A stretch of 64,000 bases of DNA from the NCBI RefSeq assembly GCF_030253575.1, contig NC_080559.1:33475501-33539500 (forward strand), in the 5' to 3' direction. A program made the translations under genes and the position numbers. The DNA comes from Rhododendron vialii. Lineage: Eukaryota; Streptophyta; Magnoliopsida; Ericales; Ericaceae. The notes under the pieces were generated by a model. It searched no databases, was not told the origin of the DNA, and worked only from the letters and a program-made list of their open reading frames with translations. Shown here one piece after another: positions 1 to 64,000 of the stretch (the stretch's first letter is position 1; every line of letters starts with the position of its first letter).

Positions 1-278
1 TACTCCATTTTCTATTTACTCCTCTTTTTGAAAGAATTGACTTTCTTGCATACATATGTGTGTATGTATGTACGTACGTGTGTGTATGTATATATATTCT
101 CAAAAAAAATAAGAAAATTCAGCAAAAAAAAAAAAAAAACAAAGAAAGAAAGAAAGAAAAAAGATAGGTTTCAAACAAAATAAAGTATCTGTTTATTATG
201 TTCTTGATTGAAATTAGTTTTCTTTTCAAACAAAATATTTAAATTCTGTAAAAATTGTAGAATTATAAATAAAAAGAT

Positions 279-325
<47 letters not shown>

Positions 326-1116
326 GAGGAAAGAGTTTCTTTATGTCTTAGGTAATTACATGCTTTTAGTATCATTCTCTTATTTTATGTCAAAAATAAA
401 ATAAAATGACGTGCGTGGTTGCACTTGAAGCCAAGGCCGCTTCAAGCACAAGGCAAGTAAAACTCTTTGCTACTTGCCAAAACCAAAAAGGTACTTTCTT
501 TGCTTTAGCCCCAAAACAAAAAAGGTTAACTCTTTGCTTTAGCCCCTATATATGTTTTGTTAGTATTAAGATCATAACAAAATCAAAAATATTTACCCAT
601 GTAGCAAAGTTTTTTATAAGTTAGAAAGAATTCTCAACGTATCGGCCATATAATAAAGATAGTACGTATGTTTAGTTCATCTTAATAATCAATTAGTTTC
701 TTCATCGAGAAATTCCTGATCACCACTAACTACCGTAATTTTCCAACACACACACACACACACATATTGTATCTATTTCTTGCATTTTCTATTAATAAAC
801 TAACTACTCCAGCTTAATAATGTCATCAAATAGCTTATTGAATTAGTTATACTACCAATCAAATAATTTCTACCGGAGACAAACGATCCAATTAGTAATT
901 TTGGATCTCAAAAAAAGTAAAAAAAAAAAAATGAAAAACGAAATTTGAAACAAGAGATTTGCAACAAGGTCCTATGAAAGTGAAACCCCCATTTTAAATT
1001 GCACTTCTAAACGAACAGTTATGATGTTTGAGTTGGAGTCTTGCGATTTTAAATTGCACTACTGATCACTGACCGACCAAGGAAAACAATTCGTCCATAA
1101 GTTTTCACCGCAACAT
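1..1116. other. Upstream intergenic sequence, no gene seen
   Basis: AT-rich sequence with simple repeats: alternating TG/TA tracts near 55-100, an A-rich run near 124-160, a GA microsatellite at about 287-323 and a CA run near 748-765. Open frames here are short and resemble no protein I know. Nothing supports a gene. Confidence 0.6.
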
Positions 1117-1362
1117 TCAATTGACCAATTCGAGAAATTTTGGGGTGCCGAGCGGGTACCACGTGGCGGTATCCGTCGGTGACCCCAGCCGTCTAAATGT
1201 ATTTTGGACGTTTCAGATTTACTCCCTCTCTCTCCTCTCACCCGACCGCTCTCTCATCTTTTTCTCTCACTAAAATCCGGACCGTCCAAAAGATATTTGG
1301 AGGGCTGGAATCGCCGATAGGGTACCCACGGACACTCAAAATCTTCTCGACCAATTCAATTG
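1117..1362. mobile_element. Foldback/MITE-like inverted repeat upstream of the ALDH gene
   Basis: The left arm (about 1117-1211) is the imperfect reverse complement of the right arm (about 1281-1362). Both arms contain the blocks TCAATTGA, a GAGAA/TTTTG stretch, GGGTACC, a CCAGCC block and TTTTGGACG in the same order. The loop is a CT-rich stretch of about 65 bp. There is no coding capacity, so this is a non-autonomous foldback element. A CACGTGGC G-box/ABRE-type motif (1160-1167) lies inside the left arm. Target-site duplications were not resolved. Confidence 0.7.
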
Positions 1363-1639
1363 AAAAGTTCACCAGTTTGATATGTCTTCGTCGGTCGTCC
1401 ACAAGTTTTAATTTCAAAAAATCTGTTAGTCAACTCATTAGAAACGGTAAACCCAATCCAATAGCTCATCAAAAGAAAAACAATAAAACAATTCATCGAG
1501 CGGTTCCCATTGATTTTGAGATGTCTTCGTCGGCCGTCGGTTTTCGGTTTTGGGCCGGTCGTCGGACTTGGGCCTCATCATCAAGGAATAGGTTGTTAAA
1601 AAATGATATACTAGCTAGAACACGACAACATGACACAAA

Positions 1640-1860
1640 GACCTGGCCAGGTGTGGAGACCTGGAACATAGGAATTTGTTCTCTTTAAAGATTTTAGGTT
1701 CGAAACTTGTCAGATAATATCAATTTTTTTGAAGCCAGTTCATACGGAACTTAATTTGCTCTTGCGATAATTGGACTTCCGGCAAGTAATTGGTTAGATT
1801 GAGTCCCAAAAATAGTTGATATGCGTGTAAGCTGATTCACGCAAATTAAAAAAAGAAATA
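1640..1860 (+). mobile_element. Degenerate SINE-like fragment (Au-type tail)
   Basis: It contains a GGTTCGAAA B-box-like segment near 1698. Further on is a diverged form of the Au-SINE tail (GATTGAGTCCC, then GATATGCGTGTAAGCTG, then an A-rich end). The same tail type occurs more clearly at 16305-16498 and 57952-58202. The 5' part is not clear, so this is probably a truncated or old copy. Confidence 0.4.
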
Positions 1861-1911
1861 CTAGAACAACGCATAGATGCCAATTAAGGTCGGTCCAACT
1901 CCTATATATAG

Positions 1912-1920
1912 CCATATAGG
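1912..1920 (+). promoter_or_regulatory. TATA box of ALDH exon 1A promoter
   Basis: CTATATATA lies 112 bp before the exon 1A start codon, in the duplicated promoter segment. The second promoter copy has lost about 8 bp here and reads CTACATATAGG, so only this upstream copy keeps a consensus TATA box. Confidence 0.6.
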
Positions 1921-2001
1921 CGCATCACAAGGCACATTTGGTATACAACTCTGTTATTCATAGTCTTTAGCTGAAGGCAAGAAAACTCATAGAAAGCCAT
2001 C

Positions 2002-2003
<2 letters not shown>

Positions 2004-2031
<28 letters not shown>
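2004..2031 (+). repeat. GA microsatellite abutting the exon 1A start codon
   Basis: An uninterrupted AG tract of 28 nt ends immediately before the ATG at 2032, so it lies in the 5' leader. The homologous tract before exon 1B is 71 nt. GA tracts of this kind in plant leaders can be bound by BPC/GAGA factors; whether that happens here is not shown by the sequence. Confidence 0.9.
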
Positions 2032-2035
<4 letters not shown>

Positions 2036-3482
2036 GGGCTGAAACCAAAGGAAACTTGGATTATTTGACTAAGATTCCAGAGATAAAGTTCACGAAGCTG
2101 TTCATCAATGGAGAATTTGTTGATTCCGTTTCAGGTTTTCCCATACTTCTTTTTTTTTTTGAGCTAGATGTTGAATTTCGTTTTCTTTTTTCCTTTTCAA
2201 GTTTGCTTTTCAAGTGATCACCGTAGTAGCATTGTTCATCTCAAAATTAGTAGCCACTATTTTCTTTGGAGAATTTTTAGGAGGTCCACGATAACGTGTT
2301 TTTAACTAGACGAAGATGAACAACAACTCTCTCAATGGACTTCTGATTTGAAGCATCCATCCCTTTTCTTCCAATGCTCATAATTCCAAGGAAATAGAAC
2401 AACCCCCCACACAGCCCCTTTCCAAACTTTGCTGTCAAGACTTAATGCCCTTTTAACCAACCCTCAACTACAATCACATGAAAATAAGATGAAATTTCCT
2501 TTTTTTTCTGACCATCAAATGAGACCCATTGCTGATAAAAAGAAATGAGACCCATTTAAGAATGATCAAGAAAGAAGAAAACCCAGGAGTGGAAGACACC
2601 AGAAAGATTGAGGTTGTTCTAAAAAAGAATCAATCTCCAACATCCGTTTAATCTTTGAAAACCTCCCCAAGAGTTCAGTGGTCCACTTCTACCTTCTTCC
2701 ATCCGCAAAATATTGAGAAGCCCTACAATAAAAAAACCCACACAGCAAAAAAGAAAAGGAATCTTCAAGGAGTAGTAATTACCCATAATAAGAAGTAAAC
2801 AATGATTAAGCAAACAAAAAATAAATAATAATACCTACTAGAGAACAACCTGGAAAATTCAGGTTCATGATTCTTAAAATCTGCTAGAAAAATGGCAGAA
2901 ACAAAAGAAGCAGCAAGTTGCAGAGACATGGTTTGAAGAACGGCGTCGCTCACACTGACCCCAAGAACAACAAGAAGAAACTAGACGACGATGAACAACA
3001 AGAACAAGAAGTGGACGGGACGAAGCTATTGACAGAGCGTATTTCGAGTCAAAGGAGGTGCCGCCGTGGCGGAGCTAGCTGACGGTCAGGACGTTCGCGA
3101 TGAGCTTTGTCTGGGAGAGAGAGAGAGGAGGCTGTGTTCCAGATTTATTTTTGATCTAGGGTTTCTCTCTAGCTATATATAGGTGAACACTTTTATCTTG
3201 GTTTAATTTCTTTTTTAAAAGAAGTGGATTTAAGGCCTTACCAAACTATATTAGTGGACTAGAAGGGTTATAAACATTAGAGGTTGACTAACTGGGTTAT
3301 AAGTTCTCTGTAATGGACCACAGACCAATTTTTTTAGAAAGGGAAATACTAGAACAAAGCATAGATGCCAATTAAGGTCGGTCCAACTCCTACATATAGG
3401 CGCATCACAAGGCACATTTGGTATGCAACTCTGTTATTCATGATCTTTAGCTGAAGGCAAGAAAACTCATAGAAAGCCATCG

Positions 3483-3559
<77 letters not shown>

Positions 3560-6500
3560 GGGCTGAAACCAAAGGAAACTTGGATTACTTAACTAAGATT
3601 CCAGAGATTAAGTTCACGAAGCTGTTCATCAATGGAGAATTTGTTGATTCCGTTTCAGGTTTTCCCATACTTCCTCCTCTTTTTTTGAGCTAGATGTTGA
3701 ATTTCGTTTTCTTTTTTCCTTTCAAGTGATCACCGTAGTAGCATTGTTCATCTCAAAATTAGTTGCCCCCCTATTTTCTTCCGTAATTAGATTTGATGCT
3801 TTCCTATCTCGAGCTCGAGCTTCTGGTATCGTCGGTCTTGTGTTCCAATCTTGCTTGTTTAGGCAAAGATCACTCTTCTTTTCTGTAAAAAAATGAAGAA
3901 AGAATCACTAGTGAAAAAATGAAAGCTCGCGGCTGAATTCCATGGCCGGCGGTAGGCTTGTTCACAAATGAGAAGAAAAAAAATCACCAGTATTACGTTT
4001 TTGATAACTCAACGGCACAATAAACCGACTAGTTTGGAAAACCAATTCCACATGTGCCAATGAGGGAGCCAATTTATGTTCGAACACAATTTTGTGTAGA
4101 TTGACAGAGTAAATGCTTTGTCCAAGCGGAGGTAGGACAAGCGGAGGTAGTTAGTGGGGGAGGTGAAACGTGCCACTTCCGTTTTGAAAAACCAAAAAAA
4201 AAAAAAATACACATAGTAAGGTGAAATCAAAAAATTTGAAGAACTTTGCATAAAACTCTCTTTGGTTAAGTTGGCAGCGTAGCTTCTATTGAGACATTGA
4301 ATCCCCTAGCGCCTTGTGTGTTTTTTTTTCTTTCCAAACTCTCTCTCTCTCTCTCAGCTTTGTAATTTCGAATTAATTGGAACTAAACGTGACCCATTTG
4401 GAAACAAATTTTTTTGCAAAACCCATTCGAACATATAAATTTTTTAAAAACTAATGCGGTTCGACTAGATATTTACAAGTATGAAAAGAAGGTACTCTAT
4501 ACAAACACTATCAAAAAAATGCAATTTAGAGAATGGTGGTTTCGGATCAAGAAAAAATTATATCGTAATGTGCATTTGCATACCATAAGAGTTGAATCAA
4601 GCCTTTATTTCTTTTTCAAAAACGAAAAATCCACGACAAAACCTAATCATTGAACGGTGTTACCCCCGCATGCGAATTCTGACTCCGCCCCTGTGTCCAA
4701 TCATATAGAGTGAGAGTCTATTTTTCTTGTAACAAATATGCATGCTTATGACCATCGATCAAATTTTTTATTTTTTTTTCCGTATAAACACATCAAAGTT
4801 TTTTTTTTAATATTTTTTATCCGCAACACATCAAAGTTCGAATGATAAAAATGTCGCTTTACGCTCATATTACAGAAATCAATCGTCATGCGAAAATATA
4901 CACGTTACATACTAGTATATGTATATACAAGAAGTATTTTCCAAGTAATCGAAGGCTGCTTGGAGAACGGTCAAAGTCAACTGCCCCAAGCGCACACGAT
5001 TGTGTGGTCCCCCAACAGTACCTATGACGTTTCGATAAGATTGTAGAACTTCTAAACGTACGGTTACCGACAAGGGAGTCCAATCTTGCAAATGTCGTTT
5101 GCCGTAATAATAGTGGACCGATTACGAACTGTAATTACGACATCACAAATTAATCGTTTCCTCCGGTATATACACAAGCTCGTTCGGGACACCTCGCATT
5201 ATTAAAAAAAAATGTATTCATTATTATGCATAATGATCTTGAATAGTTGGTATACTACTAGTATTTTTGAATCATCAACTCGATCCATCGGGGCGGTTAG
5301 AAATTTAAGAGAAGCTAATTAAATTTTGGGAAATGATTTTCGCATTCCTTTGTTATCCATTGGCACTCTCTTTTTTGTTTTTGCTCACTTGAAAGTACCA
5401 AATTGTCTTTCGAACAAGTAACTTAAGAGGTAAGGGTAATTTAGTCATTTCAACTTGACTACGTAGTAGTATTTGTTAAAGGGAGATTATGATTTACTAA
5501 TTATTTAACTTAAATCCGTAGTGAAATTGGAGATTAATAATTAAATTTCTGTATTTTCCTTGATTTTGAAAAGGGAAAACGTTCGAGAGCATAGACCCAA
5601 GAACGGGGGAAGTGATAGCCAGGGTTGCAGAAGGGGACAAAGAAGATGTGGATTTGGCTGTCAAGGCTGCCCGCCAAGCATTTGACCATGGCCCTTGGCC
5701 TCGCTTGCCTGGCTCTGTAAGTATATTATTGTCGTTACTGTCTTCTGCCGTCAAGTTGGAATAATCATCTGTCTTGACGAGACAAATCTAGAAAGCGTAA
5801 AATCATGAACCAAAAAAAATGGAAGGACAACTTCCTGACTTTGGTCATGATGATCCACTCAAGAAAAAAGAAGGAAAATAAACCATGGTTACAGTGTTTG
5901 GCCGAATGTCACATTCTAATCTTTATGTAATATGAATCTGTAGCAGTAGCTAAGTTTTTTCAAATTTTCTTTCAGGCAAGGAGAAAGATACTGATGAAAT
6001 TTGCAGATTTGATTGACGAAAATGTGGAGGAACTGGCAGCATTGGAGGCCATTGATGCTGGGAAGATCTTCGGTTGGGGAAAGGCCTTCGAGATCCCAGG
6101 CACAGCGGAGTCTCTCCGGTACTATGCTGGTGCAGCAGACAAGATTCACGGAGAGACGTTGAAAATGTCGAGCGCGAATCAAGGTTACACGTTGCGCGAG
6201 CCCATCGGTGTCGTGGGCCATATCATCCCTTGGAACTTCCCGAGTACCATGTTTCTGTTGAAGGTTTCGCCGGCACTAGCCGCCGGTTGCACCATGATCG
6301 TCAAGCCTGCTGAGCAGACGCCCCTTAATGCTCTCTACTTTGCTCATCTGGCTAAGTTGGTAGGCTTTTGGTTATTTATACACCCATAAAAAGGCTCATC
6401 AAAATATTCGAAAAAATCTTTGGGCGACTTTGATTCAATTAAAATGTGGTCTGTAACACTTTTTTTTATTTGAAAATTTCGGATCACGCATCCCTACCTT

Positions 6501-8644
6501 TGCATAGCATGATTTTGGCTTTTCACAATATTTAGAAAAGTCTAAAGTCGCTGAATTTGGACACCAAAAACTGCACCTAAAATGAATCATATGGTCTAGA
6601 CACATCTAAGTAAAATCTAGACTATGTAGTGCAATTTATGCACGATTTTGTGCGCCCTGGTTCTCTGCACTGAAGGCTAAGCTCTTTATCGATTTTATCA
6701 ACAGTACTATTTCATTTGTATCATGATATTTTCTTTCATTTGTATCATGATTTTTGTTTCAGGCCGGTATTCCAGATGGAGTGCTAAATGTGATAACGGG
6801 ATATGGAACGACAGCAGGCGCAGCCATTAGCTCTCATATGGACATTGATAAAGTGATTGCCAAAATTTTACTTATACTGAGAGTATTTCTTTTTTAACAG
6901 TCAATTGATATCACCTGATGTTAATTTCTCATCTCTTTATTTTCAGGTTAGTTTCACAGGGTCTACAGAAGTGGGACGCCTTGTAATGCAGGCTGCAGCC
7001 ACCAGCAATTTGAAACCTGTCACGCTTGAACTAGGAGGCAAGAGTCCTCTCATAATTTTCGACGATGCAGATCTTGATCATGCTGCAGAACTAGCCCTCG
7101 CTGCTAATTTGTTTAACAAGGTAATAAAACTTTCAAAAATTGTTCAAATCCCTTGTGTAGTCTGTCACGTGACATAAAATGGAATCCGCCATGATCTCAT
7201 TCGATGATTCAAGTTGTTCATTTTGTAAGACTGAGTAATCACATGACAGACCGTTAAATGAGAAGATCCTTGCTCAACCATAGGAGGGTACTGGTTTGCG
7301 TAAAAGATATGTTCTTTAGATTGATGTATGAGGAAACTCTTTTTTAACACCAAAACTCAATACCTGACTCTGTTAATTTTCCTCGTGCTCTCTTATTACA
7401 GGGAGAAGTTTGTGTGGCGGGATCGCGTGTTTTTGCTCAGGAAGGAATTTATGATCAGTTGGCGAAGAAGTTAGGAGAGAAGGCAAAGACATGGGTGGTT
7501 GGAGATCCTTTTGATCCTAACGTTCGCCAAGGACCACAAGTAAAAGCTCTAAACTTACACTTCTTCTGTCACTCTAATTGTAAAGTACAAGTAAAATTGA
7601 TGAAATACGCTGCCTCATACAAATACGACATGTGAAGATGCCAAATCTTCTATCGTCAAAACCCATGTTAACAAATTGACTTAACACTTTCCCGTAATTT
7701 GAACTTGCAATAGAACGCGTGCAAGATATTGTTGCTAAACTCGTGCCTTGAACATCAATCTTAAAACTCATGCAGATTGACAAGACGCAGTATGAGAAGG
7801 TGCTTTCGTACATTGAGCATGGCAAACGAGAAGGAGCCACTTTGGTAACTGGTGGTAAACCCTGTGGCGAAAAGGGATACTACATAGAGCCAACTATTTT
7901 TTCTGATGTTATGGTAAGCCCTTCCCCATCCAACAATTGCCTTCTAGTCGAGCTGTGTGAACAGCGTGTATTCTCTGTGTGCGTGGTTTATTCTTTCATT
8001 GATCGATCTTTGTGGATTTGAACAGGACAACATGACGATTGCAAAGGACGAAATATTTGGGCCTGTGATGTCTCTCATGAAATTCAAGTGAGTTTCCATT
8101 TCTAATGTTTCTCGTCTTTTTAGCCCCTCTATAGACTACTATAGATCATGAAACTCGTAAAGCAATTGTCTTTTGGTCGATAAATCTATGGAGAAATTCA
8201 CGATCCAAACAACCTTTTACCCTAGCCGAAATACAAATCAAACGTATTGTAGTATACAAGGTTATACTAAGAAAGTGGCCAAGTGGGTATATTTTTGCAA
8301 GAAACAAAACCTGTTTGCTTACTTACCCTTAGAAAACAGTACGTACCCAAGTGATAAATGTATTTTGTAGGACCGTGGAAGAGGCAATACAGAGAGCTAA
8401 CGCCACAAGATACGGGCTAGCAGCGGGGATAGTGACCAAGGACCTCAACGTGGCCAACACCGTCTCAAGATCAATTCGAGCTGGAACAATATGGATCAAT
8501 ACTTATTTCGCTTTTGACAAGGACTGCCCCTTCGGAGGGTTCAAGATGAGCGGGTTCGGGAAAGATACGGGCATGCAGGCACTTGAACAGTATCTTCAAG
8601 TCAAGTGTGTTGTTACTCCCATTTACAACTCTCCTTGGCTGTGA
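2032..8644 (+). CDS. ALDH2C4: Cytosolic aldehyde dehydrogenase, ALDH2C4/REF1-like
   Basis: NAD(P)-dependent oxidation of aldehydes to acids. The ALDH2C4/REF1 group converts coniferaldehyde and sinapaldehyde to ferulate and sinapate in the cytosol. Exons by frame and GT-AG: 2032-2134 (or alternative 3556-3658), 5574-5716, 5976-6359, 6763-6852, 6947-7120, 7402-7539, 7776-7913, 8026-8087, 8371-8644. These give 501 aa, the family length. Key residues fall at canonical numbers: Asn169 in IIPWNFP, Glu268 in LELGGKSP, and nucleophile Cys302 in GEVCVAGS. The GEVC signature and the YNSPWL C-terminus favour ALDH2C4 over mitochondrial ALDH2B, and there is no transit peptide. All nine exons are intact. 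An AATAAA signal follows at 8734. The MBF1c-like gene downstream is convergent. The exact substrate is inferred from the family. Confidence 0.9.
2275..3340 (-). pseudogene. Possible gene fragment on the minus strand between the duplicated ALDH promoters
   Basis: This 1.07-kb segment separates the two ALDH promoter/exon-1 copies. Read on the minus strand it begins with a TATA-like motif (3173-3182) and a CT-rich leader. A short frame follows from an ATG at 2929, starting [14 protein letters not shown] and open to a plausible donor near 2836. A possible second exon lies near 2610-2725. I do not recognise the product and no long downstream frame exists, so a captured or truncated 5' gene end is more likely than a working gene. 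A related ACTAGACGA-GATGAACAACAA segment occurs near both 2307 and 2981. Confidence 0.3.
3485..3555 (+). repeat. Expanded GA microsatellite before exon 1B
   Basis: A 71-nt uninterrupted GA tract abuts the ATG at 3556. It is 2.5 times longer than its paralogous tract at 2004-2031, so the repeat expanded or contracted after the duplication. Confidence 0.95.
3556..3658 (+). other. Duplicate first coding exon (1B) of the ALDH gene
   Basis: This 103-nt exon has the same length, phase and CAG/GT donor as exon 1A (2032-2134) and can splice to the exon at 5574. It differs from 1A at only three positions (TAT/TAC, TTG/TTA, ATA/ATT), all synonymous, so both versions encode the same 34 N-terminal residues. 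If transcription starts upstream at 1A, this exon lies inside intron 1. If it starts here, the protein is unchanged but the leader carries a 71-nt GA tract and the promoter lacks the clear TATA box. Confidence 0.85.
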
Positions 8645-10072
8645 ATCGATATATTTCTTCACCGTTTGATGGAAGAAGATCACGCTGCGTTGACTCTGAA
8701 ATTTCGAACTCTTGTACAACCTTCTATTTGATGAATAAAAGATATTCCATGTTCAAAAAGCAATACTCCAGTGGAACATTCCCCAGTGGATCCTTTAGCT
8801 TCTTTGGTTATTTTTGTTGTACATAGTTGTGTCTTTGATGTTGCTCAGAGCCTACTGTTTTGGCTCTGTTTTTTTTTTCCCTCTAATAATTGGGTCTTGC
8901 ATGACCTCGTGAGTTGTATCTTTTTCTGGATTGGCTTGTGTTTTCGTTTTGGCTGATATATGAAAGTACCTTGACCGCGGAAAAAAAAAACTCCGTGTTG
9001 CTTTTTTTCCCCTCTTGGGTACATCTCCAGTATCGGTTTGTTAGGTCCCTTAATTAGGACTTCTCATGGAGTGAATGACAATATGATTGTAATTATGTTG
9101 GATGACTAAAGATCACAAAGACTCTCATACTCCATAGGTTTGAGCCAACCGGCCGGTCCTGATAAAATGAGCATGTATCCCGAAATAACTTAAGTTGGAA
9201 CATGTAATTTTTATCAATAACTACAACAGACTAACAGAGTTCTGATGAAACTGTAGAATGCATCTGGAAAGGTATCAATTATGTCCCTCCAATGATTGAG
9301 GACTATTCTGAGCACCAAATAACTTCTTGACCTCTCTACTCTTCCCCCTGAAGGGCCTGAACGTAGGGCACACTAGTACATAGATTGCATTGTCAGAGGG
9401 GAAAATGAAGTAGGAAAGGTAGATATAGATTTGTTTGTTTTATTTACCAGGGCCACATCAAGAGTAATCAGGGCTGGCCCCAGGGTAATCCTCCCAAGCG
9501 CTCGGTGCTGGGCAACCCCCGGGCCGGGCCAATCAAAAAAAAAAATATTCAACGTCAAGATATAAATATTAAAAAGGTTTTCAAAATAGCAGAATCTTTT
9601 TCCTTGGTTTAGTGGTCACGGCAACTGCCAAAGCTTCTGGAAGTTATTGCTGTGTTGAGTTCGATTCCCGGCCCGCCCTTCTCTTTTTTTTATTTCTCCA
9701 TTTTTAGATTTTTTTATTTCTCCATTTTTAGATTCTATCTCCTTTTGTTTTCCTTCCAATTCACATTTTTTTTTTAACAGCCCCCCAATTCGCTATTTTA
9801 GTTCTAGCTCTTTTTGTTTTCCTCCCATCCATAATACTACTGAAAAAATTACTTTGTTGGAACTTTTTGGTTTAACAAACACAACAATTATGTATAAAAG
9901 TGATATGTTCTTATATTTGATTAAAAATAAGCAATAGTTAAAATATTTCAAGTGAGCTAGCATGGTTTTTGTTTTTATCGACAAACTACCATTTTGCAAG
10001 AAAGATTAACAAGATTGGCTACAATCTCAATGAAAATGTGGCACCGTTCCACTAAGAGCATTTTTGGGCATT
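8645..10072. other. ALDH 3' flank and intergenic sequence
   Basis: The ALDH 3' UTR comes first, with a poly(A) signal AATAAA at 8734-8739. Unrecognised AT-rich sequence follows. Near 9470-9545 is a GC-rich patch (CCCCCGGGCCGGGCC) that may be a transposon relic. A tRNA-like SINE head follows at 9600. No coding region is supported. Confidence 0.5.
9600..9680 (+). mobile_element. tRNA-like SINE head
   Basis: TGGTTTAGTGGTCA (A-box-like) and GAGTTCGATTCCC (B-box-like) are separated by about 45 bp, as in tRNA-derived SINEs. The segment between does not fold into a convincing tRNA with an anticodon arm, so it is not called as a tRNA gene. The 3' part is T-rich and unclear. Confidence 0.45.
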
Positions 10073-10170
10073 CGGGGCTTTTTAAATTTTATGTTTTTTG
10101 AGACACGTCATTCTCTCACAAATATTAACTAAAAAGCCCAAAAATCCAAAAAATAGCGAAACAGGCCCCG
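10073..10170. mobile_element. Small hAT-like MITE (CGGGGC ends)
   Basis: It begins CGGGGC and ends GGCCCCG. The interior carries GAGACACGTCATTCTCTCAC, which closely matches the interior of the element at 13071-13199 (GAGATATGTCATTTTCTCAC). Two copies with similar ends and core support one small non-autonomous family. Confidence 0.5.
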
Positions 10171-11534
10171 TGGACAAGTAAAGTACGATGAGTCGATGAC
10201 TCAATTGAAAGTTTTGCTTCGAAAAAAATGCAAAGGAAATGTTGTTTTCTTTGAATCGATTGTCCTAATCCCAAAGCACTATAACCACGGTCATTTTGAT
10301 GTTGATTTTTTTGAAGTTGTTCAAGCTAAAAAAACAATATAAATTTGTATTTTTTTGGATGCTTTTATGTGTTTTATTTTATTTTGTATGGGTGAATAAG
10401 CAACAAAGCATAAGATTAAACTATGATAACTCAAATATCGGAACTGACACTGAGAATAATGCGACCCTACTTTGGTTTACTAGGCTTGTCACCATCAAGC
10501 ATTTATACTTTCACCTTAGAATGCTATGATTGGGACACATATATTAGGATGTGATTCGGATTAGATATTCTCGCGCAGATTAAACGGTTCTAAATATATT
10601 TCTGTCTGTGGCACTACTTTTCACCTTACTGGGTGGATGGCTTAATCTCGTATGGTTGCCTTTCAAAAAAATTCTCGTATGGTCGGAGCGATCTGAACTT
10701 TTGCAAGTGCAATAAGGTTAGCTGGCCCAAAATGAAAAATGGGTCGAAGCATCCGAAAACCATCTCACTAATAAGTGAATTAGACTAATGTAAATGAGCA
10801 GAATTATGCCGTATAGTGAGTTATTCAAGCGTAGACAAAGCCCTGCCGATCGGCTCCCCCCTCTGGTAGCCTTTTCCCCAGTCCGATCGGCTGGCTCTAT
10901 CTCTCCGATCGGCCTCCCCTTTTCCGACTCCCCTCCCTGTCCGATCGGTTTCTTCTTCTTTCTCTACCGTGCGGGGCTGAGTTCGCGATTTGGATTTTTT
11001 AAGTTTTCTATGCAGGTTGTGGTTATGCTGGAGTGGCTATCGGGCTTAACTAGACCGCGGCAGATTGTGGTCGTGCAAGTTCGGCGGCAGATGTTTTTGG
11101 CGGAATAAGTGGCTTAACTAGACAGCGGCAGATTGGACTACTGAACAAATCTGCAATGTTCAGTCAAGCTAATTTTTCACGTGGATGACATGCTTAGTAA
11201 GTTCTACGAAATGAATAAATAACTATTGTTGAACGTGGACAGAAGAGAGAGCCCGCCAAGAACAAAAACTGAATCGGACCAAACCGAACCTGACCTGACC
11301 AAACAAAATTGGACAGCAGCTTTGTATGTGTCACCTTAACATGTCAAAATTTGTGATTCATAAATTAAACAATAGAATCTAAGAAATAATCCAAAATTCC
11401 AAACAAACAGCATTTTACATTCTTTCTTTTTTTTCTTTTACATATAGCACTTTCCATCCTCAATTTCTCATCATCAACATTTATTTACAAATTCCAAACG
11501 CCATACAACAAACCCCAAAATCCAAACCACTACC

Positions 11535-11588
<54 letters not shown>

Positions 11589-11655
11589 GTATGAAACACT
11601 TTTATCTAGACCTCCTATCTACCAATTACCTTAATAAAAAAACATTTATTTATGA
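10171..11655. other. Intergenic sequence between convergent ALDH and MBF1c-like genes
   Basis: AT-rich sequence with no supported gene. Notable items are four CCGATCGG palindromes at 10846, 10883, 10905 and 10941 in a pyrimidine-rich stretch, and an AT microsatellite followed by TGTA repeats at about 11538-11592. A minus-strand AATAAA (11645-11650) lies just beyond the MBF1c stop. The frame at 10794-11108 runs through the GATCGG repeats and resembles nothing known. Confidence 0.5.
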
Positions 11656-12093
11656 TCACTTGTGCGCCTTTCCTCTGAGCTTAACACCGAGGACCCTCTC
11701 CATCTTCCCCAGCACAGCCTGATTCGGCACCGCCTTCCCGTTCTCGTACTCCTGCACCACCCGCGGCAGCTCGTTGATCTGCTTCGCCAGCTCGGCCTGG
11801 CTCATCTTCTTCTCGATCCTCGCCTTCTGGATCGCCTGCCGCACCTCCAGCCCCACCCTGTCCAGCGCCGCCGGCTCCGCCGCTTCGTCCAGCTTCCGCA
11901 CGTTCACGGCCGTCGCCGGCGGCTTCTTGTTCGCCCCGGCGTCGAACTTCTTCACGGTCTGGACCTGGGCGCCCGACCGGAGAGCCTGGTTCACGACCTT
12001 CGGGTCGCGCAAGTCGTGGGTCTTAGGCTTGGACTTGTGGATCACCACGGGTTCCCAGTCCTGGGTCACGGTTCCTGAAAATCGGCTAGGCAT
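11656..12093 (-). CDS. MBF1C: Multiprotein bridging factor 1c-like transcriptional coactivator
   Basis: MBF1 bridges transcription factors and TBP. The plant MBF1c branch is heat- and stress-induced and acts in thermotolerance in the nucleus. The intronless frame gives 145 aa; Arabidopsis MBF1c is about 148 aa. The start is the ATG at 12093 (MPSRFSG), because family members begin MPSR and the 13 codons upstream are not conserved. The N-terminal MBF1 domain has TQDWEPVVIHKSK, DLRDPK and VQTVKKFDAG. A C-terminal Cro/C1-type helix-turn-helix has KKMSQAELAKQI and VQEYENGKAVPNQ, and the protein ends in LRGKAHK. Lack of introns fits MBF1c rather than MBF1a/b. The third codon positions are strikingly GC-rich compared with neighbouring genes. 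Confidence 0.93.
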   Translation of the reverse strand: MPSRFSGTVTQDWEPVVIHKSKPKTHDLRDPKVVNQALRSGAQVQTVKKFDAGANKKPPATAVNVRKLDEAAEPAALDRVGLEVRQAIQKARIEKKMSQAELAKQINELPRVVQEYENGKAVPNQAVLGKMERVLGVKLRGKAHK

Positions 12094-12200
12094 ATCGTCG
12101 GAAACGAAGATTGATTCGTTAATTGATATCAATGATATCTACGTAAAATTGGAGAGAGAATGTATCGATTGATTTGTAAACAGAGGCTGTGGGAGGGGAA

Positions 12201-12210
12201 ATTATATATA
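12201..12210 (-). promoter_or_regulatory. TATA box of the MBF1c-like gene
   Basis: The plus-strand sequence ATTATATATA reads TATATATAAT on the minus strand, about 110 bp upstream of the ATG at 12093. This implies a leader of roughly 75 nt. Two heat-shock-element-like boxes lie directly upstream. Confidence 0.65.
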
Positions 12211-12227
12211 GGACACAAGGGGGTCTG

Positions 12228-12235
12228 GAAAGTTC
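12228..12235 (-). promoter_or_regulatory. Heat shock element (proximal)
   Basis: GAAAGTTC is a perfect GAAnnTTC pair with partial flanking units on both sides. It is 18 bp upstream of the TATA box. The position and the known heat induction of MBF1c through HSFA1-type factors make it a credible HSF binding site. Confidence 0.6.
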
Positions 12236-12278
12236 TTGGCGTTTTGTATTCAGATGGATAGAATTGGTTGTTTCTCTG

Positions 12279-12286
12279 GAACGTTC
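12279..12286 (-). promoter_or_regulatory. Heat shock element (distal)
   Basis: GAACGTTC is a perfect GAAnnTTC pair, extended by two-of-three matches at the next unit on each side (CTC before, GAG after). It lies about 70 bp upstream of the TATA box and 51 bp (about five helical turns) from the proximal element. Confidence 0.65.
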
Positions 12287-12405
12287 TTGAGGATGGATTG
12301 ACGTGGCGTTTTTTGATATCGGGTGGGATGCTGATTTGTTCAACCACGTTGAAATTGACAGCCTTGGCCCCCAAGTATTCTTCCCTATCCTTTTTTTCCC
12401 CAGAA

Positions 12406-12790
12406 ATCCTACGAGGACCGACCAAAACCCACTGAAATTGTACCGACGGCCACCGCCGGGCCGTCTCCGGCCACCGGACGGCCGATCCAAGCCGTCCAAT
12501 AATTCTAAAAAAAAAACTGAGGGGGTCGATGCGGGAATCAACGGCATCCGATGTGTGTATGGTGGTTGGATCAAGCACCCATTTTTTCGTATACATATGT
12601 ATAAGAAAAAGTTGGGTGCTTGATCCAACCACCATACACACATCGGATTCCATTGATTCCCACGCAAACCCCCTCGGATTTTTTTTTTAGAATTTTTGGA
12701 CGGCTCGGATCGGCCGTTTGGTGGCCAGAGACGGCCCGGCAGTGGCCGTCGGTACGATTTTGGTGGGTTTTAATCGGTACGACTAGCAAT
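12406..12790. mobile_element. Foldback element, family A copy 1
   Basis: An almost complete hairpin of about 385 bp with arms of about 190 bp, centred near 12598 on an ATACATATGTAT palindrome. Both arms carry GTACCGACGGCCA, GGGCCGTC, an A-rich run, ATCAACGGCATCCGATGTG or its match, and GGTGGTTGGATCAAGCACCC. No transposase is encoded. A diverged second copy with the same blocks lies at 57474-57836. This copy begins about 190 bp upstream of the MBF1c-like TATA box. Overlapping frames on both strands here are by-products of the inverted repeat. Confidence 0.88.
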
Positions 12791-12879
12791 ACTCCTCTTT
12801 TTTTCCATCTCGTTTGTGGGCGGCTGTTGCCCCCATAGATTCGATTCGATTCTCACCATCAACGAATTTCAAAACTGTC

Positions 12880-13053
12880 GGCCCCGTTCGTTTAAGAATT
12901 TTGGATTCTAATCATTATCATATTTTTCTCCAATCATTACTATCATCTTTCTCTTTATCTCTCTCCATTCATTACTCATATTTTCAATCATTACTCTATT
13001 TATTTTTACATTCATTATCTATAAATCCAAATTCAAAATCCCAAAACGAACAG
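12880..13053. mobile_element. hAT-like MITE (GGCCCCGTTCG end)
   Basis: The 5' end GGCCCCGTTCGTTT is partly mirrored by the 3' end CCAAAACGAACAG. The ends continue as a weak inverted repeat (AATTTTGGATT against AAATCCAAATT). The interior is made of CATTACT-rich AT sequence. Ends of this type are common in plant hAT-derived MITEs. Confidence 0.5.
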
Positions 13054-13070
13054 ATGGTCCCAAAGATTTA

Positions 13071-13199
13071 GGCCCCGTTCAATTAAGATTCTTATTTTTT
13101 AAGTATTTATTTTTTGTTTTACGAGATATGTCATTTTCTCACAATATATTACCTTTAATTCAATAAATAAGTATTTATTTAAAAAATAGTGGAACGAGA
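13071..13199. mobile_element. Small hAT-like MITE
   Basis: It begins GGCCCCGTTC and ends GTGGAACGAG, with inverted AATAAGTATTTATTT-type arms. The core GAGATATGTCATTTTCTCAC is shared with the element at 10073-10170. It starts 18 bp after the end of the MITE at 12880-13053. Confidence 0.5.
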
Positions 13200-13545
13200 G
13201 TATTTGGTTAGCATTTTGTCTCACCTTTAATCTCAGACCAAACAAAAGAAGATAAAGTTTTTATGATATGGTTCTGTTTCTTATTCCAAATTCATTATTT
13301 TTATGAATTACGAAGAGTTTTTCCGTATGGGATATAATTGAACTTTTTAGGTGATAGTGATATACAATTCGAGCTTTTTAAGATTTTTTTCATACCAAAT
13401 TGCAGTGTTATGATGGACCATTTCAAAATACTATCCACTGAAGTAGGATCTCTTTGAATGTGAAGAGTAATTTAAAGGGGTTTGAAGGGCAATTTAAAGG
13501 GTATTTTCTTCTTTTAAGTGAAAAACGAATAGAGAAAAAAAAGAT

Positions 13546-14618
13546 ACTTTAAAGGGGAAATTACATATCAATGGAGAAAGGAGTAAATAATGCCCAAGTG
13601 ATGGAGAGGTTTTTTCAAAATTTCATAAATATGGAACGGAGGAAAAATAATTTCCCATACATGAAACGGAGGAAAAATAATTCCCCATACATGGAGTTCG
13701 AATCTGGATATCCTAAGTTGCCATTTCCATGAAGGGACAACTTAGGTTCATAGAAGGGACCTAAGTCTATGAACCTAAATCTATCCGCTTCTACATAAAT
13801 CTATAAACCTAAGTCGTCCCTTCTATGAACTTCTTAAATATTCAATTTTTTGAGCATTTCTTCAATCTCCTTATCATTTCTATTATTTTCTGAGAAATTT
13901 GAGATCTGGGTTACTTGTAGATTTGAGTTTTTAAAGTATTTTGAGATTAGTGTATTTTGGCTAATTTTTTAGAAAGAGAAATGATAGAGAAAATAAGATA
14001 TATGTTTTCTAGCATCCACTTTATACTTTTGCTTTTAGATTTTAGAAATTGCCACTTAAAATTTCTTGTTTGGTTTTACTTGAAAATGTGAAGAAGTTAT
14101 GCTACTAGCTAATAAAGGGGCAATTTAAGTTCATAAAAAGGGCAACTTAGGTGCATAGAAGGGGCAACTTAAATTCAAACTCAGATTTGACTACAAACCG
14201 ACTTCTTGTTTTGGGAATTTTTTTCCTCCGTTTCATGCATAGAGAATTTCAGTTGGTCCATTTCATGCAAATCTACAAGTAACCCAGATTCCAAATTTCT
14301 CAAAAAATAATAGAAATGGTAAGGAGATTGAAGAAATACTCAAGAAATTGAATACCCAGGAAATTCATAGAAGGAGCGACTTAGTTTCATAGAAAGGGCA
14401 ACTTAGGTACATAGAAGGAGCAACTTAAATTCATGGAAATGGCAACTTAGGATATCCAGATTCGGACTCCATGTATGGGGAATTATTTTTCCTCCGTTTC
14501 ATGTATGGGGAATTATTTTTCCTCCGTTCCATATTTATGGAATTTTGAAAAAACCTTTCCATCACTTGGGCATTATTTACCCCTTTCTCCACTAATATGT
14601 AATTTCCCCTACTTTAAA
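13546..14618. mobile_element. Long-armed foldback element, 1.07 kb
   Basis: The left half is mirrored by the right half. ACTTTAAAGGGG, TAATGCCCAAGTGATGGA, GAACGGAGGAAAAATAA, CATACATGGAGT, GGATATCCTAAGTTGCC and GGGTTACTTGTAGATTTG on the left all recur in reverse complement on the right. For example, ATCACTTGGGCATTA is at about 14563 and CAAGTAACCCAGATT near 14276. Arms are about 380 bp, with internal GGCAACTTA sub-repeats and a central spacer of about 300 bp. No coding region is seen. It lies about 1 kb upstream of the MSH7 start. A transcript across it would form a long hairpin. Confidence 0.85.
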
Positions 14619-14950
14619 ATGTATAATTAATCACGTGATTAGGCGTGTATACATGGGTTTATTATTTTATTTTGTAAACCAACAAATAGTGAAATTATGA
14701 AAACAACACTGATTTTCATATTGTTTTCGTTGTTATCTATTCTTTTTGTTTTGTGGAATTTTTGGTTACAATTCCTATACTTTAAGCTTTGAGTAAGTGA
14801 CAATAACACTCATTGAGAACGTTGTTAACAACAGAGTCGAAAAGTCTAAAATCTTATTCTATTACCCTTACACCAGCTCATTTCGCGTACCTTCTCTCTC
14901 ATTCATATAATCTTTCAATGACAACCAAAGGCACTGCGTCAATCTTCTGT

Positions 14951-15246
14951 ATTGAATTACATTTGACCGCATCGAATTGCGCTTGGCCACTACGAATTGT
15001 ACTTGGCCGCTACAAATTACACTTGTCTGCTATGAATTACTCTTGGCCGCATCGAATTGCACTTGGCATCTACGAATTGCATTTAACCACATCGAATTGC
15101 ACTTGGCGGCTACTAATTGCAATTGGCCGCATCAAATTGCACTTGACATCTACGAAATGCACTTGGCCGCTACGAATTACTCTTAACTGCATCGAATTGC
15201 ACTTGGCCTCATCAAATGGCTCTTGGCCTCATCGTATTGCATTTGG
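14951..15246. repeat. 20-bp minisatellite, about 15 units
   Basis: Tandem 20-bp units close to ATCGAATTGCACTTGGCCGC run for about 296 bp without a break in period. Units alternate between ATCG- and TACG- starts and diverge by a few bases each. The period is not a multiple of three, so the frame across it (14813-15289) is a by-product of repetition. It ends about 350 bp before the MSH7 start codon. Confidence 0.93.
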
Positions 15247-15504
15247 AAGAAGAGCTACAAGAAGCTTATCACAGGGGTGTAAGTGTTAAAAAAAAGTTCA
15301 GTGGGGTGTTTCTGACACTCGCTCAGAGTAGAGGGGTGTAAAAGTCTATTTCCCCTTTTATTTTCCTGAAATTCGGAAAACCTTTTGCGAGACCCGAAAC
15401 CCAACCCGGTTCGAGGCTCTTTTTTTTTTTTTTTTTTTGGGTCAAGCGGAAATTCGGTTCGAGGCTTTTCGTCTCTGCGGGAACCATAGAAAACCCAAAA
15501 TATG

Positions 15505-15512
15505 GCGCCAAA
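15505..15512 (-). promoter_or_regulatory. E2F-type site in the MSH7 promoter
   Basis: GCGCCAAA on the plus strand reads TTTGGCGC on the minus strand, an exact match to the plant E2F consensus TTTSSCGC. It is 82 bp upstream of the MSH7 ATG. A CT tract (about 15523-15541) lies between the two. S-phase control would fit a replication-linked repair gene; function is inferred from the motif only. Confidence 0.55.
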
Positions 15513-15593
15513 ATCCAATTGACTGCTCTCTCTCTCTCTCCATAAAAGCTGAGCTCTCTATCTCCCTTCTCTCTTTTATGCGACGATCGAACA

Positions 15594-18500
15594 ATGCAGC
15601 GCCAGAAGTCGATACTCTCCTTCCTCCAAAGACCCTCGCCTGAAAACCAGAAACCCAGCCAAAACACCCTCGACGGTCACCGCCTCCCTCCTCAGTTTCC
15701 GCCCAAGCAACCAAACCAAAACGCCGTCGTACCCAATCAACCTCCCGTAGCGTCAACTTTCGGCTCCTCCATCGAAATAGACACTCCGCCGGAGAAGGTG
15801 CCGCGTCGGATTTTTCCGGCGGGATTCGCCGGAGATGACGGAGGCGGGACGAGTTCTACGGTCTCGAGCATTATGCACAAGTTCGTGAAGGTTAAGGATA
15901 CAGAGAAATGTGTTGATAGGTACGGGTTTTGAATTGATAGAGTATTTAACTATTTATCGGTCTCTGCTTAGGGTTTGGTTACTGCTTTCATATTGAAGAG
16001 TTAGTGACTGAACGGTAACTTATTATTCGTCGACTATGTTCTAGTTCAGAGCAGTACGAATTTGATTTACTTATCAATTATTATTGTCATTGGTATACAA
16101 GAAAGTTAACTGCATTACATGTTCCTTTTCATGAACTAAACTAACAATAATACGCTCCTAAGGTCTCATGTCCAAAATCTCTTTTGGGCCAGTTCATACA
16201 GAGCTTTGCGCTCATGCTAGTGGGCGGTGAGATTGGTCCCCATGATTAGTCGAGGTTCGCGTAAGCTGCCTCGACACTTGGTTATTTAAAAAAAAAACTA
16301 AGAATAATACAGACCTAAGTCTCATATTCAAATCCACCCAAGTGTTGTAAACTCTTTTGGGCTAGTACATACGGGGTTTTACTCCGGCTTTAATTGGACC
16401 CTCCGCTAGTGGGAGGCGGGATTGATCCCCCGGATTACTAGTCGAGGTGCACGTAAGCAGGCCCAGACACCTGAGTTATTAGAAAAAGAAAAAAAACAAA
16501 ACAATAATACTGATTCGATTTGTTTCCATTTCATCGTGTGCAAGTAATTATAATTGAGGTGGTGAGATTCAATTCCAGGAATAAATTTTGAATTGATTGT
16601 TAGATTGTGTTTTAGTACTTTTAAGGTAGACATAGTTGTATGGTTATTATTAAGTCTCATTTGAATGGTTATTGTTATTTCTTTTGGAATATAGGAAACT
16701 TTCGTGCTGTTGTGTACTTGGGGTGTTTGGCATTTAGCCCGTGTGAGCATGTGCTATTTTTCTAGAGGAAAACCCCATTAGACTATGTTGATATATTAAT
16801 TCTCCTTGAATTCCTCATTTGTGACTATGTTATCTTTGAGCTATAATCTGTCAATCTAGCTAAATGCAAATGCAAACAAAAACACTTAATTCCAGCCTTT
16901 TTCCCATGCGTGTCACTTCTTCTTTACCTCATGTGCTTGTGTTGTTTACCCTTGATTATATTTATGTTGGCATCTTACAACATTTGTATGCTACTTTTAG
17001 GAACCAAGCATGTGGCGGTTCCTCCAAAGCCTGCTCAATTTATAGTAAATCAAGTAGCCTGGAAGCATTGCCTAATGAACATGCAGCTTTTGAACATCCT
17101 TTGAAGGGAAATGTTCTCAATGCCATTCGACAAGATCGCCCAGGGGATAAGGGGTGTCCCTTGCTTATAGAAACAAACGATGACGATATTTTTGGGCCAG
17201 AAACACCGGGTACTCGTCCGCTTGTTCCGCGGTCGAAGCGAATTCAAGAGGACTGCTCCAACTTTGGGGATAGGAGTGATTGCTCATTGTTGGACTCTAG
17301 CAAACGGATGAAGCTACTTCAAGATTCAAAGGCTGGAAACAAAAACCGCGAAGAGCTATCTGAAGTGACTAGTAAGTTTGAATGGCTCGATCCTTCTCAG
17401 ATCAGGGATGCTAATGGAAGGAGGCCCGGCAATGCGCTATATGACAAGAGGACATTGTATATACCTCCCAATGTGTTGAATAAAATGTCAGCATCACAAA
17501 AGCAATATTGGAATGCCAAATCTCATTATATGGACATTGTGCTTTTCTTCAAAGTGGTCAGTTATGAAGCTCCCATATCATCTCTCATTTGTTCTTTTTG
17601 AGTTTAGGTTGTCATATTTTCTGTCCACGTGATACGATGCACTAATAGCTAGCTCGATAAAGTCAAATGGTTATAGTTACACGATCAAGGCAAGTTATCA
17701 ATACTATTACGGGCACTATTACTTCTATGCATGTATCTATGAAATTTTGAATGGACAAGATTGTTTCTTACCCTCTTGTTTATTTGTCGAGACTACACTC
17801 AGCTAACTCTACAGCTATGCATGTCATACAGGGAAAATTCTACGAGCTGTATGAACTTGATGCCGAAATTGGTCATAAGGAGCTTGACTGGAAAATGACA
17901 TTCAGTGGTGTGGGAAAATGTCGACAGGTATTTTCTTCTGGCACTGAGTTTCTAGTTCTTCTCTTGATCAGCTCATAATGAGGTTTTTTGTAGATGTTGA
18001 AATTATTTCTACCCATTGACATGTTCCTTTGGCCAGGTTGGCATCTCTGAGAGTGGGATTGATGATGCCGTTCAGAAGCTGATTGCTCGTGGGTGAGGAA
18101 ATGTTTTATTTTTATTATTTGGGCACAATATTCCAATCTGCGTGACTGCTGAATGTATCTTAGGCCTAGATCTTACCCTCTAAATGGGTCCAAATGTTCC
18201 ATTCTTAAAGCAGAATGAGTTGTGGAAAGGTAAGGATGCCTTACACCTTTTGTTGTGAATATTGGCCCCAGATAGAGCATGCAGTCATTAGTCAATGACT
18301 CAATATCGATGCGTGTTAGGCCAGTCATTTACACATTACTCCTGTTTGGCTTTATAGTATCGAGGTATTTTAGCCTCTTTTGCCATATCTTCTTTCTGAA
18401 GGTATAAGGTTGGACGGATGGAGCAGTTGGAAACGTCTGAACAAGCAAAAGCCAGAGGTTCCACTGCTGTAAGTTTTCCTCTGACCGTTGAAATGGCCAA

Positions 18501-21500
18501 GTTATTTCACATACTGACAATTTTGTCTTTCTCTGTGTCATCTTTGACAAATAAAAATCTTTTTGATCTTTTCGTTCTTTTCATTTCCACCTACGGCAGT
18601 TCTCACAAGGTGTAGCCCCCTGCTGTTAGCCAAGGAATTCTGTAAGGTTTAATGCGTTTGGGTGGAAACTATTTCAGAGGCCTAAGTTTCAATAATGCAT
18701 GATACTGTCACCCCAATCTTCCAGGCCATAGCCAGTCTATGACTCATGCACCTAAAGTCAACAAGGTATCAAATAAACCCAATGTGCATTGAAAACCTTC
18801 CATCCATAGGTGGTGTCAAGGCTTTTATTTAGCCATTTAGAAATCCAAACCAAGGAGATGGATGGAAGACTTTTGAAAGTTCTTATGTTAGCTTTTACTT
18901 TTTATTCATCTTACTTTTGTCATCAATCATGGCTCTCTTTTTAGTTGTTGAGAGGGACGGCTGAAGTAATCTACATGATTCTGTCTGCTGCTCCTAAAAT
19001 ATAATACTGGATTCATGACGTGTAGTTTTTTTTTTTTGATCAGCAATTCATGATGTGTAGTTGGCCGAACACTCTAATCCTTCTCATATACCCCTTCAGG
19101 GGTTTTCCACTCATATCTGGTTTCTTGTAGTAGAAGCTAGTGTATACAAAGCTTATTCATATTTTTCAACCTGCTGTAATATCAAATAGACAATATTTGT
19201 GTGTACCTACGTCAAATGGACTTAGTTCACGATCTTGGAGTCTTCTGGAATGTAATTGCTTCCTTCTTTTGTATTTCTAAGTTCACAGCTCCCGGTACTG
19301 TGCTAAAACTAGTAAGTATAATAAATCTAGATTCAGCCACTTAGGTATTTACTTTTGTTACTTCGTATATTTTGGCAACTTTTGGTCATGTCTCATTCTC
19401 AGATTGTACAACTAGTGTCTCATTGACAGATGGTTCCAAGATGTTGCCAATTGAAGATTTGATATCACATGAAGTAAGGAAACTGTTATGACTGTTATGA
19501 TCTGTAATTTTGGTTTTCAGGTGATCCAAAGAAAACTTGTTCAAGTGGTCACACCATCAACCACAATGGATGGTAACATGGGGCCTGATTCTGTTCATCT
19601 TCTCTCTGTAAAAGAGGTTGGCATTGTTCTTTTATGATTAACCATACAAATGCAGGATGTTAATGTTTTGATTGGTTTGTTGACTTTGAATTTGTTGGTT
19701 GCTTCTGTCTATTTTTTCTTTTCTTTCCTTGTTCTATCTATGTTTCATCAATATTGATTTTTTTGTGTGTGTGGTGGTTTTGTTTTGACATTTGTATCCA
19801 GGGTAACTGCGAACTGAGGAATGGCTCAACTGTATATGGATTTGCTTTTGTGGACTCAGCTGCTTTAAAATTTTGGGTCGGTTCCATTAGTGATGATGCC
19901 TCCTGTGCCACTTTGGGGGCCTTGTTGATGCAAGTATGTTTTGTTCTACTTAATGTTTTGAATGATTTATGTACCTGCAATCTACGAAAATAGGCATTAT
20001 ACTATTATCCGGTCATTTGTTTTGATAATAGGTTTCGCCTAAGGAAGTTATATATGAAATTCGAGGTAACTTATTTACTTGAATTTCAAATTATGGATTC
20101 TGATATTGACCCAGAGCTTTTCTCAAGACTGCTATTTCTCAAATATGTTCCAGGGATGTCCAAGGAAGCTCAAAAAGCTCTCAAAAAATACACATCAACA
20201 GGTGAGTGGATGATTACAGTTAAAACTTTTAGTTAGAATTTCCTGAAAATCATATCTTGTTCTTTTATCAACATATATTGGTGCTCTTTCGCATAGAAGC
20301 AGACTAACATAGAAAAAATGGCAGATAGAATACTCACAACTTAGAAGGTTTCATGCGACTTAAGAGTGGAGAAATATGATTTTAACCACAATCGGCTTTA
20401 AGCCATAGTTTGCTATTACCATGAAGAGTTGGTCTCTTGTTTATTCAGTGTATTTGCGTTCTTGAGGTTAGTTGTTCTAGGAAATGACTGTCTCTCTCAT
20501 GTCAGCCATAGTTCATTAGGAAGAACTTCAATTACAAAGTGTTTGGACTTCCATTAATGTAGAAGACAAGGTTCAAAATTTTCAAGACAAAGGGATTAGT
20601 TTTGAAGTTCCGTCTATATCGCAGGATCATCACTACTGACTCCAGTACAACCAGCCATTGATATGGGCAATGGCTCTGATGTCAGAAATGTGATTCAGCT
20701 GAAGGGATACTTCAAAGGTTCTGGTAACAAATGGGATCAAGCTCTGGAAGGTGTTATGCACCATGATCTTGCTTTGTGTGCTCTTGGTGGCCTTATTAGT
20801 CATCTATCAAGGTTGATGGTAAGCTTTCCCATGTGGCATATCTCAACATTGGGAGCATTAAATATCTTCCGTAGTTTTGTGACTGGCACCTTCCGATTGT
20901 TTGGCAGTTAGATGACGTTTTGCGTAACGGAGATATTCTACCATACCAAGTCTATAAAGGTTGCCTCAGAATGGATGGGCAGACACTGGTTAATCTTGAA
21001 ATTTTTAGTAATAATGCTGATGGTGGTCCATCAGGCAAGTTTTCACAACTAACCTTCAAGTGTTGCTACTTGTTTTGAAGACCAATTGCCTTCTCTATTA
21101 CAACATTTTGATTTCCTTAGTTATGTTACTTCAAGTTTCTCTTATTTGAGTTTCAGGTACACTGTACAGTTATCTTAATAACTGTATAACTGCATCTGGT
21201 AAGCGTCTTCTGAAAAACTGGATCTGCCATCCTCTGAAAGATGTAGAGGAAATTAATTGTAGGCTTAATGTGGTTGAAGAACTAATGACTCATCCCGAGG
21301 TTGTGTTACTTATCGCTCAATATCTTCGCAAGCTCCCAGACTTGGAAAGGTTGCTTGGACGAGTTAAGGCTAGCTTTCAGTCATCTGCTACACTCGTTCT
21401 GCCATTAATTGGCATAAAAGTTTTGAAGCAGCGAGTAAGTCTTTTCTACCTCTTAACATAAGCAATGCGGCCTTTGTTCACTCTGAATAGGTTTTGAAAT

Positions 21501-24434
21501 TGCAGATATTTTTCAGTAGTTTGCAAATAAATAGAGCATTTTTGTAGCAATTCTTTTCGTTTGACGTAAATATATAAGCAGTTAGGAGTGAGCACAAGCC
21601 ACATGGTCCCATGTTAGTAAGTTTTGAAATTAAGCATCTCTTGTGTTAGTTTGCATTGCATTTTGTGTCGATCCTTTTTGTTCAATGTAAAGATATAAGT
21701 TATAACTATTCGAGAGCGGCACAGGTCAAAACATTTGGGTCTCTTGTTAAAGGCTTGCGTGTTGGAGTAGATTTGTTGACACTTCTGCAAAACGAGGGGC
21801 ACACGATCTTATCAATGTCAAAGGTTCTCAACCTTCCAGTGCTAAATGGTAGCGACGGGCTTGATAAATTCCTTACTCAATTTGAAGCAGCTGTAGAAAG
21901 TGACTTCCCCAATTACCAGGTCTGCTTCTTTATTACTCTATAAATCATAATCGTTATGACTTGCCTGCTATGTAGTTGAGGACTACCTGGTGGTGAATAC
22001 AGACTGATCCACTAGCATGGCAATAAGTATGTTGATCATGATTAGACTGCACTGCATTTTGGTGTAATATGATGCAAGTACCTGCAGAGCCTCAACGATA
22101 TAACCTCAATTTGTATCATCCACTGTGTAATCAGCCCTATGCATCAAGCGAACTAAAAGTTTGTTGAGACTTAAATGTTATCAGCCAACGCAGATGATGA
22201 TTCTCGACAACATGAATTTTTTTACTGGGGGATAAACTTCGGAAAAAGTCTCCAACTCGGTCTCTGTTGTATGCTATTTACTCAAGAAAACATACTTCAA
22301 TGGAGATACTATGTCATCAAATCTGTTTCCTGGACTTACTTTAGAATCCTGAACAATGTAAGGATACAGCTAAAAGTTGCATGACAAAAAGGGCTGTTCA
22401 ATTCAAGGTCTTGGTCCCAGTTTAAGAAAAGGTTATTTGAACTGATTTCCACTGGAAATGTTGAGTTTGCATCGACCTCTCTCTTCCCACAAGTTTTGTT
22501 TGTCTTTCTCATTTGAGTGATGATATCCATGCAATTTGTTTGTAACAATATATTGATCATAACTTACGGAATCGATGGTACCAGGACCATAATGTGAAGG
22601 ACTCCGATGCTGATATCCTCTCAATTCTGATTGAGTTATTTGTTGAAAAAGCTGTTGAATGGTCTCAAGTCATTCATGCCATAGATCGTATCGATGTCCT
22701 AAGATCTTTTACCGTCACTGCCAATTCTTCATGTGGGGCTATGTCTAGACCTGTCATTTTGCCTCTTTCTGAATCCCCCAGCTTGTCCCAAGTAATCAGA
22801 GGACCAATACTTAACATCAGAGGACTGTGGCATCCTAATGCCCTCGGTGAGAATGGAGAGCTGCCTGTTCCGAATGATATTGTCCTTGGAGAAGAAGCAG
22901 ATGGATATCATCCCCGAACTTTGCTGTTGACTGGACCTAATATGGGTGGAAAATCCACCCTTCTACGTGCTACTTGTCTAGCTGTTATACTAGCCCAGGT
23001 ATGTTTCCTCCTATTAAATCTGAAATCTTTGCGTAGAGGAAATAAATGGCTGCCTCTGTAGTTTTGGAATCGTGAAAGTATTCCTAAGTTTATTGTTCCT
23101 TATTCTGTGAATGACTCTTTCCCTGGCTTGCAGCTGGGCTCTTATGTGCCTTGCGAGGTGTGTGTTCTTTCCCTCGTGGACACCATTTTCACTAGGCTTG
23201 GCGCCACTGACAGAATAATGACAGGCGAGAGTAAGTTCTATTTAGCCAGCTGACAGTTGTTTCATTTGAATCCTTGAATCAATAACGTTCTTTTTTTGTA
23301 TGATGGGGAGTGCACCCAGTGTTGGGAAATATATGTTTCTGGCGGCAGTGAGTTGGTGGCATAGTAGACAGACGAGTGGTGGTGGAACTAATAAATAATA
23401 ATGATATAATTGGGCCAAGGGTCTTATTTACGCAAGTCATCCAACATTTGAGGCTTCACTCATGGAATATAGGGTTTACACACAAACACCTCAAGAGACT
23501 TCTCTAGCTACATATATTCAGTCTTATGCCTCTGATTTTGTAGGTACCTTCTTTATTGAGTGCACAGAAACAGCATCGGTCCTTCAAAATGCGACACAAG
23601 ATTCACTGGTTATTCTTGATGAATTAGGACGAGGAACGAGCACCTTTGATGGATATGCTATTGCATATGCTGTGAGTTTTCAGTATTCAGTTGAATTTTG
23701 AGCATTGTGATAGATAAGCTTAGTTTCAGATTTTTATGAACTTGGGTATCACTCGTAGGACATGAAAATGACAGCATCTTTGAAGAAATTTTTTAGAATG
23801 AATGCACTTCTAGGTCAAAAATCTTGAGCTGCCCAGAAGTAATTACTGCTACACTATTAACCATTCAATATGGAGTTACGTTTGATTTCTATTTCCTGCT
23901 CTTATCCATATTTGAACGAGTATTTTCAGTTTGTATGATTCCACGATATTTGCACAGGTTTTTCGCCATCTTGTTGAGAAAGTCAACTGCCGTTTACTTT
24001 TTGCAACACATTATCACCCACTGACTAAGGAATTCGCTTCTCACCCTCATGTCATTTTGCAACACATGGCCTGTGCTTTCAAGTCGAATTCCAACAACTC
24101 ATTTCAAGGAGGCAATGATTTAGTTTTCCTTTACCGGCTGGCCTCTGGGGCATGCCCGGAGAGCTACGGTATGCAAGTGGCTCTCATGGCGGGGATCCCA
24201 AAACGGGTGGTGGAAACCGCCGCAAGGGCTGGAGAAGTGATGAAGCAATCTATCGGAGAAAGTTTCAAGTCGAGTGAACGGAGGTCTGAGTTTTCGAGTC
24301 TCCATGAAGAGTGGCTGAAGACCCTGTTAAGTGTCTCGACGACGGGAGAAGGTAATGTTGATGATGACAATGATGCCTTTGATTCATTGTTTTGCCTCTG
24401 GCATGAGCTGAGAAACTCGTACAAAGTCGGGTAA
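15594..24434 (+). CDS. MSH7: DNA mismatch repair protein MSH7
   Basis: Plant-specific MSH6 paralogue. It pairs with MSH2 (MutS-gamma) to recognise a subset of base mismatches in the nucleus. Exons: 15594-15919, 17001-17556, 17832-17927, 18037-18092, 18402-18468, 19521-19616, 19802-19933, 20032-20065, 20154-20201, 20625-20818, 20908-21034, 21157-21434, 21725-21919, 22585-22998, 23134-23230, 23544-23671, 23958-24434; total 1106 aa (Arabidopsis about 1109). The N-terminus [12 protein letters not shown] is a PCNA-binding box whose second aromatic is Leu. TPPEKVPRR and HKFVKVKD are MSH7-type motifs. The mismatch-contact Phe-Tyr-Glu is at residues 297-299. Walker A GPNMGGKS is at 852-859, and Walker B has D931/E932 in [13 protein letters not shown]. 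All introns are GT-AG except intron 11, which is GC-AG. The long N-terminal region between the PIP box and domain I is poorly conserved, as usual. Confidence 0.94.
16143..16290 (+). mobile_element. Au-type SINE, partial, in MSH7 intron 1
   Basis: GGTCTCATGTCCAAAATCTC, TTTTGGGCCAGTTCATAC, a GATTGGTCCCC block and GTCGAGGTTCGCGTAAGCTG are followed by CGACAC and an A tail. This is the Au-SINE body and tail pattern. It is truncated at the 5' end and about 15 bp from a second, similar copy. Confidence 0.6.
16305..16498 (+). mobile_element. Au-type SINE in MSH7 intron 1
   Basis: It contains TTCAAATCCACCC, TTTTGGGCTAGTACATACGG, CTAGTGGGAGGCGGGATTGA, GTCGAGGTGCACGTAAGCAG and CCCAGACACCTG, then an A-rich tail. 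These are recognisable Au-SINE 3' features. It is adjacent to the copy at 16143-16290 and in the same orientation, so the two may be a nested or tandem insertion. Confidence 0.65.
20032..20065 (+). other. 34-nt micro-exon of MSH7
   Basis: Exon 8 encodes only [11 protein letters not shown] plus one base. Both flanking introns are GT-AG, and joining to the 48-nt exon 9 restores the frame (GGG-ATG-TCC-AAG). The segment corresponds to the conserved VSPKEVLYD stretch of Arabidopsis MSH7. Gene finders may miss it and extend exon 7 or a false exon instead. Confidence 0.85.
21035..21156 (+). other. GC-AG intron 11 of MSH7
   Basis: The donor is CAG/GCAAGT and the acceptor TTTCAG/GTAC. Splicing here gives the conserved sequence GGPSGTLY. 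No GT donor nearby keeps the frame. The otherwise strong match to the 5' splice consensus is typical of functional GC-AG introns. Confidence 0.88.
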
Positions 24435-25830
24435 CTAGGAGGATGGAGCCTACAGTTTTTATTGTAGAAACTTAAAATAGTGTGATTGAAGAAGGTTTGA
24501 TGTGATTATAACTTGATCAACTTTTGTGGTTATTCAGAGGATGCAATAGAAGATCCATTATTTTGTTTTCCATTCTCCCCCCAAAAATAAAATCAACTAC
24601 TAAAACCTGAACAGGAAACTGTCCAAATACCAAAATAATAAGTTGGTCCAAATAAGTCAAGACTTGGACAAAAAAGGATGAAATAACTTTGATTACACAA
24701 AGAAATCTTAACTCGTGATTCAAAACCTCATAGCCGACATCCATCCGATTACTATTGGCAGCCAGAACGACTTGACGGAGCTAATGACAGTCCGAACGAA
24801 ATGACGTCGCAACACTTAGTATCATCAAAAATGCTACAACCACACCCAAGTTATAAACCCATTTACATAATTGCACATAAATGTGTGGGCTCCATACACA
24901 CTGAATGTATATGATCCGACCCCATAAGGGAGTGATTTTCAAATGTTTGCCATATGAATGAAAATATTGATCTAGGTCTCCTAATTGGTTAATAATTGGT
25001 ACTCCGTATAATATAAAAAATGATTCAGTAGCCAATCAGCTATGATTTCGACTCATATTCTCTCCCACAAAACTATATCTCTTAACTTATTATTTAACAT
25101 TCCAAAATCACTCCAAAGATTTTATACCTTTGATTCTATATTGATTGACTTTGACTTTCCTAAATTTCGTTTGACTTTCCTAAATCGATTGACAAATTTA
25201 ACATACAATCCGAGATTTTTTGTTCAAATTTAGGTTCGGCTTTCTACAATCAATTTCTAAATATTTTGAACTGCAATTTATTTAGCCACTTGTTTGGCAA
25301 ACATTCCGGCTATCTTCCCTTCCGAGTGATTATTCAATGTTACTGTAGCACAATCACGTGGTATTCCAAGAGCTTCTACTATTACATATTTACGTGAGAT
25401 CCATACACTTAATTCTGTAATCCACTTCAAACGTTTACGAGAGATCCATACACTTAATTCTGCAACCAACTTCGAATGAACGATAATAGAAGCCCCTGAA
25501 GCACCACATGACGGTGGTCCAACAACAAGTAATAAATTTTCCCTTCCCCACATATGTACCGTCACAACATAACCTTATAACATCCCAATTCTACCCTCCC
25601 ACCATTCACATTATGCTTCACTTCCAAAGGGTAATTACTCAAAACCCAAATCACCAAAATGGTCATTCACCAAAACCCAAAACATAGCAACCCAACTAAC
25701 ATTTTGCCCATTCCTAACTATTTTTGGAAACGGTTTTCCCCCAAAATTCTCAGATGCAGAGCAATGGAGGAACAAGTTATAACAAACCCAAATCAAAAAA
25801 CAGGAAAAAACAAAAGGAAAAACAAAAAAC
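24435..25830. other. MSH7-GNL2 intergenic region
   Basis: Holds the MSH7 3' flank and the upstream region of the ARF-GEF gene. A short direct repeat of about 45 bp (AGATCCATACACTTAATTCTG, twice, near 25397 and 25442) is present. A 95-codon minus-strand frame (25278-25565) runs through that repeat; it has no match I recognise and no supporting signals. Confidence 0.5.
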
Positions 25831-28800
25831 ATGGCCAAGCTAAAGGGCAAGGAGCTGGGCCTCTCGTGCATGTTGAACACCGAGTTGGGGGCCGTCCTGG
25901 CCGTGATGCGGCGGCGGATGCCGGAATCCAATTCCCATTTCCACCCTCCGCAAGACGATAACTGCGATACCGACGTTCTACAGTCGTTGAAATCTCTCAG
26001 AGGGTTCATATTCAATCCCCAACAAGAATGGAGAAAGATCGATCCGTCGATTTATCTGTCACCTTTCGTGGACGTGATTCAGAGCGATGAGGTTCCGGCC
26101 GCCGCCACCGGCGTCGCGCTCTCGTCAATTCTGAAGATTTTGAAGCTTGAGATATTTGACGAGAAGACTCCCGGGGCGAAAGAGACGATGAACTCGGCTG
26201 TGACTGCCATTACTGGATGCAGGTTTGTGTATTTGGCATTGTTTTTGTTCTCTGTTTGCCTTAAAGGTGATTGTTTTTATTCTTCTGCTCACAACTTAGG
26301 CAACTTTGGGTGCTTGGGTCAGGTTACGTGCATCTTGAGCAGTCTTTAAAGAACTAATCTCATTGTGTCCTAGCGGGACATGATTAAAGTGGAACTGACC
26401 CTACGAAAGTTTTTTTTTTTCTTTTTTCGAACAGCGAAAAAAGCAATCATATTATTAATCCAACCAAAAGGAAGTTATAAAAAGTATGTACGATGATAGA
26501 CAGGGCTCTGACCCCACGGAAGTTGATAGCTAATAAAACTATAAAAAGGTTTCCAACCTTAAACCTATGAAGGATAATTTTGTAAGTCACATGCCTTAAC
26601 CAACAAGTCAACTCCTGAATGATAGTAAGAGAGACCTTAAGAGAAATTTTCAAAAAGTAACACATTTTCGGGGAAAAAACAGCCATGCAAGGCAGCAAGG
26701 CCAAACATTCTAAACCTTTGGAGCCATTGAAAGTTTGTCCAGTCGTTAACTCCAGTAGTTCGGGATAGTGTGCGCAGGCTATCCTGACAATTTGTTTTCA
26801 TTACTCGAAAACCGTAGGATCAATAGAGTTTCTTCCTACTGAAGAAGTTTCTGAACTGAAAGCAAAAGATTGATTGACAAAAATGGTTTTGAGTTTCATT
26901 CTAGTATTAATTTCCCAACAGGTTGGAGAGAACAGCCCCAGTTGCAGAGGATGCAGTTATGATGAGGATTTTACAAGTGCTGACTGCAATTATGCACCAC
27001 CGTGCATCGGTTCTGCTCACCGATCACTCTGTTTGCACTGTCGTCAACACCTGCTTTCAGGTGGTGCAGCAGTCTGCTGGCCGTGGGGATTTGCTCCAGC
27101 GAAGTGCAAGGTACTGTGAAGTGTTTTTGAAAATCTGCAAATTTTGAATTCTTTTTTTGCTCGATTAAAGGGTGAAGGGAGCGACTGGCTATAGCAACCA
27201 ACGACCTCCTCTGAGCATAACCATAGGAACTCTACACATGCGGCAAGCCCCATGAGGGACCAATCACTCACATATTTCTATTAGCCCACCAAGGGCTGGT
27301 GGGTCACAGTAGGGCGAGCAGGGTTGCAAAGCACGAGAGGTGTCGTCTGCGCACCTGAAACTTGCAACCTCGTGAACCCAAACCCTAGGGAAGTGAGCCC
27401 CGGTGGTTGCAAATTTTGAATTGTTTGCCTTTTATTTGTTACCAAAACTCTTGATTGAAAATTTTGAAAACAGTTCTGGTGTTTTTGGAAAAGTGAGTTG
27501 TTTTGAGAAGATCTCTTCCAAGCAATTTGTGAACAATTTCTTGGACCTTGTGAAAATTAAGAACAAAAGTAGTGTACGAAAATAATACCAAAGAGACTTA
27601 TGATTCCTGTCATATTAATGTGTGCGGTAAGCGTTTGGAAAATGTTGAGAACATGTTTTTGCTGTTGCTTAAACAGGTACACAATGCACGAGCTGATACA
27701 GACAATTTTCTCGCGGCTGCCTGATATTGAGGTGAGAGACTGGGAAAACTCAGAATCCGACACGGAAGACAGCAGTTTGGATTCCGGGTATGGGATCCGA
27801 GCCACAGTGGACATATTCCATTTCTTGTGCTCTTTACTGAATGTGGTTGACATCATGGAGAGTACTGAGGGAATGGGTTCTCAAACTGCTGATGAAGATG
27901 TTCAGCTTTTCGCTTTGGTTTTGATCAATTCTGCTTTGGAATTGAGTGGTGAAAGCATTGGCAGCCACCCTAAGCTTTTGAGGATGGTTCAGGATGATCT
28001 GTGCCACCATTTGATTCATTATGGAGCTTGTTCTAGCCCCCTTGTTCTTTCCATGATTTGCAGCACCTTCTTGAACATCTACCACTTCCTTCGCAGGTTA
28101 GAATTCGTTTCTGAATCATTTTCATTTTTTTGCGTTGAGGTAAAGAACAAGGATGAAAGTTGCAACACATTTGTTGTTCTCATGGTGTCTTAATTGGCGC
28201 AATTGAAAGTCTTGGTGGTTTTCTACAAGTGGGTTGTTTCTAGATTTCTATATCAAGAACAGTTTAAAGAAACATTCCGGTATACAAACGTTTTTGTATT
28301 TGAGAAACTAAAAATGAGCAAGGAAAACGAAAACTAGAGTTCTGTAGAACAATTCAGTGTATGTGTCTTGGTGTTTTTCAAAAAATGAGAACAAAGGGAA
28401 ACGATACCTCATAACTGACAAGCCTTTTCTGTTTTTGGAAACAAAAACAATGGACAGTTCCGAAACACTTTTCATTTTCTACATTTTTATTTCAGTTTTG
28501 AGCAAAAGAGGTTGTAAAAGTTTTGAGAACATGTCTAGCGTGCTTTGCAAAAAGTGTTTTTTTGACATTTGTTTTCTGGAAAAATGAGAACCGAAACACA
28601 GAAAATGCAAACTATATTTTCATGGAAATGCAAAAAAACTGAACCCAACGTGTAAACTTGTTTTTGTGCAGGTCGATTCGGCTTCAACTGGAAGCCTTCT
28701 TCTCATTTGTGCTGTTCAAAGTCATGAGTTTAGGGAACATTATCCAGATACAAGATGTAACAATTGAAGGAATCATAACCTTCTGCAGACAACCCACATT

Positions 28801-31777
28801 CCCAATTGAAGTCTATGTAAATTTCGACTCTGATCCCCTTTGTCGAAACGTGTTTGAAGAGATTGGAAAGCTTCTCTGCAAGCATGCATTTCCAGCCGGC
28901 GGTGCCCTAACAACTTTACAAGTACAAGCCTTTGAAGGACTTGTACTCATTATTCACAACATTGCTGAAAATATAGACAAGGAGGAAAACAGTTCAATCA
29001 TTTCTGGACCATACCCGGTTGAGATTTCTGAGTATAGACCCTTTTGGGAAGAGAAATCGCGAGAGGGGAATGATTTGGAGACGTGGGTTGAATACGTGAG
29101 AATGAGAAAAGCACAGAAAAGGAAACTGTTGATTGCCGGAAACCACTTCAACCGCGATGAAAAGAAGGGGTTGGAGTACTTGAAAGTCTCTAATTTGGTT
29201 TCGGATGATCCGAAAGCCTATGCCATGTTTTTTCGGTATACTCCAAGACTTGATAAAACCATGATTGGAGATTACTTAGGGGACCCTGATGAGTTTCACA
29301 TTCGAGTTTTGAAGGAATTTACAGATACTTTTGAGTTTTCTGGTATGATTCTTGACACTGCTCTCCGGACTTATCTCGAGAGTTTCCGGTTACCAGGAGA
29401 GTCCCAGAAGATCCAGAGGATTCTTGAAGTTTTTTCTGAGAAATTTTATGACCAACAATCATCAGAAGTTTTTGCGAATAAAGATGCAGTGTTTGTTCTA
29501 TGTTACTCTTTGATCATGCTCAATACTGATCAACACAACCCACAAGTGAAGAAGAAAATGACAGAAGAGGAATTCATAAGAAACAATAGGGCGATAAACG
29601 ACGGTAAAGACCTTCTCAGGGAGTACTTGTCAGAGCTTTTCCATTCCATCTCAACAAACGCAATCACCATTTTTGGACAATCCGGTTTGCCAGTGGAAAT
29701 GAATCCAAGCAGGTGGATTGAGCTAGTAAATCGAGCCAAAACCGTGCAGCCTTTTGAAGTATGCGATTTTGACTGCCGGATTGGGAGAGATATGTTTGCC
29801 ACCATCGCGGGCCCCTCAGTTGCAACGCTTTCAGCGATATTTGAACACACCGACGAAGAGGGAATCCTCCATGAATGCATTGAAGGGTTGTTCTCAGTAG
29901 CTAGAATTGCTCAGTTTGGATTAGAAGACATACTTGAAGAACTCCTAGCCTCTTTTTGTAAATTCACAACTCTGTTGAATCCTTATGCGTCCGCTGAAGA
30001 GACTTTACATGCCTTTAGCCATGATATGAAGCCGAGGATGGCAACTTTAGCAGTTTTTACTATCGCAAACAGTTTCGGAGAATTGATCAAAGGGGGGTGG
30101 AGGAACATTGTGGACTGCTTGTTGAAACTCAAGAGGCTAAAACTGCTACCGCAGTCTATCGTGGAGCCCGGTCTCGCTTCCAACTCATCATCTGACATGG
30201 ATATTCACACAAGATCCGAGTCAGGGGTGGTGTTCCCTAGTCAAGGTCTGAAACAAGGCCATGGGCGACAGAGTTCCGGTATAATAGGCCGTTTCTCCCA
30301 TTTTCTTTCCATGGAAAGTGTGGAGGAAAGTTTGACCCTTGGGGTTAGTGAGTTTGAGCAGAATCTGAAAGTCATACAGCAATGCCAAGTGGGAAGCATA
30401 TTCAGTAACAGTTCAAAGCTACCCGATGAACCGTTGCTGAACCTGGGGCGATCGCTGATATTTGCAGCTGCTGGAAAAGGGCAGAAGTTTAGTACGCCTG
30501 TTGAGGAAGAAGAAACAGTTGGTTTCTGTTGGGATTTGGTTTTAATTATTGCTTCATGTAATACTGAGAGATTCACAACCTTTTGGCCTCAATACCATGA
30601 TTTTTTCCTAGCAGTTGCTCAGTTCCCTCTATTTTCACCTGTCCCGTTTGCAGAGAAGGCGATCATAGCCCTTATGAAGATTGCTCTCAAGCTCCTTTCT
30701 TCGTACCGAGCTGATAGACTTCCGGAGGAGCTCGTATTCAAGTCAATAAACTTGATGTGGAAGCTAGACAAGGAAATCATCGATACTTGTTGCGAGCCTA
30801 TCACACTATCTATCAAGAAAATCATCACTGAGTACGCGGGAAATTTGCAGACTCAGCTCGGGTGGAAATCAGTCCTTCACTTGTTATCACTCAGTGGTCG
30901 CCACCCAGGAACCTATGATATGGGAGTTGACACGCTTATTGCACTGATGTCGGATGGAACCAACGTTTCGCGAACAAACTATGCTTATTGCATCGACTGT
31001 GCATTCGGTTTCGTTGCTTTAAAAAACACCCCATCAGAGAAAAACATGAAGATAATGGACCTAATGGCGGATTCAGTGAATTTCTTGATCCAATGGTACA
31101 GAAGTGGATATTCGGATCCGGGGAGCAATGCTAGTATGGTGAGCAACGCGAGTAGTTCTTCATTAGAGGACAATATGAAATCTCTTGGTTCTTCGAATTT
31201 CGCAGTGAATTTATTCATAAAGCTTGGGGAAGCACTGAGAAAGACTAGCTTGGCGAGGAGGGAGGAGATAAGAAACCACTCGATTTCCGCTCTCCAGAAA
31301 AGCTTCACGCTAGCCGAGGACTTGTACTTCACATCCTCAAATTGCATGAATTGTTTCAACCTCGTGATATTCGCGATGGTTGACGATCTGCACGAGAAAA
31401 TGCTGGAGTACTCGAGGAGAGAGAACGCGGAGAGAGAGATGAGGAGCATGGAGGGGACTTTAAAGATTGCAATGGAGCTGTTGACGGAAGTGTACTTGCA
31501 GTTTTTGAAACCTCTATCGGAGAGTTCCGGGTTTCGGAATTTCTGGATGGGAATATTGAGGAGAATGGATACTTGTATGAAGGCTGAATTGGGCGACTAT
31601 GGGAATTCAATAGTGCAGGAAATAGTACCGGATTTATTGAAGAGGATGATCACGACAATGAAGGAAAATGAGATTTTGGTTCAGAGGGAAGGTGATGCTT
31701 TGTGGGAAACCACATATATTCAGATACAGTGGATAGCTCCTTCGCTTAAGGAGGAGCTATTTCCTGAAGATTTATAG
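25831..31777 (+). CDS. GNL2: GNOM-family ARF guanine-nucleotide exchange factor, GNL2-like
   Basis: Large Sec7-type ARF-GEF that loads GTP on ARF GTPases at Golgi/endosomal membranes. Exons 25831-26222, 26922-27110, 27677-28096 and 28672-31777 give 1368 aa, close to Arabidopsis GNL2 (about 1375). The DCB dimerisation region is at the N-terminus (ELGLSCMLNTELGAVLAVMRR, split here at ELG), HUS about 320-480 and Sec7 about 484-665. The catalytic glutamic finger is Glu577 in FRLPGESQK, followed by LNTDQHNPQV. C-terminal HDS regions contain WRNIVDCLLK, SLSGRHPGTY and NHSISALQKS. GNOM and GNL1 are longer, so length and divergence favour GNL2, a male-gametophyte (pollen) paralogue. Met616 in YSLIMLNTD is at the position linked to brefeldin A sensitivity in GNOM. 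The 3.1-kb last exon is fully open. Confidence 0.85.
27170..27410. repeat. Repeat-like insertion in GNL2 intron 2
   Basis: A GC-richer patch in an otherwise AT-rich intron. It contains GGCAAGCCCCATGAGGGACC, CAAGGGCTGGTGGGTCAC, GCACCTGAAACTTGCAACC and AACCCTAGGGAAGTGAGCCC. The composition shift and SINE-like phrases suggest an old retroelement insertion; ends were not defined. Confidence 0.35.
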
Positions 31778-32203
31778 ACGGCGTTTTAGATTATTTTTTT
31801 GTACATGGGGTCTTTTAGAGTCTCTTTTAGGTTACCCATACGTAATTATAATTATTTATGTCTCGAGTTGGAATAGGTTACTATGAAAACCAACTCGTTA
31901 TTTTTTGCCTTTTTGAGTCGATAATAGGGTTTTCCTCATAAGGATTTTGAAATTATTTTGTGGGTTTTTTTATTTTTTATTTTTGCCCTTCTGGGTAGAG
32001 CTAAAAGCTAGAGTATGTTAAGTTGTTAACTAGGATGTTAAGAGAGGAAACCATAGTTCTCTTGTGCAGCTTCTCTCTGTTTCATTGGTCTCATCAGATT
32101 CTAGTGGTGCATTCTGAGCTCCAGTGGTGCTATTCTGTTTTGTGTTTTGAGAAGCTGTTTGATTTCCAAGTTGGCATCAATTTGTTTTTCATTCAGTGCA
32201 AAC

Positions 32204-32238
<35 letters not shown>

Positions 32239-33141
32239 GATTCCTTCCATAAACAAATTCCTCTACAGTGAGAGCCTAAAGCAGGGAGGGCAAAATCATG
32301 ACACCTCATTCAAGGAAATCATGATATCTTTGCTTCTAACTTATCCACCCCCCATAATTAACCTGAAGGCTTTGGTTAAGGAAGCATGAAAAAAAAAATT
32401 ACTAAAGGGTTTGCTCTCCAAGAGGTCGCAAATTCGAATTTTACGAAGGCAAAAAATCTTGGGACAATTGGAGGTTTGCCCCGTTGTCAACTTTTTTTTT
32501 TTTTTTTGACAAAACATCGTTAACTTCAAGATCCTAGAAAAAGGGTGTGTGAAAATCAAGTACCCTCTTCTATGGAGGAAAAAAAAAAGAGTTTTCAGTT
32601 ATCAAACATGCGATCAAGGACTTCAGTATCTATGATATGATTACTACTCCTAGGTGACAACTGTTCAGTCACGAGAGCAAAGGAACGAGGTTAAATTAAT
32701 GACGCGCTTCTGTTTCAAAAGGGGTGGGATCACACTATTGGTCCATTACTTTGGGGGACTCAAAAATACTACCCCTTTGGGGGTTTTAACCGCGGTAACG
32801 AGAAACGTAGCAAAAGTAAAGGTTTCAGGTGATACGGCAAGATATCAGTCAGTACCGGCCATATCATGGGTAAATAACGGTATCGGTAAACGGGTTTTTT
32901 CAAGACCCTGCCTCTTAGTAAATTATCCAGACTAAAGCGAGATTACCCTCTATCATTGGATCGACGGTGTAATTTACCCCTTCACCAAAAAATCTCTTCC
33001 CTTCAAATTTCTCTGCTCTCATGATTGATAGCTTTTGAAATAGTATAACCAAAGGAGCCAAAAGATCATCTCAAGAGTAACAAACAAACCTCTTCAATCA
33101 TGATTTATTAGCAAGCAAGCAACCAAAACCTAGTGCTAACT
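31778..33141. other. GNL2 3' flank and upstream region of the membrane-protein gene
   Basis: Contains a CT microsatellite at about 32211-32236 and a degenerate B-box-like segment near 32430 (CGCAAATTCGAATTTTACG) that may be an old SINE. Runs of T and A are near 32492 and 32580. No gene is supported. Confidence 0.45.
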
Positions 33142-34158
33142 ATGAGAACAACTCTTTATATCACCGAGAAATCTAAATCTAAAGGGCCACATAGGCTAAA
33201 CTTTTCTTTCATATTTTCTCCATTTTTTGCTCACTTTTCTTCCCCTTCAATGCCAAGAGGAACAAGTACCCAAGTCCTTCAATCAACTCATCTGATGAAC
33301 ACAGCTCAAATTTTAAGAGAATCAATCAGGATTTTACTACTCCACTCAACCTATTTCCATGCAATCTCCATCTTCCTCTTCTCACCTCTCCCAATCTCTC
33401 TCTTCATCTCCCACTTCCTCATCCACAAGTTCCCTCAAACGCCCTTTTCCCTCCTCAAACTCGCAGACGATTTACTTGGGCAAAATGCCAATTTCCTCCT
33501 GCCCAACATACTTTCCAAAGCCCTTGACATCGTCATTTGCCTCCCTTCAGCCATCACTTTCTCTCTCCTAGGCAGAGCTGCCACTGTTCAAGCAGTTTCA
33601 GACATCTACAGCGGAGTCCGCCTCAACGGAACAAGGTTATTCACAAGAAGTGGATTGGTTTGGGTCAAGCTCCTTCACACAAGCTTCTGGGAATTCATCA
33701 TTCTACTTGGCCTCTTCGGAGCCTTTTTCGCTACTTTGGCTACCTTGCCAAAGGCATTAGTATTTCTATTCGGCATGCGCTCGGGGGCGTTATGTTTCTG
33801 GGGTGTCCTAGGCTTTGTGGGTATACCCTTTTGTGTGGCCTTTGCACATGTAATGGTTGTGGGTAACTTAGCTAGGGTTGTATCCGTATTGGAGGGTGAG
33901 TGTTTTGGGTTTGATTCTATATTGAAGGCTAGAAGTCTTGTGAGGGGGAGGCTACATACTGCACTGGCAATGGCTCTGGTCAGTAATGTGGGGTTAAGGC
34001 TAGTTGGGTGTTTCTTTGAGTTTAGGATGGGAAAAGGGTTGAGCTTGTGGGAAGGCCCCATTTTGGTTTCCATGTACTCTTTGGTGCTTGTTTTGGACAC
34101 GGTTACGAATGCCGTTTTCTATTATACGTGTAAGCCTTGTACCCACTCTATATTTTGA
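33142..34158 (+). CDS. Plant multi-pass transmembrane protein of unknown function
   Basis: Intronless frame of 338 aa from the ATG at 33142, or 302 aa from the ATG at 33250 (MPRGTSTQ). The second start is preferred because conserved-looking sequence begins shortly after it (MNTAQILRESIRILL). About six hydrophobic segments are visible, including AISIFLFSPLPISLFISHF, FWEFIILLGLFGAFFATL, ALCFWGVLGFVGIPFCVAF and ILVSMYSLVLVLDTV. A cytosolic-looking loop carries VVSVLEGECFGFDSILKARS LVRGR (split). This layout recalls a plant-specific family of small uncharacterised membrane proteins whose members share an ES.RIL start and a VVSVLEE-G motif. No enzymatic motif is visible. Function is unknown. The gene is well separated from both neighbours. 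Confidence 0.75.
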   Translation: MRTTLYITEKSKSKGPHRLNFSFIFSPFFAHFSSPSMPRGTSTQVLQSTHLMNTAQILRESIRILLLHSTYFHAISIFLFSPLPISLFISHFLIHKFPQTPFSLLKLADDLLGQNANFLLPNILSKALDIVICLPSAITFSLLGRAATVQAVSDIYSGVRLNGTRLFTRSGLVWVKLLHTSFWEFIILLGLFGAFFATLATLPKALVFLFGMRSGALCFWGVLGFVGIPFCVAFAHVMVVGNLARVVSVLEGECFGFDSILKARSLVRGRLHTALAMALVSNVGLRLVGCFFEFRMGKGLSLWEGPILVSMYSLVLVLDTVTNAVFYYTCKPCTHSIF

Positions 34159-34200
34159 CGAATCAAAAATTGATGTACTAGTATTTTTTTCTAGTGTTGT

Positions 34201-34376
34201 TTTTTTTCCAGTTGCATCGTGCAATTGAAAGAGGCGCCCGTATGGGGACCCGACATTATCCCGACAGAGGATTCAACTCTACATGCTTGCAACAATCATG
34301 TAACATAGCAAACAGTTTTAATTGATTGTGTAAAACATAAGCCCGCTTCTTTCAATTGCACGATGCAACCGAAAAA
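34201..34376. repeat. Hairpin with near-perfect 36-bp arms
   Basis: The left arm (about 34205-34240) contains GTTGCATCGTGCAATTGAAA and the right arm (34341-34376) its reverse complement. They match perfectly over about 22 bp and partially over 36 bp, with a loop of roughly 100 bp. The left arm begins within 60 bp of the membrane-protein stop codon, so it may lie in that gene's 3' UTR. It could be a very small MITE or the stem of a small-RNA precursor. Confidence 0.7.
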
Positions 34377-34626
34377 TCTATGAGCTATTCATAGTCATTT
34401 GAGATTTATGGGTGTAGTTGGATTTTGAGTTTTGCTGGAAATTTGAGAATTCCATCGATTGTTATGGCCGGGCTATGAGCTATTCATACTCATTTACTCT
34501 TGTGTGGCAACATGGCATCCGATCCATAGATTTTCGAATTGGATTCTGCGATTGTTCTCCTTGACCTCTGTCTTTTGGCCATCGTTCAGTACTGCAAGCA
34601 ATTGATGGACTCAGAGCCTGTCCAGT

Positions 34627-34958
34627 GTAGGCTTCCCTTCCCGAGCCCACAACAATGATCGGAACCGTTCACTTTTTAGATCTCATCGAGAACAATAACC
34701 GCGCCCAATCATTGCGTTGATTGGGTATCGTTTGATAGAATTTTTTAATGCATTAACTTTCGGAGAAATGTATTGAAGGGGTTGCAATCTTGTGTTGTAC
34801 ACCCCCTTTTTTTTTAATAGGAGTACAACATTAATGAATTTTGAAATGATATCAAATGGTGTCCGATTAATGTGATTTTTAATGCGGTCGATGTTTTCGA
34901 CGATCTCTAAAAAGTGAAGGGTTCCGATCATTTCTGCGGACCTGGGAAGGACCCACAA
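34627..34958. mobile_element. Foldback MITE with about 75-bp arms
   Basis: The left arm 34627-34702 (ATGATCGGAACCGTTCACTT, TTTTAGATCTCATCGAGAAC) is mirrored by the right arm 34884-34958 (CTCTAAAAAGTGAAGGGTTC, CGATCATT). The interior is AT-rich and contains GTTGTAC twice in opposite orientation. There is no coding content. Confidence 0.7.
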
Positions 34959-35342
34959 AAGGCCGAAACTCGACGGAGCTGCAGGAAGGCACATTGGACA
35001 GGATCTGAGTCCACAATTGATGGCATGTTATTGGGATTCCAACCAAAGCACATATATATCGCGAAGCAAACAGTGTTGATGATATATATTTTTTGATAAG
35101 CAGTGTTGATGATATATAGTTTGACAAAATAAACACTAGGTTTTTTGCCTTTTATTCTATTCTAGTGTTTACGGTGATTTTTTTTTATTAATCTTTGAAA
35201 GATGATTAAAAAGACAAACAAAAGCAAGGAGAAAGTCAACAAAATACCCGTCCGAGATCTAATTCCTAAATTAATAAGATGTCAATTAAGGAGACACTTC
35301 AGGAGACAAAGCCCAACGCCTAACTACCTAAGAGGCCTTACA

Positions 35343-35508
35343 GCCCATTTGGATGGTGAGAAAGGGTGTGATAAGAAAGAAGAGCCCTTTCTCACAAAAT
35401 CTCACAATTTTTGGTGAAATTGAATGAAAAAAGGGAGAAGCCAGTCAAAACATTTCATTTCTGTACTTTTCTCTCAATTTCTCACCAAAATAGCCAATCC
35501 AAACGAAC
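35343..35508. mobile_element. Small MITE-like inverted repeat
   Basis: The left end CCATTTGGATGGTGAGAAA is mirrored by the right end CTCACCAAAATAGCCAATCC and AAACGAAC, with an insertion in one arm. Internal TTTCTCAC/GTGAGAAA pairs add to the palindrome. It is a degenerate non-autonomous element. Confidence 0.45.
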
Positions 35509-36375
35509 GATTTGACGAAAAATCAAAATTATTTCTTTTCTTTTCACTTAAAATTACTCCGTCCAAAGGGACTGTTAATGTCCAAATAAAAACAAATAAA
35601 ACAAAATGAGACACAACTCAAACACCAAATAGACCTAAAAGTCCAATAACTTGGGATAAGCCCAAAGCACACCCAAACCCTAACCTCTTCTTTCCAACAC
35701 CACCGGTCCCCACTGCCCACTGCCGCAACCACCGCACACCAATACCACAGCAAACCAGCCGACGACATTCTGAAAGAGTGTAGTGGGATAGTTAATTACC
35801 TCACGTTTTATGATTCTGCGTCATTATTACCATAAGGAGGGAACTTTCCATAATTTTTTTTGTAGTTTGATTACTACAAGGAGTATCGATGTTGTACTAT
35901 GAGCTCGAATTCAGAACCTCACAGCTCCGAAGTACTGTACTGGTGCACGACCAACCGAGCTAGAAGCCCTGGTCTAACTTTCCAACATTTTTGTCATTGT
36001 ACTCGACGGGAACAAGGTCGTTTTAGACTCACCATTGCAGGGTAAATCTCGAACGTCGCAGCATCGATAGGGCCGAAGAGTTTAGACTAATCATCTCAAG
36101 TTAGATCACAAATAATTTACTGCAATATTCACTCCCACACTGTAAAAGTAATCTGTTGAAAGTGAAAATAAAAAGTACTGTAGTAACCAAATAAATACAG
36201 CTCGTGAGCCGGCGCTTGCCTAAACTGTACCCAAAAGACAGTTAGGGATACAATTCTTGAAGCCATTAATCACTCATCCCTTCTTGCTTTATTTCAATTT
36301 TCCCAGGGGCGGGTCTATATGGTTAGCTGGTAGCACAACAAGGAAAGGTGACATTGAGAATGTAATATTATACTA
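35509..36375. other. Intergenic sequence with a minus-strand SINE head
   Basis: No gene seen. At about 35885-35975, read on the minus strand, TAGCTCGGTTGGTCGTGCAC and a later GAGGTTCTGAATTCGAGC resemble the A and B boxes of a tRNA-derived SINE, although the spacing of the B box is loose. The rest is unassigned AT-rich DNA. Confidence 0.4.
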
Positions 36376-36628
36376 CTCCCTCCGTCCCGGTTTGTTTGTC
36401 CATTTTTTGACTTTTTGAGAGCGTTTGGCCTCTCAAAGAATTGACTATAATTTTCAATTTGTAATGTTTTTAATATGCAATATGGATCTTGTTTGATAGA
36501 TCTCAATTAGTTTTATTATACAAAATCTTCAAAATCATAAAAAACATTATAAAATACTATAAGGTATAAGTATATTTTTGAAAAACACGTATTTCGATAA
36601 TTGGACAAACAAATTGGGACGGAGGGAG
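36376..36628. mobile_element. Stowaway-like MITE, 253 bp
   Basis: Terminal inverted repeats CTCCCTCCGTCCC and GGGACGGAGGGAG extend into TTTGTTTGTCCA and TTGGACAAACAAA. TACTA lies on both sides (36371-36375 and 36629-36633), consistent with a TA target duplication. These are the classic ends of plant Stowaway (Tc1/mariner-derived) elements. It is inserted about 330 bp upstream of the glycine-rich protein gene. Confidence 0.9.
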
Positions 36629-36930
36629 TACTACGAATCACAGAATTCACGTGAATCAATGGAATGACCACTGGCATGGCTAGTTCGATTGAGAGAGAGA
36701 GAGAAGAGAGAGAGAGAGAGCCTATAACGGTGGCCATGAATGCAAATATGGAGTAGTCACGTAAAGGCATGGGTAGTAAAGCCGGATGAGACCCTCCCAA
36801 CCGTACTTGATCTTCTTCCTCTGTTTTTTACAGAGAAAAAGAGAAGAAATTGCATGGAAAAAGTGAAAATCAGTTGAAAAAGTGGGCTTGCCTTCATATC
36901 CTTATTGAATAACGTAGTGCCAATTCCTCT

Positions 36931-36940
36931 TCTATATATT
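36931..36940 (+). promoter_or_regulatory. TATA box before the glycine-rich protein gene
   Basis: TCTATATATT lies only about 27-30 bp before the first ATG (36966). If it is used, transcription would begin at or just after that ATG. The second in-frame ATG at 36975 (MSGKCLLMVM) may therefore be the true start; the signal peptide is kept either way. Confidence 0.45.
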
Positions 36941-36965
36941 AGCATGAAGCCGTTTAAATTATCCA

Positions 36966-38330
36966 ATGAGAACAATGTCTGGGAAGTGCCTTTTAATGGT
37001 GATGTGGTGTTTCTTGGCTGTGGGTTGTTTAGGGGGTAGGAAATTGGAGGAGAAAAATGGTGAGGAGGTGAAGAAACCAGACTGGTTCCTTGATGGAAAC
37101 CCAGATTTGACGGGCGGTGACGGTGACGGTGGTGTTGGTGGGTGGAATGGTTTGACTTTTGGACACTCATTTAGTTTTGGTAAAGGAGCGGGGTTTAGTT
37201 TTAGTTATGGAAACCCTGGTGTTGGAGATACTGGAGAACTTGATTGTACTGACAAAGGCGGTGGTGGTGTTGGTGGTGGAAGTGGTGGTGGGATTGGTGG
37301 TGGCGTTGGTGGTGGAAGTGGTGGTGGGATTGGTGGTGGAGGCGGGAGTGAAGGTGGCAGTGGTGGTGGCATTGGTGGGGGTAGTGGTGGTGGGATTGGT
37401 GGCGGGAGTGGGGGTGGCATTGGTGGGGGTGGGGGTATTGGTGGCGGAAGTGGGGGTGGGATTGGTGGTGAACGCCACAAGAATAAAGAAAAAAAGCATC
37501 ATCTTGGATGGGGTGGAACTAGTCATGGAGGAAGTCGCAAGGGAAGAGGTGGTGTCATAGGCAAAGGAATAGGAGGTGGTATTGGCAAAGGACATGGTGG
37601 TGGAGGAGGTTCTAGTGGTGGAATTGGGGGCGGTAGTGGTGCTGGGGGTGGGAACGAAGGTGGAAATGGAAAAGGAATTGGAGGAGTTGGTGGCGGTACA
37701 GGTGGCGGAAGTGGTGCCCAAGGTGGAAATGGAAAAGGAATTGGAGGTGGTAGTAGTGCTGGTGGAGGAAATGGCGGTGGTTTGGGTGGTGGAAGTGGTG
37801 CTGGTGGAGGCATTGGTGGTGGTGGGGAAACAGGTGGCAGGGCTAGAGGAGGTATTGGGGGAGGCGTTGGAGAGGGACCCGAAGGAGGAATTGGTGGTGG
37901 AAGTGGCGGAGGCGGGGGATCTGGAGGGGGCATCGGTAGTGGCGTCGGTGGAGGAGCTGGTAGCGGAGCAGGTGCTGGTTTTGGGGGAGGTGTAGGCAAA
38001 GGAAATGGTGGTGGAAGTGGCGGAGGCGGGGGATCTGGAGGGGGCATCGGTAGTGGCGTCAGTGGAGGAGCTGGTAGCGGAGCAGGTGCTGGTTTTGGGG
38101 GAGGTGTAGGCAATGGAATTGGTGGTAGCGGCGGCGGTGGCGGTGGAGGAGGAGGTGGTGGCGGCGGCAGTGGTGGAGGATTTGGAGGAGGTTATGGGAA
38201 AGGATTTGGGGGAGGTTTTGGGTCAGGTGGTGGTGTAGGCAGTGGCGTTGGTGGAGGTGGCGGAGGGGGAGGTGGCGGAGGTGGTGGAGGAGCTGGCATT
38301 GCTGGGAGTGTTGAAGTGAAGAAACCGTGA
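36966..38330 (+). CDS. Secreted glycine-rich structural protein
   Basis: Intronless frame of 454 aa. A hydrophobic signal peptide (CLLMVMWCFLAVGCLGG, about residues 6-24) is followed by a short charged region with KKPDWFLDGNPDLTGGDGDG. More than 370 residues of GGG(S/I/V)GGG-type repeats then run to a charged tail (VEVKKP). A basic His/Lys-rich patch (ERHKNKEKKHHLGWGG, near residue 169) interrupts the glycine repeats. Such proteins are exported and usually associated with cell walls; the specific role is unknown. A 114-bp tandem duplication encodes 38 residues twice (from 37893 and 38007). Proline-rich frames on the opposite strand are shadows of the GGN codons. The start could be the second ATG at 36975 given the TATA position. 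Confidence 0.85.
   Translation: MRTMSGKCLLMVMWCFLAVGCLGGRKLEEKNGEEVKKPDWFLDGNPDLTGGDGDGGVGGWNGLTFGHSFSFGKGAGFSFSYGNPGVGDTGELDCTDKGGGGVGGGSGGGIGGGVGGGSGGGIGGGGGSEGGSGGGIGGGSGGGIGGGSGGGIGGGGGIGGGSGGGIGGERHKNKEKKHHLGWGGTSHGGSRKGRGGVIGKGIGGGIGKGHGGGGGSSGGIGGGSGAGGGNEGGNGKGIGGVGGGTGGGSGAQGGNGKGIGGGSSAGGGNGGGLGGGSGAGGGIGGGGETGGRARGGIGGGVGEGPEGGIGGGSGGGGGSGGGIGSGVGGGAGSGAGAGFGGGVGKGNGGGSGGGGGSGGGIGSGVSGGAGSGAGAGFGGGVGNGIGGSGGGGGGGGGGGGGSGGGFGGGYGKGFGGGFGSGGGVGSGVGGGGGGGGGGGGGGAGIAGSVEVKKP
37893..38120 (+). repeat. 114-bp tandem duplication inside the glycine-rich gene
   Basis: The unit starting GGTGGTGGAAGTGGCGGAGG at 37893 recurs at 38007. The copies are nearly identical: one Gly to Ser change (GTCGGTGG against GTCAGTGG), plus a few differences at the end. 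Because 114 is a multiple of three, the frame is kept. The low divergence implies a recent event. Confidence 0.9.
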
Positions 38331-39042
38331 AGTTGATACATATATTATCACCTTGGTATGTGCAAGGCGCACTCTAGCTTGAGTCTCACTCTACATTTGT
38401 ATCAAATTTGTTTTCAATAACTTCATGTACTCCATGCTTAATTCTTACTATAATGCAATTGTAATATTTGAAATTCATTTCTCTTTTTTATTTTGTCGTC
38501 CTCAAGAAATTGATACTGAAAAATAAAACTAATAAAGATATCAACTTTAATGCCAATGGCACAACCAGTTCAACATATGCTTTACAAACTCTCATTTTAG
38601 AAACTCAGTGCCAAATATGACCTCACAAAATTGTGAAGACAATTTTAAAATCACACAGAAGTTAACCAAGCCTAAAAATGATAGTACAAATTATAGGGGC
38701 AGCAGGCATAACACACAGAAAACCTGATGAAACACTGAACCGATAATCGACATGACAACTTCTGTTGCACCAAAAAAAAGAAAGAAAAGATAATCGACAT
38801 GACTACAAAGAATTTACCTTGGTCCACATGAGGTGCTAACGCCCTTAATGTACGCATTACTGCTCTCTCTTTATCTTTATCTATCTCTGAAGCTTCTTTT
38901 CTTCTAGCGACGAACCCTGTAGTTGGCGGGATCATTTGGCTTAATATACAACGAAAGGAAACTGAAAATTCCACCCAATGGCTTCAAGGGGAGCAACAAG
39001 ATGATGCTTGCCATAGAATGTGGTATAATTTATCATATCGGC
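38331..39042. other. Convergent 3' flanks of the glycine-rich and AGD14-like genes
   Basis: AT-rich sequence between two stop codons. A minus-strand 100-codon frame (38672-38974) contains FVARRKEASEIDKDKERAVM and RTLRALAPHVDQGKF. This looks more protein-like than most shadows, and a GT follows that could be a donor, but I do not recognise it and it has no partner exon. It may be a relic of a gene fragment downstream of the AGD14-like stop. Confidence 0.35.
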
Positions 39043-42000
39043 TCAACCGAATGGATTCCCAACGGTAGGTGCTGAATACATTCCTCCCAGTTGCTGATTC
39101 GGAAATGAGGATCCAAAAGTGGCCGCATCATTGCTAAATCCCACTACTCCTTGTCCTTGCTTTCTGCAAAGGTTACCAAAGGCTTCTGTTAAGGATGACA
39201 ATAGTTCTTGGTATCACAACCAATACCCAAAAAGAATATAGATCACTCCCTACGAAGTTCTTTGACAAGTAGAAGAATAAGCCATTGCAGGTTGGGATTC
39301 AATAAACAAAACTGCACATCAGAACATCTTTGTCTAAGTCGATGTAAACAAGCAACCACGTGGACATTTAACCCAAAAGGATAAGGTCAAGTGGTAAGGA
39401 GAGCAGAGGTATGCCTTGAAAGCACAAGTCTCTTGCTCAACTCTACTAAGAGCAAAATCCTTTGGGTCCCCCTTCCCACAAGTGAAAGCTTGTGAAAAAT
39501 AGCTATGAAAGGGGCTCCAGTCTACAGTGCGGCCACACAACCTGACGTTGCAGTTGGTGAAATCGGTTCCAGATCACCAAAAAAAAAAACTGCGGACATT
39601 TAGATTTCTGACGTTTGATACCAGCTTAATCAATTCAAACTAGAAGTGGACCTATGCCAAAATTTTGACATTTTCCAGGGTAATATTTAAAGGGGTGCTG
39701 AAGTTAGCAGACTTGCCTGGAAGAGGAAGAAAGAGGGGGTAGGGTGTGGCCAGCTAAAAGAAAGATGCTTAGATATAGACAACAGAACATGAGTTTACCT
39801 GGGTGGGAAGCTACTTGGTACCTGTTGTCCCATGTATGCACCTGAAACATATTATTAAACATGTCACCACACATAAAGGGAAATATTATCTCGGTGTGGT
39901 AAGGAACTACACACACACACACAAAAAAAAACACATATACAGACATATCCCAGATGCCATATTACTTGGTGGAGGCACTGCTGATGAAAATGATGTAGGT
40001 GCATGGGTGGGCATTGCTGACGGATAAGATGACAGGGATGGCATCAATGACGGTGAAGGGGTACCAAGGTTGGAAGAGTGAAATAAGCCTGCTGGAGCGG
40101 CCGCGTTTGGTAGAGCCCCTTGCAAGGATGCCACGGAAGGAAACTACATTACAAGAAACATGGAACACATAAGAGTAAAAACTTAAACCCTCTTTGAACT
40201 ATAATCATTTGTGATTTGAACTACTAGAATGCTTTAGAAAGAAATCACAAGATTCAGATTTAGGTGACCTTAAACATACTATTCTCAAAATTGAAATTGA
40301 ATATAAATAAAATCTAAAGCTTAAACAGCCATATTGTTGTTTTCCCTCTCTCTTTTTCAGCAAAGTATATCTAAGCAGCAGCTCTATTCTTCCAACCAAA
40401 CTCAAAACATGAAGCTCCGTGTCCTGAATCCATTCACTGCCAACATTTCCCCTCCACTTTTGTGAAGTAACAACCAATTTGAGGGGCATATGAGTGAGAT
40501 TGGGTGCATTGAAAGCATTGGATGTAAGAAGTGACACTAAGAGAATCAGAAGCAGTAGAGGAAGAAAATGCATGCAATCAAATGGCTACTCGTACCATCA
40601 GAGCTTGAACTGGAGATATTTCGTTGGGGACATCAAATGGATTAATCGACTTCGATAACTGCGGATAAGTTGGCATGGGCTGTAAAGAAAACCAATTGCT
40701 GATTAATAATTCGTCAGCGGTTAGGCAATTTAGGAATACAAGGCAAGCACCAAGAAGTTGATATGACCGTGTAGGAGCACTATAGGTACCATTGCAGTAT
40801 TATATTGCATATTGAACCCCAATCTGTAGGGTGGACGAGTTTGCCAGCCTGGAACCATTGCATAAGATGGATAAGTTGCAGCAAAAAGATCCTGCAGACA
40901 AAATACGATTCTTTGTAAGAAATGGAAAAACATGATAGAAATCAAACAATTAACAAAAGATGAAAAGAGTGAAGCAAACATAAAAAAAAATAAAAATAAT
41001 CACCTCTGGCAATGCTTTTCTTCCACTTGGCTTAACTTCCATAGCTTCGGAAGTTACCTCTGGGGCAGGTTTTGATGGAGCCGGAGACGTTTGTGCAGTT
41101 CTAGAAGGCACTTGTATATCTGAGACAGGAGACAAATTCCATGGCTGCAAAAATTGATACAAGTGTCAACTCACTATAAAACATTAATGGCATAGCTATA
41201 TAACGGGTTGAAGGAAACTCTGCAATGAGGCACACCTGATTTCTTGAAGATCCACTAACTGGTGGATTGAATGGTTGAGCAGTAGGCTGACTACTACTGG
41301 GAGGAAATAAAGAATGTTGAACAGGAACTTGAACAAATGAATTAACAGCATTTGACGGCAACACCGATGTCGAGCAAGGGGCACCAATCACAAAGGGGGA
41401 CATGGATACTTGCCCTACAGGTGATGCCACTGGTGCACCAACAGGGGGCAAGTTTGTCGAGTTGTTTACGGGCACAGCTGCACCTGGTGAATTACTAGCA
41501 GACGGTAATGCAGACATGCTGGCAAAAGGTGCAGTAGTAGGAAAACCACCAGAGCCAAAAATTCCAGCCGTTTGAGCTGGTACAGATGCTGAAACCGACA
41601 ATTGTGAAAGTACAGATTCCAGAGAATTTGCATTTGCAGGAGCTTGAGGTACTTTCACCTCAGGGGGAGAATCAAAAGATGCCCAGTTGTCAGCATTTGA
41701 TGAAGTTGTTGGTTGCGCAACAGATTGAGCAACAGCTGCTGGTTGTGTTTGTTGAATTTCTGTAGTAGGAGGTTCAGGAACAGCATCAAAGTCGATCAAA
41801 GATCCTGAATACTCCCTTCTAAGTTCTGCTGGGTTCCCATTAGAGGATGCCAAGCTACTGGAAGATGCACTTCTCTGCAATTGTTCACAGAGATGGTAAA
41901 AGTTGTTTATTCTTCTGGGAAAGCTCAAACATCAAAGAAAAGAAACTTTGGAATGAGTGGACAATGGATATTATGAAATAATATTCAGAATAAAACTTTA

Positions 42001-45000
42001 AAAACAAGCTCATTACACGCCAGCCAATTTTAAGATATGAAAAAATTCAAGTGAAGCAAGTAAAGTTCAGAGGGAGTAGGAAATGCAGAGATAAGAATTG
42101 GCTTACATTCAAATGAAACAAGAAAAATAATCTGCATAAATAACTGAGGAAACGGAAACCAGAGAGTGGGACAAAGATAGAGAACACATACACCAAATTC
42201 AAAACTTGAACGCACTTGGTAGCTTTGGTTTAGTGGAATCTAGTTGAAATGGAATTGTTATTCTCTTGGAATGCTCATTCCTAAGTTTGGTTTGCTGAGA
42301 AAATGACAAATGTCTGGGACAGATGGAATCATTGTTCACCATTTTAAGTGAAGGAGCATTTCATTGGGAGGCCAAGGAATGATCATCCCATTCCTTCTCA
42401 AAATCATTCCATGAAACCAAACACTGTCTTAATTCATTACTATGTGCAGATAAAGCAGTTTGGAACACGATACTCACGATGCAAACAACTCAGAAACATA
42501 AAACAACCATGAAACCTAACAAGGCACTCCTCACCTGTGTACTAGCTGTTCCATCAGTAGCCCTGCCACCATTAGCTTTCGGAGGTTCAATAATCCGAAG
42601 GGGAGAAACATTCTCTCCCAGAATCTCTCTAACAGGGCGAACAATAGGGGGGCTAGAACTTTGAAGATCCTTTTGGTGATCAGGTGACCTACCTTCGAGT
42701 TTATAACTTCCATCCGAAATTCTCCCATCGTCTGATCTCCTTCCATTTCCAAATCTATCTTCCCGTCGCCAGTCGTTGACTACCTTGGTATGGGCAGGAC
42801 TTCTCCTAGAATCACCATATTGCCGACTTTCTTGATCATATCCCGGGCTTTTTCTTTCTTCGTTACCCTTTCTGTAATTTTTTTCGTCACTTCTTCCGCC
42901 AGGGCTAGGTCGGTCGCTGTAACGGCGTTCGTTCATGTCCTCATATGGAGGGCTTCGAGGCCCACCTTGATATGCATCTGTCCTCCTGCTTTCGTAGGAG
43001 TCCTCCGTTTCACCCTGCATGACATGCACTTTCATCTTTCAGAAACCTAAGAAAATAAAACCAGCCGAGTGGTAGATCTATTGGCTTTGAAACAATCTTA
43101 TCACAACTATATTAAGCTATCAGAAACTAATGATCACTGTCACTAATATTCAACACCTTAAAACCTTATGTAAGCCCTCATGGAGGGAAAGCAAAAAAAA
43201 GTTTCTATCTGTTTCTTCTTTCCATCTTAGGTTATTTTTCTTTATATTTTTTTGTTGGGGATGGTGAAAAGGGGGTTGGATACGAGTATCTTTACCATCT
43301 TCACCTTTGGAGGTTTGTCAAAGCTTTTCTCTCCAGTATATCTTCTATCAACGTAGACATGCTTAATGAAGTCCCGAAGTCTCTCAACATTACTGGCGGC
43401 AAAAGTATGACTCAGAACTGCATTATGTTTTGAAAAATATAGCTAAAAACACACAAATAAGAAATAACCTGGCATCGGTGACATAATGACGCTGCGGATC
43501 GCATTCTTTGAAATAAATTTCTTTTGCACGCTGTTAATATGAAACAGAAATCATGAATCAGGATGGTTTGTAGGTGTATAGGCAATGACATTAAACAAAT
43601 TATAAAAAATTCATTCATACCGTGTTTCCCCCTTCTTGAAGAGCAGTAACTTCTTGTGAACTAAACTTTGCCATTGACACTGATTTTACTCTGTGTGTGA
43701 ACTCCCGACTACATATAACTCCAAACAAACAATTTTTATTCTAGCAAGTGATACAGCAGATACCAAAGTCAACAAAAAACTTATCCCTGGTCCTTGTCAC
43801 TCTCTCCTCGTCACAAAAGCACAAGGCAAAAGCACACAATAGTACTTACTGTATCCCACTGCAGTTTGTGCATACAAATGTCCAGAAATTTGTGCATACA
43901 TATTGTGGTCCCTGTTCAGCAAAGACAAGTTAACTCTGGTATTAAAACCATGTCTTCCAAATTTAAAACGACTGGTGAAAAATCAGCACTTCACAGTAAT
44001 GTCCATAAAACCAATAGTTCAGATTTTTATGTCATGTAGGGGAAAAAAACCATCAGGGGAAAGGACTAGAAAAGCGATTTTCATTTAAAAGTTCCAAGTG
44101 GGTCCTTACCCATTTGCTTTCTGGGAACTTCTATTTCCGTTCTTCTACAGGTTTTTATAAAGCTCCATAGGGACTGCAATCATTCTCTCGCTTTTTTCCG
44201 GCAAGTTCCTTCCTAACGCTACTACTAATAAAATCTCTTGAATTCAATCCTCCTGTTGCCAATTTTGTTACTTCACAAGTTTGGCAATTTAAGAAATTTG
44301 GAGAGTTCAATGGTCTGTTTTGGGAGTGAGCAGTGGAATTTTATTGATCTAATGGGTTCATGAACCAATCATGTGAGTTCAAAAAATTAAGCAATCTACA
44401 TAATCCGCTTCCAAAACCTTGCCCCAAAAAATTCGTCGCCAGCTTGTAGTTCTAGGAATCAAGTTCATGCTGAAATCTGTAACTCAATTGGAAAAAAACT
44501 GACAACTCATAGTCTCATACACAAAAGGAAAACCATAATAAATGCACAAAAAAAAATAACCCGCACTTTCTTCTTGTTTCAAAGAAAAACAACCACCAAT
44601 TATCAACTTACTAACTCAGTATAAATAAGAAGTAAGAAAAGTATCATAGAAAACGCTACATCTCAGAACACAGAAACTTAGAAAACAACTGCTATATTTG
44701 ACCTTTACAACCAACATTGCAGCTGAATTCAACTCAACCGAATAATACAGGAATTGAAACAATCAAAGCACATTTGGATTCAAACATATACACAACAAGA
44801 GCTAACAATCTAAAGTCAAAGATATTCTAGCTCAGTTGGACGTGTACCAGTACTTAGGTGGGTTCGAGCTAATGGAATAGCATCAATATCCCTAACTTAA
44901 CTAACATAATACCATCCCATAGTCTCGCAAAAAAAAGAAGAAGTAATAATAAGGCAAGCATACCAAGCTGTTACAGTTAATACACCGTCGATTGTCAGCA

Positions 45001-45062
45001 AGTTTGAGAAGATTCCGTATAATTCTCTCGTTTTTCTCGTCCTCCTTCACTCGATTCGCCAT
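39043..45062 (-). CDS. AGD14: ARF GTPase-activating protein, AGD14-like
   Basis: Predicted to stimulate GTP hydrolysis on ARF GTPases in vesicle traffic. Exons (5' to 3'): 45062-44964, 43911-43850, 43708-43621, 43530-43469, 43410-43296, 43014-42535, 41874-41236, 41144-41004, 40891-40790, 40679-40596, 40143-39966, 39841-39799, 39163-39043; 737 aa, somewhat longer than Arabidopsis AGD14 (about 649). The N-terminus MANRVKEDEKNERIIRNLLK precedes the ArfGAP zinc finger C27-x2-C30-x16-C47-x2-C50, with the likely arginine finger at Arg55 (GIHRE). Then come VERLRDFIKHVYVDRRYTGE, a charged Arg/Ser/Tyr-rich stretch (RSPPYED, SPGGRS, DWRREDRFG), LIDFDAVPEPP, and Pro/Gln-rich low-complexity sequence. NPF motifs occur at SINPFD and at the C-terminal GNPFG, which can bind EH domains. 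All splice sites used are GT-AG. A Trp common in FKEWD is Cys here (FKECD). Confidence 0.92.
39383..39545 (+). mobile_element. SINE-like sequence in the last AGD14 intron
   Basis: AGGTCAAGTGGTAAGGAGAG (A-box-like) and CTTGCTCAACTCTAC (weak B-box-like) head a GC-richer stretch that ends near GCGGCCACACAACCTG, within the intron between 39163 and 39799. It resembles a tRNA-derived SINE but is degenerate. Confidence 0.35.
44823..44890 (+). mobile_element. tRNA-like SINE head in AGD14 intron 1
   Basis: TTCTAGCTCAGTTGGACGTG (A box) and GTGGGTTCGAGCTAA (B box) are about 30 bp apart, as at the 5' end of a tRNA-derived SINE. The body that should follow is not evident, and the anticodon arm does not fold well, so it is not a tRNA gene. 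Confidence 0.45.
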
Positions 45063-46775
45063 CGCCTCCGATGAAAAAACCTTACTTGAACACCAACCAA
45101 CACAATAAGCAACAATACTAACCCTACTAACAATAACACACTCAACAACAAAATAGACGAACTGGAAGAAACTGTATTAATCGGAATTCCAATTACAGCG
45201 CCAAAACTGAATGACGCAACTGAAAGGAAGAAACGTAAACAATTGCACACACAAGTGGAATGTACATAATATATGTGCTGCGCATTGGAACCCTAGAACT
45301 GACCTGATCAAAGATCTGGAAAGTGGAGTAGTTGATTGAGGAATGTGTGGATTTCAAGAAAGTAAGGAGAGAGAGAGAGAGAGAGAGAGAGTAGGGTGCC
45401 CGAAGACAGAGGAGAAGGTGGCTGTGTCTGCTGGGAATGAACTGTTTGTTGTCTGGTCAGATCATTGGACTAGAAAAAAATATTACGTACCCCGTAGGAG
45501 TACCAGTTGGACAGTCGTAGGTGGCAACTGGATTTCGCTGTAATTAACCTATTTTCCCAGCTAAAAAATCACGTATTTAGCCATAATAGGCAACGGAGGC
45601 CAACCATTTTAAACATCGGGACCACGAGGGGTTTATGCTCGGTCATTACATTCAATGTTTCAGAATTAGATGAGGTACTCGTACGCTGACTCGAACATCC
45701 AGTTATAAATAAATAAAAATTAGAAACCATAATTTTGGTAACGACACTCCAAAATTTGGATGTTAGTGTTTTGGTTAAGTGTATTTTGAACACTACAAAG
45801 ACAAGTATTGGAGTGTAGATATCAAAAAGTGGAGTGTTAAAATCAATTACTTTTTTCTTACCATTTTTCTTCGAGAGCAATTGTGTTCACCCTCGCCTAG
45901 AGTATGTTTATTTTGTGTCTCGCTTTGCTAATAAAATTGTTCATTTTTTTTTCAGATGAGACTCGGACAAAATTCAGCTGAATCAAATGTCGATAAGTGC
46001 TTCATTTAGGAGTTTATTTATTTTCTTTAAAATTCTTGACTGAAAATTTGAACTTTTAAATCAAATGCATAGTCGATCTCCTAACAAGAATTTGAACAAA
46101 ATGAATGATTTTGATTATTGTAATGAAACACGGAATAAGCATGCCCTCGCGATGTTGAACAAAACGAAAGTAAATAAAATTGCTCTCTTTTTCTTTTGCG
46201 TCATAATCTTGTTTGGTTGCTTTTTCTACCTAATTTTCCAAACTTTCCGAAAAGGCTGCTTTTATGTACACATATAAAAGAATAACAAGTAATAATGACG
46301 GCTTTAGAAAGTTTTGTTAGGATAATTATCCTAACAAAACAATAAGGATATACTAGTTTAATTATAAAAGAGAGCAATAATTATCTACGAAATGTATTTG
46401 TAACTAAATAATTATTTAATTTGACCTTGAGGTAAAGTCCGAGAATTCCCTATTTTCTATGTGGAGGTATGATTTTTTTTGGGTGTGGATTGAATAAAGT
46501 TTACAAAGTTTTATAAAGGGATGAGGTTGAGATTTTTAGAGTATTTTGTACATGGAAAATACTAACTAAAGTCTATTGGGCTTTTGATAATAACAAAAAG
46601 ATTTTTTGTGGCCGAAATTGTGTACATCAATAGGAAATTAGTAGGGGAATTAGTTAGTTAGGCCAGGATCCAGAAGCTACGTATAACCCTAAACCTCAAA
46701 CGCCTTGATGATGCTCGAACCTTGGCCTCTCTTGTGAGAGAACCAAGAGGTAACCGTTGGGTTACAAGCTCTTTA
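45063..46775. other. AGD14 upstream region and intergenic sequence
   Basis: Divergent spacer between the AGD14-like start and unassigned DNA. It has a GA microsatellite at about 45368-45391, some 310 bp upstream of the AGD14 ATG. A minus-strand tRNA-like SINE segment lies at about 46665-46775 (GTAACCCAACGGTTACC and CCAAGGTTCGAGC on the minus strand). The short frame at 46065-46277 is unrecognised. Confidence 0.4.
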
Positions 46776-47178
46776 GGCCCCGTTTGATTACAGGTTTGAG
46801 GGTTGGTAATGGAGTATTAATCCCATGGGAGTATTAATACTTTGTTTGGTAACAAAAAAAGGTCCGGACTATTAGTCCATTGGAATGTCCAAGCCGGCCA
46901 ATAGGGGTTTAGGAATACCCCTGAAACTTGGTATTCATAATTCAATCCCAACATCTTCTCATTACCAACCCTTTCTCATTACCAATTTTTTCTATCAATC
47001 TAATCTCATTTCAAACAAACATGATATTAATAATCCTATTATCTAATCTCATCTCAAACAAACATATTCATTATTAATCCATTCTCATTAACAATCCATT
47101 CTCATTACCAATCCCAATATTAATCATATCCCCTTACGAATTCCATCCATCTATCACTATTATCAAACGAGGTCTTAG
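46776..47178. mobile_element. hAT-like MITE with GGCCCCGTTTGAT ends
   Basis: The left end TTAGGCCCCGTTTGATTA is mirrored imperfectly by the right end TATCAAACGAGGTCTTAG. The interior has repeated TAATCTCATNTCAAACAAACAT and CCATTCTCATTA blocks. At about 400 bp it has no coding frame. It is related in end sequence to the elements at 12880 and 13071. Confidence 0.6.
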
Positions 47179-47364
47179 TTTAACAAAAAGATGTATTGAT
47201 AACCGTAAAAAGTGCATATATATCCGCCATCTACAATAATATATGTGAAAAATTGTATTGGAGTTCTAACTGTAATTTTTTTTTTTCAAAAAAAAAACTG
47301 TAATATTTTTTTCCTGTGTATTATCTTGTACCCAATGAGTTCACGCCGGACCCTCTCTATATGA

Positions 47365-47529
47365 GGAATGCTACGTACAAAGAAAATTTACCCCGAAAAT
47401 ACCCTGAAAACGGCAATCAATGGTTGAGAATCACTTTGATGATTGGATCACACACATCAAAGTGAATCTCAACCATTAATTGCTGTTTTCGAGATACTTT
47501 CGGGATAAATTTTTTTTGTCCCTAGCATC
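47365..47529. mobile_element. Compact foldback MITE, about 165 bp
   Basis: The arms pair over most of the length. AATGCTACGTAC, AAATTTACCCCGAAAATA, GAAAACGGCAATCAATGG and TTGAGAATCACTTTGATG on the left match, in reverse, CATCAAAGTGAATCTCAA, CCATTAATTGCTGTTTTC, CTTTCGGGATAAATTT and CTAGCATC on the right. The loop is only about 15 bp. An RNA from it would be one long imperfect hairpin. Confidence 0.85.
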
Positions 47530-48579
47530 TCTGTTTCTATATAAGTGTTTGTGTTGCAAGGTGTTAATATAAAATACTTTTCAATGAGTTTGGTGCCGCC
47601 ACTATAGAAAAGTCTTTCCACTACGATAGACGAGTAAAAGACAAGTAATATTTTATTGTTTATGAAAAGTTTCTAGAATGTTACTACTATAAGTTATTGA
47701 AATCATCAATCAAAACTTTTTTTTTTATCCTTGATGCCATTAGGCCAACGGCTACTTTTCAAAAAAAAATTTTGAACGGCATAAAATTTTATTAATCTTT
47801 TAAATACAAAGACCATAACGGTAAGGAGAAAAGCAACAAATGTCTATCCGAAACCCAAACTCTTGATTGACCACTTTATTGTTTCTTCTGTTCCTTCTAT
47901 AAGATGAGAGTAAAATCTATTTTTTTTCCGATTAGTTTATGGCCGTGAAGTCCTTCTGTTTGCGTCTTGACTCAACAAGGGAAAATTATTATTTGATATT
48001 AGAGTACCGTCACGTAATACTCTCTTAAAAATATACTATTTTAAAAAAGACCTCAAAAAACTACGGAATGGTGCTTCAAGAGCCTTGAATAATCGCTCAA
48101 AAGGAAGGGTCTAGTAGTAGCATTTGCTGTTGAGGTTAGTGTCCAAGACGGGATATATGACTCTGACAATGTCAACAATATCAATTGGTCGGTATATCAG
48201 TTCAGAGGGATTGTTCCTAGTACAACTATATAGGACCATGTTTAGACCTCGTTCCACTCAGAACTTTTTTGATTTTTTTTTGGTTTTGTACTTATTTAAT
48301 TTTTTTTTCCCCGTTTGTTAGATCTGCGTCTCACTTCTTTAATTTTTCAATTTGCAGAGACGAATCAAAAAAGTAAAATCATGACTTTTAACCAATTTTT
48401 TTTTGGAAAATAATCACTTCTAAGATTTTTTTTGACTTATTTTTTCAAAATATTTGGGTGAAAATTAATTTTTTTTATTTGTTCAAGATGAATCAATAAT
48501 TCATAAAAATTATCATTGTAACAACTCAACAAGCACTATTCCTATAATAGTACATTAATACACAATTAATATACAACCA
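47530..48579. other. AT-rich intergenic DNA
   Basis: Long T and A runs and no recognisable gene or clear element. The frame at 48124-48321 is unrecognised and ends in low-complexity Phe-rich sequence. Confidence 0.5.
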
Positions 48580-48712
48580 CAAACACTTACACACACAATC
48601 ACACAAATTACTCACATAAAAAATGGGACCCACGCACACTGTGTGTGTAGTGTGCGGGCCTATTTTTTTTATGTGAATGAGTTTATGTGATTGTATGTAT
48701 AAAAGTGTGTGT
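48580..48712. mobile_element. CA/TG-rich foldback element
   Basis: The left arm ACACTTACACACACAATCAC and ACTCACATAAAAAATGGGAC pairs with the right arm TATTTTTTTTATGTGAATGA and ATGTGATTGT through AAGTGT, around a centre at CACACTGTGTGTGTAGTGTG (about 48635-48654). A related CACACA-rich stretch follows at 48750-48846. No coding content. Confidence 0.6.
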
Positions 48713-49093
48713 GATGGTACGTAGCATGATTGCACATCAATAATGTTACAATCACACACAAAAACTTACTTACACACACTTTTACAATGGAGTGGGCCTC
48801 CCACACACTAGAGGTGTGCGGTATGCGTGTGGTTGTAAAATTATTGAAATCACATAGCGGAGATAACCCACAACTCACGAAACTGAACAAGTAAAGTTTC
48901 TCCAAGCGCACACTCTAGCACTAATATTTCTTCGACTGCAGCTGTTATTACACCCATCACTGCAGCCCAATGTCAGCTCAAAATCCCAATCTCAAGACCA
49001 CCTTAGAATTTTTATGTTGGGCCAGAACACAACTCCATACATGCATGCTTTCAGAATCACAGTGTGAATTCAAAATCCTACTCTCATCAGCAG

Positions 49094-49428
49094 AGACGGA
49101 GCCACCTGTGAGCTTCAATGTTTTTTTTTTTAAAGTTTTAATATTATTTAAAGTTTTTTTTTGGTTTGTTAACAATTACTTGTATTGAGTGTTATTTAAA
49201 CATTTAAATACTTTAAGAATGTGTTTGTTTTGAGTCCCAAAACCCAATTCCTCTCTCTGCTCACGGTCTCCCATAAGTTTTTTTTTCCAATTATTAATCT
49301 CGTTTATCTTTCTATCTCTCTGCTGCCCAAAAAAACCTCCCTCAAAATATAAACCAAACAAATCTTGAAATTTCAAAATCTTGTGATAGTCTGGCCCCCG
49401 CAGTTACAAAATTCTGGTTCCGTCGTCA
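49094..49428. mobile_element. Transposon relic with GACGGAGCC / GGTTCCGTC ends
   Basis: It starts GAGACGGAGCCACC and ends TTCTGGTTCCGTCGTC, an inverted pair often seen at the ends of old plant DNA-transposon derivatives. A shorter relic with related ends (ATGGAGCCAC and TTGTTCCGTCTTTG) is at 63427-63537. No transposase was seen. Confidence 0.4.
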
Positions 49429-49984
49429 TCACTATAATATACTCCAACTAGCAACTCATGATGGAACGTTTTGGGCGGCCAAGACATTTTCGTTGCTAGC
49501 TAGCATTGCCATTACAAGAGAATCAAATTCTCCACATCTATGGATGAAGATTCATAGCCTCATAAATTCGTCGCGGAATAACCTTCGAATGTCAAACGTT
49601 CGGATTGGGAGGGGAACAAAGAGGACGAATAAAATAATGTTTGGGATGCTTCATATTATTAATTGGGGATTCTCTCTTCCTCTAAAAAGCATTATTATTA
49701 CTCTTCCTCTCCTTTTCTTTTCGAAACTAACGAGGTTTCGTTCAGTTGTCAAAAATGTTGTCTGCGAATTGTATTCTCAAGAAAAATGAAGTAAAGTATA
49801 ATGAAGGCAAATGAAAGTTGTTTTCTACATTCCATTGATAAAGAAGGTTTTGGAGAAAAATCAAAATCTTTACTTTTTGTAAGATATATTCTGCAGGAAA
49901 TTGTTTTCGAATAAATTTTTTTATGTGGTAATATATAGTGTTTCGGGTCAACTTGTCTCAGATTAAATATTTTTTTCACAAAGG

Positions 49985-50115
49985 TTTTAAACGCTTACGC
50001 ATGAGACTGAAGTGGCCCCAATAGTTGCTAGTAAGAAGAATTGAACTAGCTGAGATCTTAAGAAAGAGTAAACTCCCAAGTCTCGGCCCAAGACCACTTG
50101 GTCAATCCATTTTTC
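49985..50115 (-). mobile_element. SINE-like segment
   Basis: On the minus strand, GACCAAGTGGTCTTGGGCCG, CTAGTTCAATTCTTC and TGGGGCCACTTCAGTCTCAT with GCGTAAGCG resemble a degenerate SINE head and body. The ends are not clear. Confidence 0.35.
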
Positions 50116-50779
50116 TTGTTTTTTAATGGGAAATTGATATTGTATTGTGAATTCTACAAATTTTCATAGTGAATGAAAACTACAAAAAGTTACGAAAAAG
50201 TTAATTCTCATAATGTTTTTTAAAATTTCCTTGCAACTGAATGAAGCTGAAGAGAAATTATTTTTCTCGTATGTCGATTTTGTTTTGTTAGAAAGATTTG
50301 TATGTTAATTTACAAGTGTACTTTACTACTCAAAATAAAAAAGGAGTGATTTTCACACTCTCCTTTTTATATCCACATTTTTTATTTAATGTTGAAAGTG
50401 TATATATTTTTTTGCTAAAAGATTAAAAAAAGATGAGTATTGGAAGTTGCTGTAGTACGGCAGATCCAATCGTCCATCTCCATATGAAGAGCTCGAATTT
50501 AATCCGAACTCTTACAAATTCGAGCCGTCCATTACTCAGATGAAAATCCGAATCATCCATTATCGAAATGGCCGGTCGGATCAGTCGTGCGGGTGCATAA
50601 CAGCACCCCGGATTGATGGAAATCATCTTTCAATAAAAAATTCAAGTAAACTCTTATCTTTTCTCTTGTATTCTCTTCCACGTTTTATAACGATGATTAG
50701 CGAATAATCAAAATTGCCAGAAATCCCATCAAATCAACGGAAGACTACTACTCCAATAGATAGCATTTTAGGAAAGTAT

Positions 50780-51119
50780 AATCTCACATGCTAAAAAAGA
50801 GAGTGTTTGTCACGGACCAATAACAATGCAACAAAGTGCTGCGTGTGCCTCCGCCTCGGCGCCGCTGATTCGTCATCCAACTGCACCAAAGCCTTATCCA
50901 CGCGCCTCCTACCGCGCGTGACCCTTCAGTTCTCTCCCAGCTCCAAAGCGTGCGTAAACCCAATTCCCCAAGCAAATTCAACTACCAACGAAATTTGGTC
51001 CAGAGCGCAATAGAGGTGAGAGAGAGATTCACAGAACCTCCGAATCCCAAAACCCGCCGTCGTTCCCTTCACCGTAACCCTAGGCGCCTCCTCTGTCTCT
51101 CTCCTCGCATTCTTCACAG
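50780..51119 (+). promoter_or_regulatory. VIL1 promoter and probable first non-coding exon
   Basis: A GC-richer island with ACCCGCCGTCGTTCCCTTCA and CACCGTAACCCTAGGCGCCT, then CT-rich sequence ending TTCACAG followed by GTAGTAG, which could be the donor of a 5' UTR exon ending at 51119. The composition is typical of a plant transcription start region. The exon call is inferred from the composition and the position of the downstream gene. Confidence 0.45.
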
Positions 51120-52259
51120 GTAGTAGTAGTACTTCTCTCAGATTCGTCCTCTCCATCTTTGTTTTCCATATACGTGCACACACACATGTACGTAGATATG
51201 TATATATTCGTGAGTCCGTATGTCCAAGTGCTACGGGTCAGATCCGCAGTTAGTCATCCGCAGTTAGTCATCCGTAATGTATTATCCTATTCGTACGCCG
51301 TTGACTATGTAGGCTGTGAAAATCTGTGTGGATTTCTGTTATTGTCAATTTAACCAATGTGTGGAAAGCGCAGTAGGAATGAGTGTTGATTGCTGTATGT
51401 AGGGTATTGTGTTTGCTTCCAGTGTGCTTTGATTGGCTAATTTGCTACCGAGTAGATGTGTTTGATGCTTGAATTCATGAATTTCCAAGTTGATGTACTT
51501 GAAAATTTGTTGTATAGAGGTTTGGTTGTATAGAGGTTTGGGTTGGGAAGGCCGGAAGGGTGAGCTGAAGCTGAAGAAATTGTTACTTGTTTTTTTTGGG
51601 TGCTACGGAATGTAAGAATTGTTTTGCTTGTGTTATATTAACTGTTGTCATTAAATCTGGGTACATGTTTTAGTAGTCCAAGTTGAGTTTAGGACCTTTG
51701 GTCCCTTCAATTTGATTCTAAATAGTTCATGTTTTTTGGTTCCACATAGCATGGGAACATGTTATCAAGCTTCATATTAGAGATCTTCATTGCCTTGGCA
51801 ACAGAGGAACGATCAGTAGACGTGTTTTTGTTTCTGCATATGCATTATCAAATTATCATAAATATGTTTGGCCAAGCTGATGTGGTGGAGCATTCCTCTC
51901 ATCGTCAAGCCATGTTTTAAAAAGTGTGGCTGGAGTTGGAAGTGCATAATCTTTTGAAAACCTTGTTTATTGATGGGTTAAACTTGAGTTCCTTAGTTTG
52001 TCAGCTTTCTTTTAGTTAAGGCAGTCCAGAATCGCTGTTTTATTATTCCCGGTGAGAAGAGTTACATTTTTCCCTTGTCATGATTGTAGATGTATAAAAA
52101 TTAGAGATTTTCATATGCAGCACTGTTATCATCCATACCATGGGTCCAATATGAAATTTCTTCTTCCTCGTGAAAAAGGACCACCATAACACTTGTTTGC
52201 CTTCAAATACTGTATCTAATTGCTGGTTACTGAGGTTCCCATGCTACTGATTCTCACAG

Positions 52260-52335
52260 GAGGGTGCCTTGAACATGAACTTCCTTGACTCCAGAAATCA
52301 GAATCATAGATTTGGAACATAATTTCTTGCTAAAG
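52260..52335 (+). pseudogene. Decayed first coding exon of the VIL1-like gene, now leader
   Basis: Flanked by CTCACAG on the left and AAAG/GTTAG on the right, so it still looks like an exon. From memory, eudicot VIL1 proteins begin MDLEDKFLAKVSG. The segment 52306-52335 reads ATAGATTTGGAACATAATTT (first 20 bases) and ends CTTGCTAAAG. It resembles that coding sequence but with ATG changed to ATA and a one-base loss. A 15-codon upstream frame from the ATG at 52275 (MNFLDSRNQNHRFGT) now runs through it. Confidence 0.55.
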
Positions 52336-52549
52336 GTTAGACCTCTAATCCTCGGTATTTTCTCCCACCCCCTCCTTTTTGTAGTTCTTACATGTTTGGC
52401 TTTGTGATGTTTCTCCCTGTCGTAATTTGCTACTTTGATTACGACATTGAAAAGTACAAGATGGTATAATTCATATTGATCTTGAACAAAATACTTTGAT
52501 GAAGGCCATAGCATGGGCACATCATCTCTTCTGATATAGTGGCGGCTCT

Positions 52550-52735
52550 CATCTTGAATTTTTATAGGAAACCTTTATTTGTATGCTTTTGTAAGGGAAT
52601 ATTGGAGTTTGGATAGATGCATTAAAGTTCTCTTAGAATCTTTCATCTTGAACTTTAATAGGAAACCTTTATTTGTACACTTTTGTAAGGGATATTGGAG
52701 TGTGGCTATATGCATTAAAGTCTGTTTAGAATCGG
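52550..52735 (+). repeat. 94-bp tandem duplication in VIL1 leader intron
   Basis: The block CATCTTGAATTTTTATAGGA to TTAGAATCTT recurs with a 94-bp offset starting CATCTTGAACTTTAATAGG at 52644. Both contain GGAAACCTTTATTTGTA and TGCATTAAAG. Divergence is moderate, so the duplication is not very recent. Confidence 0.85.
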
Positions 52736-53370
52736 GCTGGACGTGCAAGTTTTTTTACCATGTTTGATGACTAGTGATACACCTGTGGGTATAAAGGTCA
52801 AACAAGATAGAGAGGAGGTTTTAAAAGGGTTCTTTCCAACCCTAGCAGCACAAACTTGATTTAGTCGGGCTGCTTCTCCTCACCAGTCAGTAGCTGGTTT
52901 CCAGTAAAGCCTTATTATTTTCTTTTAGGGCGTGTCCTTTCATTTTAGTTGTGTACGAAGACACCATTCCATTTTTTGTTTGGTAAGTGTTTCCTTTATG
53001 TGAAATCCAATAAATTTATGTCTTTCGGTAAGATCATTAACGTTTTCTCAGGTTAGATGATATCAGTCATGCATATAGTTCTTTATCAGTTGCGTGTCAA
53101 AAAATTACTTCTCTATCTGATGATGTGTCTTGTTCAAAGGACTCATCGGTATATAATTGGTCTTCCAGGTCAGTAATCTATCATCTATGCATAGGATAAA
53201 GCAAACCACAATTGAGTTTGGTGAAAAAGAGATACAGTGTTGCATTTATAGGACATGCACTATTTACTATCAAAGTTGATGTATGCACTCCTATTTACTT
53301 CTGTTTTTTCGTTTTTGGCCTTGCTCTAGATTATCTTACTCTTCGGTTGGAATGTTTCTTTTGCTGTCAG

Positions 53371-53519
53371 TCTCTGGCTTCCAAAGTCTTTCTTTCAGTG
53401 TGCAAAGCACCCCAGAGAAAAATGGATGATCTAATGGTGCTTCAAGAAGTCCGGAACTCCTCCGAGTGTTTCTGAAATCAGGACTGAAAAAGAAATACAC
53501 TGCTTCATTTATATGCAAA
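53371..53519 (+). pseudogene. Former N-terminal coding segment of VIL1 with in-frame TGA
   Basis: After a good acceptor (GCTGTCAG) the frame leading into the main CDS reads SGFQSLSFSVQSTPEKNG, then TGA at 53427-53429, then SNGASRSPELLRVFLKSG without further stops into MAEQPPKS. This corresponds to the N-terminal region I recall for VIL1 of other eudicots (VSGVQSLSSSVQSTPEKNG onward). The region therefore still looks coding except for the stop, and is probably untranslated leader now. Confidence 0.6.
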
Positions 53520-55849
53520 ATGGCAGAACAACCTCCAAAGTCGAGTAAGAAAGTTTTGAGGAATCACGAGCGAACAAAAGCATCTTTTAGTCCCAAGGAT
53601 CATCCTTCTTCTAGGAAACATCAGAGAAAGGGGGAAAGCCCTGTTCTGATTTCACCTCCTGCAGAGCAGTCTCAGGATTTTGGAACTTCGAATTCATGGA
53701 TCTGTAAAAATTCTGCATGTAAAGCCATTTTGTCCATAGACGACACTTTCTGCAAGAGGTGCTCTTGTTGCATCTGTCACTTGTTTGATGACAACAAGGA
53801 TCCTAGTCTGTGGTTGGTATGCACATCTGAATCTGGTAACCGAGACTCCTGTGGTTTATCCTGTCATATTGAGTGTGCACTCCAACATGGAAAGGTGGGG
53901 GTTGTTGATCTTGGGCAATTGATGCAGCTTGATGGGAGTTACTGCTGTGCTTCTTGTGGTAAAGTTTCGGGCATACTTGGGTGAGTTGTTTGTTTGCACT
54001 CCATGACTTGAGAAATTAATTACAGCGCATCTGACTGTCTTTTAGATTGGGGACAGGAGAATCCCTTTCCCTCCATAAGATCGAAAATTGGAAGAGAAAA
54101 AAACGAACAGGCAAACTGAAAACAAAAACAAAATAGAAGCGTGTGACACTTAGTTTGAGTTCTTGCTTCGTGGAAAGAACCTTCCATCATGTAAGTAATG
54201 AACTTTTTGCCGTCTTTATTTGCTGGAACATGATATTTATTAGTGAATGCTATCTTGATGAATCAAAAAGGTTGGTAAATAGTTACAGCTCTCTTGGACT
54301 ATAATCCAGGCTTCAGCCCTGGCAGAATAAGACAATAAGTAGATTAGAGAAAGTCGGCTGCAAGTAAACTTTATTTCCCTTTCGTAGGTTTTGAATCTGA
54401 TTGTTTGAATTACAAATATACTGGCAGATGTTGGAAGAAGCAACTGAATGTAGCAAAGGATGCTCGACGGGTCGATGTCCTCTGTTATAGGATATTCCTG
54501 AGTTACAGGCTCCTCAATGGAACATCCAGGTTTAAAGAACTGCATAAACTCGTTAACGATGCGAAAGCCAAATTAGAAACAGAGGTTGGTCCATTGAATG
54601 GAGTTTCAGCCAAGATGGCACGGGGCATTGTTAGCAGACTTCCTATTGCAGCTGAAGTGCAAAAACTGTGCTCTCTCGCAATTGACAAAGCAGATGAATG
54701 GCTGGCCACTGTTTCTGACACAAACCCAAATCACAGAGGTAGCTTACCTGACAAATTGTCTATATTCTAACTTTGCTTGAAACTTGAAAATGAAGGCTAA
54801 TTTAAATGACTAAGAGTATTTTAATGCTTTTAAAATTGGCAGAGGGCTCACTTCCTGCGGCTTGCAGATTCCATTTTGAAGAAGTGACGTCTTCTTCGGT
54901 TGTGATTGTTTTGTTAGATTTACCTTCTATATCAAGCAGTGATATTAAGGGATACAAGCTCTGGTACTGCAGGAGTAGAGACGAGACGCATTCAAAAGAG
55001 CCTATTTGTGCTTTTCCCAGAGTTCTGAGAAGGGTTTTGATATCAAATCTGCAACCCTGCACTGAGTACTCTTTTCGGATAATTTCATACACCGATGATG
55101 CCAATTTAGGACATTCTGAGGCAAAGTGTTTCACCAAGAGTGTGGAGATAATTCACAAGAATCCCCAAACCAGAGCAAATTCTAATGCCAGGAGGGAACC
55201 TAAGACTCTGCCAGCCGTTGGATCAACTTCTGGTTTCAAGGTCCGAGACCTTGGAAAGATCCTACGGTTGGCATGGGCTCAAGAACAAGGCGGCTTTGAG
55301 GGCTTTTCTGGCATCGATATAGAGGAATGCTGCGGAGCTTCTGAGGCAGCTAATGATCATCTGCCACCCGTTTCACGTGAGCTCGACTTGAATGTTGCTT
55401 CAGTGCCTGATCTAAACGAAGACCTAACCCCTCCTTTTGAATCTTCCAGGGATGATAATCAAGCAAGATCTCATGGTAGCGGCGACTCTCAGAATTGGAC
55501 ACATGGTGCTACTGGTGAAGTGCCAGCTATTGATTTTTCGGGGAAACTATGCACTCTGGGAAACGGGTCACCGTGCAGAATGACCCACGAGTCGAGGGGC
55601 TTGGATGATAACTTAGAATACTGTGTGAAGACGATTCGACGGCTGGAATGTGAAGGTCGTATAAAACGGGAATTCAGGATTAAGTTGTTAACATGGTTTG
55701 GCTTGAGATCGACAGAGCAAGAACGAAGGGTGGTCAACACCTTCATTCGGACTATGATCGATGATCCGAGTAGTTTAGCAGCACAACTAGTCGACACCTT
55801 TTCAGATACTGTATCCAACAAGAAGCCACGGAATGGTTTATGTAGTTAA
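53520..55849 (+). CDS. VIL1: VIN3-like protein 1 / VERNALIZATION5-like PHD-FNIII-VEL protein
   Basis: VEL-family accessory factor of Polycomb repressive complex 2. VRN5/VIL1 helps silence FLC-type targets after cold and acts in the nucleus. Exons 53520-53980, 54428-54738 and 54843-55849 give 592 aa (Arabidopsis VRN5 about 602). The PHD-like zinc region is about 62-155 ([46 protein letters not shown]). A helical extension follows ([46 protein letters not shown]). FNIII is about 258-350 ([35 protein letters not shown]). [13 protein letters not shown] is a VRN5-type linker motif, and the C-terminal VEL domain is about 515-592 ([43 protein letters not shown]). The start is the ATG at 53520 because the frame upstream has a TGA. 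The exon upstream looks decayed. Confidence 0.92.
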
Positions 55850-57473
55850 CTGTGGGATTACACATTAACTTAAGGCTTGTATTAGATTAGCTTCGTAAAA
55901 TCCCATTTCCTTATTCTTAAGCCGGGAGAATAACTACTGTACTGCTGATTGTTTTTTCTTATTCTTTGTACATTAAGTTAATCACGCTATTGGAAGTGAT
56001 TCATTTATATTTGGGACGATTCGGTCCCCTTCGAAAATTTGGGGTTGTAGAAATAGAATGCATCAATCGTTTCTTAAACCGTACTAATGAATTGAAACAG
56101 TGATATTGATTTCACCCTGTGGAATTAGGGTCTGTTTGGTTTCAATTGTGCTAAAATACAGTTAGAATTTTAAGCGAATTAGTAATAAACGGGTCCTTAG
56201 TTTTTAAGAACTAGTCAATCTCAATTATTTATACTTCGATTACTATGAAATTTGATCCTCTCCGGTCGGATCCTTAATTTGGACTGGATGGGATAATTCA
56301 AATTTGAGTCGTCCATTGCTATAATTAATGGTTCGGATCTCTTACCAGTAAGAGTCTCTAATCAAACCAAACTATTGACTATACCAATGTGTGGTCCAAA
56401 ACTTGGACTATTTCGTCCAATTCAAAACTGGGACCGGAGAGAATCCGAAACTTTTAAATATCCAACACTACCCAACGAAGCCTTAACGTTGAGCCCTTGG
56501 GCTTTTGTAGTAGCATGGCCCTACCAGTGAGGGGGTTAAAACAAAAGAAACCGGAGAGGAGAAGAAAGAAGGGGGGAAGGGGGAGTGCACCACTTGACTC
56601 ATTGATGACACACACAAGAGGACCCATTTTCCTCTTGTATTGATTTGTTTATTGTGTTTTCAGCTTTTGGGATACTTCCAATGACTAACTTTTCCCTCTG
56701 AGAGGTTGCTATCCCTGGTCTAGTCCCTACTTGGCAGTTGTCTATTTGATTTGGTTGAAAAATCAAGATTCAAGACTACTGCTTTCCTATCGTAATCTGG
56801 AATATGTCTTCTTTGCTTTTCACCACAAAAATATTACTACTATTCATCGTCAATCGTCATGATATATTATGAAGGGTGGAGGAACAAGGTTTCAACACCA
56901 CCTAATAACCTCTTCTATAGTTCTATTTATGGTATTGCAAAGTGATTTTTCTATTTTTTTTTCCTATTTTACGTGCATGATAAACTGTAGTTAGGTTTCC
57001 TCATTTCACAATTTTAAGGGAAAAAGAAATTCATGGAAAAGAATAAAGTAGTTAGGTTTCTTTAATAGGTCGGTTCTAAAGGTGGAAACTCAGAACTTGG
57101 TCGGACATTAATGTTTAGGTTCGAGTCTTCGTAGTCTCTTATTGAAGCTAAACATATTCTTGACATCATTCATACGTGGTGAGACCTTAGTTTAGGTCCC
57201 GATATAAATGCGGTGGGAGTCTCTTAGTAGTGTGGTGTGATAGGATAATACTTCCATCAGGAAGTAACGGATACCATACTTGCACTTCCTTTTATTCATA
57301 AAAACCCTTATAAAAAAAGAAGGTAGGTAGGTTGGTACTATGACGAGGAGTCTTAACTGATTTTAGGAACCGTCCTTTAAATGTGCACAACTGCTTTGTG
57401 AGATACTCATAACTACTGTAGCCCCCCCCCCCCCAGTGTGTAGATAAGGTACTGGAAAAAGAGTAGAGCTATA
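55850..57473. other. VIL1 3' flank and intergenic sequence
   Basis: The VIL1 3' flank is followed by unassigned DNA. A MITE-like inverted repeat lies at about 56245-56455 (see separate entry). A 14-C run is at about 57421-57434. No coding region is supported. Confidence 0.5.
56245..56455. mobile_element. MITE-like inverted repeat
   Basis: The left end GATCCTCTCCGGTCGGATCC with TTTGGACTGGATGGGATA is mirrored imperfectly by the right end TATTTCGTCCAATTCAAAAC with GACCGGAGAGAATCC. The element is about 210 bp, non-coding and degenerate. Confidence 0.55.
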
Positions 57474-57836
57474 GGGACCGACGGTTCCCATACTGAAACT
57501 GTACCGACGGCCACGCCAGCTCCGGCCACCAGACGGTCGTTTCAAGCCGTCCAAAAATACTATTAAAAAAAACGAGGGGGCCTACGTAGGGATCAACGGC
57601 ATCTAATGTGTGTAAGGTGCTTGATTCAAACACCTTATTTTTCATGTATATATGTATATACATGTATATACGAAAAAATGGGATATTTGGATCGTGCACC
57701 TACACACGTCGGATACTTTTGATTCCCGCGCTAGCCCACTCGATTTTTTTTTTATAGAATTTTTGGATAACTCGGATCAGCCATCCAGTGGCCGGAGACG
57801 GCCCGGCACGGCCGTCAGTATGATATTGGTCGGTAC
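57474..57836. mobile_element. Foldback element, family A copy 2
   Basis: A hairpin of about 360 bp centred near 57655 on a run of TATATGTATATACATGTATA. It shares with the copy at 12406-12790 the ordered blocks GTACCGACGGCCA, CTCCGGCCACC, AAGCCGTCCAA, an A-rich run, GATCAACGGCATC, ATGTGTGTA and the mirrored GGAGACGGCCCGGCA. It is more diverged between its own arms than copy 1, so it is probably older. Confidence 0.82.
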
Positions 57837-57951
57837 CAATATCATTTCTGCTGGAAAAATGTATGCGTCTTCCACCGCTGCTCTGTTTCCTTTATTTTTG
57901 ACAACAGAAAATGCTACTGTAAAAGTTGCCCAATTAAACTTTAGTTAATTT

Positions 57952-58202
57952 AAGACCGAGGGTTGGCCTAGTAGTTGGTAAAATGCCTGGATTCGAGTTT
58001 TATCGCTGTGAATTGCAACACCTCTTCCCCGATCCCCTTCTATCAATTGACAAAAAAATTTTAGAGACTACTCCACCTATTGCCAATTGGTTTTAGGTTG
58101 GAACCCTCTAAGAAATCTAACAGGAAAGAAGATTAGTTGAGATGCGCGTAAGCTAGCTTAGATACCCCTAACCGTTGAATACTTGAATCAGGAAAAAAAA
58201 AA
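57952..58202 (+). mobile_element. Full-length-looking SINE (tRNA head, Au-type tail)
   Basis: The head has GGTTGGCCTAGTAGTTGGTA (A-box region) and GGATTCGAGTTTTATC (B box). The body has CTTCCCCGATCCCC and GGTTGGAACCC. The tail has GTTGAGATGCGCGTAAGCTA, a GATACCCC block and a terminal A run. This is the most complete SINE in the window, at about 250 bp. Target duplications were not resolved. Confidence 0.65.
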
Positions 58203-59436
58203 AACTTTCATTATTATTGGTATTTGTTTATAAAGTGTACAAAAGTGTATGAACAAATTAATGTGAAAGTGCATTCGTAATAATGTATGCAACAATTGTG
58301 CTTTACAAAACTAAATATTTTGTCTTCGCCTCAACTTACCCATCGCATATCGAGCTAGGGTCTCCAAGAAGAAGCTTCTTGCGGAGATTGTGGGTTAAAG
58401 CCGTTAAATTGAATCATCGAAATAAGAATGTCCCCTCTTCTTTCTTATCTTCTGATGACATCCAGAACAAGAATTCCACTCCTTTTAAGAATATGCTCGT
58501 AAGGCAATAGATGTAGGAGCCAAATTGGACATTAAATTTAGAGGGGGAATAAGCTATAATTTAAAAAATAATAATTTGTTGATAGGGAGGAGGAGGAATT
58601 AATGGAAAGAATCAATGCTCTTGACGATTTGGACGATCGAAGATATTTTCGCGAAGGATGATGATGACTTTGAGGATTGTGCCTCTCTTTTTCTTGAACT
58701 TTAATTTCGTGGTTTGGCGGTTATGGTTTTCTTCTCTTGGTCTCTGGTTTGGCTCTCTCGTTTTGTTTCTTCTGGGTTTGGGATCGTTTTTGGCTCTTTC
58801 ATTTTGTACGTGGTGTTTTTAATTGGCATCTTGCCTTCTTTTGATTTTGGTTTTCGATTCACTTATACCGGTGTGCCGTGATCCTTTTAATCTTTATAAT
58901 CCTTTTTAAAGATTAACAAAATATTTTTTTGCTATCCAAAAAAATTGGGTTATATAGTAAGACCCTTCAACAATTAGTAGGCCAGGAATTCTTTGTTCAA
59001 AAAAATATGATCTATTTCGATATACTCACGAGAACACAGTATATTAAATTTTGCAAATTAAATACATTTAAGGTTCTATTGTACAAGAGGCCGAGAACAA
59101 ATTAAAGTGAAGTTTGGATTGAATTATCTATGGACTTATTTTTATTTTATTTTTTTAGAGAATTGTTTTTAGCTTTTGGCCGTAGTTTCTTACTTTTTTA
59201 ATTTCTCTCGTTCAGACGACTCCTTAAAGTCAAATATTTTGAGCAAACTCCAACTTGGTTTTTTCGGTTCATTCTATTTATATATACCTTACAGTACTAT
59301 ATTCATTTTTCTCTTTAAATATCTCCATAAACCCTATATCACACACTACACATTGGCTGGCCGAGTGTCCAAAGACTTCAAACGAATTCTTTGTCCTTTA
59401 CACAGATCCAAAGCCAAAAATTTCTTCCAGTAAAAA

Positions 59437-59438
<2 letters not shown>
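58203..59438. other. Unassigned intergenic DNA
   Basis: No supported gene. A 75-codon frame at 58283-58510 (with RSFLRRLWVKAVKLNHRNK) is somewhat better than random but is unrecognised. It is followed by GATGATGATGACTTTGAGGA near 58658, which might be part of an old gene fragment. The remainder is T-rich. Confidence 0.35.

Positions 59439-59514
<76 letters not shown>
59439..59514 (+). repeat. CT microsatellite
   Basis: An uninterrupted TC tract of about 75 nt. Ser/Leu-repeat frames across it are by-products of the repeat. Confidence 0.95.
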
Positions 59515-59517
<3 letters not shown>

Positions 59518-62135
59518 TTTCTTCTAATACTATTAATCTCGTTTACATTTCTACTACGTTTTTAAGAGCCAAAAAGATGATTAAGACCTTCCATCTAATA
59601 AAATACAGAGTCAACATTCAAACAAGTAGAAATCATGCACGACATAATGCTGTGATTACAATAGCAAGAAAAATGTGCGATTGATTGGTAGTAGATGGAA
59701 AGGTCTTGGAATTTTTCTTTTGTACTTTAGTAGATAATCTTTATGCAGATCTTGACTTTTGATTGGTTTCCTTTTTACTCCACTATAAGATCTCTCAGTT
59801 CAACAATATTCCTCTTGAAAGTTATTACTCCTTCTGGTGGATTCTGTTGGCAAAATGTAATACAATCGGCAAATTCCAGACTACGAATTCCATTACGATA
59901 CAAAGACAAATAACACCGAACCGAGCCGAGCCCTGAATCAGTCTCCTTAAAACAGATTCACCGCCTCACCGTTGGGTGTTGGAGGTTGACCAGCGTCTGT
60001 CTCCCAGGATAGAACGGTTAGACCACGGCTATCGGAACACCAACGGAAAGCCGCCTTGGCGAACTGGATGCTACGTCTGCCTCTCTCTCACACAAGAACG
60101 AACTCAGAGTGTACTTGGAGTGTTTTTGTAAACCTGTGATCAATCCAATACGGGACTGCCCTATTTACACACCTCTGGAAGGATTTGTAACTCCCAGAAA
60201 TGAATTTTGGGCCTTCAATTCACAGCCTTGAATAGGGTAATTCAATACATGAAACTGCTAGAGTGAATTGGTGATTGAAATCTGCCATAAACCACACTTT
60301 TATGGGGCAATAACTTGCTGATAACTGCTGGAAATTAGAGGATGTCGTCCAGGTACAATGAACCCGAAATCGGGACCCTTCGGTAGTCTCGATGATCCTC
60401 CGTGTGCCCCAATTTCCATTCACTTATCTGAAAATTTCCTACAGATTCCACCCCCATAGACTCAGGAACTAAAATCTCGCTTCCGTTTTACATAAACGAA
60501 TGAACTCAATGCCGGAACAAAGATTTTGTCCTAACGGGTGCCAAAATTTTGAAATTAAGCATGAGGGATGTATCACAGGACTAAAAATTTCATAGGGAAC
60601 TATAAACTTACAGTTTCTCTTCAAAATTTTGCAATGTAAATTTATTATTTAATACATAAATAACGTCGTAATTGTGTTTAATACATGTAGCTCTACATTT
60701 TATAAAAGTTAAACCATTGTTTTTCAAGAAAATTTTCTTTTCAATACAGAAATTAAACTAGTGGAGTTCATTGGGTCAAGACCGAAAAAGATCGACGTGG
60801 AATTATAAGTACTTCCTCAATTTGTTTCTTCTTTTTTTTGAATTAGAGATGAAAAAGTTCATTCAATTTGTTTCTTTTTACTAGTATAAAGTTAAATATT
60901 TTCAGCCTTAAAGAGCTAGGGGTGCCGGTACAATACAAATTTATTATTTGGCCTTGTAAATGTAGCATCTTTACGGTTGTTGCTAAAAAGGGGGCGTCGT
61001 GGTCACCTTATTACCTAGGTTCCCCCCCGAAAACAAACCCATATTGTTCCAAACTTATCAAGAGTGTCCCTATAAACATAAGGTAAATGGATCGAACTTG
61101 AAAGACGATGGGTTTAATGATATGTTCGCCAATAGATATTATTTGGATAGTTAATTTTTTTGGGGGGTTACGAGAGGAAAATAAATAGTGTATAATTAAC
61201 AAAGAATTCATCAATTACTCTTATCTTTTTAAGTAAAAAAAATATACATAAGAAGAGAATATAATTCCCTGGTTTAGACTATTCCAGAAATATGATTCAG
61301 AAAGGACTTATCTGGGGTAGGCTTCCCACAAAATACAAAAAAAAGTATTTTACATATCCACCGGAAAAAGTCTTTATTTGTCTTTTTCGTTGTCCAAATC
61401 TATACTCCTATATATAAACTTTGACCACACTACCTGTTCTCCGTATCCTAATATTTTTGTCCATTAATTTGTCTCATTACGTACATGATTTTGTTTCGAA
61501 ATTCATGACCCGATTCCATGCATTTAACTACCTCATTCTCCCTAATTTTTTTTCCGGTATTTTTATCTTCCAAAATGTTATGTTTAGCTAATCTTTCGGA
61601 TTAATTGTTTTGTCTCTATGAGAGGTATCAAAAAAGTATAAATGGAAAAATTCATAAGAGAGAGAGAGAGAAGGGAGTTAGTGGGTGAGACTGGGGTTTG
61701 GAACGGATTTTTCGTCTTTATTTCGCCCCTTTTAAAAAAAAGAAAAGAAAGAAAGATGAGAACCCACCACCGACATAGGCAAGCAGTAGATTGAGCGATG
61801 AATTAGAGCAGTTGGGTAATCAGGATGAAATCAGGGGAGTCTAGTGGCGGCGGCCGCCATGAGAAAATTTTTGAAAATACAATTATTATGTATGAAAAAA
61901 AAAAATTTATCCCCAACTTATATAATCTCACCACTGCTAGGTTTTTTCTTTGTTTTTTATTATATACTAATTATAAATCTTCTATTTTTTTTTTCAAGAA
62001 AGGAAACCCATAAAACTATTCCAAAACTAAATTCAATGGGCTAAAGTGAAATAATATAAATGATGATGTGTAATTAAGAAAAAAAAAACTCCACACTCTA
62101 ACCCTAAAATAACTTAACCTAAAAAATTAAGGGAA
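59515..62135. other. Intergenic DNA with possible retroelement remnant
   Basis: Around 59960-60200 a GC-richer block (GGAGGTTGACCAGCGTCTGT, CCGCCTTGGCGAACTGGATG, CACACAAGAACGAACTCAGA, CCAATACGGGACTGCCC) looks like a leader or LTR piece of a retroelement, but no protein domain, primer-binding site or paired LTR was found. The rest is AT-rich with T and A runs and no gene. Confidence 0.35.
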
Positions 62136-62276
62136 TTTAATTATAATGTCACTCCTCAAATTTATAATGTCACTCCTAAAAAGGGAGGGCAGTTATTAAT
62201 TTGGAAAATTCATATAGGGATCTTACATATAGGAATCTGGGGGGTGACATTATAAATTTGGGGAGTGGCATTATCG
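62136..62276. mobile_element. Small foldback repeat
   Basis: TATAATGTCACTCCTCAAAT and a second TTTATAATGTCACTCC on the left are mirrored by GGGTGACATTATAAATTTGG and GGAGTGGCATTAT on the right, with a spacer of about 60 bp. The left arm is itself a short direct repeat. Non-coding. Confidence 0.6.
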
Positions 62277-62888
62277 ATGTCCAAAATCAAAATTAGTCTT
62301 TTTTCGTACTCCATATGCAAAAACTTCATTTACTATAGTTTTTGTTATGTTATTTTATTTTTTCGTGGAGTCGATGACTATTAATATTGTAATGCATCCT
62401 TTTATTTTTATAATATGCATTTCGCCACTGCTAAGATAAAATTCTGGTTTCGTCCCTAGTTGGATTAGCATTGTTGTTTCTAGAAACCAAAGAGCTGATT
62501 CAGTGAACCGGGGCAAAAAAGGAGAGAGAAAGAACCTGCCAAGGGGTGGGGAACCACCACATTGAATGAGGGAAAAAGGTCGTCGTTGGAAGTATGTATC
62601 CCTCCCCTCCCCTCCCAAAGGCCAAATCCCCAAACGAACCTTTTATAACACAAGAAGACGAACGATTACTTTTTTCACAATTTGAATGAGTGTGAACCTC
62701 ACCAACTGTCCTACGCCACCTCTCTACAGCGACCTTTTCCATTATGTTTGTCCTTTCTTTTGGCTCTAGCTAGGGTCCACTTGTAGCATGACACAGATCA
62801 TCCTTTTGTCCTCCCTTTTATTTTATATTTTTTTCTCATTTTTTAGGAAGGAGAAATAGCAATAGTAACAAAGAAAATTAATTAAATA
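62277..62888. other. Intergenic DNA, no gene seen
   Basis: Mixed sequence with CCTCCCCTCCCCTCCC near 62602-62618. Minus-strand frames here (62355-62742) overlap each other and resemble nothing known. Confidence 0.5.
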
Positions 62889-63101
62889 CTCCCAAATTCT
62901 TGGTCCTTTACGATTTTACGTGTAATTTTCAATGATCTATATCTCTTAAAATATGCAATATGAATTTTATTTGATAGATTTTAATTATTTCTATAAAACA
63001 GTGTTTTCAAAAACATAAAAAATAATATACATTAAGAGAGATATAGACAATTAAAAATTGCACGTAAAATCATATAGGACCAAGAATTTGGGATGAGGGA
63101 G
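62889..63101. mobile_element. Stowaway-like MITE, 213 bp
   Basis: The ends CTCCCAAATTCTTGGTCC and GGACCAAGAATTTGGGATGA with GGGAG are flanked by TA on both sides. The inner arms ACGTGTAATTTTCAATGATC and ATTGCACGT continue the inverted repeat. The core (ATATGCAATATGAATTTTAT, TTGATAGATTTTAATTA) closely matches the core of the element at 36376-36628 although the outer ends differ. Confidence 0.8.
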
Positions 63102-64000
63102 TAGTAATAGAAAGTAGAAATTACCCACACAAAAAAGTACGATAAAAACGTCATGAAAAAATGAAGACAAAGTGTTGAAACTTAGATGCATGTCATGAAA
63201 CTAGTTTGCAGACAAGATTTGCATCAATTTAAAGCACAAGTTGTCTTGTCGCTGGTTGCCTGTTGTTGTAGTCGAAGTCGCCACCGCTATTATAGACTCA
63301 TCCTGAACTATGGATGTACAATCTAAAAATAGGTGAAATAGAGAGGAGAACAAGAGCTTTCTCTAGCGGGAAGATGCCCATCTAGGCAACTACCTTACAA
63401 CCAACATGAGGAGAGTGAGGGACAAGGATGGAGCCACTGGGGGGCTAATAGGGGCTTTTGCCCCTAATTTTTTTGATAAAAAATTTTCATTGTATATATT
63501 TGCCTCCCCTACACAAAAATTCTTGTTCCGTCTTTGGTGAGGGATGCATAAACAAAGATGAAGGAAGAAAATGGAACAATAGTCAAAAAAGGAGATGCAA
63601 AAGAGCATCGTCTCTATAAAAGGAGAGACGCTAGCTCGTAGAATTCTATTTCAGGGAGCATGTCAAAAATTCACACATTCATGTTTCATCAATCTTAAAT
63701 GTATCAAGTTTGAACATATTTTGTAAGCTTGCAATTCACTACTAGCTCCAAAGCTAATTTATCCAAACATACGATGCTGCCTAAATATAAGAAAGCCACT
63801 GAAGTAGCTAGTATAAAATGATGAGGAGAGTAAAGAAGGAAAAGTGTTAATGTTCCTTAATTCGTAGTGCTTTACTAATTAAAAGTATCTTTCTCATTTT
63901 GTGATTTTTTTTTTTTTGCCGAATAAAATAAATGAGTCAATTATTTTCCCCTTTCACCTTTCCAACTTGAATCCACCAAAGAAAAAACACATGCAATGTC
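63102..64000. other. Right-edge intergenic DNA with a transposon relic
   Basis: A relic at about 63427-63537 starts GGATGGAGCCACTGGGGGGC and ends TTCTTGTTCCGTCTTTGG, related in its ends to the element at 49094-49428. The rest is AT-rich and unassigned. No gene reaches the right edge as far as can be seen. Confidence 0.45.

Follow-up and report, generated by a model that had tools for sequence, protein, structure and literature searches.

Does a gene with two nearly identical first exons use both as alternative starts kept by selection, or has it undergone a partial duplication after which one copy does most of the work? The question is raised by an ALDH2C-type aldehyde dehydrogenase (ALDH) gene of Rhododendron vialii, the first gene in the window (the whole 64,000-nucleotide stretch of DNA analysed), which lies on the + strand and comprises nine exons when one first exon is counted.

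The gene and its duplicated unit

The encoded protein matches the Pfam Aldedh family (PF00171, E 2e-178), contains ELGG at 268 and Cys at 302, and among PDB sequences, with which alone it was compared, is closest to maize cytosolic RF2C (4pxl). The Aldedh domain, Glu268 and Cys302 (which we take to be the catalytic residues of this ALDH) and the plant cytosolic enzymes as nearest relatives point to membership of the ALDH2C (REF1/RF2C) group. The exons are as follows.

2032..2134, + strand: exon 1A, coding, 103 nt, donor CAG/GTTTTC (alignment and spliced model)
3556..3658, + strand: exon 1B, coding, 103 nt, donor CAG/GTTTTC (alignment and spliced model)
5574..5716, + strand: exon 2, common to both versions (this and all later exons from the spliced model)
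5976..6359, + strand: exon 3, common to both versions
6763..6852, + strand: exon 4, common to both versions
6947..7120, + strand: exon 5, common to both versions
7402..7539, + strand: exon 6, common to both versions, contains Cys302
7776..7913, + strand: exon 7, common to both versions
8026..8087, + strand: exon 8, common to both versions
8371..8644, + strand: exon 9, common to both versions, includes the stop codon

The first-pass annotation had described two 103-nt first exons of the same phase and donor, both able to join the exon at 5574, and the coordinates and the join are as it claimed. Spliced models of exon 1A or exon 1B with exons 2–9 are each 1506 nt long and open to the same stop, all eight introns obey the GT-AG rule in either version, and the two 501-residue proteins show no amino-acid difference. 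Self-comparison of the window revealed no second set of later exons.

The exons lie within two copies of a longer unit, separated by a segment that we call M:

1855..2267, + strand: copy A, comprising proximal promoter, leader, exon 1A and the first ~130 nt of intron 1 (alignment to copy B)
2268..3342, no strand assigned: segment M, between the copies, 1,075 nt (self-comparison, repeat and motif scans)
3343..3780, + strand: copy B (alignment to copy A)

These limits are close to the 1855–2265 and 3343–3775 given earlier for the flanking copies. Of the ~0.41 kb spanned by the unit, promoter and leader contribute ~150 nt and the intron ~130 nt; the unit also includes a GA run and the 103-nt exon. 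The match between the copies is far above chance (BLASTN E = 4e-144 over 460 columns) and is the longest of the 12 pairs listed in the self-comparison (dust-filtered, E up to 1e-8, at least 60 nt), with six gaps in the alignment, all lying outside the exon. Copy A retains the distal upstream sequence, and copy B is contiguous with the remainder of intron 1, nearer exon 2. The locus is probably a real partial tandem duplication of the proximal promoter, leader, first coding exon and start of intron 1. Another local tandem copy in the window, at 52546–52733, is a directly adjacent duplication of about 95 nt with 86% identity.

Divergence of the copies and the case for selection

Exons 1A and 1B differ at 3 of 103 sites (2064/3588 T-C, 2067/3591 G-A, 2085/3609 A-T), and all three differences are synonymous, bearing out the earlier statement that the N-terminus is identical whichever exon is used. 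Noncoding divergence between the copies is 8/258, made up of 4/140 aligned sites in the promoter and leader before the GA run and 4/118 in the intron part. This is a trimmed count, which leaves out 29 GA-run positions, a T-G mismatch beside the GA run (2003/3527) and three mismatches upstream of 1855, where the alignment is poor (11/265 with these three included). The comparison of exon with flanking divergence proposed as a check in the first-pass annotation yields no contrast (Fisher p = 1.0), and we reject the suggestion that the exon is more conserved than its flanks. If synonymous sites only are considered, the exon differs at 3 of about 22–27, which is if anything above the flanks (Fisher p 0.05–0.07). 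Corrected by Jukes-Cantor, noncoding divergence amounts to 0.032, corresponding to 2 to 11 million years at substitution rates of 7e-9 to 1.5e-9.

Conditional on three changes, the probability that all three are synonymous is 0.010–0.019 if both copies were free to change and 0.043–0.073 if one was constrained. Using the noncoding rate, the likelihoods of constraint on both copies, one and neither stand at approximately 11 : 3.3 : 1, with ratios in favour of both of 3.2–3.5 over one and 10–12 over neither; the pattern is weakly suggestive of constraint on both copies rather than one, by ~3.3-fold. Three synonymous changes also exceed the number predicted from the noncoding rate (P 0.03–0.05), and no simple model fits well.

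Selection may instead maintain both first exons as alternative starts in active use, their separate promoters yielding one protein under different leaders or in different tissues; the gene would then resemble PEP1 of Arabis alpina in function as well as layout. We consider this a serious but rather unlikely alternative. Besides the likelihood ratios, it can draw on the lack of indels in the exon when indels lie on either side, although the chance of this is 0.26 with four indel events entered and 0.19 with all five non-GA gaps, and on the precedent of PEP1, which has distinct start sites and expression according to the available part of that report (PMC3527215). However, the exon differences number only three, exon and flanks have diverged equally, and the core promoter and leader of copy B look impaired.

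Two unequal starts

The elements that distinguish the promoters and leaders of the two copies are:

1903..1910, + strand: TATATATA box in copy A, 129 nt upstream of the start codon (consensus match, putative function)
2005..2030, + strand: (GA)13 in leader A (sequence)
3423..3443, + strand: upstream ORF 1 of leader B, running from ATG to TGA over 6 codons and a stop (read from the sequence, assuming a transcription start upstream)
3440..3454, + strand: upstream ORF 2 of leader B, 4 codons followed by a stop (read from the sequence)
3485..3554, + strand: (GA)35 in leader B (sequence)

Eight bases of copy A (1905–1912), which form most of its TATA box, fall in one of the six alignment gaps and are missing in copy B, so that the TATATATA of A is absent there. 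Leader B contains ATGs at 3423 and 3440 with no counterpart ATGs in A, where no ATG occurs between the TATA box and the start codon; an ATG upstream of the TATA box, at 1877, does have a counterpart in B at 3365. Two of the four substitutions in the promoter and leader create the ATGs of B (3425, 3442) and a third adjoins them (3443). When random changes were placed in the promoter and leader of A, a net gain of at least two ATGs followed four changes in 1.7–1.9% of 50,000 simulations and three changes in 1.0%, figures which refer to an excess spotted after the fact. The polarity of these differences could also be the reverse, copy A having gained its TATA box or lost ATGs. RNA folds of the leaders, taken from an assumed start, do not beat shuffled sequences in either copy (z 0.12 and 0.03).

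The proposal that the gene has two promoters making one protein with different leaders therefore survives in part. Two first exons, one protein and different leaders are present at the level of sequence, but two promoters are doubtful because copy B is without the TATA box of A and carries two upstream ATGs in its leader. Copy B may be active, because many plant promoters have no TATA box.

Candidate acceptors through which exon 1B might be included behind exon 1A were sought between 2135 and 5573, as at least 12 pyrimidines among the 15 bases before CAG or TAG. Only 2168, 3694 and 4358 were returned, in a crude scan that also misses the real acceptor of exon 2. A hypothetical form joining exon 1A, 3341–3658 and exon 2, with the acceptor at 3341 picked by eye, runs into a stop.

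We favour, with a probability of about one half, a real and mostly neutral partial tandem duplication in which copy A is the main working start and copy B a weaker or specialised one that is drifting or diverging in regulation. Copy A would be served by its distal upstream sequence, its TATATATA box and a leader in which no ATG precedes the start codon, and copy B would be limited by the absence of the TATA box of A, by its pair of short upstream ORFs and by its long stretch of GA repeats. In transcripts from A, exon 1A would be spliced over M and exon 1B to exon 2, because exon 1B has no obvious acceptor; any transcripts from B would arise from a TATA-less promoter and bear a leader with upstream ORFs. 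Whichever first exon is used, its joining to the one exon 2 is predicted to yield an identical protein, and no protein change would have been gained from the duplication. The similar divergence of exon and noncoding parts and the two open, identical models are in keeping with this neutral account. Against it count the synonymous nature of all three exon differences, and the intact start codon and donor of copy B, nearer exon 2, after roughly 3% divergence.

An elaboration would divide regulation between the leaders: mRNA from A would be freely translated, and copy B, which has no TATA box and would be fed by the foreign segment M, would produce mRNA that is restrained by its two upstream ORFs and long GA tract. 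One ALDH would then come from two differently controlled messages, with selection holding both coding exons identical. We regard this as unlikely.

The intervening segment, its origin and known systems

At E 0.01, segment M matches no other part of the window, the sole hit being an internal repeat of 23 nt (2304–2326 and 2979–3001). The segment bears on the improbable case that the duplication is an assembly artefact, in which two alleles of a heterozygous plant were set side by side. The ~3% divergence of the copies, with microsatellite and small indel differences, is near the range of plant heterozygosity, and GA runs are prone to assembly error. For lychee, a heterozygosity of 2.27% is reported. 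However, if haplotype ends had been joined, the left half of M should resemble the intron after copy B, and the right half should resemble what precedes copy A. Neither resemblance is above that of shuffled sequences (40 and 10 of 100 shuffles score as high) and BLAST returned no hit between them; M copies neither the remaining intron nor the upstream region, and a simple haplotype mis-join is not supported.

Transposon insertion with a target-site duplication is likewise unsupported within the window. The duplication flanking M exceeds 400 nt and transposon target duplications are far shorter, none of the 14 inverted-repeat pairs listed for 2240–3380 joins both ends of M, and no B box was found within it. 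CTRR motifs, candidate Helitron signals, were listed by the motif scan. Fifteen stop-to-stop frames of at least 40 aa overlap 2269–3342; among the five scanned in Pfam, two gave three matches (PIG-Y, DUF2427 and OMS28 porin), all below curated cut-offs and taken as chance, providing no sign of a gene fragment in these frames. Rfam gave no match across the whole window at gathering scores.

On the minus strand of M, at 3183–3130, CCTATATATAGC (3183–3172) is followed by a stretch containing AAACCCTAG, an arrangement like that of a plant core promoter and leader, and a possible antisense start pointing from M toward exon 1A. A reversal of roles, with B as the main start and A a relic cut off by M and the longer intron, is improbable: nothing interrupts the sequence between B and the remainder of intron 1, and the minus-strand CCTATATATAGC may mark an antisense start that interferes with A, but A retains its TATA box, its leader lacks upstream ATGs, and no block to transcription by M is known.

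Returning to a real and mostly neutral duplication, its simplest and most likely history would be a single break-repair event which copied the flank and put the 1.07-kb M between the two copies. One insertion with duplication fits better than a duplication followed by a later, unrelated insertion, because M sits at the copy junction and the rest of the window contains no match to it. In rice, according to the available part of the source (PMC7971508), tandem duplications are the most frequent kind of insertion but make up only ~5% of insertions from about 200 bp upwards, with examples up to 4.9 kb. The layout here would suit tandem duplication by patch repair, but the copies are not adjacent and such tandem copies are infrequent among the larger rice insertions.

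PGM1 reportedly has a duplicated first exon with two promoters, and its two first exons are said to encode different N-termini, whereas here the N-terminus is identical. The layout as a whole is already known from PEP1 and does not constitute a new kind of system. In PEP1, as described in the accessible portion of the report, the tandemly duplicated segment covers exon 1 with portions of the promoter and of intron 1, exons 1a and 1b are both transcribed and both splice to one exon 2, exons 2–7 are common, identical proteins are predicted in accession Paj, and 5' RACE on another accession located distinct start sites (PMC3527215). The present locus likewise has copied promoter, exon 1 and intron 1 parts, one set of later exons and identical proteins. 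It differs in being an ALDH2C-type enzyme gene rather than a MADS-box flowering gene, and in scale, the copied segment being 0.41 kb and the exons 1.5 kb apart, compared to ~2 kb and 6.3 kb in PEP1. Both transcripts and their start sites were demonstrated by 5' RACE in PEP1, whereas here the two starts are predicted from sequence.

Type I alternative first exons of rice and Arabidopsis are mutually exclusive and share their downstream exons, and in the commonest case yield the same single ORF, starting in the common downstream exon, according to the available text (PMC2174465). With two first exons, compatible donors and one downstream exon, the ALDH gene would be a candidate of this type, although each of its first exons has its own identical start codon. 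The string 'Duplicat' is absent from the main text of that paper, as is the word 'exon' from the main text of the REF1 paper (PMC5087895). Among the open-licence papers surveyed, none was seen to describe such a duplication for an ALDH gene, which is weak evidence of absence. The locus offers a small, clean natural test case. Its protein stays the same while promoter and leader alone vary, so that the influence of TATA loss, of upstream ORFs and of the length of the GA tract on a single enzyme is measurable within one gene. If neutral, it exemplifies how alternative first exons may arise by repair-type duplication.

Several other features of the window were recorded. Frames resembling an MBF1-type coactivator (11656–12138, minus strand) and an MSH6-like mismatch repair gene (15600–24434, plus strand) were named by eye. 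A diverged array of ~40-nt tandem repeats at 14953–15246 lies within a + strand frame open for 160 codons (14807–15289). An inverted repeat, 13553–13925 and 14268–14610, is 84% identical over 373 columns and forms a foldback or MITE-like element. Two copies of another sequence, at 12431–12768 and 57492–57834, are 74–75% identical and match in both orientations; each is therefore probably palindromic, and they likely represent a MITE family.
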